Origin: Mortierella sp. BCC40632
Taxonomy: Eukaryota > Mortierellomycota > Mortierellomycetes > Mortierellales > Mortierellaceae
Assembly: GCA_011634665.1 (NCBI GenBank)
Contig: WAEK01000001.1
Location: 759,501 to 823,500 of the forward strand
Direction of reading: 5' to 3'
Length of the DNA: 64,000 bases
The notes beneath the pieces are model-generated. The model searched no databases and had not been told where the DNA came from. It was given only the letters and a program-made list of their open reading frames with translations. This document shows, one piece after another, positions 1 to 64,000 of the stretch. The first letter of the stretch is position 1. Each line of letters begins with the position of its first letter. The position numbers were made by a program, and so were the translations under genes.

Positions 1-40
1 TCCACTAACATAAGTTTCCAAATCAATTCTTGACATTTAG

Positions 41-2182
41 AGAAGGGCTTTTGCATGCGAGGAGATATGTGTCCCTATGATCATGGTGAAGACAGGATCG
101 TGGTGGATGAACTCACACAAGTTCCTTTCGACATGATGGGCAACCCGATGGCTGGCCTCGGGCCAAGTGGTATGCTACCAATGGGTATGGGGCCCAATGG
201 ACAACCCTTCTTTGGCGCTCCTGGTATGAACCAGGAGGTTTTTGACCAAGATGCCCTTGGAGTCGACAATAACAATCTCCAACAGCCTCATTCGGGCGCA
301 GAATCGCATGATGGATCCCAACAACAAGTAGGTATGGGAGGACGCCATGGATCCGAGACCCCAGTGCGTGGCCGTGGCGGCCTGCGGGGCAGTCTCCGTG
401 GGGCACGCGGGGGTCGTGGAGGTCGTGGAGGCGGCGCACACCATCCCTACAATACCCCTGGACGCGGTAGTAGCGGTACCGTTGGCTCAGGGGGAATGGC
501 AGGCAAGAATTCGTTGGTGGTCGAGCATATACCCGACGAGTATAACACGATCGACAAGGTGAACGAGTTCTTTAAGCGATTTGGTAGCCTGACGAACATC
601 CAGGTAGATCAGTATGCACACAAGGCCCTTATTCAGTACAGCTCTCATGAGGAGGCAGCAGCAGCATACAACTCTCCGGAAGTTATTTTTGGCAACCGAT
701 TCGTAAAGGTCTATTGGCAACCAGATGACGTGAGTGCCTCGACCTTTGGTTCTCGACCACCAAAGCCTACAGGCCAAGTTCGCCCAGAGAATCCCTCACA
801 CCATCATGCACCTCCCAAGGCACCTGCATCGAGCGTACTGATGACCCCTGAACGCGCGGCCGAGCTTGCTGCAGAACGTGCAGCTTCAGCTGCCAAGATG
901 GAAGAAAACAAGAAGACAATGCAAGAGATTCAGCGTCAGAAGGAGGCTCTGATTCAACGACAACAAGAAGAGCAACAACTGCTGCTACAGAAATTGATAG
1001 CCAATAAGAGTATGTCGCAGCAGGACAAGGATGAGATCCTGAAAGGTCTGAAGAATGTGGCGATTGAGGTAACTAAGGAATCACCAGCTGTTAACCCGAT
1101 CGCCCAGGCTCAAGCTCAGGCCCAGGCTCAAGCGCAAGCCCATGCTGTCGAAGCTGCAACACAAAAACAAAAGGAGGCTGAGCGACTGGAGAAGGAAAGA
1201 TTGGATCGTGAGCTCGAAGCCTTGAGTAGCCATAAACCAAAAGATGGTGAAGCAGAGGCAGGCAGCGATGCTGCTGTCGCGGAGGGATCGCAGGCCGGGG
1301 CCTCCACTAGCGCCAGCTCAAGTGCTGCCGAGACGACGGCAGCCTTAAAGGCTAAGCTTGCTGCTCTTCAGGCACAGGTAAGACTCTTTGTTCATAGACC
1401 GCATTTCTCAAGGTATCAAGATTCATATCATATTAGATATTTGTATGGAGCTGACTTTTTTTTCTTTTTATATCTCTTTTGGGTATTTCTTCTTAATAAT
1501 AGGCGGCGGCGATGGGACTGGATCATAGCGGCGGATATGCAGGTCGTGGTCGCGGAGGATTCGTCCCGCGGGGTCGTGGTCGCGGAGCAATGTCGAATAC
1601 ATGGACTAGAGGAGGTCAGAGAGGCGGTGCAGCGGTGGGATCATACAACCGAACCTTTAGGATCGATAACCGGACAACCAAGCTTTCCATTCAAAACTTT
1701 GATGAATCATCTAGTGCGGGACTCAAGGAACATTTTGAGGTATGTTTTTGTTTTTAGGTATGCACTCTCATCTAAACAGCTTCTCGTTCAGATACTAATA
1801 CTCGACATAAATCACTTTAATTTTGGTTATTAAGGCATTTGGAGAACTAGAGTCCTTTAGCATAGGATCAGATGGCACGTCAGCTACGGTTCAGTACAAG
1901 GCCCGGAAGGATGCTGAGGCAGCCATGCAACAAGGAGGTCAGATCAGTGGATCAAGTAGCGGACCACTCAAGCTTGGATGGGTTTCAGAAGCTGTGCCAC
2001 AGACTGCAACATCCATGCCTACTACAGCAGCAGCTATGCCTGGTACAGAAGCAAACAAGTTGGCTGCACTGCCTACATCGTTACCAGCAGCTTCAACGGC
2101 AGAAGGAGCAGATGATGCAACAGAAGCGTTTGCTGGTGGAGAAAGTGATGATGAGGATGCAGAACGCTCTTGGAAGCGATAG
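41..2182 (+). CDS. RBM26/RBM27-type CCCH + RRM RNA-binding protein (5' end outside window)
   Basis: The gene enters the window in mid-CDS. Exons: 41-1377, 1503-1739 and 1835-2182, with an acceptor (..TTTAG) just before 41. Codons 43-84 read KGFCMRGDMCPYDH, the end of a CCCH zinc finger that closely matches the animal RBM26/27 finger. Next come a Gly/Met-rich stretch, an RGG-rich stretch (about 360-480) and RRM 1 (about 505-735). A long Glu/Gln/Lys coiled-coil-like region follows, with an Ala-Gln dipeptide repeat near 1100-1145. After a second RG-rich patch, RRM 2 spans the last intron. The C terminus is acidic (GGESDDEDAE). Both introns are phase 0. Proteins of this family work in the nucleus with the Mtr4 helicase and nuclear exosome in RNA surveillance and polyadenylated-RNA decay (human RBM26/27, fission yeast Rmn1). 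The family call is firm; the partners are inferred from the family. Confidence 0.85.
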
Positions 2183-3540
2183 ACTAGTAGTTTATAGGGC
2201 CAAAAATACACAGCGCAGGCTCATTGTTCATGACAGGTTACTGATCATGGTATCACTGGGAATTCTTATAACTTTTATGCCGAGGATAAAGAGCTATTAG
2301 TCCGTTGGTGAGAAAGAGATTGGCTCCCTCTGGCGAAAGGAAGAGTTTATTTTTACACTAAATTGATCGAATTTTCAACTAGGAAGGGGGGGAATATCTT
2401 TCCTAGACTCGAGTGAACAACAAAAAAGAGATGCTCTCTCGAGATTCGATCTTTACCTGGCCAACCGTTGGTTTGCTTCGAACCAACTCCTTTCTCTCTA
2501 ATTTGTCAACTCCAAGGCCACACTAGCTTGATTAATCGCCCCATTCCCACTACTTTGCTAGCTGTCCAGTACACCTGTCTGCGCATTTGATTTTGAAGTA
2601 GATCCCTGATCTGAAAAGAACGAAAAGTGTGCGATTAACAACAGTGACCGATTGTCGGTAGATCCCCTTCGGCCGAGCCATCTCCGAACAGTCCCAGGTT
2701 TTGTTCGAAACCTGAACCCTCTCGATCGATTCGACTCAAGAGATAACCTTTGAAACAAAACAGATATTTTTACCAGACGAAAGAGCATATCAACTACTAT
2801 GCTTCTTTGACACGAGGACCGCCATACTTCTTTCGGTCCCATGTATCCTTCGATTAAGAGTATATCGCGCCAACTGTATCATTGGCTCATGGGCTACGTT
2901 TGAGTCTAGAACCAAAGATACTTGAATCTGAATTGCAAAGAAAGAACTGTATCGGCTTTTAGATTGCTCGTTGGACCAAAGTTGTAAAAGCGAGGATTGG
3001 AGTAATGATAAAGAAAAATCTCAAAAATTTTGAGGGGCAGTATCGATAACCGAGCATGAGCGACAAGCACATCAATCCAGAAATGGATGAGTTGGTGGAA
3101 GTACAAAACGTTTGTGGGGGGTCTCACCCTTATCAATACAGTTGATACTTTGGACTCTGGACTAGGTCACTGCCTCGATGCTTCGAAACAGGTTCATTAC
3201 CATGAAACGACTGGCTCATGCCTAAGCCTTAATACTGGCGGTATTTACTAAGGAGATGGGGTGATTCAGGCCACATGGTTGTTCTAGACTATGACAGCAA
3301 GCGAATTTTCCTATACACTAGTCAATTGCTGTATCCGCTCGAATCTTGCGTCGTACCTGAGCTTACTGGTGCCTGAGCTCTTTGGGTTACAAAGTCATTT
3401 TTATACACCCGTGTGAAAATGTGAGCGGGCCAGAGAAGGATGAAAGGGAAAGTAAGAAAGGAGACAGATTCGTACCAGTGGGTCATTTGCATTGACAACA
3501 AGCACGCATTCATCTTTCATCTATGCGGCTGCAGCTGCTG
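2183..3540. other. Intergenic stretch, RBM26-like 3' end to peroxiredoxin promoter
   Basis: No gene is supported here. ORFs are short, in shadow frames, and without recognisable domains. A small perfect hairpin (stem CAGGTTT / AAACCTG, 6-nt loop) lies at 2695-2714; it does not fold as a tRNA and has no clear role. Confidence 0.5.
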
Positions 3541-3543
3541 CAG

Positions 3544-3551
3544 TGACGTCA
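3544..3551. promoter_or_regulatory. CRE palindrome TGACGTCA upstream of peroxiredoxin
   Basis: A perfect 8-bp CRE (TGACGTCA) lies about 260 bp upstream of the peroxiredoxin ATG and about 130 bp upstream of its TATA box. This is the site bound by ATF/CREB bZIP factors; in fungi Atf1-type factors control oxidative-stress genes through it. Regulation of this gene by such a factor is inferred. Confidence 0.5.
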
Positions 3552-3682
3552 GTTCGTGTCCCGGACAGGGCGGCTGGGATTCAGCTAAGCCTGTCACTGG
3601 GTGCGATTTTGCCCGTGCAAACGGCGGCCGTTACTTGGGAGACTCGATACCCTTTCAGTGATACCCTCCTCGCGGCGACAGG

Positions 3683-3688
3683 TATAAA
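3683..3688 (+). promoter_or_regulatory. TATA box of peroxiredoxin gene
   Basis: TATAAA lies 128 bp upstream of the ATG at 3811, followed by a CT-rich initiator/leader region typical of strongly expressed fungal genes. Confidence 0.6.
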
Positions 3689-3810
3689 TTTTTTCAGCGG
3701 TTGTTCGATCCGCTTCTTCTCTCTTCTCTCTTCTCTCTTTCTTCTCTCCTCCTCACCTCTCATCGCATCAGTACCCTCACCCCCTCCTTCCTCCCACACA
3801 CATATTCATC

Positions 3811-5329
3811 ATGGTTGCTTCCGTCGGAAAGATCGCCCCTGCCTTCAAGGCCAACGCCGTTGTTGACGGAACCTTCCAGGAGGTCTCCCTTGACGACTAC
3901 AAGGGTCAGTATGTTGTCCTCTTCTTCTACCCCCTTGACTTCACGTAAGTACATCCAGAAACCGGCTTCTTTTTTCTTTTGAATTGTTTTGGTGTTCCTG
4001 CTCGAGTTTTGAACTCGTGCTGACCTCTTTGTCTGTACCTCCTTATCCTTTTGTACGCCTCTCTCCACGTTTGTGTCGATCCTCAATCCACAACACTCGA
4101 CCCTTGCAACACTCGCGCTCAATAACCGCATTCATGGATAAAATAATAATAATAATAATCGATGACCCGGCCCTAAACCAGCTTCGTCTGCCCCACTGAG
4201 ATCATCGCCTTCTCTGAGGCCAGCGAGCGCTTCAAGGCCTTGAACACCGCTGTCTTGGCCTGCTCGTGCGACTCTGAGTACTCGCACTTGGCCTGGGTCA
4301 ACACTCCCCGCAACAAGGGTGGTCTTGGCGAGATGAAGATCCCCATCATTGCTGACTTCACCAAGAAGATCGCCACTGACTATGGTGTCCTTAAGGAGGA
4401 TGAAGGTATGTTTCCTTTCCTTTTTTTTAAACAGTATCATTCACCAGCGACAGCGTGCCAGTGTTTGGTGCTGATGCTGGTGCCGGCGCCGGTGCCGGTG
4501 TTCAACACTACTGCGCAGTCGAGCTGGACCTGAGCATTTCCAATTTGGTGGCAACAGCATGAAGCGGAGCGGGCCTTGGTTGTATTTTTTTTTCTCTTGC
4601 AAGCTCGTTTCGTCAAAGAGCAAGCCTTGACTAACTTTTGTATTTGTAATTTACTGATCAATCAATTAGGTGTCGCCTACCGTGGCCTCTTCATCATCGA
4701 CCCCAAGCAGGTCGTCCGCCAGATCACCATCAACGATCTCCCCGTTGGCCGCAACGTTGACGAGACCGTCCGCCTCGTCGAGGCCTTCCAGTTCACTGAT
4801 GAGGTAAGACCACTGTTGATCAGGGCCTGCGGCTTGTTCGTCCCTCTCCCTTCCTCCCCAGCCTCTTTCTCTCCCTCTCCCTCTCTCTCCCTCTCTCTCT
4901 CTCTTTCCCATCCTTTGCCATGTGTCTGTGATAACCACTGCCCACGCAGAACGTTGATTCCGTGGGCACCTCCTTGTCCCACCTCGAAAAAAAAGCCCTT
5001 CCTCCCGTCATTTCCCTTGTTTCTTTTTTTTTTTTTTTTTTTTTTTTTTCTCATACACACGTTGTTTTGAGGCCTTCTTGTCTTTGTTCGTTTTCGACTC
5101 CGCCCAAACTATATATTGTCCTCTTCTCGGCTCACCCCGGCCACCCGTGCCATTGCATGGACACACCCGTAACACTAGCAAACTCACTAACCCTAACTCG
5201 CTCTTTTCCCCTCCCACGCCTTTCTTTTCATAGCACGGTGAGGTCTGCCCCATTGGCTGGCAGAAGGGTCAGTCGACCATCAAGCCCGACGTTGAGGGCT
5301 CCAAGGAGTTCTTCGCCGCCTCGGCCTAA
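3811..5329 (+). CDS. TSA1: Typical 2-Cys peroxiredoxin (Tsa1/Prx1 type)
   Basis: Four exons, 3811-3944, 4182-4405, 4670-4803 and 5234-5329, give a 195-residue protein, the usual length for the family. It reduces hydrogen and organic peroxides in the cytosol using thioredoxin and can also act as a peroxide sensor and chaperone. The peroxidatic Cys is C48 in FVCPTE; the resolving Cys is C169 in EVCPIGW. The GGLG motif (91-94), one mark of over-oxidation-sensitive eukaryotic enzymes, is present. The C-terminal YF motif that normally accompanies it reads FF (SKEFFAASA). The start has a good context (CATCATGG) after a CT-rich leader. Introns are 237, 264 and 430 nt. The last intron carries a 26-nt T run. 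Codon use is strongly biased to C-ending codons, fitting high expression. Confidence 0.96.
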
Positions 5330-5464
5330 ATGCCCCAGATCCGGCATCCGCGCTAGTCCCGCCCCACTGCGAGGCTGTTGCTCTGTAGATTTCAATAGCA
5401 TGACAATACAATTTCACTTCTAGCCCAAATTTGACTACAATCTGTATTGTGGAAGCACAACGCT

Positions 5465-5504
<40 letters not shown>

Positions 5505-7732
5505 CTCTCTCTCTCTCTCGCCATGTGCAAAAGAGATAAACATCTTTTCTCATTTTTTTTATGTCCACTTCGCCCAAATATGGCCGATCCGCATTCAGAA
5601 ACAGAAAGAAGCTACGATTACCTCCTCGGGTTCACTCGGGTAGGATTTTTCTTGCAGGAAGCTGCTTCGCCTCTTCTACAAGTTGGCGTCTCGACAAGCA
5701 CCGCTCCATTAAGATAGAGTGGCAGTATTGAAGACATACGGGCAACAACTATAGCGACGATTCCTACTGCTGTGTCACCACAAAAAAAAAATTAGCCTAA
5801 TTGTGCAGGCCCTGACTTCTTTACCTCCTAGAGCTCCTTAGTTCTTATCGTATTTGCTTCACCAAAACAAAATGAAGGAGCCCTGTTTATCGATAGAGAT
5901 TTGGTTGCAATAGAAAGTAATGTCAAGTTTGAGTAGTATAGTATTGGTTAACGAGAGTACCTGTATATAATCGGGAATAATGACCGGAAGGCAGAGCATC
6001 TCATCCTTTAATGTCATATCAAGGTAGACGGGGCATGACCAAAGAGCCATTTCCTGAAACGGACGCTGTCCAGATATCGTCCTTTATTAAAGCCTCCAAC
6101 TCAGGGTAGCGATGGTTAACAGGCGCGCCAAGGCATGACTGGAGATGGTAGTTGTATAGTAGGATAACCCTTCAGTCTACATTGGTCGGAGAAATGGTTC
6201 CATTGCTAGGACGCCTTGTCCTTTGTCTCTCAAGTTGTTGGAAAGTCGAAGTTATGCCGCTCAGCTTTGGGTTATCTTTCAGTTGCTGCGCTGCTAATAT
6301 GGCTACTATTTCCAAAAGAGTGCAGCTGAAACGGGTGATACGGGCTTCCTATTCCTTTCAGTAAGGCACTTCTCTTGGATCAGAAAAGATGAGCGACTCC
6401 TTTCATTTACAGAATCGCATTCATCCTTAGATTCCACGGAGTATCCTTGACTATGAATGAAAGAGTACTCTTGTCTTGTCTTGTCTTGTCTTTTTTTTTT
6501 TTTTTTTATTGGCCCGGTCGAGAAATGCAGCATGTGCAGATTGATCGACTGATTAGATTGACCAGTTGCCCCTTCTTCTCCTTTCTCGTCCCATGTCCCA
6601 CGTGAGACTGACCAAATTTGACATCCCCCCCTGGCTTTTTACCCCCTCCATTAAATGCACTACTGTTGGGGTGATCATGCTAAATACCCGCGATCAGGCC
6701 TTGAAAAGTTGGAAAAAATCCTGCAACCTGTCAGGCTATTGTCGGTCCAGTGCGACATGCTTTTGGACGGAATGCGACTGTTCCATTAGGGAAAGTTTTC
6801 AAACCACCAAAAGGCCAAAATATTCAGCCAACATACAATGGAAGAGAGGATGAAGATGTCGAACACAATGGGATTTGCACAACCCCTTCTAACACTACAT
6901 CCTATCTGGCACGCCTCGTTAGGACACTTGGCAAATGTTTGACAGAAAGAGTGATCACAAAAGAAAAAAGACTTTCCCGAATGTGCCACAGCAGCTTGAC
7001 TTTCTTCTCCAACCCTGCAGAGAGGACCAGATGGAAAAACAAAACTTTCACCTTTGAACTCCTAGTAAAGGAGGTACAGGAACCTCAATGCTGATACAAC
7101 CACGAGCCAGAACTCGCGTTCTTGAGAACGAAGTTCCCAAAGTAGTATTCACCATGAGGCAGGAGCTAGAAAAGAGCTATAAAATCTCAATTATCTTTGG
7201 ATAGAATCAGTCCGAAAAGCTGAATCGATATCGGAGAGACTAGTGCTATAGTTCGTCACTGTGTAAGCATGCAGTCTCTGTTTCTTTAAAATCACCATCT
7301 CGTGAAGGAGCACTCCAAAAGTAGTTGTGGCTCTGCCACAAAGCACTTCCGTGGGACTATTTTAATTGGATACTCTGACACGTTACCAGTCCATCCAGTT
7401 CACTCTTTCTCTGGCCTAGAACTATTGGTTGACAATGCCTTAATGCATTGGTCCCTGATACCTTCCAAGTGATAGCCTGGGAGGGACATCACTTGCTGTT
7501 CATGCTACCTGAGATTATTCCCCGACAAGGCCCACCAGTCGCGCGCAACGCTCTCCCAAGTTTTTTTTTTTTTTTTTTTCAACCCAGTTACTGGTGATAG
7601 TTGTGAAAAAGTAACATCTACAGTGGAGTTTTTTGTTCCCACAATTTTTGTGCAACCGTGCTTACGAATTTTTCTCATGCATCTCGTGGCCGAGACCGAA
7701 TAAAGTGTTGGCCCAAATTTTGCTTTGTTCTG
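5330..7732. other. Intergenic stretch between peroxiredoxin and hydrolase genes
   Basis: No gene is supported. The region holds a 38-nt T run followed by (CT)n at 5467-5518, further T tracts near 6490 and 7561, and only short unconvincing ORFs. The longest (6750-7094, plus) resembles no domain I know. Confidence 0.5.
5467..5518. repeat. T38 homopolymer followed by (CT)7
   Basis: A homopolymer run grades directly into a dinucleotide repeat, just 3' of the peroxiredoxin stop codon, probably in its 3' UTR or downstream of it. Confidence 0.9.
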
Positions 7733-7802
7733 TTTTCTTTTCTTTTCTTTTCTTTTCTTTTCTTTTCTTTTCTTTTCTTTTCTTTTCTTTTCTTTTCTTT
7801 TC
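7733..7802. repeat. (TTTTC)14 pentanucleotide microsatellite
   Basis: Fourteen uninterrupted TTTTC units end 65 bp before the hydrolase ATG, placing them in its promoter or 5' UTR. A pyrimidine tract this close to the start could affect transcription start choice; copy number is likely to vary between strains. Confidence 0.95.
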
Positions 7803-7866
7803 TTTCTTTCACCCATCAGTTGATTTTCTTCCTCCAAACCGCCATTCTTAATACCGACCTTCAAGC

Positions 7867-9115
7867 ATGACCCCAATTTCCTCGATCCAGTACCATCAAC
7901 TAGGCGACTTTGAACTTCAATCCGGAGAGATTCTACCCAAGGCCTACATTGCCTATCGGACCTACGGTTCTCCCAAGAATCCATGCATTGTCTACCCAAC
8001 TTGGTACTCTGGTACCATTGTCGAGGGCAATGAATGGCTCATCTCCACTCCAGAGAATCCCCGTCGAGCACTCGATCCCGAAAAGTACTTCATTGTCGTG
8101 CCTGCTATCTTTGGAAATGGCGAATCTACATCGCCTTCCAACACAACTGGACCCAAGGGTGGTGTTAATATGCCTAAGACGACTGTCTACGACAACGTCA
8201 GGGCTCAGCACCAACTCATCACTGAGGGTCTGGGTGTCACTGGACAGGTTGCTGTTGTAGGATGGAGTATGGGTGCTGCGCAGTCATTCCAATGGGCTTC
8301 TCAATACCCATCCATGGTTAAGGTTGCAGTTCCTTTCTGCGGTTCGGCTCGAACCTCATTCCACAACTGGGTCTTCCTCGAGGCCGTCAAGGGTGCCGTT
8401 CTTGCCGACACAGAGGGATATTGTCAAGGTCGCTACATGGAAGAAAAGGGTCAACAACCTCTCGTAGGACTAAAGGCTTTAGGCAGAGTATACGCTGGTT
8501 GGGGCTTCAGTCAGACATTCTACCGTGAGAAAGGTTTTGAAAAGTACTTTGGCATCCATGGACTCGAGAACGTCATGGTCGAGTTCTGGGAGAAATGGTC
8601 GACGAGCAAGGATGCCAACAATATGCTTCACATGCTCTGGACCTGGCAGCATAGTGATATCTCTGCACAATCACTCTATGCCGGCAAGTCCCGTCTCTCG
8701 GAATCGGATGGTCGTCTCTCTTGTCGAGGCAACGGTATGCCAGGTGCAGGCTCGGAGGAGGATGAGAAGGCCTTTGAAAGGGCTTTGCAGGGAATCGAAG
8801 CAAACGTCTTGATTATGCCTTGCAACATGGACTTGTATTTCCCACCAGAGGACAGTGAGATTGAGAAGAAATATATGGGCGAGAAGGGCGAGTTGAAGGT
8901 CATTGATAGTATCTGGGGTCACTGGGCGGGTGGACCTGGTCAGAGCAAGGTTGACTCCAAGTTTATTGATGATTCAATTCATGTAAGTACTAAAGCTAGC
9001 TAAAGAAAAGAAAAGAAAAAAGGGAATTTTTTTGAAAGACATGGCGCTGTTTTGCTATTACTGACAGATTCCCTATCTCCTCCTCTAGGCCTTCTTTGCT
9101 AAGCATGGCTTCTGA
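7867..9115 (+). CDS. Homoserine O-acetyltransferase-family alpha/beta hydrolase
   Basis: Exon 1 is 7867-8982 and exon 2 is 9089-9115; the phase-0 join adds only eight residues (AFFAKHGF) before TGA, giving 380 aa. The fold is the MetX/Met2 branch of the alpha/beta-hydrolases. The nucleophile elbow is GWSMGA with Ser134, and the likely acid is Asp322 (NMDLYFPPED). The base is His352 in IWGHWAGGPG. An inserted helical lid lies between about 180 and 280. True homoserine acetyltransferases usually carry GGSMGG at the elbow; this protein has GWSMGA. It may therefore be one of the many family members that are esterases or acyltransferases of unknown substrate. The family is clear; a role in methionine synthesis is not shown. 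Confidence 0.85.
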
Positions 9116-10017
9116 GACTCCTTTAAGGAGCATCCTTTGGCCGACACATTTCAATTCGGCTAAAGGCATACTTTGGAATCGACAAGTGTAAGTCTTGTGC
9201 AAACGTTTTTGCTGTTCCCAGTCACTGCTGTTGATCAATACTTGCCTCGTCATCGCACTACTGAAATCCACCAACATTTCTTCTTCACAATACTTACTTA
9301 CCTGTCTGCTAGGCGGGTAGATACCATATTCATTTAGCGCACAACAAATCAAAGCGGGCAAAAAGCAAACCGGAGTTAGTCCTTAGTCACGTATCATTCA
9401 CAGAATATATTCATATTGAGCTTGCACAAATTCCGATTCTCTTCATTCGAGAGTACTCAAACAATTACATGATGGCTTCTGTCAATGTTTCTGGAGCGAG
9501 AGGTGCTGGTGGAGGGGGTTATCCAAGTACACAAGGAAAAGTGAGAATGAACAAGGATTAGATGTCCTGGAAGTATAGAGGAGAAAGGGTCTAGGACACT
9601 AGTCGGAATAGAAGGAGAATTAACCTAGGGGAAGACGCTACCAATGACTACAGTGGTCATGTTGATGCTCGGCAAGAGATGTGTAAGCGTTTCTGACCAA
9701 GTGCTTATGTGAATGGTCCAGATTAGGCAGACATGGTCCGTAGGCATTTTGATCCCGTTAGATGTGTGCCCGACTAGCTCACGGTGCTAGTTGGTTGTGA
9801 TCCGTCTCACTGCCCCCAAATGTGCAGCGCATGTATAAGGAATTCAAAAGGATGCCGACTAAGTCCATCGCTTGATTGAAATATCTGTTGCGTAGACGAC
9901 CGAGGTAGCGAGAATTGGCCCTGGTTCGCTGGCTAGTTTAAGTTCCATGATTTTGACAGAAGTTCTCCATGCACCCTGTCTGTTGCTCTACAGAGGTACT
10001 CTCATATACAGAGAATA

Positions 10018-10092
<75 letters not shown>

Positions 10093-11435
10093 TTTAGATT
10101 CTTTTTATTCCTTGGAAACCACTGGTTAATACAAAAAGGAGAGTATCTCAAAAGTTTACGAGCGGCAGCGGGCCATTCACTTCATCAGCAGAGTGTTGAT
10201 TGCCTCCAGGGGAGATACTCGTCCAAAGCCTGTTTTTTGGTTTATCATTCGGCAGGAACCTGCTTACCTTAGAGGCGTACTAGATGAATATGGACACAAA
10301 CGGTTACTGTCCTACAGTCCTTCCTCTTTGTTATGATTGACAAGGTGGTACAGTATAGGTTGGTGTTAAACAAATTAGTGGCAAAGCTGGAAAGAGCTGT
10401 CCTAAAGACCTGAGTCTCAATTCTAGATCCAGAAAATGGATAATTTGCGATATACATATTGTAGAGCGGACAGTACTTCGATCAAGCTGGCCTGAGGACG
10501 GGGTTTGTACATGCCAGGGGCGTGGCAGCGCACACCAGTACCACAGGTGGTCAGTAAAGTCTATTGGCATTTCAGTAACAAGGGAAATATTCAAAATAAT
10601 GCTGCAGATCGAGAAACTGAAGGAATAAAGTGTTGAATGTCGCCGAATGGACATATTTGCAGGAGAGTCCATTTTGCGCCAAGTTTATTCCTCACTTCAT
10701 GGTAGTTGCCAGGGATTTTCAAATAGTGCCTGAAGAAGGAGCCTAGAGAGAATGAGTGAAAGAGCGATCATCCATGCTTGGAAGTTGTCGGTAAGATGGA
10801 GGGCGAAGGACAAATTGTAAAGAACGCGAGGATCATGAGAGAAGAAAGAAGGAGTAACCATTGAGACGAGAAAGAGGCTAGATTTGGTATTCTAAAAGTA
10901 GGCGAGGGGGGCAATGAGAGAATCGGTGATCAAGGGTGCCCAGCAGAGCCAGCAGACGTGCTCTAGATGCTGTGCTCTTGCTACTCATTGAATTCATACA
11001 CGTCGTGGGCAAAAGGAGCGATATTGCTTTGTCCTTCTCTCACTTTTCTTGCTCACCGATTACTGTTATTCCCCCACCCTCCTCTCCTTTTTCTATTGAC
11101 AGCGACATTTTCTCGTAAAGTGATGGAATTTGTCTCAAGGGAGATCCTGGAACAAACGTACCCATCCGCTCATTCATCCAGGTATAAAGAAGAAGGTCTG
11201 TCAAGGAGGGAACACTGAATTTCAAGCCTTCTCACCACCACATAGCACAGGCATTGGTGTTGGGAACATTTATCCAAGTCGATGGACAAGGTACTCGGCT
11301 TCTGGATCTGATTTCTTCATCTCTGATTCCACAACCAGTCGACAGCAGCACCAGCATTTTGGTCTCGCCCTTGCCCTTCCTTTTGTTTTGCGTTTGTCGG
11401 GTTGCGTCGTGGTCGGTTCTTGGACCCAGGAGGCG

Positions 11436-11478
<43 letters not shown>

Positions 11479-11800
11479 TTCTTGTTGCACCCCTTTCCTT
11501 TTGCTCTCTTGCTGCTCATTGTATAGCTGGATCGGCTCAGATGGTGCTATTCTTTCCACATTCTTTTGTGTTTCCTCCTCCTCATCGCATCTCTGCCTCT
11601 CCTTAGCCCCAGTTCACCTGCATGGTGCGTCGAAAACAGGCACAAGAGTGATAAAGACAGGAGGAAGAGGAGTTTGAGTTGAGCGAATGAAACGAGGAAA
11701 AAAAAAGGTAGAGTAGAGCGGACCAGCCTTCCGTCCCTTTGGACCATTTTGACCGGCCCTGCGGGTCATCGAAACACAGCATCTAATGTCAACCCTTTGG
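9116..11800. other. Intergenic stretch, 2.7 kb
   Basis: No gene is supported. It contains a long (AG)n array and scattered CT-rich tracts (11440-11478). ORFs are short. A minus ORF at 8996-9361 overlaps the end of the hydrolase gene and is treated as chance. Confidence 0.5.
10021..10089. repeat. (AG)34 dinucleotide microsatellite
   Basis: Uninterrupted AG repeat of about 69 bp in an apparently non-coding region. Confidence 0.95.
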
Positions 11801-11801
11801 C

Positions 11802-11808
11802 TATAAAA
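11802..11808 (+). promoter_or_regulatory. TATA box of small secreted peptide gene
   Basis: TATAAAA in a GC-rich surround, 234 bp upstream of the ATG at 12042. A clean TATA box supports the short ORF downstream as a transcribed gene. Confidence 0.5.
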
Positions 11809-12041
11809 CCGTGCCCACGGAGACCTGCCTCGTAAAGACCATCTACTAAACTTCTCTTCTTTCGATATTTGTTGAGACCCTATTTCACTGACGTGCTATT
11901 GTCAAAGTGGACCAAGCTTTGTCTGGGCGTTTTTTCCCCCTTCACGTTTCCCTCAACATACTTGCACATACTTCTTTCAACTCTGTTGCTTGCGAAGGGC
12001 AAGTTAATCGCACTTCCCATCCATTCCGATCAATCTCGACA

Positions 12042-12323
12042 ATGACCACGCTCTATCTCGTTTATATTGTTGCCGCAATACTAGTAGCCGTCATTCATGC
12101 CACACCTCTCCCTCAACAGGCACCCGTGTTTGTATTGAGTACCGGGAAGGAAGTGAGACCGATTGTTATCACAACGGCCTCCAAATCAATATCGCCAAAT
12201 TCGGGGCGCGACGGCGCAAAGATGATGGGAACCCCAGAGACGACTGAAGTTGGGGGCGAGCGACAATATGCCAAGCGTTATACTTGCTACTTTGGCGTCT
12301 GTAATTCACAGTCAGGCAAATGA
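12042..12323 (+). CDS. Small secreted precursor with a Kex2-type site and a C-terminal two-Cys peptide
   Basis: A 93-residue ORF with a promoter-like TATA box upstream. Residues 1-20 form a classic signal peptide (hydrophobic YLVYIVAAILVAVI, likely cut after HA20). Residues 21-77 are a Ser/Thr/Pro-rich pro-region without Cys. Lys78-Arg79 is a Kex2-type dibasic site. It would release a 14-residue C-terminal peptide, YTCYFGVCNSQSGK. The only two Cys of the whole protein are C82 and C87 in that peptide, so a single disulfide would close a small ring (CYFGVC). This is the architecture of secreted peptide hormones, pheromones and ribosomally made cyclic peptides. I recognise no family. The start at 12042 is chosen because the signal peptide begins there; the frame stays open upstream to 11907. 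Function is not inferable beyond secretion and processing. Confidence 0.6.
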   Translation: MTTLYLVYIVAAILVAVIHATPLPQQAPVFVLSTGKEVRPIVITTASKSISPNSGRDGAKMMGTPETTEVGGERQYAKRYTCYFGVCNSQSGK

Positions 12324-13161
12324 TACTCTCTAGGGTAGACAACTCTGTAGATTGTAGTTCTCTCTCATTCTCATTCTCCCTTTCTCTCTTGTTCTCTTTC
12401 TTCCTTTCTCTCTCGTTCTCTCTTTCTCTCTCTTTCTCTCTCTTTCTCTCTATGATGTCTCTCTGACCGAAACCCTCGCTTTGTCTCTTGCCAAGATGGT
12501 AGAAGCGAGTAGATCCCTCCACTCATCCTCAAAGGGCCAGTTTTCAATCTCTGACTTTCTTTTGCTCTTGTGCGTCAGTCCAGAAGAAGAGGACTCAATA
12601 AAAGACAAGACAAGACAAACCTGGGGATCACGGGGAGCGGAGCATGAGGAGGAGGAAGAAGAGGGGCAGTCCCGATGGCTTAGGCAGCCAGTAGGGAATC
12701 GGCGGCTTTTTTTGCCTGGCCTCTCTTCCCCCCGAGGGTAGGACAGAGAGAGCTGTTCGCCGAGATAGGGCGGCCGTTCCTGGGAGAGACTCAGGGGAGA
12801 AAAAAGGACCGCGAGTCGCTCAACCGTGATTCGCCCGTCGCTGTCCCTGCCCACTCTGGTTCAACTCTAAAGAAAGAAAAAGAGAGAGAAAGCGAAAAAA
12901 AAAAAAAAACTTTGCTGGCCAACAGCGGGCTGTTCATCATCCTCATCATCCTCATCTGGCCTTTCTTTTCTTTCTTTCTTCTCTTTCTTCTCTCCTCCCG
13001 TCCTCTCCCCCTTTCTTCATCCTTTCTCCCTCCCCCTTCGTCACCGTCTGCATCCTTCGGTCGTCGAGGCTCATCCCCCAAGGTCCCTGGCTCATCTCGC
13101 AGCTCTTCCTCCTCCAAGGCACACCGAAAGAGAATAGGAAAAAAAGAAAAAAAGGTTCACC
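12324..13161. other. Intergenic stretch and desaturase leader
   Basis: CT-rich block at 12357-12454 (TTCTCTC-type repeats) after the peptide gene, then a second pyrimidine-rich block at 12960-13030 that is probably the promoter/5' UTR of the desaturase. No gene is supported. Confidence 0.5.
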
Positions 13162-14751
13162 ATGACGGCCACTTCATCATCTTCATCACCTACGGTCCAT
13201 CAGCGGGAAAAGTACCTTGACCAACTCCCTGTTAAGGACAAGACCACGGTCGACCATCGGTTCCCGCTCTACCTCGGTGACTGGGTCAAGTCCGACCCAA
13301 GAAAGGATGATGACATCGCAATGGATGACATGGACGAGCCCCACATGAAGCGCAAGTTGGCCATCCTCAAAAAGCACCCCGAGATCGAGGACCTCTACGG
13401 TCCCGACTACCGGACTTCGGTTATCACTGTTGCTGCCGCTGCAGCTCAGATCTACGCTGCCTATCTCTTTGGGCGCGTCTGGACCGATACCTTCTGGGGC
13501 TTTATCGTATTCTCTTATGTGGTTGGAGGTTCGATCACGGCCTTGTATGGTGTCTTGATCCATGAGGCGACTCATAACCATGCCGCACCGACCGTTTTCT
13601 TGAACAAGGTTGTGGGCTTGATCGCCAACATTGGCATTCCTGTGCCCATCTATGCATCCTTCCGCCGTTACCATCTCGAGCATCACACCTACCAGGGCGT
13701 CACGGGCATGGACCCCGACCTGCCTCTGGAATGGGAAAAGAAGATGATCCGAGGCAATGCTGCGTTGAAGCTTCTCTGGCTCTTCATCTACCCCGTTATG
13801 TACGTTGTCCGTGGTGCGGCTATGCAAAAGAGACCTTCGACCTGGGAAATCTACAACGTTCTGTTCACGGTGATGACCGATGCTCTTGTGGTCGTTTTCT
13901 GCGGATGGCGCGGTTTGTTGTATCTCTTTGTCTCGCTCTGGTTCGGATATGGTCTTCATCCCGGCGCTGCTCACTTTATCCAGGAACACTACACATTCGA
14001 CGACGGACAGGAGACCTACTCATACTACGGTATCCTGAACAAGCCCTACATGAACATTGGCCTCCACATGGAGCACCACGACTGTAAGTTTACCTCTTTT
14101 TATGAAACTTCTAGTACGCGTGCAATATGATTCGTTCTTTCCCGCTCCCATCCGGGTCTCTGCGATGGCACCGGAGCTCTCTTGTTGTCCGTCGTTTTGT
14201 TTCCCATCTGCATGGTTGGTTTCTCCTTGCCATGGTCCTCATCTTTCGTGGCCGAGACAAACTCGCGGCTCTCAAGAAAAATTTTGTCCGCTTCTGTCCG
14301 TCTGTGCCTGGAGCTTGTTCTCCATGGGCTATCGGGAGGCGTTTAGTTCGGCCTATCCTGTCGTGTTCTGTTGTGCGGGAAGAGGAATTGGGTCCATCTC
14401 GTTTCCAATTGACGCACCTTTCAACTAACCCGCGCCCTCTGTTTTATTTGTTTGTTCTTTTTTTTTTTTTTTTTTTTTTTTCTTCCTTTATCCAAAATAG
14501 TCACCAAGGTTGCTTGGTCTCGCCTGCCCCAGGTTCGTGCTATGGCACCCGAGTTTTATGACTCGATGGCTTACCACACTTCCTGGCTCTTGGTCCACTG
14601 GAAGTTCATTACTGAGCCAAGCTATGGCCCTCAGTCTCGCCTTGGACGAACGATCGATGACCACAAGACTGGACGCAAGCTTGCAGGAAAGATCCGTCGT
14701 GGAGATGAGCACGCTTACGAGGGAATGGCGCAGAAGTCCAAGGACGAGTAA
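13162..14751 (+). CDS. DES1: Sphingolipid delta-4 desaturase (dihydroceramide desaturase)
   Basis: Exons 13162-14083 and 14501-14751 join in phase 1 inside HMEHHDF to give 390 aa. The enzyme inserts the 4,5-trans double bond into dihydroceramide in the ER membrane, a step needed for glucosylceramide. The N terminus has the Lipid_DES domain (about 28-82, ending KKHPEIEDLYGPD). The three His boxes are HEATHN (134-139), HLEHH (171-175) and HMEHH (302-306). The segment HFIQEHYTFDDGQETYSYYG (271-290) is diagnostic of DEGS-type enzymes, as is MAPEFYDSM after the last box. Hydrophobic segments lie near 87-105, 111-131, 149-165, 203-219 and 240-262. Length is slightly above the animal enzyme because of an N-terminal Ser-rich start. 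The ATG lies in CACCATGAC. The 417-nt intron has a 20-plus T run near its acceptor. Confidence 0.95.
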
Positions 14752-15562
14752 TCGATGCAACTTATTCTTTGTCCCTTCTTTTCTCCCCCTATGTACTGCT
14801 GGGGCAGTAGGCAGGGATGAACAGGCGCAAAAAAAGGGCGCATTCTTGGCAGGAGAGTTGGCATGGATCCATTTACATATATTTCAGGAGCGAATGGGAG
14901 GCTGAAGGCGAGACTGAAGGCAAGGGAACAAAGGGGAAGGATTTGGTCGAACCAGCGCAGCAGCAGCAGAATGTTCCCAATGTTGTTCTGAATTCGAGCC
15001 GAGGATGAACCGGGGTTGAACAACAGTGGAAACGGAACCGAGAAAATCTAGTGTTCCAACACGACATTCTGGCTTTTTCTTTTTTTCTTTTCTTCCCCTC
15101 TCTTTCTTTCTACCCTTCTTGCTATTTGTCCCGCCCAGCTCTTTCTCCTTGTCTGATGTCACTTTGGTCCCCCCCTCTCCCGTCCACAACTTTCTTTGCA
15201 CTATTTTTTTTTGTCCTTTTCTTATTTATGTCTGTACTTGCATCTGTATTCTCTATTTCTTTCTTTCTTTGTTACTCCATATTACTAGTCTTGTTTATCT
15301 TCAATACACTGTGCTTCGGCTAAAATTGTTTAGAGTCATCGCCATCACTGGGCAACATCCAATGGTTTACCTAAAAAAAAAAAAAAAAAAAAAAAAAAGG
15401 AAGAAAAAGAAACAAGAGGACTCGAGAGCGTAGTGACCAAAGGACTGAAGGGACCCAGGAATGAAGAATGGCTAGTGTGAGACAAGGCAAGGGGTTGAGC
15501 CGAGTCGATGCAATAGAGGAGAGGAAGAGGGGAAAGTGGCCTGATTGAAAAAACAACAGTGA

Positions 15563-15596
<34 letters not shown>

Positions 15597-16465
15597 AGAA
15601 GGCTGTTGTTCATGGTGTTGAGAAAAAGAAAAAACTGGGCAAGCGAACAAAGCATTTGCGGGCAAGAAGAGGAAAGGGGAAAGGAGATACTTTATCAGAT
15701 CCTCAACGATAAGATTCTTTGACAGGGTCGTGTGTATCTGCGCAGTCCTTCATTGTAGCCTTTACTCACCAAGGGGATACTGTTTGCTTGTGTCCACCAG
15801 TTTGGTTAGTGTGAGTACAGCTTTGTTCGCTGTCCACTTGCCCACGTGCTAATACACCAGATACTCAGGATGCAGGCGGAGGCTTCGCCCAGAAGCAAAC
15901 GGTTCTGAATCCTGTTTCCCTCCAAAGGGAGGGGGAGGTTGATTCTGCCTGACAGTCCATCTACTCTTTTGCGCGCGTTTTGTTCGCCATGGTCTTGATG
16001 CTTGTCCTGTACGAGTTGTCATGAACAGGATCTAGTAAGAAATATCTTCTTTGTCCTTGCCCCTTTCCTATTGATCTGCGTACTCTCCATGTTATCCTTG
16101 GTAGCGAAACCTTGATTCGGCGGCAGACAGATTTAGGTCTAGGAGTATTGGGTATCCATGTCTTTTTGTTCAACTCTGATCAGGCTCTTCGCACGGTATC
16201 ACCTACCAAGAGCATGGTGGGACTGCATTGGCACCATTAGGTACTCATGAATTTGCCACAAATCCAACCCAGCACTCAGAATTTCAGGTCGTGGCTTTGC
16301 ACCAGGAGTGTTTATGCCTAACAGTCCCTGCGGCATGAGAACCACTTGCACACTTTGTTGACCTGTGAAGCATTTGACCGAGCTGACATTCAGAGACGAC
16401 GTTCCAGCTTCCATCTCTTCCTTCTCTTGCTCTACTTTCTTCTCCTTTTCCAGTTTTTTTTCTTT

Positions 16466-16496
<31 letters not shown>

Positions 16497-16561
16497 GCCT
16501 TCTTTCTCTTCATAGACTTTTCTATCCCTCATTTCAACCTATTGAATCGGTCCATTGCACA
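14752..16561. other. Intergenic stretch, 1.8 kb
   Basis: No gene is supported. It contains A runs at about 15373-15398 and 15565-15591 and T/CT-rich tracts near 15080-15120 and 16460-16490. One copy of GCTTCGCCC lies at 15882-15890, matching the zinc-finger promoter motif described below but far from that cluster. Confidence 0.5.
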
Positions 16562-19500
16562 ATGTCCCGATTCAAACTCCAGGTCTATCTAGACCTTGCT
16601 CGCAATGAACCTGTACTATCGAGAGAAGGCGAAGTTAAAAAGCCATTATCAGAGCGTCGCTTCCTTCAGTTGATTGATGGTGAGAAGTCTGTAGGAGAGC
16701 TTCGCCATGATATCTCTAAGCGGGCAACCAAGCTGTACCCCGACGATATGTAAGTGGACTCAGTCTAGGAAAGAAATTAGCTGTTTATCGCCATGGCGCG
16801 CTCGAGTGAGGGATCAACTAGATATTGTGCGGACAATTGACCTTCATTTCTCTCTGGGACGGCTCAACGAAACAGATCCTCTTACAAAATCCTCCGACTC
16901 CAGGATGGCTCCGGATTTGACCTGGACGATGATTATCTGGTCAAAGATGTGTTCCAGACCGAGGACAAGATCAATGTTGTAGGCACTCCCATCAAGAGGA
17001 AAAGGACAGGCAGCGACAGTGGTCAATTGGGTCCAGATGCCTCCCAGGACGTAACACCAACAACTCAGCCATCTTTGCCATTGCCGTTGCCTACATTGAC
17101 ATCACCAGTGTCAGCAGCATCCGCGGTATCAAAACCGACGCCCCAATCAGCGCCAGCAGCTTCTCCATCACACAGCCGTCCACGAAAGCGAGCTAAGGAT
17201 AATAAGGATGAACAGGAAACCACAGTTGATCGTACTCAATCTTTGGATAAATCAATTGCGCCAATCGCATCCACTAATGTCACGTCCAAACCTTCGACAA
17301 CTGCCACAATTACCCCAGACTCTGTGTCCTCATTGGAGAAAGTACCCACCGCGGTAGCCGAAAAAGAGAAGGTTACCCTCTCGGATCCTCAACAAGATAT
17401 GGTGACATCATCTGAAGACCAACCGTTAACACGGGTAAGCCTTGTTGTCTCGAAGAGAATGCGATCCTTTCTTTCTTTGTTTGCAAAAAGTTGGTGGGTT
17501 GAACGGAATTTCAGGAAAGACGATTTATTTTTCAGAGCTCGTATCAAATCATAGGCAAAGGAAACTGTCCTGACACCGGAGCCAAAGTCAAGGAAGAAGG
17601 CTTCGTTTAGTGAAGGCCCCACAAAGACAGGGCTTAAGAATATTCCTGCTGATAAAGACCAAGAATTACGAACGACGAGCTCAGCAGCAACAATCACATC
17701 TCCAAAGCTCAAGGCAACAGCGCGCCGACAGAGTACTCACATCCCAAATGCTACCTTGGTCCAAGAGCTTCGATTATTGGCAGAAACAGGCAAGACTGTC
17801 GATGAGCAAGGTAGGCTTACATTTCCCTCCCGCTCACTTTTATTCATTTATTGTTGTTTAAGAACGAGAAAGAGAGAAAGGGTACAACATTAACAGTTTT
17901 CTTCATTATGCCGCACATCAATGGAAAGCAGATAAACCAGAGAGTGAGAATGCGGAACTTGCTACTTCAGTCAAACCAGCTAGTCTAGCCAAGCCAGCTG
18001 GTCCAGCCAAGCCAGCAAGTCCAGCCAAGCCAGCTAGTCCAGCCAAGCCAGCAAGTCCAGTCAAGCCAGCTAGTCCAGCCAAGCCAGCTAGTCCAGCCAA
18101 GCCAGCAAGTTCAGCTGAGCCAGCAAGTCCAGCCAAGCCAGCAGATGACAGCAAACCCGGGAGACGATCTGTAAGAGCGGCGGCTAGTACAGCCTCAAGC
18201 AAAGTAGCCAAGATAGCTGCTATGACTGATTTGCTTCTCAAAGGAAAAGACATTGACGCAGTTCCCTCGGACGATGAAGAGTCACTGCAGCGTAATAATA
18301 AGAATGATTCAAAGGCTAAGGATTCGCCCAAGGAGGATGATGCTGCAACTACATTGACGCAGGGTAAGAAGCGAGGACGAAAGCCAAGAAATAGTCAGCC
18401 AGAAAAGCCAGTCTCTGAAGAGACAATGGAGGACCTGGAAGCTAACAAACCTGTAGAAGGCCCTAAAAAGAGAGTTCGCGCAAAGAAGGCTCCAATCCAA
18501 GATCAGAAAGTAACTGAGATTCCTGAACAAGACTCCGCGAGCTTAGAACAAAAATCTGACAAAAACCCGGCCGTAGTTGCTGAAGAGAATCCGGAACCAG
18601 AGCAAGACAGGAACGAGAGTGAGCTCTCCACCTCGACTGCTACTTCCGACAAGCAAGAAAAGAAACGTGGTCGATCTCAAAAAGTCAAACCAACCATCGA
18701 CGAAAAGTCAACTCCGATGGCAGAGGAAGCTACAGGGCCAGTAAACGAAGAAAACTCCACACCAGCAGTTGCAACCTCAGTTGCGCTATCTGTCTCGTCA
18801 GAACCCATAATTCATTTGCCTGAAAAGGAACAGAGCATGGTTAACAAAGAGAATGACCCAGTCCCCGAACAAAAGAGCCAGGATGACAAAGAGCCATTGA
18901 TTGATTCCGCAAAGGTAGCCGCTCTTCAAAGCGCTATTATTCCACCGGCCCCTGCTAGTCACTCACCAGTCCAGCGCTGGGGAGATATTTCAAGGTTTGA
19001 TGCAGCCTCAAGCTCTGGATCAGAGGATGAAGATGGCGATCAGGAGGAAGAATCATTTGCTCCGCCGACCATCCCCCCTGTTGTCGGGTTTTCTCGGTCG
19101 TTTTCTGTAAATAAGGCCAAGGCACCTCTCCCGAGCCCACGCCGAGCTGAGGGTGAAGAAGAAATTGGTTCGTCTGTCAAGAACAACAAGCGTCCTTTAC
19201 CACAAAACAATAAGATTATTAAGGAATCGCCCAAAGCTACAACTTCGACTAAGATAAAGTCCAAGAGCGACATTGAGAGCGACTCTAGCGACTCTAGTGA
19301 CTCTAGTGACTCGGACGATTCATTGGACGATGACAATTCGCGTAACCATAACGCAAACTCGGACGATGACAGCACAAGCTCTGACTCTGAATCAGAAAGC
19401 TCTTCTGACTCGGATTCAGACTCTAGTTCTGAAAGTGACTCGGAAGCAGAGAAGGTCAGTACACCGGCAAAGAGAGTCAAAGTTATGGGAGATAACCGGA

Positions 19501-19961
19501 TCGATCGGCCATTGAGTATGGGGAATGTGCAGGTCAGAGATGTACCTCAAGTGGCATCTTCTCAGAATCAGCCTTTTACGGGGGTGGGACTCTCCGGCCT
19601 GAGAGCAGGCATGTCCCTCTCTGAAATTTCTGCCAAGAATGGACTACCTAGGATTACGTCGCTTTCAGATCTGGCAGCGCAGCGACGAGCCAAAGCAAGT
19701 TTAGGATCGATTGGATCTGCACTTGGATTGACGACACGGGTGGCGGAAAGGATAGGGATCAAGGAGAACGAGGACGAGTATGATGACGACTCGGAGGAAG
19801 AGGATGGAGCAGGATCGAGCGACTCGGACGAGACAGACTCGAGTGAAGACGAGTTGCCACAGGCAAAGCCATCAACACCAGCGGTGAAGATTGCAGGCAG
19901 AAAATCGGGGAGCAAGAAAAAAGCCAAGTCAAAAAGTCGAGGCATGGAGTCGCTGTTCTGA
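16562..19961 (+). CDS. Net1/Tof2/Dnt1-like nucleolar protein with acidic Ser and Lys-Pro-Ala repeats
   Basis: Exons 16562-16749, 16876-17434, 17555-17810 and 17863-19961 keep phase throughout and give 1033 aa. The first 90 residues match the N-terminal domain of budding-yeast Net1/Tof2 and fission-yeast Dnt1 (Cdc14-phosphatase-binding family). They start FKLQVYLDLA; the intron then falls in KLYPDDI, followed by LRLQDGSGFDLDDDYLVKDVF. The rest is disordered: basic patches (KRKR, PRKRAK, KKRGRKPR), a Lys-Pro-Ala-Ser tandem repeat (about 17970-18145) and a Ser/Asp/Glu block (19270-19450) of the Srp40/Nopp140 style. A conserved-looking segment near 19560-19730 and a basic tail KKKAKSKSRGMESLF follow. 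Family members sit in the nucleolus at rDNA, where they affect silencing, Pol I and Cdc14 release. Nucleolar location is inferred from the domain and composition. Confidence 0.75.
17970..18145 (+). repeat. In-frame minisatellite coding (A)KPAS(P) repeats
   Basis: Tandem 15-18-bp units (AAGCCAGCTAGTCCAGCC-like) encode Lys-Pro-Ala-Ser-Pro-Ala repeats resembling linker-histone or Nopp140 tails. Unit copies differ at single bases, so this is an older array still in frame. Confidence 0.85.
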
Positions 19962-21085
19962 GGAGACGAGGCGCAAGGCGAGACGGTGACCCCATGTGTT
20001 TTAGAACAATGTGTAAGATAGAGAGTGGCGATTAATCAGGCAATGTCTCTGGTATTTGTAAATAATACCTTTGAGAAAAGAAGTAAAAAAAAAAAAAAAA
20101 AAAAACGTGGCAGGAACAGTCCCTGAATTTCCCTTCCCTCTGGCTTTCTTCCCCAGCCTGATATCACAAGCCCATCTCGAACAACGTGCTTGAATGCGCG
20201 GCGGAGAGCAGCTGCGGACAGCCTCCTCGGGCAATGAGACGACGCCCATGGGCCACACTATCGTGCGTTGCCGGGCCTACGTGCGGTCTCGACCCGCAGC
20301 GGCTGGATCTGCCGGGATGGCACAATGTCCTGGCTGCCCTTCGGTTGCCAGACACGAGTCTCGAGGGAGCAAACGGCCCATGGGAGGTATGCCCCTTGAG
20401 AAGAAGCCCGAATGTTCTTGGAATCGAATGTTCAGGCCCATGACTATTGCCATGTGTTCCATTCATTCGTTTTTCATCCGTGCATCAATACATTGCATCC
20501 TCTCACAATTCTTTTTTTTTCCTATTTCACTCTTTCTTTTCTCCTCTGTCCACTCTCCTGTTCGCTCTCCAGCTCACTTCGCCTCTTTTCCTTACTTCCT
20601 GTTCACCAACCAGTGTCTTCTTCAACCCATAGCCCATCTCCACTCAGAGTACGTCCAACAGCGCGCACAAGTGCACTGTAGCCCATGACTCCTCCCCTTC
20701 ACCTCTCTTTCTCATAACCCATTTCCGTGCACACCCGTACGGCGCAGAGCCGCCGATCCAGCGCTGTTCCCGCGATCGTTACACACTCCCAGGATACCCC
20801 CTTTGCTGAACCCTTGCACATGCGTCTGCATGGACTCTCTTTCACAGTCGCACACGGCGAACGTGCCTCCCCTTTCACTTGTCCTCGTCTCGCACGGCGC
20901 CCGCCATGAGCCTTGCCTTTTAACCGCCTTATTTACCTGCTCCTCCATCACTCCTCTCCCTTACTCTCTCTCTCGCTCTTACAGCATACGTGCTCTGCTT
21001 CTCTGTCCCACGCCAGACTTGCCCGGGAGAGCGGTTCGCAGGCCTTGATTCTCTTTCATCCAGTCTTGCCCCTTCGAACCCAACA
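19962..21085. other. Intergenic stretch before the PH-domain gene
   Basis: No gene is supported. A GC-richer segment (20165-20440) has overlapping short ORFs on both strands without recognisable content. Pyrimidine-rich sequence at 20500-20600 and 20930-20990 probably belongs to the promoter/leader of the next gene. Confidence 0.45.
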
Positions 21086-24000
21086 ATGGCTACTACTGCG
21101 TCCCACATCCCCCCTCAGCTATCATCTCGAAGCCTTGGAGGCCCCATCCCGACGCCCAGTCTCCATTCGACTGACACGGACACAGGCAGTAGTCTCAATC
21201 CATCCACGCTCGGTCCTCACGCAGACGCTACAGAGACAACCGACCTCATCTACACGAGCAAGATCAAGAGTTCGACCAACACGTCCCATTCGCACTTGCA
21301 GTCTGTCTTTTCCTCAACAACAGTATTACAACCTGTCCCTACTACTGCCCTCGATCCCCCAGTAGCGCATCCCAGGGGCCTCAGCTACAGGATGAGCAGC
21401 AAAGAGTATGAGCAGCATTACGGCCCAGCACTGGGTCGGTCGCCTGAGAAGCCGCCACTCGGACAGCGAACATTGTCATCACCCATCCCCACAGCTACAT
21501 TACAACGGACGCTTTCTAGAGAGAGCACAGACGAATGTATGGTGCTCGAGGAATGGCTGCACAAGCGGTCGTCGGCACTTCATCTTGTGTGGAAACGGCG
21601 CTGGTGCGTCCTCCGAGACAGCCGCCTGTACTATTACCGTTCGAATGTAAGTTGTCTGTCTTGCGGCAATAAACGGGGTCCCGCGACAGAGAGAAAAAAA
21701 GAGAGAGAGAGGAGAGAGAGGAGAGAGAGGGGGAGAGAGGGGGAGAGAGAGAAAGGGCGAGAGGGCGAGAGAGGCGATGTGGGAGCAGGGCTGGTGGCCG
21801 GGCACGGGAGGCGAGCGGGGCGCCAAAGAGGGGAACCCGCAAGCGCCGAGACATCTGCATTTGCATGCTCATCAATGCATATGCCATGCCGTGTTTCGAC
21901 ACCTTGGCCTTTGTCTTCGCTCTCGCCCCTACTCGCTCTCGCCCCTCTGCTCTCTCTCGTCAGACGCCTTTCTTTTTTTCTCTCAATTCTTCCGCCTTCC
22001 CGTGCCCAATGCCCTCCTGTGTTGACCCATTGACTCCATACTCTCTCACCCTCCATAGCTAGACTCCAAACCCCTCGGTGTCTTGCACTTGGCTGACTAC
22101 TCTATCCTGACATCAGGCCCCGATGTCTCCAAAAAGTCCAAGTTCGTCTTCCGCCTCTCTGCTGCAGAACCAATTCCGCATGAGAACCAACACCACCATT
22201 TTTACACTGACTCGGAACAGGCACTGCAGCTCTGGCTCCTTTCTCTGCAGGCGCACATCGACCATGCGCAGTCCGTTGACCTGGTGGATCTTGGTCCAAG
22301 TCGTGGCATGGTCCGAGGTACAAGCAGAGATGCAACTAGGACATCACCCTATATCGATGGCATGTACACCTCCGCAGGGCCTCTGCACAGGAGGGCTCCC
22401 ATGGGGTCTCGCCGAGAAGAACCCATGGCCGGAGAAAGATCAATTATAGACAAGGTACTGGATCGGCTGCAGCTGGATGACCCTACACTCTCGGACATGA
22501 ACGACCCTTCAACCTTACTCCTTCCTGCACATGAGCTCCCCTCGATTCACGACTTTCACTATCACCACTACCATCACCACCAGCATTCTTCTTCCTCTTC
22601 TTATCTCACACCAGCTCTCCCACGCCTCACCAGACAATCTGCACGACCACTGCCATCTTCTGCAGACGATGATCCAGATGGTGTCTCGCCATTCCCGCCC
22701 ACAACATTAGACACGGGCACCGGGATGCACTCAGAGATGGGCTCCCTAGATATGCTGTCTTCGTCGAGACTACCGCAATTTCCGCTGCAGCATCCCAAGT
22801 TCAGCATGGACTCGCTCCGGGACACTCGGGATACCGGCGGGAGCGACTCGAGGGTTCGCTCGGGAAGCTTCACGCACAGTACATCGTCAAGCTGGACCGA
22901 TCCTCCATCGAATCTCTCTAGTTATTCAGACCGACATGCGCATGCACTGTATGCTCGCCGGTATGGCAGCAACAAGCCGTCTATGGATCTAGGTAAACGC
23001 ATCATCTATTTCTCTCCTCTCCTTTGTGTTATTCCAAGCCAGCGAATGAGCTCTCTCAAAGCACGAGCAGTTGACTAACTTTGTTTTGTGGATCTAGGAT
23101 GCATGTCCAACGGCACAAGTGCTGCCAACTCCCCTCTGAGCTCACCGCGGCTGTCAACCGCAGGGGGTATAAGCCAGATCGTCACACCATCATCTCCTAG
23201 GGCGGGTTTCTATCGAGTCGAGACCGCGCTCTCGCCGGCCGTCCAACTAGCAGGCAGTAATGCGTCATCCTCCTCGATCTCGTCTATCGACTCGAATGAT
23301 GTTGAGAGTCTGGGCCTGCACCCGTACTCGCCTCATTTCAGCTCGAGCGACATGAGTGTCCTTGGTAGTCCAAGTAATGCCCAACAACAAACCCAGGTCG
23401 AGAACGAGCCTAGCAAGAATAAGGGGGCCCTGGCTAGCGCTGTCGGGGCAGCGACCAGTTTGAGGATTCCTAAAAAATCAAGTCTACTTAAACTGTCTAG
23501 CAAGATGAGTTGGCTAGACTCGGACCCCTCACCGAGTCACCAAGACAAAGGTCATGACTCCATGGATACAAAATCCAAGAAAACCTCAACCGCATCAGCA
23601 GCGCTCCTCTCAGCGAACAAGTCAAGCAAAAGCAACAGCGGGGCTCGGAGAACGACTAGCCAGACACTCGATATGTCTAGCCCAATGTTCAAGGCTTTGG
23701 TATTGATCTCTTCCCCGAGCAAGAAATCCACCCAGTCGCCCAAGAATGATGCCGCTCTTCACCATCAACAGCAACAACAACAACAACAACAGCAGCAGCA
23801 GCAGCAACAGCAGCAACAACAGCAACAACAGCAGCAGCACAGTCGAGGTTTCTCATCAAAGTCCATGACATCACTCTCCAAGGGCCTCGCAAGCTCCTCG
23901 GCTCTTGATTCAGAAGTATCGATGCCCATAGGAGCCATGCCTATGGGAGCCATGCCCTATCCGTACACCCAGTCAGTAGACAGATCCGATGTGCAAAAAG

Positions 24001-25802
24001 ATCACTCGGGATGTGGAATGCCCTTATCTCCTGGTGGGGTCATGGCCAACACTGGCACCTATCGAACCTCTACCTTTCCCATCCTAGATGACTCCGTCCT
24101 CTACACCTCTCCGCCTCCACGGCCCGCTAGTCCACACACTTCTTCTAAGGACTCTCAAGTCAAGGGGAAATCACGTTCCAAGGACAAGGAACCAAAACGA
24201 AAATATCTTCTTCATGGTCAAGCTTCGCCTCGAGCCCCAGAGGCCTCGGGTGGCGGTGGCGGCGGCATCCCTATCTCATTAATTGCGAATGATTGGCCGC
24301 TTTATTTCCATCCTGCAGAGACAAGACGGATCCCAGAATTACAATTCTATCGGAACATGACTGACCCTGGTTTGGTGACACAGTCAACATCTACAGCAGC
24401 ATCCACCATCACGGCCTCAGCAACCGCGCCAACTGTGGCTATGACAACAACAATGACACCAGCCGCATCATTATCATCATCAACAGTGACAACAACAAGC
24501 ATGATCAATGTGGGAGCCTTGTCCACTCATGAAAAGGAGTCTATCCTGTCCAGACCATCGATCACAGATCCCATTCGAGTGAGTGTGGACGCAGACGTGT
24601 CGCGCCATATTGTCTCGCCTGATGAATTGACTTGGGCGATTGAGCAAGAGACGGAGCAGTGCATGATTCAACATGAACTTCAACGAAAGAGTCTCGAGAC
24701 CCGAACACAAATGACATCTATTGCCATCAGCCCAATCCCGATCGAGAAGAATCCTCCTATAGATGAGCAGGTGAAGGTAGAAGAAAATGAAGTGACGAAA
24801 AAAGTCGAAGAAGAAGAGGACGATGAGGACGATGAAGGGACAGATACTCGAATCAGATCTATCGATGAGGTCCTTCAGCAGTCTTGGCCAGGTCAGGCCG
24901 ATGATCCAAAGAACCTTTTTAGTCGTGAAACGTCAGGGATGAGGTCACCGCGTCAAAGTAGCATCGCTTCATCTACAGAGCCTTCTATGGACATTGGAGC
25001 TAGTATCGACTCTCTTCTTCGACAGGATTCCAATCAATGGCCAAAGATCTATTCGACTAGACTTCCTCCCCCTCCTAGACGGTCCACTGTCAGCACGGGG
25101 GAGCATACGTTGTCGCGATCACCGTCCTCATCTTCACTCTTGTCATTGCCAGGTTTGACATTGAATCCACCTGAAGCATTCTCAACCTCTTTCACGGCTG
25201 GGAACTCATTCTTGTCTTCACCTTTACCCTCGTTGCCTGCTCCCAAAGTGGGTCCTGAGTGTCATGGGGATATTGTCTCTGCACCTATTGCACTCCAAGT
25301 TTCGTCCGAGGTCTCGCATGGCTCCATTTCGATTGCTGTAGACACTCCTGATTCAGCCTCGGTGGTCTCAGCGCGCTCTATCAGTAGTAGTCATAATAGC
25401 AGTCGTATTTCTCTAGAAGATGAGGTAGATGAGGAGAGTTCGACGCGAGTATGTACCCCAGGGGTAGGCACTACGTTGACAGTGGATCAATATCGACTTG
25501 GTGTTGCTTCAAAAGGCATTCAAGCAGTGTCTCCACTTTTGGATTTGATTCCATCCACCAAGCAGGTTGACTACTTTTCCACTTGTCCCAAGACAGAGTC
25601 TGTTGAGCCACAGCAATCCAAAGAGATCGATATTGTTGTAGAAGATGCGATCCCGAGGCCGCTTTGTTCCTTGGGAGCAAGGGGAGGAAAGGGGATCCAT
25701 GCCTATGTAGCTTCTGATCCTGTCAAGATCTCGGACAAGATGATCGAGACTGCCACGAACCCAGACCTCCCTGTGATTCCACGAAGATCATCCCGTCGTT
25801 AG
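21086..25802 (+). CDS. PH-domain protein, large, with polyglutamine tract
   Basis: Exons 21086-21646, 22059-22992 and 23098-25802 join in phase and give 1399 aa. One pleckstrin-homology domain spans the first intron. It starts VLEEWLHKRSSALHLVWKRR (about residue 152), goes on WCVLRDSRLYYYRSN, then exon 2 supplies LDSKPLGVLHLADY and ends near LWLLSLQAHI. The Lys/Arg positions in the first strands fit phosphoinositide binding, so peripheral membrane association is likely. The rest is Ser/Thr/Pro-rich and disordered, with a His-rich patch, a polyQ tract (23767-23838), a KKV-EEEEDDEDDE patch near 24800-24840 and two short near-identical MPIGAMPMGAMP units. I recognise no second domain. The ATG at 21086 is preferred over 20990 for its context (CAACAATGG). 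The first intron holds a purine-rich GAGA block (21690-21765). Confidence 0.8.
23767..23838 (+). repeat. CAG/CAA polyglutamine tract in PH-domain gene
   Basis: About 24 consecutive Gln codons with mixed CAA and CAG, in frame inside exon 3. Confidence 0.95.
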
Positions 25803-25984
25803 ATTGAGATGAATACTTCCACTTATTAGAAGAAGAAAATATCCCTCCCATTTTGTGTAAATAATAGCTTATATCATTTTCAAGTAAAGAGAGAACAATG
25901 CATGGGTAAAAAATAATAGTATTTACCCGTTTAGAACAAACAAACAAACAAAATCTCCTTTTTTTTATTAGCGTGGATGACTAG

Positions 25985-28900
25985 TTAGTTGTTGGGCCTG
26001 GTCCTCTTGTTTTCTCCATCATTTTGTAAAGACGCATCGAAAGATCTCTTCACGCGTACGTTGGATGACTGAGACTGGGTAGCTTGGCTCACTGATCGAC
26101 TAGGACCTGCACCTTGTCCTAAGATCGAACTTCCTCCTCCCCCTCCAGCTGCTCCTCCATGGGCTAAAGGTTGGGGCTGAGGAGGACTCGGACCTGTTAA
26201 CTGCTGATGATGTAGGACTGGATTCGTCAGGCGATGTTGTAGAATAGCAGACAGAGACTGAGCTGAGGAGTACTCTTGAGCATTCAATGCTTCGGAAGAC
26301 GCCTGCATGACAGCGCCCGTATCAGTTGTTTCTTGAACTACAGGAGTCGTTAGCAAATGCAAGAGCCCTTCTCGCTCAAGCGTCGTGTGCTGGAGTGAGG
26401 GTTGTACTACTCCTCCCAAGGACTGACTTTGAACAGACCCTGATGATGATGATGATGAAGAAAATGAAGGCGAGGGCGAAGGCGAAGGCGAGGGAGAAGA
26501 CAAAGTAAAAGAAAACGATGAAGAGTGTGCAGAGCTGCCATGAGTGGGTTCTTGGTTCATATACTGAGCTTGGTCTTGCGAGACGGGATCTTGTACAAGC
26601 TGGTTGCTCTGATTCTCATACTGTTGTTGAAGAATCGTGGTAAACCCCTGGCTACTTCCCCCAGATGAACTGGCCGCATTAATGCCAAAAAGCTCATCCA
26701 AGGGACTGGTCAAATTTTCGGCCCATGTCTCATTTGCCGTATAGTTGTGGTTGTGATTGTTGTTGTTCTGCCAGTCTGACAGACCCAGAGACTCAACAGA
26801 GGTAGAGGTTGCTGGCACAGGCAGCTCCACATGTTGAGCCGAAGGAGAGATAGAAGATGCTGTGTTTGATTGCATATTGGCCAGCTGTGTGTTAGTTAAC
26901 TGTGTATTGGCCGTCTGTATATTAGACAATTGCGTGTTAGTCAGCTGTGTGTTGGTCAATAGCGTGTTTTGAACAGAAGTTGGGTGAGCCAGAGCATTTG
27001 ATATAGGCTGCAAAAGAGTCATTGACAACGGAGCAGAAGTGACTATGAGTGTCGACATCGGTACAGTACCCAGACCCGGAACCTGAAACTGAGATTGTGA
27101 AGGACCTATCCCAATATTCTGGAGTAACATTGTAGGACAAATACTTGTTGACGGCCCATGGCCGTTGGTTGCCTCTGTCGGATTTGCATTAGTGTTGTTC
27201 GTATATAAATCATCCAAACCGTTGATCAAGTCCGTCCCATAGACCTGTCCATTTTGTTGCACACTGTAAATTGGATCAGAGGGAGTGGTGTAAGAGACGA
27301 TAATGCCCGAACCATTGGCCTCTTCCAACGAAAACTGTGTCGGTGCTCCAAAAGAATTAAGAGTCTGAAAGTTTCCAGTCTGGGATTGCAAAATATTTGT
27401 CAACTCAGAAGTTCCAAGGACTGCAGAGGTTTGAGGGGATACCACGGGAATTTGAACTGGAGGATGGATTTGAGGGACTTGCTCAGTCTGAGTGAGATTC
27501 GTAAGCGCCAAGGGAGAAAAAATCCCTGTAGCTCCATATTCATTTCCGAGGATGTCACCCTCCTGTTGCAAACTGGGACCTTGTATGCTGTTCTGCAATG
27601 GTATGCTGTTCTGCAATAGTGTGTTGTCCTGGGATAGTATGTTGTTCTGCAATGGTATGTTATTTTGTAATGGTACACTACCCTGAAAAGACATGCTGTT
27701 CTGAAAGGGTGTATTGTTCGGCTGAGGCGTGCTACCAAGTGGAGGAATACTGTTCAACCAAGACAAGCCGTCAAACAGAGGAGGATCCCCTGGCCAAGGC
27801 ATTCTGCCCAGCCAAGACATATAGTTATGCCAAAAAATATACCTCTGTAGGTAATCATTCCCTTGTAGAGATAAAACATCTTGTATACTCGTAATGTTCT
27901 GTGAGGGTACGGTGGTTGGCACAGGCGCAGCAGTCAGCGAAGGAGCATTATATTGCAAAGGATTCGCCTCTTGCGAAGTAATGTCTCCCTGAAAAGGCAT
28001 CGCGTTACCGTGTGGGGCTGCTAGCACACTATTTGTCGGCTGCACAAGATGACTCTCTGCTGATGCCGAAGATGAAGAAGCTGTACAAACAGAATTAGGC
28101 AAATGCAATGACTGTGGCGTTCGTTGAATTGTTGCTTGTGGTCCAAGCCAGGGGCTTGAAGTGGCATGGGGAGCTAGATAAGTGGATGTGGACGAGACCG
28201 GCTGAACACAGTGGGTTTGCGGTGTCGAGTTCGTATTAGGAGTGACACCCTGTATAGTATGTTGGTCATAGTCGATCGTATCTTGCTGTGGAGGGGTCGA
28301 AGTTTCAGAGTGTACGGCAGTAGTATTCAATGAATTCACTGAAGTCGATGGTCCAGAAGAAGCGATAGCTTGAGCCCTGGACTCGCGTGGTCTTTTTCGT
28401 CGATCTGGTGATTGACGAAAGTTGGGCATCACAAACCCAAGTTCCCGACGGTGATTCTCTGCGCGTGCAAACATTGCTCCTATCTCCAATTGGATCCGCT
28501 CAAGTGGATCGGATCCATTCACTCTAGTATAGTCATGGTGGTGCAGATGGAGTGAAACGGTGGTCGATCTTCCACTGCCAACAACAAATGTCGTTACTTG
28601 TCGGACCTTCTTGGTGACTTTGTCCCCACTGCCTCCAGAAAGACTCGTGGCAGCTCCATTGGTTGAAGTTCCATCCTGGTCTTGATCCACATCTTCTTCT
28701 TCTTCTTCTTCTTCTTCCTCCTCCTCCTCCTCTTCCATGTCCACGGGAACAGTCTCGTCCTCTTGGCCATCAACGCTATAACGATCAATACTCCACCCTC
28801 TCCGAGCTAGACACTCCGCTCGACAGGCCTCCGTATCCGTTATCCGTCTTCGATCGACGAGCACACCGTGATGTTTTAATGACGACTCGAAACTCGTTGT

Positions 28901-30475
28901 AAATCGTCCCGCCATGCTCACCAATCGTGCTCTTTCTCGCATACGATCAACCTCTTCCCTGGTAGCAATATTTTTCTTCTTTCCACTACCCGGCCTCTCT
29001 AAGTCTCCGTCGTAGTTGCTTGGGGTTGGAGGCTGACTATCCTCAAAAGTGTCCTTTTGATCCCCTTGTCCCAGATTGGGTTGCTGACTTTGTGGTTGTC
29101 TTTCTCGTTGTTGTCTGATCCGATCTCTTCGCAATTTCACATCCCTTTGTCGCCGTCGCCGTCGCATGACCAACGCATCCACTTGTTCCTGAGTGGGATC
29201 AAAATCCTCATCCGCCAAGAGGAAATAGGGCCATAGCTCTCGATATGCCTCTCTCAACGTGATTGCCTGAAGATCCGTGTCGAAAAATGGATGCCAGATA
29301 TAGTATGCGAACAATTTTCGGATTTGGTTCTGAGTCAGGACCAATGTCTGGGGTAACAGGTAGACAAATCCTGCTATCAATGAACGTGCTGGATAATAGG
29401 GCCCATCCGCAAAGTACATCAAGTTTTCTCGCCTCTGTCTTGTGTTGGTTCCGCCTGTACTGGACGAATATCTACTTTCAGTACTCTGCCTTGGGATTGG
29501 AATGCGGGAGAAATCGTGGCCAAGGACAGCTTCCCACCCCAAGGGTAGTTTCTTGGCCAATACAGGTCGACCCTGACTGCCGTTACTAGTGTTGGTGTTC
29601 CTCGGACAAATATGATCTAGATCATGCTCCTCTTTGATGCTGACATAGTCCAAATTACCATCGTATGCTGGATCCCGTCGGTTGTTATTCAGAACGTCGG
29701 GATCGACCGTCGTCTGAACAGGGTTTTTTGCCGTCCGGGATCCATCCGCATTATACCAATCCGGATCCAACATTCGTAGCGGCACTCTTGGTCGACTGGC
29801 AGATCTCCGTCCGTTTTCTCTGCTAAGAGTATTTCCTGAGTTGGCTCCTAGCGCTGCCCTTCGCAACTGTTGATCCGCCTGTCGTTTGGCCTGTCGTTCG
29901 CTAGCCGGCTCCGTGTACAGAATCTGCTTACAGAACTTCCAGCCACATTCGACACAAGTGGTCAAGACCGCATCAGCCCTAGCCCTTGGATTACAGGCTT
30001 CTCGGTTTCTGTAGAGAGATAGACTGCTGTTGGATGCTCGGGTCTGAATGAACTCTGGGAGAGAGGTTCTCACCAAGCGGTCAACAAGGTCCTCTATGTT
30101 TCTCGGCCTGAGTTCTGGATTGGTCCGCGAGGAAATGCTCAACTGTTCTTCTTGTCGAATGCTATTGCGCCTGTGAAAGTTTGAAAAGGGTAGACTGGAC
30201 TGTTGGCTTACAGAGCTTTGAGACTGACGGACTGGCAAGGACATATACAACCGGTATATCTGTCTCTGATTGGTATCCAAGAATCCCGGGACCTCCATAG
30301 AATGGTTGACATTCCCTCTAGCTGGCCGTGAGCTTGGTGAGTTCCTTTCATGAGCAGACGAGCTTTGCGACTGAGTTAGCAACTCGAGTTGCTGCAACTG
30401 TTCCTGGTCCGGCTGATTTTCGGGGGACGACGAGCTTATAGTTTTGTCTAGATTATTGATCTGTTGGCGGCTCAT
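25985..30475 (-). CDS. Very large unrecognised protein, Gln/Asn/Ser-rich with acidic and repeat tracts
   Basis: A single uninterrupted minus-strand frame; the ATG at 30475 (MSRQQINN) is chosen because upstream codons run into a T tract at 30618-30638. That gives 1496 aa. The N-terminal third looks folded in part: it has a Cys group (CNPRARA, then TTCVECGWKFC). A segment around YFADGPYYPARSLIAGFVYLLP and LFAYYIWHPFFDT has the balance of a structured domain, followed by a strongly basic helix (RRRRRQRDVKLRRDRIRQQRER). Then come a run of about 14 Glu (28690-28735), and Asn/Gln-rich tandem repeats LTNTQ/LSNIQ (26875-26970) and IPLQNS-like (27575-27710). An SPSPSPSPSF run (26460-26500) and a basic tail KRTRPNN end the protein. 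I do not recognise a family. Composition suggests a nuclear regulatory protein, but no function is claimed. It is convergent with the PH-domain gene, 182 bp apart. Confidence 0.7.
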   Translation of the reverse strand: MSRQQINNLDKTISSSSPENQPDQEQLQQLELLTQSQSSSAHERNSPSSRPARGNVNHSMEVPGFLDTNQRQIYRLYMSLPVRQSQSSVSQQSSLPFSNFHRRNSIRQEEQLSISSRTNPELRPRNIEDLVDRLVRTSLPEFIQTRASNSSLSLYRNREACNPRARADAVLTTCVECGWKFCKQILYTEPASERQAKRQADQQLRRAALGANSGNTLSRENGRRSASRPRVPLRMLDPDWYNADGSRTAKNPVQTTVDPDVLNNNRRDPAYDGNLDYVSIKEEHDLDHICPRNTNTSNGSQGRPVLAKKLPLGWEAVLGHDFSRIPIPRQSTESRYSSSTGGTNTRQRRENLMYFADGPYYPARSLIAGFVYLLPQTLVLTQNQIRKLFAYYIWHPFFDTDLQAITLREAYRELWPYFLLADEDFDPTQEQVDALVMRRRRRQRDVKLRRDRIRQQRERQPQSQQPNLGQGDQKDTFEDSQPPTPSNYDGDLERPGSGKKKNIATREEVDRMRERARLVSMAGRFTTSFESSLKHHGVLVDRRRITDTEACRAECLARRGWSIDRYSVDGQEDETVPVDMEEEEEEEEEEEEEEDVDQDQDGTSTNGAATSLSGGSGDKVTKKVRQVTTFVVGSGRSTTVSLHLHHHDYTRVNGSDPLERIQLEIGAMFARAENHRRELGFVMPNFRQSPDRRKRPRESRAQAIASSGPSTSVNSLNTTAVHSETSTPPQQDTIDYDQHTIQGVTPNTNSTPQTHCVQPVSSTSTYLAPHATSSPWLGPQATIQRTPQSLHLPNSVCTASSSSASAESHLVQPTNSVLAAPHGNAMPFQGDITSQEANPLQYNAPSLTAAPVPTTVPSQNITSIQDVLSLQGNDYLQRYIFWHNYMSWLGRMPWPGDPPLFDGLSWLNSIPPLGSTPQPNNTPFQNSMSFQGSVPLQNNIPLQNNILSQDNTLLQNSIPLQNSIQGPSLQQEGDILGNEYGATGIFSPLALTNLTQTEQVPQIHPPVQIPVVSPQTSAVLGTSELTNILQSQTGNFQTLNSFGAPTQFSLEEANGSGIIVSYTTPSDPIYSVQQNGQVYGTDLINGLDDLYTNNTNANPTEATNGHGPSTSICPTMLLQNIGIGPSQSQFQVPGLGTVPMSTLIVTSAPLSMTLLQPISNALAHPTSVQNTLLTNTQLTNTQLSNIQTANTQLTNTQLANMQSNTASSISPSAQHVELPVPATSTSVESLGLSDWQNNNNHNHNYTANETWAENLTSPLDELFGINAASSSGGSSQGFTTILQQQYENQSNQLVQDPVSQDQAQYMNQEPTHGSSAHSSSFSFTLSSPSPSPSPSPSFSSSSSSSGSVQSQSLGGVVQPSLQHTTLEREGLLHLLTTPVVQETTDTGAVMQASSEALNAQEYSSAQSLSAILQHRLTNPVLHHQQLTGPSPPQPQPLAHGGAAGGGGGSSILGQGAGPSRSVSQATQSQSSNVRVKRSFDASLQNDGENKRTRPNN
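26875..26970 (-). repeat. In-frame 15-bp tandem repeat coding (L/I)(T/S/A)N(T/I/M)Q
   Basis: Six imperfect pentapeptide units (LTNTQ, LTNTQ, LSNIQ, TANTQ, LTNTQ, LANMQ) inside the large unrecognised protein. Confidence 0.8.
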
Positions 30476-32002
30476 GGTTTCCTCTCTTTGCGTCTTCTTT
30501 CGAGTGGCAATGGGTGTGTTGGTGTGTGCTTTGAAAGGCCTTCCGAATGTAGTTTTCAGTGGTCCTGAGCCTTGGCAGTATTGTGTGTCCACTTTTAATA
30601 TCCTGTTGAGCCCTCTTTTTTTTTTTTTTTTTTTTTTTGCCCACAAGACAGCCGCTGTGCCCCTCCTATTTATGTCGAAATTCAGTCTTATGGATCGCCT
30701 GCGCACGTACCACACTGCTGGAGTGGTTGAATGGAGGTTATTGCTTCTACGCTTCAAACTGTCATTGTGAGTTGCGAAGGATTCCAGTGGACATTTTCCC
30801 TAAACCCTTGGCTTTGCTATCAACCACCCCCAAGGCTTTGACAATGGCCCTCATTTAGATGGGCTGATGCCAATCGACTCTCAAAGGTGTCCTCTCTGCT
30901 TCTCATTCTGCTGAATCTTTCTTTAACCTATTGTTGTACCACATCGAACATCCACCGGTATCCATTGTCAACTATGCTAAAGTGATGTATCGTAAGAGAA
31001 AATTGACCCCATGATAAGAGTCTTACCTTTCTAATGGCATAGACGTCTCTCCTTTCTACCTGCATTTTTCTTTCTTTCTTTCGAATGAACGCCACGAAGG
31101 CCAGACGACCCCTGCTGGAATATTCCCTGCGTAACCGCCTCCACAATGGAGTCTAGAGTTCAAAAAAGCTTTCTAAGGAACCAAGGATCCATACTTCACG
31201 ACCGACAGCCTCTGGCTCATTAAGGGCTTGTGGATCATGGTCAATCGATCTTATAATCAAATGCTAAGAGTGTGGATGCATTCCTCGGCTGATCTTGTAG
31301 GATTTGACCTCTTGAAGGAAAGGCGGAGGGTGAAGTTCATCTCTCAGAACAACTAAGAAAGAAAGAAAAAAAGAGACTCCAGTTTGCGGTAAAGCCTCAA
31401 ATCCAATAGAGAATGTGGCCTTGCCCACGACTTCGTGGTAGCCTCCTTGAAGACTAAAGTGATGTGGTACTCCGATGGGATGGACCACAGGATAAACGAT
31501 GTCGTATTCTTGCTGGATACAAGAGCTATACAACCCGCCTATCCATATTACGGATATTAACTCACTCTACCTCATACCTACTCCAAGTTACCTATGCCCG
31601 CTCTATTTGGTCGAGCTCAATCACTTGAGAGGAAGGTGGGATTACGGGTTAGAGATGGCCTCTCTACCTATAGCTGGGAAGTGGCGGATGTATAAATTCC
31701 ATGCCCAAGCTTGGCGAAACGAGTTGTTTAACATCAGCAGCAAAGAAAAAGAAAGGAGAAGGAGGCAGGTCCATGTTCTTTCCACACTTTCAAATCCTCT
31801 CCTAGGGTTGTCCCCTTCCCCTCGCGCATTATGCATCGTGTAACACCAATCAGGAATCAGATGCTGCTGTCCTCTTAGTGAGACAAGATAAGATACCATG
31901 TGGCTGAGTCTATCGAGTCCTGCTAGCTCTTTTACTCGTTCAGATGAATGGTTCACCTCTTTGAATTTAATCGATTGCAAGTATAAATCAAGAAGTAAAG
32001 TC
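30476..32002. other. Intergenic stretch between the large minus gene and the HAD phosphatase
   Basis: No gene is supported. A TATAAA at 31691-31696, about 310 bp upstream of the HAD start, is the best promoter candidate. ORFs on both strands are short. Confidence 0.45.
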
Positions 32003-33157
32003 ATGACCCAAGAGCCAATCTCATTTCATCATTCAACTCGGTTCCCGAGACTGATTGTAACTGATCTCGATGGCACACTACTCTCGCCCCAGCACACTGT
32101 TACCCCTCGGTCGACCCAGGCCCTTTTTCGTGCCCAACAGTTCCAGCACCAGCACCAGCAGGGGCCTAAAGATGCCAATATCCACACTCGGATCATGATT
32201 GCCTCAGGTCGGTCACCTCGGTCGATTCAAAAGGTCATTGAGCAGTTTCAGGGGATCATAGTTCCAGACGCTGTCATCTGCTGCAACGGCGCCCTCAGCT
32301 ACAACCCTCGGACCAAACAAATTTCGTTCCCCCAATTCATGAACCTCGATGATGTGCTGGCTATGGTCCAGGAGCTCAGAAAGGATATCGATCTCCCCAG
32401 ACAAAAGAAGCGAAGCAAGGATGAGATCCCCCTTAGAGTCACGAATGGTCCGAGCAATACGCCTCCCGAGAACAAAAACGATGACGGCCTATTGTCCCCT
32501 GGACAACCCGGATTCGCATGCGAGGTGATTTGGCTCCAAGAGTCATTGTCAACAAGAGCCGAGTCCGGTGTTCCTCATTATGGTGACAACACCTACTTTG
32601 TTTGCGATCGGGCATGGGAGGCTCAACGGAAACATACAATTTACTATGACTATCAGGTAGTAGATAGTATGGAAGATTTCGTTCGCAGCCTACGTAGTGA
32701 CAAAGAGAATAACTCTGGTCATGATCGTGGCGGCATTATCAAGCTTATGGCACTGGATCGGGATAGAACAGCCCCCGAAGTATATGAGTCTTTACCATCA
32801 TCGCTTCTCAGCCCGAGTTCCGCCCCAGCCTCGACTCCTTCCAAGGCGACTAAGGCATTGACTCAAGAGAGGGATCATATCGAGATCACCTACTCAAACA
32901 AGTACTTTCTCGAAATGGCTGCACCTGGAGTGAATAAGGGCCTCGGTCTTCAGCGCTACTGTGAGGGCCATGGCATTGACCGCACAGCTGTTGTTGCCTT
33001 TGGAGACCTCTTGAATGATGCTGAAATGCTCCAGTATGCAGGCCTGGGACTCTGCATGGAGAACGGTCACCCTGATATGAAGGTGCTCGCCGATCGAGTG
33101 ATTGGATCCAATGCTGAGGATGGGCTAGCTAAGGAAATCGAAAGTTGGTTTCTTTAA
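32003..33157 (+). CDS. Cof-type HAD-superfamily phosphatase (subfamily IIB)
   Basis: A single-exon gene of 384 aa from the ATG at 32003. The frame is also open to an ATG at 31898, which would add 35 Ser/Arg-containing residues. HAD motifs are all present: I is DLDGTLL with nucleophile Asp21 and acid Asp23. Motif II is IASGR (Ser68) and motif III is PGVNKG with its Lys. Motif IV is FGDLLNDAEM with the two acidic metal ligands. The C2-type cap between motifs II and III (about 85-300) identifies the Cof/YbiV/SupH group, which dephosphorylates sugar phosphates, pyridoxal phosphate or flavin intermediates. The cap carries two low-complexity inserts (PLRVTNGPSNTPPENKN and SLLSPSSAPASTPSKAT) that lengthen it beyond bacterial members. 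Substrate cannot be read from sequence. Confidence 0.88.
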   Translation: MTQEPISFHHSTRFPRLIVTDLDGTLLSPQHTVTPRSTQALFRAQQFQHQHQQGPKDANIHTRIMIASGRSPRSIQKVIEQFQGIIVPDAVICCNGALSYNPRTKQISFPQFMNLDDVLAMVQELRKDIDLPRQKKRSKDEIPLRVTNGPSNTPPENKNDDGLLSPGQPGFACEVIWLQESLSTRAESGVPHYGDNTYFVCDRAWEAQRKHTIYYDYQVVDSMEDFVRSLRSDKENNSGHDRGGIIKLMALDRDRTAPEVYESLPSSLLSPSSAPASTPSKATKALTQERDHIEITYSNKYFLEMAAPGVNKGLGLQRYCEGHGIDRTAVVAFGDLLNDAEMLQYAGLGLCMENGHPDMKVLADRVIGSNAEDGLAKEIESWFL

Positions 33158-33997
33158 CTCCGTGCTTGACCAGCCGCCTCCCTTTTCGACCATAGAAATA
33201 CAATATAAACAAATAAACATTTTTTTTTTTTTAGAAAAAAAAAAAAAAAAAAAAAAGGGCTACCTTAGAGTTAATTTTTTTGTTTGTTTGTTTGTTTTTG
33301 AGGTGTTGAGTGGAGATGTTGGTAATAGTGATAGTACAGTAGCTCGGAAGGGGGAAGGCAAAGAGGCAAACTAAAGATATTGGTATTCGAGGGATAGCAG
33401 CTCCGGTACTAGCAGACTCTAGAAAAGAGTCATCTGACAGATGGATGCAGTCGATGCAACAAACGAATGAAAATGTACCAAAAGGGGAGGGGTGTTGAAC
33501 AAAGAGAATAATAAAAAAGAAAAAGAAAAAGAAAAAGAAAAAGAAAAAGAAAAAGAAAAAGAAAAAGAAAAAGAAAAAGAAAAAGAAAAAGAAAAAGAAA
33601 AAGAAAAAGAAAAAGAAAAAGAAAAGTGCAGAGACACTGTACAAACTGAACAAAGAATATAGGAACGAGTAAGATGAAAGAGAAGAAAGGAAGGAGAAGA
33701 ATAGATCTACATAGGGACAACAGTTAAATGAGACAACGACGGGAAGAAAAAGCTAGAATAAAAAAGAAAAATCAACAACAAAAAAGAATGGCAAATGTTA
33801 ACAGACATGGCACCATGTCCCTGTGCAGCGGTTTCAGAGAATTTGATCCGCAAGTGGCCTCATCCCATAGTTGGGCCATTTTTCGGATAGTGGACGGATT
33901 TGACATGCAGAAACGAGAAAGAAGGGGTATCCGCCTGCACGAACCAGAAGGGTCCGGATATTCCTTTCGACATCGAGACTGCATGTAGCTGTTGCGG
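33158..33997. other. Intergenic stretch between two convergent genes
   Basis: Holds A/T homopolymers (33220-33256) and a long hexanucleotide repeat. Otherwise A-rich sequence that fits two facing 3' UTRs. No gene is supported; long Phe-only ORFs here are repeat artefacts. Confidence 0.55.
33513..33626. repeat. (AAAAAG)n hexanucleotide microsatellite, about 18 copies
   Basis: Nearly perfect period-6 repeat of about 114 bp in the intergenic region. Confidence 0.95.
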
Positions 33998-35203
33998 TTA
34001 AAGATCATCACGTCGTCGATTTCGCTTGAACGGCGGTTGTTGGTCAAGGAAGGAGAATCCGTCAATGTTCATTGGACTCGAGTTACGGGCGGCATTCGTT
34101 CCTGTGAGGCGTACAGTTGTCCCTGCCGCCGCCGCCGCCGCTGCAACAGCTGCCGTTGGATTGTAATCATGAACAAGTCGCCGCTTCAGTGAATCCACAG
34201 ACATTTGATGCCCAATTCCTCCTTCAGGGCCAGAGTTCGGAAAGAGTCCCTGGAGAACAGTCTGGTCCATGTGAGGGTGGAATATAGGAGCCGTAAAGGT
34301 AAAAGCCTCGCTGGGAAAGAGAGCGCTAGAAGTGGTCGCAGGGGGCGGGGGCATTCCTGGAGCGCCTGCTGAGCCTTGGAGCATCCCATGTGAGAGCTGT
34401 TGATGTCGTTGTTGTTGTTCCTGTTGATGTTGTTGTTGCTGCTGTTGCTGCTGTTGTTGTTGTTGTAGGAACTGATGCTGCTGAATAAGATGTTGCTGCT
34501 GCTGATGGTGGTGCAGTTGTTCTTGATGGTGTTGGTGGTGCTGATGCTGGCCTGGCTGCGGCTGCTGAGCTAACTGCGGCTGCGAATGAACTTGCTGCTG
34601 CGTCTGTTGAGGTTGTGGTTGTATCGGAATCGATTGCGAAATGTCAACTCCATGTCTTGAGCGATAGGACGACTGGGCTTCGCGAATAAAGGTGACAATG
34701 TCATCGACAGAAAGGTTAGTCGTCTGTCGAATCTCATCCTCTGAAAGGCCTCGATCTTTTTTATCTTGAACGGTAGGATGGCTCGAGATAAAAGTTAAAA
34801 GATCCTGGAGCGCAGTTTCGTATCCCTTTGCATGGCATGCTCGCTGATGCTTCAATGAATCCTTGTAAAGTTGGGTCACTGAGGCAGCTGCGGTTCTGAA
34901 AGAAGCCATCAAAACCTGCTCCATGTTCTCTTCTGCAGCGGGCTCCAATACGACCTGATGCTGGGGCTGAGAATGTGGAAGAGCATGAGAAGCCGGACTG
35001 GATGCAGCTGAGAGGGTAGGGGAGCCAGAAAGAGGCGAGGCGGTAGAGGTGTTCATTGGTGTTGATGGATTGCCGATGGACTGCTGAGAAGCTGGATTTG
35101 CACTGGCTGATGTCACGGCAGAGCCATGGTGGCGTAGCGTATGAGCATGGGAGTCATTCCTGAAAGCTGAGGCTGGGGTGTTGGTCCTGTTGTTGTTGCT
35201 CAT
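33998..35203 (-). CDS. HAPSTR1-like (DUF4588/UPF0472) stress-response protein, Gln-rich
   Basis: Single exon, 401 aa from the ATG at 35203 (the frame upstream has no ATG). The conserved part is the helical segment near residues 95-175: EENMEQVLMASFRTAAASV, then TQLYKDSLKHQRACHAKGYE. It resembles the start of the HAPSTR1/C16orf72 domain, where human reads FQNAATAVTNLYKES. A second helix pair, LSVDDIVTFIREAQSSYRSRHG, matches the REDLISFL element. The tail PPFKRNRRRDDL resembles the conserved C-terminal KRNR. Between them lies a long Gln/His tract (34380-34620) and a polyAla run (near 34125-34150). The human protein works with the HUWE1 ubiquitin ligase in stress signalling and is nuclear. The relationship is by eye and moderate; role in this fungus is inferred. 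The gene is divergent from Swi5, 714 bp apart. Confidence 0.6.
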   Translation of the reverse strand: MSNNNRTNTPASAFRNDSHAHTLRHHGSAVTSASANPASQQSIGNPSTPMNTSTASPLSGSPTLSAASSPASHALPHSQPQHQVVLEPAAEENMEQVLMASFRTAAASVTQLYKDSLKHQRACHAKGYETALQDLLTFISSHPTVQDKKDRGLSEDEIRQTTNLSVDDIVTFIREAQSSYRSRHGVDISQSIPIQPQPQQTQQQVHSQPQLAQQPQPGQHQHHQHHQEQLHHHQQQQHLIQQHQFLQQQQQQQQQQQQHQQEQQQRHQQLSHGMLQGSAGAPGMPPPPATTSSALFPSEAFTFTAPIFHPHMDQTVLQGLFPNSGPEGGIGHQMSVDSLKRRLVHDYNPTAAVAAAAAAAGTTVRLTGTNAARNSSPMNIDGFSFLDQQPPFKRNRRRDDL

Positions 35204-35917
35204 GGGATGGCGGGCAGATGTGTTAGAGTGTGGTTGGGACAAATGCAGGTCTGGTTCCGAACCCAAGTAGGTAAAGTTGTGACAAGAGGTGCCGCAGAGG
35301 CACTGTTGACCAAGCTGGCGGATGGGCGTGGAGTGCGCACTGGGTCTCCTGAGACCGAGAATGAGTACGGAAGAGCAAGGAAAGACCGAGTTTAGAGAGA
35401 CACGGGCGCGGGCGAGTGACCAAGAGGAGGTAAGAAGGGCAGGTTACTGAGGCAGACAAGACTCTTGAGTGAGAGGATGTGGTGGCCAATGGAGTCGAGA
35501 CAAATGGATGTCGAAAGCTAAAAAACTTTTCGTTTCGACGAGACCCTAAATCCAGGTTGGACTGGCACTAACGACCCGAATCTTTATTGGGTCGCGCCAA
35601 GAAAGAAGTAGTCTTGTCTATCACCTCAGCTGTCTTTGCCTGGCTTCCTCTTGGGCCCACCCATCGTAAACCTACGGGAGAGTATCTCAAGCTAATATAG
35701 TAGACCGGCAAGTGGTGGCGCAAGATTTTCTCCTTTCTCACATCCATTACTCCATTCATTCCCATTTGGATGGTTAGACGTAGGCAATTAGGTAAAGTAA
35801 ACCACGGAATTCCTCCAGTGCTCTTTGCTAGTCAAGATAGCACATCATTCCCGGTACAAGCTACAGAGACCTTGTCACGGAAGTTTTCTCAGTACCCTGG
35901 CAGTGCCAACGATTGAG
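35204..35917. other. Divergent intergenic region, HAPSTR1-like / Swi5
   Basis: Shared upstream region of two divergent genes. No clear TATA box on either side and no extra ORF of substance. Confidence 0.45.
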
Positions 35918-36670
35918 ATGGACGACGAAAACTACAGTGACAAAAGCAAAGCTGATGATGACAAACTCTGCGGAGCAAAGAGAAAGGGACTGGAAGGCCA
36001 AGTAAATGAGCCATCTCAGGCTGCCATTTCCGCCAACTTCAGTCCGGAGCTACAGACAGTAAACCCCAATCAAACTAGGAATGACCAGCGGAAAAAGGTA
36101 ACAAGAGTCTACAGGCAGCAGCCAGTTTATTTTCCAGGTGCTAGAGAAAGGAGGGAGTGTGGATGTTATACTACCCACCGCATCTTCTCTAGGTCAAGGC
36201 TGGGGGTCCCAGGGCCAAAAATCTCAAGGCCATGATCCAGACCCTTGAGAAGCAGGAACTGGAAATTGTTCAGTCTCTTCGGTATGGTCACACAACATTC
36301 CCACTGTGTTGAACTTGAGTACTGCTGGCTGACACAGTTCATTTCTACACCCACACCGAAACGCGGAATAAAATTTAATGCAGGGGCCACGCACACCCAC
36401 AAACAATTATTGACCGCCATATCAAGCAGCTTCATCGATATAACGAAATCAGGGATGTCGGACAAATCATCCTAGGCAAGGTACTATTTTGTCTGAAGAT
36501 TCTCTAAATGTCGTTGCATAATTGTACTGAGTGTCTGCTACATGTTCCTGCTGACTATTGCCATGAGCCACACGAATCGGATGTCGACCACCCAATGAAA
36601 GTGTGCAGAATTGGAAGGCACAACAATCAGGACACAATATGAAAAATATGGACTGCAACCCGACGACTAA
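35918..36670 (+). CDS. SWI5: Swi5/Sae3 homologous-recombination mediator
   Basis: Found only by splicing: exons 35918-36097, 36193-36281, 36384-36480 and 36602-36670, 144 aa. No exon has a long ORF. The C-terminal half is unmistakable Swi5: IIDRHIKQLHRYNEIRDVGQ then IILGK ends exon 3. Exon 4 gives CAELEGTTIRTQYEKYGLQP-DD, the usual family ending. A coiled-coil segment (AKNLKAMIQTLEKQELEIV) precedes it. Swi5 pairs with Sfr1/Mei5 to stabilise Rad51 or Dmc1 filaments during recombinational repair and meiosis. The N-terminal 60 residues are acidic, unlike any domain, and variable in this family. The weakest point is the exon-4 acceptor (GAAAG/TGTGCAG): it is the choice that keeps the family frame, while the more obvious CAG 7 nt downstream would break it. 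Introns are 95, 102 and 121 nt. Confidence 0.8.
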
Positions 36671-37406
36671 AATGGACAGTGAGAAACAGACCCCACCAAG
36701 TTACTGCATGATTTTTTTTTTGATGCAGGGTGCATCAGAACAGTCAGCAAAGAATCTTTGCCCTTTGTTTTACCACGACAAACAAAAGTCATCTATGTGA
36801 ACGCCACCAGCGTGTTTAAAGCTTCGAATAATGACTGCAGGCCATCGTTAGGCATCGCTTACCTCTTCCCCTCCTTCCTCCCTTCAACTATTTTCAGATG
36901 AAGAATAAACCACGGATCGCTGATGCCCAATACAGATCTCAGTAGGGGCAGATATTGAGACAGAGGAGTACCCAGGCTGTGGAGACACTTGCCCTCATCC
37001 CTTCCTACTCTGAGTATGACGCTGCGCCGGTCCGGTCGCCACCTTCGCCTGGGATTGGATGCGGACATCGGCTGTGGGTAAGACACTACGTGTCCTGTGC
37101 AGGCGAGCTGACTTTGTCTGGAGCGTCTTCTGTTCGTCTGACCTGGTTCTGACTAGAAAATATTTTTTTTCTTTTTTTTCTTTTCTCCTCTCTTTCATCG
37201 TTCTTCTTTTTTTTTTTTTTTTCATCGTTTTTTTTTTTTTTTCCTCCCCTGCTTTTCAAAACAAATAACATCCCCACAAAAAAGTTGCTCCCCCCCTCCT
37301 TGAGCCCATAGCCTACAGTTACGAAAGAGCATTTTAGCCAACCAATATCAGTCGCATCCACAACCGTAGCAGCAGTAGTAGCTATATTGACTACAGCAAG
37401 AGAAGC
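36671..37406. other. Intergenic stretch before nucleoside transporter
   Basis: T-rich runs at 37160-37245 and an A/C-rich leader just before the transporter ATG. No gene is supported. Confidence 0.5.
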
Positions 37407-39563
37407 ATGTCAAGACCACCTGCTTTTGACCACCCGCACGCTATTGACGATGAGAAGCTAGACTACATCGAATCGCAGCCACCGAGTGATGCAGAGGACG
37501 ACTTGCCCCCTCCCGCGGTACCTACCCTTACCCATCGTCAGCACACCAACGTCAATGCAAGCGCAGGTCACCAGCGTACCAACTCAGGAAACAATACCCT
37601 TTACAATAATGGCCGTGAGCCCCATTACGACGAAAAGAGGCCACCCTCAGCCATGGGCGAAAGAGAGGCTAGCATGTACGAAAGCAAAGAAATCGTCGAT
37701 ACTGATCCCGACTCACCCTCAAGTCGCCCGCCATCGGTCTACACGGGACGTTTCCCCTTTTACCATAACAACAAGACGCTGATCAAACACTTGATTGTCT
37801 TTGCCGTCTGTACCGGCCTTTTTATCCCTGCAGTCATCATCCATAAAGAAGGCAACATCCTGGTACTCTCATTGCTCTACGGAGCCGTTGTCTGGTGGCT
37901 GATCGTCCAGCACTTACCCAAGAACACCATCGCGGGACCTATTGGCCGACTGTGGCATGGAGGTGCCAGTCTGATTAACAAACTGCCGCTGTGGCTGCAA
38001 CGAGCCATCGGGTTCGGGTTACCACCTGTGGCACTGATTTTGACGGCTGCGCTGAGACCTGACGACGAATTTGGCACCAGAGGCCAGAGACTGATTAGCT
38101 GTCTGGGACTTGTTGTTCTATTGTGTCTCCCGATCTTGTTCTCAAAGGTACCGTGTCTGTTCCGAATAGAATGTCCGGAAAAACTGCGTTCTTTTAGTCG
38201 TCTCTGGTCCTTCGGAGAGAGAGAAGAGGGGTGCCATCAGAATTGGAACAACGGACATTGTCCCCGTGGAGAAAATATAGGCCGCCCCAGGAAAGGGTAC
38301 AGACTCCGCCAAGTCGTCCAAAACTAACACTCCGTCATTTGTTTTTCTTTGTTACTGCTACTGCTATTGTTATTGTTATTGTTTTTTTTTTTTTTTCAGA
38401 ATCGAAGCGCAATTTCCTGGAAGATTGTATGGACAGGAATTTTCATTCAGTATATCCTTGGCATTTTGATTATCCGTTGGTCCGTCGGCTACGATGTCTT
38501 TAATTTCATCGCTGAGCAAGCCAAGAATTTCCTTTCCTATGCTGAGCAAGGTCGCGAATTCATCTTTGGTCCCAATTATATCACCTACAACAACGAAAAC
38601 ATTCCGTTCGCGGGTTCTTTTGCGGCCTCGGTCCTGCCAGCGATTATCCTCTTTGCAGCCGTGATCCAATGTCTTTATTACTGGAATGTGATTCAGTCTG
38701 TCGTGGCGTCCATGGCCCGCCTCGTCATTCACATCATTGACATTTCTGGTGTCGAGTGTGTCGCTGCCTGCGCGGCTCCATTTGTCGGCATGTCCGAGGC
38801 CTCGATGTTAGTCGGTCCATTTGTCTCTGAAATGACCGAGGCAGAAATGCACCAAGTGTTGACTTCGGGATTCGCAACTATCTCGGGTTCAGTCTTCTTG
38901 GGTCTTTTGACTTTTGGTGCAGATGCCACATCTTTGTTGACATGCTGTATGATGTCTGTCCCTTGCGCAATTGTCATCTCCAAGATCCGATTCCCTGAGG
39001 AGGGAACACCTCTGACAAAAGGAACAGCTGTCGCCCCTGCTTACAAGGATCGAGAGTCGAACGCCATCCATGCCATCTCGAATGGTGCCATCTTTGGTAT
39101 CAAACTTTGCATTGTCATCATCGCTGTCTTGTTAGCTGTGATTTCTCTTCTCGGACTAGTCAATGGCTTTCTGGGCTGGATCTTCCGTTTCTACGGCGTA
39201 CAGATATCCGTCGAGAGGATCGCTTCCTGGATTCTGTACCCATTGGCTTGGTTGATTGGTATCCCAAGCAGCGACTTGATGCCTGCCGCGGAGGCAATGG
39301 GTATCAAGTTCATCCTGAATGAGTTCGCCGCCTTTGCCGCATTCACCGAAATCCAAGATACACTTCAGCCACGTACCAGACTGTTAACGACCTACGCAAT
39401 GGCCAGTTTTGCCAATGTTGGCTCAATTGGTTCTCAAATCTCGCTGTTCATGACCTTGGCTCCGGATCGTGCGGAGGCCGTTGCCCGATTGTCCTTTTCT
39501 GCTTGCTTGTGTGGGGCAGTTTCGACCCTGATCTCGGCCTGTATTGCTGGTATTGTTTCATAG
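37407..39563 (+). CDS. Concentrative nucleoside transporter (CNT/NupC family)
   Basis: Exons 37407-38147 and 38400-39563 join in phase 0 to give 634 aa. Symporters of this family move nucleosides inward with H+ or Na+ at the plasma membrane. Residues 1-115 are a hydrophilic, Pro-rich cytosolic N terminus. Then come about 11-13 hydrophobic segments. Family marks: GVECVAACAAPFVGMSEASM in the first substrate-binding half and GIKFILNEFAAFAAF with TYAMASFANVGSIGSQIS in the second; these are the two re-entrant-loop/TM regions that bind nucleoside and cation. The intron (252 nt) splits the N-terminal three-TM part from the transport core and ends in a T15 tract plus CAG. CNTs occur in basal fungi but are absent from many ascomycetes, which fits the proposed lineage. 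Ion choice cannot be decided by eye. Confidence 0.93.
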
Positions 39564-40168
39564 AACTAGGGAATTTTCAGGGCGAGTCTACAGCATGTGT
39601 GACCTAAAAGCCCATGGAAGTCACAGAAAGGTCGGGAGACGCTTGTAATTACGCATCGGGGAGTACAGAAGGACAAGAGTTTCCATTGAAATACTTGAGC
39701 CCCCTATTTCTGTCATTTTTGCTGTTCCTTTTTTCTTTTCTTTTTTTGATATCATAAACTAAACTGTTATACCGTTGAGACAGATGCAGGTTCATGCGAA
39801 AGTGAACAAATGAAGGGGAGGCTACAGCAGTGGTAGAGGTAGCGGGGGCGGCGACCGGAAGCGATAATTTTGGGGTGGAGATGAATAGGTGTGTAAGATA
39901 CGATTAATATTTTGGCACTTGAGGAGGCGTTCAGATAGCTACTATGTAAGGCACGACGAAAACACGGATGGATTAAGCAACGGATGAAGCTTAACTCTGA
40001 TTCGCTCAGAGTAGAACGGCGTGGATAGGAATATTCTGTCGAAGTGCGCATGATGTAGCGGTGCATGGTACATGAGCTTCTTTTTCGATTTGTTTACACA
40101 TTCTTTTTCGACAAAAAAGAAAATCGACCAGTCCACAGCCGTGATGCCGAGGCCACTGCTCGCATTTC
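39564..40168. other. Intergenic stretch after nucleoside transporter
   Basis: No gene seen. A T-rich tract (39725-39748) probably lies in the transporter 3' UTR or terminator region. Confidence 0.5.
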
Positions 40169-40175
40169 TATAAAA
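40169..40175 (+). promoter_or_regulatory. TATA box of small PPxY membrane-protein gene
   Basis: TATAAAA, 196 bp upstream of the ATG at 40365, followed by a CT-rich leader. Confidence 0.6.
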
Positions 40176-40364
40176 CCTCGCTGTGGTTGCTCCCCATTCT
40201 CCCTATTTTAGCTCTGTCAACCTCACTCCGCCATAACTCTACCTTGCAGTTTTGCCCCACTTTTACTTAGCCCCATTTTACCTCAACTTTACTTCGCCAT
40301 CTCCTTCTCGTCCTCTTCTTTATCTCTTTGCCTCTCCACTCCATATACCATATAGACACCATAC

Positions 40365-40769
40365 ATGTCGTTCTTTCCTGTTGTCCACGTTGCATGGATT
40401 ACAATTATCACCGCGCTTGTCGTCTATATTATTTACCGGAAACAAAGGGCTTACATGAAAAAGTATGAACTCCAGCAAGCAGCCGCCAACCAGGCTCCAG
40501 TGGCCCCTCCACCGGTGGATCCAGCCAATTTTCCGACATATTATCCAACGCCCGCAATACGGCCTGATTACTCAACAGAGATTGATCTGAGCATTGCCCC
40601 TCCACCACCCTACTCGCCTCAAGAGATTGCTCAACCAAAACCTACTGAGACTGTTCTAGCAATACCAGCCCCCGCGGTGATCCAAGAGGGTCCACACAGC
40701 CAAAGTACCAGCAGTCGAAGTGAAAGCAGTCCTGCCGCCGAGACCTCGATCACGATACCACGCTCCTAA
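40365..40769 (+). CDS. Small single-pass membrane protein with a PPxY motif
   Basis: 134 aa, single exon, with a TATA box upstream. Residues 5-24 are a membrane segment (PVVHVAWITIITALVVYIIY) followed at once by basic residues (RKQRAYMKKYE), so the C terminus should face the cytosol. The tail is Pro-rich and holds PPPPYSP (79-85), a PPxY motif for WW domains of Rsp5/Nedd4-type ubiquitin ligases. The C terminus is Ser-rich. Small tail-facing PY proteins recruit Rsp5 to membrane cargo in yeast (Bsd2, Tre1/2 and Ear1/Ssh4 work this way), so an adaptor role is plausible but not shown. I recognise no family by sequence. It lies next to, and convergent with, an amino-acid permease, which is the usual sort of Rsp5 cargo; that pairing may be chance. 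Confidence 0.7.
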   Translation: MSFFPVVHVAWITIITALVVYIIYRKQRAYMKKYELQQAAANQAPVAPPPVDPANFPTYYPTPAIRPDYSTEIDLSIAPPPPYSPQEIAQPKPTETVLAIPAPAVIQEGPHSQSTSSRSESSPAAETSITIPRS

Positions 40770-41222
40770 TCGAACAGCCAGCCTAAAATACTCCCCCATA
40801 GACCACTAGCATACACCAACTCTGTATAAAGAATTTTCATTGGTATTCTGTATATGAAATCAAGAGAAGAGGGGTGGCGAAGGAGGAAGGGATTTCCATC
40901 CTTTCGTGTGCTGCGCATTTCTCTCCTTCCCCCTAATGCTATGACGTTCTACAAATAGGGCACAGGAGATGGTCGACTTTGTTCACGCTTGGAAAATGAA
41001 GCGAAGTCGCTTTTACTAGCGGAATATAAAAATATCGGGCCCCTTTCAGACACAGGTTGAGGGGTTAGAGAGAAAGAGTGAGCACAAGGAGAAGAGGAAA
41101 TTTTCTCCAGATAGACCTGAATCAGCGTCTAGCTATTTTTTTTTTTTTTTCTTTCTTTCTTTCTTTCTTTCTTTCTTTACTGTATACAAATATATAGGGA
41201 TGTATGGTACATGATATCGTAT
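40770..41222. other. Convergent intergenic region
   Basis: 3' ends of two facing genes. Contains a T14 run leading into (CTTT)n at 41138-41179. No gene. Confidence 0.55.
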
Positions 41223-43394
41223 CTAAACAAACTGCGAGAGAATCTTCTTCCAAAATGGTTTTGGCTTTTCGACCGCATCTCCAGCTAAGCTCGGGGGCGC
41301 TACCCATCGGCCGGTGTCTAGGTCTGCCATGGCTGGGTCCACGATCTTGGTCTTCTTGTAGAACTTGTAACCAAAGTAAAGACTGAGGGCCTGGAACCAA
41401 GGGAACCAAGCACCCAACAAGCCCTGGGCCCACTTAGTCCTTGCACTTTTGTATTCGGGATCGTTATATCCTTCCGCGAAGTCGCCGACCGAGGGTTTGT
41501 TTGCGATCGAGAGGTAAAAGCTCGCAATCACACAGCAGACGCCGATAACCATGGCCAAGTAATGGCCATAGGGATAACCCCAAGACCGATAGGGTAGGTC
41601 CTCGGGTTTGTGACCCTGGGCCTTCCAGCACTTTCGGAATCGGAAGTGAAGGAAAAGGATGCAAATCCAGATGAGGAAAATAAGCGAGCCAATGATAGAA
41701 ACAAGCCAGTCAAAGACAACTGAAGCTCCCGCATAGATCATGACCAAGGCAATACACGAGAACAGGGTCGTGATCAAAACTGCTACAACGGGTACACCTC
41801 GGGAATTTGTCCGACCGACAATCTTGGGCGCCCAACCATTGTTGGAAAGGGACATAAGCATTCGAGTGGCGACGTAAAAGTCTGAGTTGGCAGCCGAAAC
41901 GATTGAGGTAAAGATGACAGCGTTCATGTAATCGGCACCCCCTTTCATGCCTGCCTGCAGGAACACGAGGGTGAAGGGTGCATTCAGGGCCGAACCGTCC
42001 GAGTTCACGAGACGGGGGTCGTTGTTTGGGACAATACTGGCCAAGAAGAAGATGGAGAGGATATAGAAGAATGCAATGCGCACAAGAACAGTATTCACAG
42101 CCTTGGGTACATGCTACATTTCCAGGAAAGTGAAAGAAGGACACAGATAAGTTAGTGTGCGGCTCCATCCTCCCCTTTGTTTAGGAGTTATATATTGCTC
42201 ACGGGCCTTCGGACGAAGAAAAGAAGAAAGAGAAGGTAAAAGAGGTACCTTTTTAGGATTGCGGGACTCAGCAGCTGTGACTCCAGAGAGTTCAGTGCCT
42301 CCGTAAGAGAATCCGACCGAGACAAGAACCGAGATGAAGGCCTTGAATCCACCTTTGAAGGGTGCACCAGGAATACTCCAGTTCTCGACACCATAGGTAT
42401 GACCGCCAACAGCGCCGGAATCGACCAGGATACCGCAGATGATAAACACGACAATCGTGACGACTTTGAGGATACTGAACCAGTACTCAATTTCACCATA
42501 CACTTTCTAGTAACACAAAAAAGTACTCGTAATCAGTATCTCGACCCTCCAAAGTAAGAAGGAGGATGACAGACACAGCCAGCTCTGCTAAAAAAAGGAT
42601 GGTGTACTTACCACACCAAGAAGGTTGATGATCACCAAGGCGATAATGATAACGACGGGGACAATCCAAATGGGAAAGTTCGAGCCTTCGGGCAACCAGA
42701 AGGAGATGATGAGGGATGAAGCCGAGAGTTCTGCAGGGATAGTCAAAGCCCAGTTGGTATAGTAGATCCAAGTCATCTGGAATGAGAAAGCCTCATCAAA
42801 CACTCGAGAGCCCCAGGCCGTAAAGGCTCCAGGTAAGGGAAGTAGTGTTGCGATCTCGCCAATCGCTTGGCACACAAACACAATCCAGACTCCAATCACC
42901 ACATAGGCAAGCACTGGCCGCCAACAAAAAACAAATGAAAAAAAAAATAAGAGAGCGAGACACCAAAAGGCAGAGTAGGTTAGAAACATTGGCTGCTGAC
43001 AACCTGAACCGCTGTCTTGGACTTGTACGGTCTCCACAGGCAAAGAGAAAAAAAAAAGTTTTGCTCAGAAATGATTAAAAAAGGGTTTTCAAAGACACTT
43101 ACAGGCGCCAAGAGGACCTGCGGTAGCAATGGTCTTTCCTGAGGTCAGGAACAGACCAGTACCGATGGTTCCAGAGATGGCAATCATGACCATATGTCGT
43201 AGCCGGAGGTCGCGCTTGAGGCCACCATCTTCCACATTAGACATGTTCTCGACAGGCAAGGACACGGCCTCGACCTTCTCTAGGTCACTTGCCATTGGCA
43301 TGGATGATGTGTAGGGCACAGGCGAGGGGCCAGAACCTGCTGGCGCACCGTAGTGCAGGCCGTAGCCTTCACCAGTTTCTTTTGAAGGCTCCAT
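41223..43394 (-). CDS. Amino-acid permease, fungal YAT type (APC superfamily)
   Basis: Four exons on the minus strand: 43394-43103, 42913-42612, 42506-42249 and 42113-41223, all phases consistent, 580 aa. It is a plasma-membrane amino-acid/H+ symporter of the yeast Gap1/Agp type with about 12 TM segments. The cytosolic N terminus (1-67) ends LKRDLRLRHMVMIAISGTIG, the hallmark start of TM1, followed by TGLFLTSGK. Later marks are GALLAYVVIGVW, GEIATLLPLPGAF and YGEIEYWFSILKV, and GVTAAESRNPKKHVPKAVN, which is split by intron 3. The C-terminal tail is long (YKFYKKTKIVDPAMADLDTG). Introns are 189, 105 and 135 nt. Substrate range cannot be told by eye. Confidence 0.94.
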
Positions 43395-43621
43395 TTGATG
43401 GTAGCAGAGGGGTTAGTGGCTCTCTTTGCGGATGCCCAGAAGGTGAGTGCGGAAGGTGTTTGGTGTGAATACGGGTGTGAAAATTGAGGTGTAAAGGAGG
43501 ATGGTAAAGCCAATAAGGTATCCAAAGGGCAAGAAGGGGATCTTAATGGAGAAGTATCGACAGTGAAGGGATCGAGAAAAGGGAAAAAAAAGCAGAGCTG
43601 GACTAGGGGCACAAGTGACAG

Positions 43622-43629
43622 TATTTATA
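43622..43629 (-). promoter_or_regulatory. TATA box of amino-acid permease gene
   Basis: On the minus strand this reads TATAAATA, about 230 bp upstream of the ATG at 43394, within the palindrome GTATAAATAC-like core. Confidence 0.55.
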
Positions 43630-45866
43630 CTTGCCCAAAATGATGCACTTTAGGTAAAGGAGGGCCCCTTTGTGGCAATAGGCAACCCCCCCTTCATCGC
43701 TGCCACTCTCCTTCAACGAATCCTGTTCCCATTGCACTACCCACGGAAATCTCGCTCTAGTGGCCTGTGTTTCTATTCAAGAGCCTCCTGTTTCCTCGTA
43801 CTCTCTCCAGGAACACCAGGACAGGGCCTGCAGCAAATCATCTCGTGTACAGTGAATTGGTAGGTAGGCAGAGAGGAAGGGGTGGGAGAGAAAGAAGAGG
43901 AGGCTAGACAGTCGACAAATGAACGCAGCGTCGCAGGCCAGACGAGCAAATAGGCCAAAGGGCATTCTCAGAAATGGGATACTGTCAAATGGCTGTATCA
44001 AGCCTAGGTTCTGCGCTAAAACACGGCAGCACAGGTCTGTTAGGCCCTTCTCCTTCGCTCTCTTTCTCTTTCTTTCTCGCTCTCGGCCTGTGGCCCTTCA
44101 GATCCCCAACGGGCGAATGAGATCTTTCTTTATTGGGCCGTCTTCTGGGCGCATGACGGTTTTCCTGCGAGCGCCCTTTCGCCCGAATTGGCAAGCTGCG
44201 TGCTGCTGGAAAGACGCTTCTCGGCCCAATCCAAACGTCTGCCTGGACTTGGGAGGTTGTGTACATCCGAATGTAACGCTGCCGTTTTCCGAGGCAGCTG
44301 AATACACCCAAAGAGTCTTTTTTGGCTGTTTGTTTCGATTTTTTTTGGTAGCATGCTAGTACGTATCCAGTCTGCCCTGCCTTGTTTTGAGCCTCCCGCA
44401 CTCGAGGGCCGAAGGCCCTCCTTTTCTTCCTGCAGCGGCCAGTGTCGTCATTCGCGAATCCTTTTCCTTCCTTTCTCTCTCTCTCTTTCCCTCTCTCGTG
44501 ACACCATTCTGTTTCCCTCGACTGCCCTGTGAAAGGACCATTGGCTCCAAAGATATGTCTATTCAATGAAGTATGGGGGTACCATGCAGATGAGAGAGCA
44601 GTGATGAGAAGCCCACCCTCTCACTTTGTCACACCATCCATCAATGTCTGGGTAATGAAGAAGCCGAAGGAGAATTGAGAGACCCTCTGGGGCCAATCGG
44701 CACAATTGGAACTTGTCTTTCCTTCCTGTGGTCCACAGCGTGAGGGAAAAAAATACGAGACCCTTCCAATGATGTAGGCCAACGCGAACAGTCGCGTTGG
44801 ATCAGATCCCCGTGTGCTCGATGGTACGATCGATAGCGTGGTCTACCAAAAGATATTGTCGCTCCCCACATTATCCCATTCTTCACTCCACAGGAATGCC
44901 CATTACTCCTTAGAGAAGGCGAGACTTTACGTATCAAAAGAAGTAATGGTCGCTCTTTCCTCTTCCTACCAATCGAAAGTTGATCCCTGATAGTCAGCAA
45001 AGATACTCTGGTTCATGGCTTGGTTGTGTAGTCTCGAGACGGCAAAAAGGAGGAGCAGGACAACGAGAAAAAAATACCTCGTTTGGATCGTATTGGTCTG
45101 GTATTTGAGGTGGCCCTGTCGATCGGGCGTCGACCACTAATCCTTGTAGTTCGCTCAGTAGCACGAGGGGTAGGGGCGGGAAAGCTTTCTTCGATCGGGG
45201 GAGGGTACTCCCTGGGAGCAGTAGGCTCACACTTTTTTTTTTTTTTTTTATTTTGCTTTTCCCTCCCTTTTTCCTTCTCACCATGCTGTGATCAAAGGCT
45301 GGAGGATGGGTGGTCAGAGTAAGAAAGGTCAAAGAGCGTTCATGGGGCAGTGCAAAAAAAGAGCGGTCAAGCACATTTTCTTGGCTATCCACAGGCGCGG
45401 GGATGCAGAAGCAATACGAACAGCTGGTGCGTTTTTTTTTTTTTTTTTTTTTGAAGATACAGCTGATCGGTTTGGAGGAGGTAATAGCATGTAGGCTTCT
45501 TTCCCTCTAGTCAGAACCAACTCCCCCGACCTTGTCAGGTAGGCCACGATCATCATGGCAAGCTGATTTCGGCCAATTTTAATTATGGTACCTATCACTG
45601 GTGAAAGACAGCAGCAAAGGAAATCCCACTACACATTGTCCGATGTTCGGCTGCGGGGCGTGACTTGGCCAGACTGTGCAGGTGCGCGTATTGCTTTCAA
45701 TCAAAAAAGCATGGCAGGTAGACTTGGACCATGCATCGTCCCAATATTACCAATGAACTTTTCCCTAACAGCGCAATCTATCGTTCAGGACTTTTGGCCT
45801 TTGATAAGAGCTCGAGTCTGTGTTGTGGGATAGAGCGTGAACCCCTGGCAGAGTAGGCGGAGTACA
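43630..45866. other. Intergenic stretch, 2.2 kb, between permease and zinc-finger block
   Basis: No intact gene. A possible decayed transposase fragment lies near 44780-45040 (separate entry). T runs occur at 45231-45250 and 45431-45452. The 43919-44359 ORF has the look of a chance frame. Confidence 0.45.
44778..45040 (+). pseudogene. Possible relic of a Tc1/mariner-type transposase
   Basis: In one plus frame the sequence reads ANANSRVGSDPRVLDGTIDS then VVYQKIL. A later stretch is LHRNAHYSLEKARLYVSKEV, and then YQSKVDP runs into two stops and SAKILWFM. The order resembles the middle of Tc1/mariner transposases: a G-x-hydrophobic-S-x-x-Y-x-x-IL segment, then N-x-x-x-H, then Y-x-S-P-D-L-N-P-I-E-N-LW. 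Stops and lost acidic residues mean it is dead if the match is real. I found no terminal inverted repeats. Low confidence; chance similarity is possible. Confidence 0.2.
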
Positions 45867-45895
45867 GGGCGAAGCAATGGAATTGGGGGCGAAGC
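45867..45895 (+). promoter_or_regulatory. Two GGGCGAAGC motifs, 20 bp apart, upstream of zinc-finger gene A
   Basis: Copies at 45867-45875 and 45887-45895, starts exactly 20 bp apart (two helical turns), 140-168 bp upstream of the ATG at 46035. The same 9-mer lies upstream of every gene in the cluster. Confidence 0.6.
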
Positions 45896-46034
45896 GTTCA
45901 GGATGTTTATGATGGGCGCATCGCATTCATCTATTTTCTTCATCCCTGAGTGATGATCGATCATCATCGCTCTCTCGTTCACCTAGTCTCTCTCTTTCTC
46001 TTTCTCACATCCATTCTCAATTCACCTCACCTTG

Positions 46035-47966
46035 ATGGCAAGCCAAAACCCATCCAAGTCGGTCCAGAGGGCGTCAAGAGACATACAGGAGCGTCCAGCG
46101 GCCTCTTGGCTCGCTTCTGGAGATCTCACAGCATCGCCCACGATTGACGCATCGGTACTGCCCATCAATGCTCAAGTACAAATTCAAGATGCAACCGCAC
46201 AATTAGATCTGTCCGAGTTCATCAGGAGCTCAGCAGAATCCACAGGAGCGTCAAATGACTACATCCAGTCACTAGTCACCATTGAGTTTAAATACGCGAT
46301 AGATGAATTGAGACATATTATGGACCCCTATTGGTCGAAGTCGTCCGTCACTTTCGAACCAGACGTTTGGGAAAGAGTACGCCAATGCTTCCAGGCCATT
46401 GGAATAGCTCCACCTGCTAGCCAGCAAAATGGATATCCAGCTAATGGCGAAGGAACCCACCCAGTGTCCTTCAATGCCACCACATCATCGCATCCAGAGC
46501 TTAACAGGAATGAAGGAATACCGTCGTTACAACACACCTATGCTCCAAAACATCCTTCACCCCTCTCAACGACTTTATCCGACAGTAGTCAAATTCAGCA
46601 CTTAACGAATCTTTACTGGATGGCCCAATCATCTAGCCACCCAATACACTCGAACTATGCATCAACTCTAGAAAACTCAGGAGCGCTCCAAAGCATGCAA
46701 CACTGTGCCGGCCTCAATAGCACTCCAATCTCGGCTCCAACGAACATTCGTTCTGAGAATCAATTCGCATTGCCTATTTATGGTAAGTCAATACGAGTCC
46801 ATCGGGAAGGAAGGATTCAGGCGCCTCAATTGATTCGTCCCTGTTTACAACGAATTGTTCTCCATAAACTCATTTTCTTTCCTCCCCTAGGACACTCAAA
46901 CGGGAGTCTTCTCCGCACCCAAAGAGGGTCCATCAACGCTTCTGGACAAACTGGAAGAGGACGTTTGGCCTCGGTGGAAATGCAGGGTCTAGTAATCCCT
47001 GATTTAAGGTCGGGTGGAGAAACCCCTGTCCTGAGAAGTCAAAATCATCTGTGCCATCAACAACCTATAAAGTATGGAAATTATCGCTAGTTTCTCATTT
47101 GTTCCACTCTAAATGACCGACACTAACCTCGCCCTGTGTTCACCTCACTCTTTTTTTTTTTTTATGTTCCATTTTATTAACGGTCTAGTCAATATGGCTC
47201 TACTCAACCATCTCAACCCATGCTTGACCGATCGTCTTTAATTACGGCTCACCCAAACCCCTATGTCATGCGAGGTGAAATAGCAAGTATGGACCATTAC
47301 CTCGCTTTGTCCTTCGGATGTCTTATATGCTGATGGTCAAGAAGCCTCTCTTGTCTTCCGTGTCCTTACCTTCCATGCTACACTTTTCTTTCCGTCGGTA
47401 ATCCGACTAATTCAATAGATGGAGGCTCAGCAAATAAGCGGGGTCTCTCGTATCCACCTATTCAACCGCCTCCAAAGGCTAGAGGACTTGGGGTTGCTTC
47501 ACCCCTTCGAGAGGATCATTCATTTCCTTCGCAATCTCCTGAGGCTTCAGCATCCTTCCATGGCAAGCCCAAACACAAGAACATATTCACTAAAAGCGCA
47601 GCCGCTGTTGCAAAGGTGACAGGAATGGCTAAAAGAACCATGGAAAAGTCGGTCGCCCTAGGAAGAAACTGTGGGTCATCGTCATCTCATTCGACAAGTG
47701 GAACGATAGTAGTTCAAGACAGCCCTGTGGACTATGCGTCTTCCAGGACTGAGAATTATTCCGTCGATACATGTTCAGGTGCTGTCAAGCCCTCGTGTCA
47801 TTTGTGCGAGAAATCATATTCCAGTCAGTCAAACTTGACTCGGCATATCGAGTCAAAACATAGAAACCGTAAATTTGAATGCCCAAAGTGTGACAAGACA
47901 TTTACGCAAGAGGTTTCAAGGGCCAAGCACCTCAAAGGTCCATGCTCAAGGAGAAAACAAGGCTAA
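46035..47966 (+). CDS. C2H2 zinc-finger protein A (two fingers, C-terminal)
   Basis: Four exons, 46035-46782, 46891-47071, 47189-47286 and 47419-47966, give 524 aa. The exon-3 donor could instead be at 47275 (GTGAAA); both keep the frame. The long N-terminal part is Ser/Gln/Asn-rich, with a helical stretch near IKYAIDELRHIMDPYWSK-like sequence (about residues 75-110). The fingers are CHLCEKSYSSQSNLTRH followed by IESKH, and CPKCDKTFTQEVSRAKH followed by LKGPC, the second ending in Cys instead of His. The last residues are basic. Such proteins are nuclear DNA-binding regulators. Finger 1 has the YxxxSNLxRH helix and finger 2 the FTQxxS helix shared by all five cluster members. Intron 1 is 108 nt, a multiple of three without a stop, so a retained form would add 36 residues. 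Confidence 0.75.
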
Positions 47967-49570
47967 TCTTGAAGTGATTCCAGAGAACTGTGTTAAAAAA
48001 AAAAAAAAGGGCTTTCATAGCGCCTACGGTTCCGAACAGCTCTCTATACTTGATTCTTTTTTCTCTATCGTGAGTTTTTGGAGGGAGAGAGGGGGGGGGG
48101 ACGAATATATATATATATATCTAGGCTAAGGAATCAATTACCAAAGCCAACCTAATAAACCTATACGTTGCATCTTAAAATATTTTCTAAATGTCAGTTG
48201 CTCGGGTGAACCTGCCAGTGGCCGTGTAGGCTTTCCGCGGTGATTTATGTCATGACTAAATCGCGAGTAGCGTGCTCATTTGACTCTAAGAGTAACTGAT
48301 GGAAAGAACTTGGGGGGGGGTTCAAAAGCAATAACTAGCGGGTTCCTTTTCAGCCCGTCAGTTCAGTGAACTGAGCTGCAAATTCTACCATAGGTTTGAA
48401 TGAAAGAATGACATTACTTGTAAATTGGTTAGGACTCATAGTAAATGACTTACCGGAGAGGTGGTGCTCTTTTTGGGAGGAAGCTAAAGGGAATAAAAGA
48501 TGGAGGCAAGGAATTAGGGGAGGGCATGAGAGAGAGAAAGAAGATAAGAGGAGCAAGAAGAGGAAACGGAAGAATAGGAAGAGGAAGAATAGGAAGAGGA
48601 GGAGGAAGTAGAGGAGGAAGAAAGTGACGAGGAAAAAGTGGTGAGGAGGAAGAGGGGATTGAAGATGAGTAGTTTTATACCTTTTGGGCGGAGCCGAGCT
48701 TTCAGCCTGAATCGAATCTCGCTGCATCTCTTTCTATCGGCCTCTTTGCCTCTATCTCTCTTTCTATCATTCTTTCTATCCCTCTTTCTGTCCCATCTCT
48801 ACCTTTCATTTCTCTCTCTCTATCTGTCTCTCCTGTTTCTAGTGGCTTTAGACTCGACTGAGAGTGGAACCACTTTGGTCATGAAAAGGGGTACACGCAA
48901 AACGTCATGCCCAAAGCCCATAATTGAACTGCATGAGCATGAAGGAGGCGAAGCAGGGGAAACCATGCCATGACAGGAAAGGCGCAGCGAAGAGAGAGAG
49001 AAAGGTGGAGGGGGGTGAGGTATAAGTGGAGTATCTTTAGGTGAGAAAATGGCTGAAAAAAGATACCAATCATTTTCTTTAAAAAAAATCCGCCAAAGCT
49101 CCAACAACCTTCATCCATGACAACAATGTTCGGAGTTGGAGGAGGTAGCATAAAGGAGGGCGCATTGCTTTAGAAGAATGTTCTAGGAAATGGCATGAAC
49201 AGAGTCGAATCCCCCCTCTTGAATCCCCTGAAAAAAAAAAAAAAAAAGGGAGCAACTTAAAAAAACACCAGGTTGTAGAATCCATTTTGACTTATGGGAT
49301 ACTGACAATGGCATTGTAAAGTCCCTCCCTGGCATCGTAATTTTGCAGACAACTTGTACGACCCCCCTCCTGCATTAGACATTCTGCGGTGTTTCCTTGC
49401 ATCCTTTTTTTTTTTTTTTCCTCTCCCCACGAGGTTCAAATAGATTGCAGATCACGAGTTGAACAATGCCTGAAAAAAAAAAAAAAAGAAAAAAAAGTGC
49501 CATGGTCATCTTTCCAAAGTATGGGTGCGTCATAGTCGTTTTTTTTTTTTTTTTGCTATTATTGACTATT
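47967..49570. other. Convergent intergenic region with homopolymers
   Basis: Contains (AT)n at 48106-48120, a long purine-rich block (48475-48655) and a facing pyrimidine-rich block (48725-48840). Several A/T runs occur between 49080 and 49555. A near-palindrome CAGTTCAGTGAACTG lies at 48358-48372. No gene is supported. Confidence 0.5.
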
Positions 49571-51839
49571 TTACTCTACTTCATCTTTCTTACAAGACTC
49601 TGCCTCTCGAGTCCTGCGGCATGATTGTTGATGTTTCTTGGATCGATCCATTCGTGAGAAGGTCTTTCCACAGTCTTTACAGGCAAACTTCTTTTGATGG
49701 TGAACTGAACTCACATGGCGACTCAGAGAGGTGGCCTGAGTAAAGCGACACCCACAAAAGAGACATTCAAAATGCTTTTGGTCACCCATACAGTCATGAA
49801 CTTCCTTCTCGTGGCGTCGTAGGTTGGATATGCTGGAATATACTTTGGAACATTGGGCGCATCTGAATTGGCGAAACAATTGCATGGACTTTCCCGTCTC
49901 CTTTGCCGTCGAGGATCGTACAGCGGGATTGCAGACTTCGCCTGTCTTGGCTTCGCCTTGGCCGAGTATTGAAGATCTCGAAGGAAAGAATGTTGGGGGT
50001 ATGGACTGATCCGGGATCTGAGTTGAGGATTGACCATGGTGGTTATCTGGGAGTTTAGTGATTGTTTCCACCGCGTTGGGAGATGGTGAGTTTTTCTTTG
50101 GGGAAGTATTTGGTCTAAATGAGCGAACGGAAAACGTGCTAGGTCTGGCCATGGACTTGGAGTGTCGTTGGGCTGAAAGCTTTGTAAAGATTGTCTCCAA
50201 AGGTAGTTTAGTATGTGAGTCTAAGGAGGTACATCTGTGATCAAAGCTGGAGTCGCAAAGGTGCTTCGAGATGGGCCTTTCTTCAGAGAGATTCCTTCGA
50301 TGAAGAGGATTTGGCCTGACCATTGGGTCCTTGGATGAATTTTCATTTGTCTGATTGGACTCTGACTTGACGGGGTTTGATTTGGTCGAAGGCGCTTGCA
50401 TCGGTACTTCGGCCAACCGGTTGTGCTCTTTTAAGCCTTGGGTCAAACAGATTCCGTTCAACGAGGTTTCGATTTCGCCCAAGATGGTCTCCACAGCAGC
50501 TCGGCTACTTGAACGTGGCTAGATTTATTCGTTAATTGGGGTAGGAATGGTTTTTTGCAAGAAAAAAAAGTATGTTAACTCCATCCGCCATTTTAACCTA
50601 CACGGCTATGACAAACTTCTGCGACAGCTAACTGGAAAATCTGGAACTAACTCTTCTACCATGTACAGGCTGGACCTTTGACTCATCCTTGGTTTCCAGA
50701 GTGTCAACACCACTGTAATGTAGCAACCTCAACACCATCAGAGGACTCAGTGTTGGCTTGGTACATCCATCCGCATCAGGGACTGGGTGCTCGAGAGACC
50801 ATGGAACTGACAAGGAATCAGACGACTTTTGTTTGACCTTTGCCTTGCCCTTTGCACTGTCCTCGGGCTGCGATTTGTTTTCGAGCGCTGTCAGCGCCTC
50901 GCCTACCCAATCACCCTCGACAGGTAATAGATCCCCAACCCCTAGAACACTCTGGAAGGATGAAGCGTCCGCTAATGGAGAAAGAATTGGATCCTGAGTG
51001 GCAAGTACATGCTGGGCTGTTGATGACAATATCGGGTCGTGTGTGAGAGCCTCCTCTTGTTGTATCAGGTCTGCTGATTGAAAGACTGTTGATTGATCTC
51101 GGTCAAGGCACTGAAAGCTGTTCGGCAGGTCATCGGAAGTGTAAAGGCGGTTATCATGGCTGATGATTTCAGACAGAGTCCGAAAGGGCATCCCCATTGA
51201 AGGATGGAGGGGGCTGTCAAGTTGGGACAGAGCCCATCTGGGTATCAATTCACCCTGTCCTACATTGTTCTGGATGAGAGGACTGCTTTCGATCTCGAGG
51301 TTCTGATGGGTGGGAAGATCATTGCCAGGGCCAGTGCTGTCAACAATCATGTCATGGAAGAAAATCGGATTCATTTCTGCCGCAGACATAGTCGAAGGCA
51401 CATCGAAGGTATAAAGATCTTCAAAGTAAGGTATGGTGCAGTCCTCTGCAAGGGTCCCCTCGCATTGTGAGAAGTGAGGATACTGTTGCTGATTCTGGTT
51501 TAGTGCGGGAGGGGGAGGATGTGGTGGGGGTGGTGGCGGTGATGGTTGCTTCAGTGGGGTCATGGTCTCGGTGTTGAAATACTGGATAGAGGCATTGCCG
51601 TCCAAGTGTTGGTGAGTGCTGTTGGGATATGTGTCTGATGGTAAAGGGACAGAGGATGTGTCCTCGTTGTAGTAAGGGACATGGATATTTAGTGAAGCTA
51701 GCCAAGGAATTGGATAGAAGGGCGATCTGGTATCCTCGTGAACCAGGAGATATTCGTGACCCCGAGCATCGCATCGATGGGTTTGCGAACGCTGCTCATG
51801 CCGCTTGGTTGTATGCGAATACAGTTTCTTGTTGATCAT
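49571..51839 (-). CDS. C2H2 zinc-finger protein C (three fingers, C-terminal)
   Basis: Proposed as two exons, 51839-50652 and 50518-49571, 711 aa. The phase-0 join uses donor GTTAGT and acceptor ATCTAG; the donor is the least certain element (GTACAT at 50664 also keeps the frame). If unjoined, these would be two proteins, but the fingers then lack a start ATG. N terminus: MINKKLYSHTTKRHEQRSQT, then polyPro and acidic Gln-rich sequence of activation-domain type. Basic region before the fingers (SFRPNTSPKKNSPSP). Fingers: CAQCSKVYSSISNLRRH, CLFCGCRFTQATSLSRH and CKDCGKTFSRMDRSKKH, the third closing with Cys (QQSC). A nuclear DNA-binding regulator by family. Its upstream region has a TATATA at 52098-52103 and a 34-plus A run in the leader. 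Confidence 0.65.
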
Positions 51840-51905
51840 TTCCAGTTGCAGCTGAAAAATTTCAAGAAGAGACGGGGAAGGATGTGAAATGGAAAAAAAA
51901 AAAAA

Positions 51906-51942
<37 letters not shown>

Positions 51943-51970
51943 AGACTTTGACGGGAATAGACCAATGACA

Positions 51971-51988
51971 GGGCGAAGCAGGGCGAAG
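51971..51988 (+). promoter_or_regulatory. Tandem GGGCGAAG(C) motifs, 10 bp apart, upstream of zinc-finger gene C
   Basis: GGGCGAAGC at 51971-51979 and GGGCGAAG at 51981-51988, starts exactly one helical turn apart, 132-150 bp upstream of the ATG at 51839. Relative to the minus-strand gene they are in reverse orientation. Confidence 0.6.
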
Positions 51989-52189
51989 TTGGGTGTTGCG
52001 TGAGCCCACTTTGCGAGTCCAACAGCGCTCTTGAATTTGAGAGACTGCGCTTTAGTCAAGTGGTTGGACATTCCAATGTCATTGTCACGAGGGAACTATA
52101 TACTCATGTCCTCTCCTTCCCTCCTCTCTCTCTCTCTCTCTCTCGAAGACTGAGCGAGCCGACTAGGCCAACTCTATCAAGGCCTGTTT

Positions 52190-53040
52190 TTATTGTTGTT
52201 TTGCCATCAACAATTTCTTCCTACAGCGCTTTACATGCTCTATATGTCTCTCTTTCCGTGTAAATGTCTGACCACAGAATGAGCAATTCTCCCTGATGCC
52301 ATGATGGACAGATTTAATATGCCGCTTACATGATGTGTCTTGTGTAAATTCTTCTTTACAGATATTGCAGGTGAACCGGTTGTTAGTATGTCGTTCTCTT
52401 TCATGCCGTCTGAGGTTGGACGCCGTCGCATATCTTTTGATACATTGTCTGCATTTATGATGGCTCGGTTTCGACTGACTTGGGTGCTTGACCCACGGCT
52501 CACTTGGGCTAACCGATGGCTTCTCATTGAGATCACTTGATAGCAGTTCGTTTTGGTCGAAGGATGCTAGCTCATTCTGGTCAAACAATGATGGCAACTC
52601 ATTTTGCTCCGCTGTGGGCAGCTCATCTGAGTCAAGGGATAATGGCGATCCAAAAGAAATCGAGTCCGAAGACTTGCCATTCAAAAAGAATAAGTCTTGT
52701 AGTATTGGAGGATAGGGCGAGTCTGAAAGAGGAGTTTTCGAGCAAGGAACCAGACCTTCCATGAGGTTCTTAAACATCTCCTGTTGATTCGTAAATGTAC
52801 GAGCCAGCCCGATGACTTCCAATTTATAAGAGCTTTGATTCTGTGTCTCGACGTCAGTGATGGGCGACATACTGCCGTCTTCAAGAATTTCTTGAATTTG
52901 GGGCTTCTTTAAGTCTCTAAATTTTCTTACGACCATAATAAGGGTTGTCCTTGACAGCAGTGCTATTGCAAAGAGAGCCCAAAGTTAGCTTTGAAGAGCT
53001 TTTTAGATCGTTTCTTCTTTTTCTTTTTTCTTTCTTTTAC

Positions 53041-53128
<88 letters not shown>

Positions 53129-54076
53129 TTTTTTGTCCTCACCTTTCCACCCTTCACTGAGTTGGGTGTGCAGACTCCCTGCGCGTTGTAGATCCCTGGT
53201 GGTATCAAGGACACCGGTCTTTTTAAAAAGACTCTTGCTATGCGCGCCTTTGGTTCGCACAGCGGTGGGGCCGATGTTGATTTGTCCAGAATAACTCTGC
53301 TCATCATTTGGAGGACATGGTCCCCGTTCCAAAAAATGGTCGTCTCTCTGTGTTGCTACAAAGTCTCCGCCAACTAAAGAGAGCATCCCACTACCACCAC
53401 ATCTATCCATGCCAAAGGAAGAACCAAATTGGCTCAGGTTTGCTCCACTCTCGCCGAAGGTGAAGTTATTCTGCTCAAAATTCACTTCTTCCTCAAGAAG
53501 GAAGGAACTAATGTCATCAACATTCATTTCGCTCGCGCTGGTAGAGGTATTAATCGACTCAGTATAGCAGCCAAGGATATCTTGGTTGTTCGGTATTGAG
53601 TATCGACTCCAGGCGGTTTGGCTAGTGGTAGCTGTCCTTTCGTTAGGAGCAAAATTCTCATTGAGGTCATAAAAAGACTGTGGCTGCTGCTGCTGCTGTT
53701 GTTGTTGCTGTTGTTGTTGGGTCTGGAAATATTTCTGAGGAGACTGTAGAAAGGCTGAATGGGGTTGCATAAGAGAAGGCTGGAAAAAGTCTTGAAAGGG
53801 TAGAGGCGGCTGAGGTGGAAAATACTGTTGCTGTTGAGCTCCGCTGGAGTAGAATCCAAGAGGGTGATTTTGTGGGAGGCAGAGTGGAATCAACTGTTGA
53901 GGATGTAGAGCAAGCTGCTGGTATTGAGGGTGAAAAAGGGCGAGTGGATTGACGATGAATGCCGTCAAGGGTGAGTCAAGACTCACGGCATCGTATCCGT
54001 GGGTAGCCTCAGCAGCACTGGAAGCCTCCTGGGCTTCCTGGGAGGCCATCTGTACCGCCGGAAACTGTGTAAGCAT
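52190..54076 (-). CDS. C2H2 zinc-finger protein D (three fingers, C-terminal)
   Basis: Exons 54076-53143 and 52962-52190 join in phase 1 (LSEGWK / ALLSRTTL) and give 568 aa. The 180-nt intron is mostly a (CTTT)n microsatellite. The N terminus is Gln/Pro/Phe-rich (PPLPFQDFFQPSLMQPH) with a polyQ tract (53675-53718), then acidic (DDISSFLLEEEVNFEQNN), of activation-domain type. Exon 2 holds three units of DQNEL-like sequence and the fingers CRQCIKRYATASNLRRH, CNICKEEFTQDTSCKRH and CSFCGQTFTRKERHIEH, the last ending in Cys (VKRC). It is a nuclear regulator by family. The ATG at 54076 (MLTQFPAV) follows a minus-strand TATAAG at 54206-54211. Confidence 0.78.
53042..53129. repeat. (CTTT)22 tetranucleotide microsatellite inside an intron
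   Basis: Lies between the donor at 53142 and acceptor at 52963 of zinc-finger gene D. On the coding strand it reads (GAAA)n, starting 12 nt after the 5' splice site. Read-through would produce a Lys-Glu-Arg-Lys repeat, which is why the exon looks longer in a naive ORF. Confidence 0.9.
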
Positions 54077-54205
54077 CACTGAGAGTGTGGGAGAGTGAGT
54101 GAGTGTAAGAGAAAGAGAGTGGGAGAGAGAGTGTGTGTGGGAGAAGGAGTGGATGGGAGAGTGAAGGAGAGAGAGGACAAATGAATGATTGAGGAGGCCC
54201 CTGCT

Positions 54206-54211
54206 CTTATA
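54206..54211 (-). promoter_or_regulatory. TATA-like element of zinc-finger gene D
   Basis: Minus strand CATATAAG, 130 bp upstream of the ATG at 54076 and 9 bp from the GGGCGAAGC motif. Confidence 0.5.
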
Positions 54212-54220
54212 TGGGGGGGC

Positions 54221-54229
54221 GGGCGAAGC
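54221..54229 (+). promoter_or_regulatory. GGGCGAAGC motif upstream of zinc-finger gene D
   Basis: Single copy embedded in a G-rich run (GGGGGGGCGGGCGAAGC), directly upstream of the TATA-like element. Confidence 0.6.
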
Positions 54230-54424
54230 AAGAGGGACACGGCCCTCCAACAGCAAGAATAAAACGCCTTGTGAAATGAATCGGATTGACAAGGCTCATT
54301 TGAATCTTTGCAGGAGCCATGGAGACTGCATTCAGATGATCAACCCATCCATGCTCAGATCCTGGGACATGGGTGGAGGGTACAATCCGATAGCCTAATT
54401 GCCTCTTGGGCATTGTGTTGGCAA

Positions 54425-54455
<31 letters not shown>

Positions 54456-54517
54456 AGAGGAGATGTCGCCTGTGTGTCCCGTCGAGATCCCTGCTTATTA
54501 GGTCCCCCTTGCCTGCC

Positions 54518-54549
<32 letters not shown>

Positions 54550-55197
54550 GAAAAGGGCAACAAGGATGCATGGATTTCCAGTTTGTTTCCCGTCAAAAGG
54601 AGCACCCCCTTCGCGAACCAGACAGTGTGAACATGCCGTTGTTTATTGCCGATGTCTCATTTTCTTCGTGACGCAACTGGCTCTGGTCGTCAGTCTGGAA
54701 TAACATGGTCGCTGGCGAAGTCGACTTGTTCTGGACCTGGACGAGGAGGGCAATGCATCACATACTCGAGTCATGACCAGTCTTCATACTTTGGACCTTT
54801 TCCTTCTGATTGCAGGTCCAAAGACGCAATTGCATCGTCCACCACTGGCTTTTGGAAGTCGAAGCCATCCTGATCTATCCATGGGATCCTGTGCGATAGG
54901 GACTCAGGTAGTGAATAATTTAACCATGGCGTCGGCAATAGAAAAGGCACCTGTGTCCAATGTCATAGTAAGCCTGAATTGCTGATGCTTTGCTTGCATG
55001 GGTAATATGAGACACAATTAGTAGAGCGTGCATTTCTAGGAGAGGAGAGAGAGAGCAATTGAGAGGAACGGGGACTTAACCTCTGCTAATCCATAGAAGG
55101 AATGAAGGGCGGAGCAAATGAGCTTACGTGAATGTCGGTGGTATTGATGGCGTACTGAGCAACTGAACGAGCAACGACCCAAGTAACGACTAATGTC

Positions 55198-55237
<40 letters not shown>

Positions 55238-55775
55238 AACCTTAGGCTGTACGACATTATGAATTGGCCACGGCAGGTCTTCAGCCGAAGGCCCCCATGC
55301 GTCGACAGTACCAACCTTTTTCTTTCAAATACCAAACCGAGCTCCAAAGGCACTGCCCCAACAATAACACTGGTCGAACCCATGACTATGCGCCAATAAA
55401 AATCTGATTGAATCGCTCCGTGCCTGAAGAAGTCTTCAGCCCTGTTGCGCAGTCTCTCTGTTTTCGTCCTGACCCGATGATGAAAGCTTTGCCTTTGTCT
55501 CCCGAGCGAGGTAGTAAACATGCTTTCCAAAGCTTCTCCTTGGCTGTCCTGCATGGGAAGTTCTACGGGCTGAGCCGAGTCTGGTGAAAGTGAGTAAAAG
55601 TTGGGCTTTTGGTCCTCGCAACAATTCCTGTTTGGCGGATCTCTTTCTCCCGAAAATATCTGATCGGCAGACGAACATTTTTTTTTTTTTACTGTGATAA
55701 AGCATTGTCAGAGGCAGTGCGTCTACTGCCGTCAAGGAGTCATATCTGTATCAAAAGCGAGAGATTTCATATTTC

Positions 55776-55806
<31 letters not shown>

Positions 55807-56715
55807 AACGGGAGTTTTTTCAGTGGTTGACCTGAGTCCTCGGGTTTATTCATTGTTCAATCTCTTCAAATGCCCTGGTGTTGGAGTGGGAAGGAGTGGG
55901 AAAGAGCGGTAGCAGGAGAGAAACAGAAAGGAAGAGAGGAAAAGAGAGGGTGGGTGGGGGGGGGGGAAGTGAGAGAAAGATGGAGTGTTGAAGAGAAGGC
56001 CGGGGTCTTTCATTTTAAATGAAGAGCAGAGGGAGGTGTTTTCGTTAGGGGCTCGAAAGCTTTGGGCTTTTGGCATTCTCTCTCCTCGGAGCTTCGGACC
56101 GAGATGCATTTTTACTAATTATGCAGTGTCGAAAAAGGGAGACGGAGGGAGTCTTAGTCATGGTCTAAAGAAAAACAAGTGGGTTGGAACACTCCAGGCA
56201 AGAGCGGTGGGGGCAGGGTTCAACAACTGTGGGTGGTATCCTCTTTCAATCGATCTACAGCTGTAAAAGCCGCAAGATGATGAGCCAAGACGGTCTCCAA
56301 GAAAATGAGGGTCTGTTTTTTACGAGAGAGCAATAGCTGAATCTCCGAGGACAGATTGAGGGCCCTGGAAAATAGTGATTTGAACTGAAGAGTGGCTGAT
56401 CGCCCTTCCCCTAAAACTAACCGATGGCTAACTTGGTTAACCAGTGTGGTCAAACCTGGTCAAACTCGATCATTGGGATACAAGGTCCAGAGTGCTTCTC
56501 TCTCGCCTTAATTACCAGCACTACCACTTATCCCACACCATGGATGGTTCTCCCTTACAATGGCTTCGCTTGGAGGCCCTTTACTATATTTATTCTATTT
56601 TTCCTTTTTAAAGACTTTGTAAGGGGGAACATATATACATAGCGAACCCAAAGGAGTCAGCTAGACGAAAAGAGTTTCGTTTCCTCTCGATCATTATGAA
56701 ATTATCTGAATATCT
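54230..56715. other. Intergenic stretch, 2.5 kb, rich in A runs
   Basis: A runs at 54422-54448, 54519-54546, 55199-55235 and 55776-55804. A possible short spliced minus gene lies at 54771-55033 (separate entry). Nothing else is supported. Confidence 0.45.
54771..55033 (-). CDS. Possible short spliced gene or gene remnant
   Basis: Two minus exons, 55033-54951 and 54888-54771, join in phase over a 62-nt GT-AG intron and read as one coherent 66-residue protein. It starts MHALLIVSHITHASKASAIQ, continues AYYDIGHR / IPWIDQDGFDFQKP and ends EGKGPKYEDWS. The acceptor-like CTCCTCTCCTAG just before the ATG suggests a 5' UTR intron or a missing upstream exon. Another coherent stretch, PEQVDFASDHVIPD then stop (about 54692-54735), could be an alternative last exon. 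I recognise no family. It may be a real small gene, the end of a decayed one, or chance. Confidence 0.25.
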
Positions 56716-58251
56716 TTAAGCAACCTTGGTGGTCCACCTGTTTGCCTCTCGGGCAATTCCCAATGGGAGGGATGTTGTCGCCCGAGTAGAATGTCTTGAT
56801 AAGACATGACGCTTCAGTGAAGATGCCTGCGTAAAGTCTCGCATACACTTCTTACAGCGAAATCTTCTTCTCAACTCTAGGTCGTTATGCTCTCGTTCAT
56901 GTCGTTTAAGATTAGATGCTGTGGCATAGTGATTGCCGCAGATACGGCACACGTGTGTAGTGTTTGGGCGAGTATGGATCGTAGTAGTAGTGGTGGTAGG
57001 GTTGGGTGGAGTCGGTTTGGTGGAAGTACCTGTTTGGGTTCTCGTGGCCACGGTTAACGTCTTTTCGAGTAATGATTCCTTATCGATTGACATATTTACA
57101 TCTTGGGTCTCATACTCCATATCTACCAACAATGCTGGTTCTCCCTCTTTTCTCAATAGTTTCAGTGCCCCAGGCGATTTGAAGGATGAGACAAAGGCTG
57201 ATGGGAGATCAGGGACAATGGTGCGGATGCTGGGTAGTTGAACTCTTTTATGCATCTCGAGATGTTGTTCAAAAGGTGGAGGACCAATATCATTGAAATC
57301 CAGATCGATGGTGGTTCCCTCGGTTCGGATCATTTCTTTAGACTGGATATATGGACTGTTGAAAACTTCAGTCTCTGTTATTGAGGAAGACCCTCCCGTC
57401 GCTCCACGACCAGCCTGCTCATCTGTTGCTGTAGAGAGATCTACAACAAATGACGCATTGGATACCGTTCCCAAGGGCCCATTTTTTTGTAAGGAATATC
57501 CTGTAGTCATTGATTGCGGAAGAGTAAGCTCGGGTATCTCGGGGACAGACCCTTCCCGCGTAACGTCCTGCTCTGAGTCTATCAGAAGGGCAGTTTTTTC
57601 TTGACACGTTGACGATGCATAATAGCTTTTCTTAAAAGAGTTGACAGGAGTATCCAAGGTATCCCACGGTTCCCCTTTCTCAGGATCGAGATCGGGATCA
57701 GGATCGGGCGTGGTGTCTTCAGCAGATTGCTTGGCCAAAGTCGAGAAGGACTTGAATACTTCCATGCCTTTGTTGAGAGCGCTATGGACAGATTTGGAAA
57801 CTGACATTATGGTGCTTGGCGCGTAGAGAGCAAAGGCAAGAAACGTCGCGCCTAGCATCCACCCAAGGAAAAGCGGAAATTCAAACTGCTGCTGATCTTC
57901 TTGATGTTCTTGTTTCTCTTCGGGCGAGTCTTGGAACGACTGCTGCTCTTCCAGTTGAATCTGCCGTGGTTGTTTAGCCGATAGTGATCGTCCAGGAGAG
58001 AGTCGAGGTGAGGATAGTGGAGAGTGTGCCGGCGATGATGCTGGAGTAGGTCCGAGCAGACGGCCTTGCCGATGCGTCTTAATGGTGACGGTAATATTTC
58101 TCGAAGTAGCCTTTGAAGAGTCGGGCAAGGCCTGTGGTAAATTAATGTCAATTGTAACGGAGTCTCCGTTGTTGAAGTCATCGATGGGAGTAACTTTTGA
58201 TCGAATCTCTTGCTCCATCGCTAGATGTTGATCTGTCGGAGTGAAATGCAT
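56716..58251 (-). CDS. C2H2 zinc-finger protein E with a predicted membrane segment
   Basis: Single exon, 511 aa. Residues 1-120 are hydrophilic, basic Ser/Pro-rich then acidic Glu/Gln-rich. Residues 125-148 (FPLFLGWMLGATFLAFALYA and PSTI) form a strong membrane-spanning segment. The flank before it is acidic and the flank after it has several Lys (SVSKSVHSALNKGMEVFKSF), so by the positive-inside rule the long C-terminal part should face the cytosol. Two C2H2 fingers lie at 435-455 (CRICGNHYATASNLKRH) and 466-487 (CKKCMRDFTQASSLKRH), followed by a short basic tail. This is the layout of a membrane-tethered transcription factor that would need cleavage to reach the nucleus. No GT-AG intron could remove the hydrophobic stretch. 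The fingers match those of the neighbouring genes; the membrane role is inferred. Confidence 0.78.
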   Translation of the reverse strand: MHFTPTDQHLAMEQEIRSKVTPIDDFNNGDSVTIDINLPQALPDSSKATSRNITVTIKTHRQGRLLGPTPASSPAHSPLSSPRLSPGRSLSAKQPRQIQLEEQQSFQDSPEEKQEHQEDQQQFEFPLFLGWMLGATFLAFALYAPSTIMSVSKSVHSALNKGMEVFKSFSTLAKQSAEDTTPDPDPDLDPEKGEPWDTLDTPVNSFKKSYYASSTCQEKTALLIDSEQDVTREGSVPEIPELTLPQSMTTGYSLQKNGPLGTVSNASFVVDLSTATDEQAGRGATGGSSSITETEVFNSPYIQSKEMIRTEGTTIDLDFNDIGPPPFEQHLEMHKRVQLPSIRTIVPDLPSAFVSSFKSPGALKLLRKEGEPALLVDMEYETQDVNMSIDKESLLEKTLTVATRTQTGTSTKPTPPNPTTTTTTIHTRPNTTHVCRICGNHYATASNLKRHEREHNDLELRRRFRCKKCMRDFTQASSLKRHVLSRHSTRATTSLPLGIAREANRWTTKVA

Positions 58252-58846
58252 GGGTTACGAACTAGAGTAGGCTTTTGTCCGATCGACTTAAGGATGGCGT
58301 TTAGCGGCCCTGGGACGAACAGAAAGTGAAAAAAGATAATAAATTTACCTTGGAGGAAAAGGATGGAGGAGTAGGTAAAGGATAAAATGGCGATGCCACT
58401 ACGAAATGCAGCTCCAATGTAGTTAGAAAACCCAGCGGTCTCTTGAAGTTATGGTCGATGATATATAAGCAGTGTCGGAAAGGCCAAAAGGCAGTAGAAT
58501 CTACTTTATTTCTTAATCCGCCTCAAGGAACATGCGGCGGAGCTTCACGAGACCCCATTACAGAAAAATCCTATAAAAATACTAAGTGCTTCGCCCACCA
58601 AGCTCCGCCAAGAAACTTCCCAATCTACCACCTTGAGTCATTCGTCCGTTCGGCTGCCGGTGGCTCCTTTTTCGTCCTGTCAAAATAAATCCATTAGCGA
58701 CCTCATTCTCTTTGCAAAGCCCCTTTGAAGGAGTAACAGATGCAACTATTTTTAAAAGAAAAAGAATTAAATAGGTAAACGAAAAGTGTGTTACCTAAAC
58801 TCCTTGAGAGGAGGGATTCTCTAGGGGAAAAGATAATGAAATCGTG
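58252..58846. other. Upstream region of zinc-finger gene E
   Basis: Intergenic between genes F and E. It holds a GCTTCGCCC motif, an AT-rich TATA-like element (58571-58581) and a TATATAA at 58462-58468. No extra gene. Confidence 0.5.
58588..58596 (-). promoter_or_regulatory. GGGCGAAGC motif upstream of zinc-finger gene E
   Basis: Plus strand reads GCTTCGCCC, 337 bp upstream of the ATG at 58251. On the minus strand a TATTTTTATA-type element follows 6 bp downstream. Confidence 0.55.
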
Positions 58847-60238
58847 TTACGTTGGCAGTTGCCTTCGACATCGGTGCTTATTCAAACTCAGACTTCTAGT
58901 ATAACTGCATCCGCACTCTTCACACCTGTAGTCTATATGCTTGTGTCGTTTTCTAATATGTCTATTCAAAGCTGACGATTGTGTGTATCGCCTGCCGCAG
59001 CCCTCGTAATAACACTCCGCGGTTTGTTGCTCATGAAAGGACCTGATGTGGCGTTTTAGATTGCTTGGTGTCGAGAACATCCTAGAACAACCATCGAAGA
59101 TGCAGACTTTTGGGAGATGTCGTTGTTTTCCTTTGTTGGAGGATGGGTGCAAGCCCAGGTCCTGTGAGCGCGGTGACTCCTTCCTCGAGTTTACCGAAAC
59201 CATCATTTTATCGAAGCCACCAAGAGGATCTTCATTTAAAGGGACGACCGAATGGTGTCGCGAGATCTTTTTCGGATTGTCTATCAAAAGACGCGAGAGA
59301 TTCCCAAGGAACGGCTGCGGCTGCAGATGTTGCTGGACTGAAGGATCCGAGTGGCAAGATTGTAACCTTTGCTGGAATGCATCAACCACTGCATTGTTCG
59401 ACTCGAGTGTCATAGATTGGTGAAGGCCTGGGTCCTCGGTTAAGGTCTCGTCTCCAACAGGTTCTGTTTGTTGGAAGAGCGGTGAATATGGAATCGAAGG
59501 TGACTCGGCAACTGACGCTTGGATGGAATGAGGCGTCGCAAACAAGGTTGGTCTAGAGTTAGGGGACTGGATTTGTTGATAATGCAGATTCTGCGCACTT
59601 ATTTCATGCGAGATCATCCATCCCAAGGGCTCGGGCAAGGGTGATGCGAGTTGTAGACTAGGATGCAGATTTCCTGGCCAAGCCAATGACGACAGAGTGT
59701 TCGAATAGAAAGGAGACGACGCAGAGTTGGGAAGCTCCATCAGCGCTAGGGTCTGCTGTGCGTCTTCCTCCATGATTGACTTTAGGGAAACAAAGGATAG
59801 GGGTTCTGTTGCTGGATACATAGGTGGCCATGAAAGGTCGCTACCGGAGTACATCTGGTTCATGTTGGAGGACGTCCACGGTGCGATGGGTGCTAGATCT
59901 GGCGGGAGCAATACTGGCGTTGGCTTTATAGAAGGAGCCTTTGTAGGGGGTACAGAAGGTCGTTCAAAAGTCATTAGTGCTGGCGGAGCAGGGCGCATTT
60001 CTAGTGAAAGGCTGTCTGCTCCAGTAAAATTGATTGAGTGGGCTGGGGCTTGACTACTAGTTGGAGAGAGACTGGTGAGGAGAAAGCTGGGGCCGCCGCT
60101 ATGAATGAGACGGCTAACGCTGATGCTGTCACTAGGCTGAAAGGAGGGAGTCGGATAGAAGGATGTGGGCTGAGTGGGAGGCGTAAGTTCATGATGGATA
60201 AGGCGGTGTGCGCCCCCGTCCATAATGAAACTGTCCAT
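58847..60238 (-). CDS. C2H2 zinc-finger protein F (three fingers, C-terminal)
   Basis: Single exon, 463 aa, starting MDSFIMDGGAHRLIHH. The N-terminal 360 residues are Ser/Pro/Leu-rich and disordered, of activation-domain style. Three fingers close the protein: CIFDGCSRMFSTPSNLKRH, CYYEGCGRRYTQSSALNRH and CEECGCSYTRSLSLNKH. The first two use the C-x4-C spacing typical of the TFIIIA/Zap1-like branch, unlike the C-x2-C of cluster members A, C, D and E. Helix residues are nonetheless the same type (SNLKRH in finger 1, TQxxAxxRH in finger 2). The third finger ends HRC instead of a spaced His. A basic stretch (SSNKGKQRHLPK) precedes the fingers. A nuclear DNA-binding regulator by family; targets unknown. 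Confidence 0.82.
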   Translation of the reverse strand: MDSFIMDGGAHRLIHHELTPPTQPTSFYPTPSFQPSDSISVSRLIHSGGPSFLLTSLSPTSSQAPAHSINFTGADSLSLEMRPAPPALMTFERPSVPPTKAPSIKPTPVLLPPDLAPIAPWTSSNMNQMYSGSDLSWPPMYPATEPLSFVSLKSIMEEDAQQTLALMELPNSASSPFYSNTLSSLAWPGNLHPSLQLASPLPEPLGWMISHEISAQNLHYQQIQSPNSRPTLFATPHSIQASVAESPSIPYSPLFQQTEPVGDETLTEDPGLHQSMTLESNNAVVDAFQQRLQSCHSDPSVQQHLQPQPFLGNLSRLLIDNPKKISRHHSVVPLNEDPLGGFDKMMVSVNSRKESPRSQDLGLHPSSNKGKQRHLPKVCIFDGCSRMFSTPSNLKRHIRSFHEQQTAECYYEGCGRRYTQSSALNRHIRKRHKHIDYRCEECGCSYTRSLSLNKHRCRRQLPT

Positions 60239-60721
60239 GGCAGGCGGGGCTAAGGCGAGTGGGCGCGGCGAGGATTCGTGAGCAGGTGGGGCACTGAGGA
60301 TCAGAGGCGTGGCTTGGGATGAAACGTGTCGAGTACATGCGCCTCAGAAAAGTACAAGCGTGGAAATTGAGGTTGCCAAGATTTCGGTTGGTGATGGCCT
60401 TCAAGGTCTTCTGCTTTTTATGGCTCACACTCTATCCTGGGAGATTACTACAACAGTAGCAGCGAAATATCGGAGGAGACTCTAGTAAGCCTCTGGTAGT
60501 TGATGTCTAAGAGAATATTGAAGAATATAGGAGGATATGGGAGGATATAGGAGGATATGGTTATGTGGCGATGTGCTTCTCTAAGCACAGAGGACGTCTC
60601 ATTATTTGGGCGGGTCAGAATGGCAGTGGTGCAAGGAATCAATGGCTCAGGCGTACAAAGACTTGAGAGCGGTTGAGAGGGTGCGGCTCGGAACAAGAAA
60701 GAAAGGATGGTCCAATGACAG

Positions 60722-60728
60722 ATTTATA
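60722..60728 (-). promoter_or_regulatory. TATA box of zinc-finger gene F
   Basis: Minus strand TATAAAT, about 485 bp upstream of the ATG at 60238, so the leader would be long or hold an intron. It lies 10 bp from the motif pair. Confidence 0.5.
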
Positions 60729-60738
60729 AGTGGTCTTT

Positions 60739-60756
60739 GCTTCGCCCACTTCGCCC
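60739..60756 (-). promoter_or_regulatory. Tandem GGGCGAAG(C) motifs, 10 bp apart, upstream of zinc-finger gene F
   Basis: On the minus strand GGGCGAAG is followed by GGGCGAAGC with starts one helical turn apart, directly upstream of the TATA box. Confidence 0.6.
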
Positions 60757-61074
60757 TGCATTCGTGACCTGTTCACTAAGAGCCCATGACACGCTGCGGA
60801 TGATTTCAAGCTTTCAGCTTTGTAAGGTCAATTGAGTTTTTTTTTTTCTTCGTCTTCTTTTCTTTTCTTCCCCAGTAGCATGTGCTATTCAACTATTCAA
60901 TACTATTTACATGGTTCGCCCTCTAGTCAAGGCGGCAACAAAGGTGAGAAAGAAAGAAAAAAAGAGAGGGAATTGAGCGATTAAAGGAGCGCTTCTGATA
61001 AACAAGGGTCCCGGGGAGGGGGCTTAAAATCGAGGGGAAAAAAGATCTACTTGTGCTCTAGATCTGACAATGTC

Positions 61075-61199
61075 TCACTGGCACTCTCTGCGGACAGGGT
61101 CATGAAGAGGCTCAGAAACCCTAATGTCACCCTCGTAGCCTTCGTGAAAGTCGTGCTGAATAGGATGGTGATGGGCCATCGGATATTGGTGGTGCCTCA

Positions 61200-61230
<31 letters not shown>

Positions 61231-64000
61231 GTAATGAAGCTGATACTGTTCGTGATTGAAGCGGTACGAGTGCTCGTCTTGGGGTAGTGAACTTGAGTGT
61301 TGTGCCTGTGACCGAGATGGGGACTGGTGCCGGTATTGAGCTGAATGGTCCTGATTTAACCCGCGCTGAGTCTGTCTTGAGGGCTGGTGCACAAATGACA
61401 TCGATTGAAGTGAAATATGGCTTTGACCGATCGCTGAGCTTTGACTATGAGGTTGCTCCCGGTGATGGGAGTGCGAAAGTGGAGGCGACTGAGAGAGAAG
61501 TGGGGATGAAGCAGCTGATGAGGCCAGAGCTGCCGCGACTTCCGGGGATGGGATCGTCCGTGGTTGTTGTTGTGCAGTTAGAGACTGACTATGCACATCA
61601 TAGCTACCAAGGTTGCGCTGTTGATCAAAGGAGTCGTTGTAGTAACGGTAGTGATGAGAAGAAGAGCTCTGAGGTGATCTGCCTATGCTCTGGCGAGTTG
61701 AACTGGTGGGTGAAGTGGATTCATCATGTACCATGTATGATTCCGCCAAACGACCTGATTCCGCCAATCGAGTTGATTCCATAGAAAGCTCCAACGCCGC
61801 GGAATGGGTGCGTCTGTGTTTAGCTCTAGTGGCCTCTAAATGCTCTCTATCTTCTTCCCACGATCCTGTTCTTAGAAGGAGGGGGGAGGATGGTACAGAA
61901 GACTGCAACTGCTCTTGATGCGTGGGCGATTCGGGCACTGGGGCCGGCAAAGTAGAAAAGTACGGAAGGCGCGAGTCGGACACAGATCTTGGTAGTCCTC
62001 TCTCTATACTCTTCGCATCAGTGACCATTGCCTTGGAATGAGAGAAAATGGGATGATCAGTTCCTGGTGTCGATGGTAGGGTTGACTGTGTGCTAGGTGA
62101 GGCGTCTTGATGTGTCGAGGAGAAAGGGGACGGATGTTCACCCTTGTGTTGCCCTTCACGCATTTTTGTGGTTGATGCAGCTTTGGGCGAAAGTGGAGAC
62201 GATTGATGTGAGTTCATTCGGGCACTTATTTGAGACATCTGTGGCAATTGCCTTTCTGAATAGCTCGAATTTTGCTCCGCTCCACCGTTCCCTCCCAAGG
62301 AGAGTCCAAGCCCATGCACCTTCTCGCTCTTCTGCCGCTGCCTCAAACTTGCTCTTGTTCCTCTTGTCTCAACCGTGCTCGCCTGGTCTTGGCCATCATA
62401 GTAAACAGACATACCGTGCCGCCCGTGTAGGGTATTAATCCCTCCTGAGGCAATAACTTCGTCAGTTCTTGGACTCTTTGCTGCTCCGGCCCAGACCCCA
62501 TACTCGTCCCCATCCATATCTTCAACCTCTTCGCCTGGTGATGACCTGTATATCGACAGGGATGGTCGTTTCTGTCCAGCCACGACATTGGTCGCTATAA
62601 GTGGCGATGGAGGCGAAGGTGCCGTTGACATTAGTGTAGTAGATGTGGCTAAGCCATCAGCCCGAAGGATCGTCATCGGCTTGTTTGGCACAATAGGTGA
62701 GTGTTCGCCGGTGCTGTTACCACCGGTACCGTGTCCAATCGTTGAGGAATGACCGTGCCAGGTAGAAATATTTGGTGATCGCTGACTAGTGCTAAATGGT
62801 CCTCCGACAGATCCAAGGGGGGTAGCGCCACCAAACCTACTTGTGCTTGGAGACAAGGGAGAGCGTGGTGATAGAGACATGAGCCCTCCAACTGTTGTCG
62901 GCGAAACCGAAGCAGGCAATGAAGCTGGTGCTGAGGTTTTAGTTGTAGTTGGGGCAGTAGTAGGGTTTGTCATCATTGTGGATACTGTAATAGAGATAAG
63001 CGAAGGAATATTTCGTCCGCCCTTGGATCCTTCAATACTAGTGCTGGCTGAGTCGATTCCAGGGATATCACAATCCTTGTTTCCAAGGACCGGGTCCTGT
63101 TGTCCCTCGTGCGCTTCCTCTCCTTCTTCAATTATGATGACATCCATTCCATTTTCCTTTCCTTGTCCTCCTCCATCTGTCGAGGAGCTTGAAGTGCTCT
63201 GGCCTTGGAGGCCATCCCCAAACATTTTTATAAACTCACGACGCTCCGCAGCTAATTCCTCTTTTGAAGGTCGGCTAGGATGTTTCCTCCGCTTTTTCTG
63301 CCTCTGGAGGAAGATGTGGTGGTGCACCTGGCGGACCATGTGGTGATACGGTACATAGCTCCGTCCTGCAGAATTGGCTGGTCCCGTATTGGCCTTTTGC
63401 ACCATCTCATTAGTAGCTGGGGTTGATTGTGCGGGAATCTTTAAATTTTGGCGTGGTTGTTCTTCACTTTGTCCTTGCTCTTGGCCACGCGTGGTATCTG
63501 CCTTGTCAGAGGCCTCTGTATTGACTGGGCGAGGTTGTAGCTCATTAATAGGCTGTCTCTCTGATATGATCTTTGCCTCTCCCCTTGCCTGAAGATGGTG
63601 GTGGTATGGCACATACGACCTCCCAGCAGTTGGTGGGCCTTGCTCATGAGAAGACCTTTGCATGCGCTGAACAAAGTCTGTCGGCTCATCAATCGTTGAC
63701 TGAGACGTACCAGTTGCCAAAGCTGAATGATTATTGAAATCCGGGGTCATTTTTGGAACGATGCTGGAGGAAATATGTGCTGTGTTTGACATTGACGAAG
63801 TTGCTGCATGCGCTAGTAATAATGAGGTATCCGTGTTTGCCATTGGATTAAACTGATCAGATCTTTTCTGTTTCAAGATGGTCATCTGGCTCTCGCCATC
63901 GATCACAACTGGATTATGAACTGAGGTTCCTTTGTTCTCGGTCCTCTCATCAAGCGCAGGCCGGTTATGTTTCGGTGTGATACCATCAGCGCTGACAGCC
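61075..64000 (-). CDS. Unrecognised Gln/Ser/His-rich protein (5' end outside window)
   Basis: One open minus frame runs from the stop at 61075 to the window edge without an in-frame stop, so at least 975 codons are present and the start lies beyond 64000. There is no ATG near the edge to set a start. Most is Ser/Thr/Pro/Gln-rich and disordered, with a polyQ tract (61203-61230) and many His-Ser patches near the end. Two copies of GRSYVPYHH (near 63370-63345 and 63625-63600) are the only conserved-looking motif. A basic segment after the second copy (LQRQKKRRKHPSRPSKEELA, then ERREFIKMFGDGL) may be a nuclear-localisation and helical element. I recognise no domain and claim no function. Confidence 0.65.

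Follow-up and report, generated by a model that had tools for sequence, protein, structure and literature searches.

The GC box that accompanies a TATA box is a GC-rich element that acts in either orientation, and the promoter element that we describe here is likewise GC-rich, orientation-independent and, at three genes (D, E and F below), 9-10 bp from a TATA-like stretch. Its core, however, is GGGCGAAGCA, the variant GGGCGGAGC is hardly enriched in the genome (365 copies versus 289 of the reversed word), and its coupling to TATA is weak genome-wide. A second point of comparison is the homotypic cluster of transcription factor binding sites, the subject of papers such as PMC9452512: here too, copies or near copies lie within tens of base pairs of one another, in both orientations, in the promoters of related genes. 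Our promoters hold fewer copies than the classic clusters (one or two of the A-form each). The arrangement also resembles autoregulated C2H2 factors such as Zeb2 (PMC10048071), since zinc-finger genes share a site in their own promoters, although binding by the genes' own proteins is in our case hypothetical.

We analyzed a 64-kb window of the Mortierella sp. BCC40632 genome (C1:759501-823500; the genome comprises 49.9 Mb in 62 contigs), in which the features of interest are these:

Gene A, 46035..47966, forward strand: C2H2 protein with its fingers in the last exon (47796-47966), where a zf-C2H2 match lies
Gene A sites, 45867..45895, forward strand: two exact copies of GGGCGAAGC, 20 bp apart, the first of which extends to GGGCGAAGCA
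Gene C, 49571..51839, reverse strand: predicted first exon about 51839-50648 and C2H2 exon 50518-49571
Gene C sites, 51971..51989, forward strand: GGGCGAAGCA, then GGGCGAAGT at 10-bp spacing, reversed relative to the gene
Gene D, 52190..54077, reverse strand: predicted first exon from 54077, C2H2 exon ending at 52190
Gene D site, 54221..54230, forward strand: a single GGGCGAAGCA, reversed relative to the gene
Gene E, 56716..58251, reverse strand: 511-residue C2H2 protein with two fingers
Gene E site, 58587..58596, reverse strand: GGGCGAAGCA, with a variant copy, GGCGGAGC, at 58602
Gene F, 58847..60238, reverse strand: 463-residue C2H2 protein
Gene F sites, 60738..60756, reverse strand: GGGCGAAGT, then GGGCGAAGCA, 9 bp apart, with TATAAA 10 bp on
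Seventh 9-mer, 15882..15890, reverse strand: noncoding, about 970 bp before a predicted gene

A sequence-only reading of this DNA had proposed that the 9-mer GGGCGAAGC marks the upstream regions of the five zinc-finger genes, and exact matching of both strands bears out all seven of the positions it gave: 15882(-), 45867(+), 45887(+), 51971(+), 54221(+), 58588(-) and 60739(-). Six of these lie 132-501 bp 5' of the five ATGs, at 168 and 148 bp for gene A (ATG at 46035), 132 bp for C (51839), 144 bp for D (54077), 337 bp for E (58251) and 501 bp for F (60238). Genes A, E and F have the word in their own sense, and C and D have it reversed. While the 9-mer does stand upstream of all five, the word that they truly share is one base longer, the 10-mer GGGCGAAGCA (5/5). 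The match at 15882 lacks the A after the 9-mer and shows no link to a zinc-finger gene. Copies with one mismatch, GGGCGAAGT, occur at 51981(+) and 60748(-); the gene A promoter carries a GGCGGAGT variant immediately upstream of its two GGGCGAAGC copies; and gene D, in whose promoter no second copy of the word was found, has a TATATAAG-like stretch 9 bp beyond GGGCGAAGCA on the gene side. Elsewhere in the window, an apparent intron of gene D holds a long TTTC/GAAA tetranucleotide repeat (about 53036-53133), and a nucleoside transporter shares 86% identity along its entire length with a protein of Mortierella alpina, its leading matches being from Mortierellaceae. Words such as CTCACTC and those of the ACGCAC type are in strong excess in the noncoding DNA of the window and of loci L010-L029.

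How surprising six copies are depends on the background rate chosen. In 100 shuffles of the window GGGCGAAGC occurred 0.53 times on average and at most twice, matching the half a match expected by the sequence-only reading; that figure nonetheless understates the chance rate, the word being in excess in the genome as a whole. The actual genome rate predicts 0.16 copies for the 14.9 kb that holds the six (P 2.4e-8, or about 8e-5 once multiplied by how many stretches of this length the genome contains). To allow for freedom in the choice of word, we also asked how often five random promoters share any 9- or 10-mer in all five, and found 0 such sets in 10,000. These sets were drawn from the upstream regions (up to 600 bp) of 58 other predicted genes, 10 from the window and 48 from loci picked for the 9-mer, and 5 of the 58 themselves hold it; gene starts are approximate, having been set by a crude hidden Markov gene finder trained on 262 kb of this genome.

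Across the genome the 9-mer occurs 551 times versus 147 for the reversed word, and the 10-mer 249 times versus 28, about ninefold. The Markov expectation (order 1-4, fitted to sampled DNA of this genome) is 202-297 9-mers and 68-90 10-mers, giving a stricter excess of 1.9-2.7 fold and 2.8-3.7 fold, respectively. In the 262 kb on which the gene finder was trained, noncoding DNA contains 16 copies of GGGCGAAG versus 3.5 expected, a count to which the cluster in the window contributes part. We also examined 20 loci that hold the first 21 matches on contig C1 outside the window. Of these 21 sampled 9-mers, six stand no more than 600 bp upstream of a predicted gene, a zone that takes in 17.5% of positions (P 0.15), six are coding and nine are elsewhere; for the sampled 10-mers the upstream share is 4 of 8 (P 0.04). 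Loci L032-L041 were left out of this count, having been picked by TATA. The genes downstream of sampled sites encode, among others, a ThrE-type exporter, an AAA ATPase, a YEATS protein and an LCAT-type enzyme, although the site at the last may be intronic, because the LCAT frame begins inside the domain (L028). Outside the cluster, then, the promoter bias is modest and the targets look unrelated. This is in part the outcome that the sequence-only reading had named as damaging to its proposal, a 9-mer as common before unrelated genes: some of the 551 copies do lie near such genes, and the word is not limited to the family, though one factor's targets may be many.

One of the 21 sampled matches leads back to zinc fingers. 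At C1:1140060 (L023), GGGCGGAGC is followed directly by GGGCGAAGCA and then by TATAAA, before a two-finger C2H2 frame whose fingers are related to those of the cluster (E 0.001 to gene D). Other C2H2 genes were located on contigs C1-C5, at least 23 outside the cluster, with 150 of 285 C2H2 candidates scored; 21 were tested directly, and two (C1:293988 and C1:297285) were compared with the genome-wide word positions. The dispersed gene at L023 is the only one of the 23 with the 10-mer in its promoter, while the other 22 lack it there, against five of five in the cluster (P 6e-5 to 2e-4). We therefore reject the idea that all C2H2 genes carry the word; since other C2H2 genes, including a tandem trio, lack it, the tie is to this C2H2 family and not to zinc fingers at large. 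The trio occupies C1:291273-297476, and no 9-mer occurs between C1:132906 and C1:310743. One further gene of the 23 (L044) has the 10-mer inside its coding region; this match and another in C2H2 coding sequence (L013) read GCTTCGCCC in the sense strand, which at L013 amounts to Ala-Ser-Pro codons, and were excluded as promoter sites. C2H2 matches with identical scores at C31:94795-95046, C34:29090-29341 and C37:58059-58310 are perhaps recent duplicates or redundant contigs.

The sites also tend to be repeated. A second copy of GGCGRAG lies within 60 bp at genes A, C, E and F, not at D, and at the dispersed C2H2 gene, compared with none of 14 other noncoding sites (P 4e-4). The proposed helical phasing of these copies fares less well: the spacing is 20 bp at A and 10 bp at C, as had been read, but 9 bp and not 10 at F; at both C and F the second copy has a mismatch; and genome-wide only 18 of 52 direct GGGCGAAG pairs have a spacing that differs from a multiple of 10 by no more than 1 bp, where about 15 are expected. 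We therefore reject phasing. Multiples of 3 account for 29 of the 52 spacings, which suggests coding repeats. Direct GGGCGAAG pairs (52 genome-wide versus 5 for the reversed pattern) number three in the window and so occur elsewhere too, which means that pairing by itself does not set the cluster apart. A tandem run of five GGGCGAAG copies, spaced by 11 bp, lies at C9:1204790-1204841, and at C4:1769033-1769053 GGGCGAAGCA and GGGCGGAGC stand 12 bp apart, a mixed pair like that before the dispersed C2H2 gene, with no C2H2 match nearby among the matches listed.

In D, E and F the site is indeed followed, after 9-10 bp, by a TATA-like element, although that of E reads TTTTTATA in the sense of the gene. 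Genome-wide, 12 copies of the word (5 + 7, both orientations counted) have TATAAA 5-35 bp downstream, where about 6.1 are expected (P 0.02), and one opposite arrangement gives 4 versus 3.1 expected; the coupling is weak. CCAAT lies near five of the six cluster sites, counting gene A's two sites, which lie in one common stretch, and near five of 15 other noncoding sites, against a background of 21% of noncoding windows.

The word is real, significant and probably functional. Its presence in five of five promoters that share no other homology, together with the second copies and the sixth gene, gives the shared regulatory site proposed by the sequence-only reading good support. We propose that GGGCGAAGCA serves as a proximal promoter site that works in either orientation and is recognized, as double-stranded DNA, by a sequence-specific transcription factor with candidate targets across the genome of this Mortierellaceae fungus. 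A small C2H2 family, made up of the tandem cluster of five genes and at least one dispersed gene, carries an unusually dense and often repeated set of these sites, which would co-regulate its genes. This account, in which the word is a putative site for a factor with targets throughout the genome and is concentrated on the family, is the one we favor, and we hold it to be somewhat more probable than all others together. A control element of this sort, though real, would be fairly ordinary.

Other origins for the pattern can be weighed against this proposal. The word could be a general promoter or chromatin element, the site of a general regulatory factor present in many promoters, in which the cluster is rich by descent or local chance. 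Its 551 copies, some near unrelated genes, the weak excess of TATAAA downstream (12 versus 6.1) and the unrelated genes that follow some of the TATA-selected loci all fit such an element. The presence of six copies within 14.9 kb does not (P 2.4e-8 given the genome rate), nor does the confinement of second copies, within our sample, to zinc-finger promoters, nor the lack of the word at other C2H2 genes, including the tandem trio (C1:291-297 kb), and we regard a general element as unlikely. A different possibility is that the word is a remnant of a promoter copied along with its gene, given that by their fingers the cluster genes are tandem paralogues. When the five proteins are compared by BLAST, however, similarity of any strength is confined to the fingers (about 24-54% identity), and the promoters show no homology beyond the word besides simple sequence: apart from pyrimidine-rich and A-rich stretches, the longest sequence that any two have in common is 13 bp, between A and C, and is the word itself. 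Since the proteins align in their fingers only and the promoters otherwise share just simple sequence, leftover duplication is improbable; promoters alike only in simple sequence and a 10-13 bp core, with the word's orientation, copy number and distance varying from gene to gene, make it a poor account of the pattern. Even if it were correct, retention of the word while everything else diverged would imply selection.

A structural role as single-stranded DNA seems to us less credible still. The 9-mer contains GCGAAGC, the sequence of a known, very stable DNA mini-hairpin, and there are papers that pair GCGAAGC with extraordinarily stable hairpins. The promoters nevertheless share more than the hairpin core, which is preceded by GG and followed by A, and the GGCGGAG variants close by would presumably form no such hairpin.

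The sequence-only reading further suggested that the cluster's own proteins might bind the site. On this rival view, at least one cluster C2H2 protein would bind GGGCGAAGCA, so that the cluster would control itself as well as distant targets. Finger 1 keeps S-N-L-x-R in all five proteins, and the helix of finger 2 starts with Q in all five, its position 6 being R in four and K in A; because these residues are constant, a common core may be read. The way the site gathers on this family, and before a sixth gene whose fingers are related, points the same way. Against it, the finger code predicts about GNA-GAN for fingers 1-2, with no clean fit to the 10-mer, and GTAGAT or GTAGAA is present in one of the five cluster promoters; this objection is weak, as the code is unreliable. 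In addition, A and E have two fingers only, and many sites lie at unrelated genes. We consider auto- or cross-regulation a tentative idea, with the chances well against it.

Protein searches with E and F matched two proteins each. One of those matched by E is a Mortierellaceae relative, a Lunasporangiospora selenospora protein that covers 66% of E at 41% identity and has almost the same finger helices; for F, neither of the two proteins matched is a Mortierellaceae relative. Residues 125-143 of E (window 57823-57879) form a hydrophobic stretch, FPLFLGWMLGATFLAFALY, with a mean Kyte-Doolittle value of 1.69, which raises the possibility that E is a zinc-finger factor anchored in a membrane; the L. 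selenospora sequence is partial and leaves this region uncovered. A bolder extension of the autoregulation idea, and one equally doubtful, is that some Mortierellaceae may possess a self-wired family of fast-diverging tandem C2H2 genes, whose promoters carry a site read by the family's own protein or proteins, with the roughly 250 further 10-mers as its regulon, and that site and reader would have spread jointly as the rest diverged.

To our knowledge, the promoter words of early-diverging fungi are little charted. A literature search for the word itself returned one paper, on human TATA-box variants, and no promoter motif set for Mortierella appears among the matches listed, judging by their titles and the opening lines of their abstracts. 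An enriched 10-mer with five co-located target genes of transcription-factor type is a good handle for a first regulon in this group, and it makes autoregulation of the zinc-finger cluster testable by a single binding assay.
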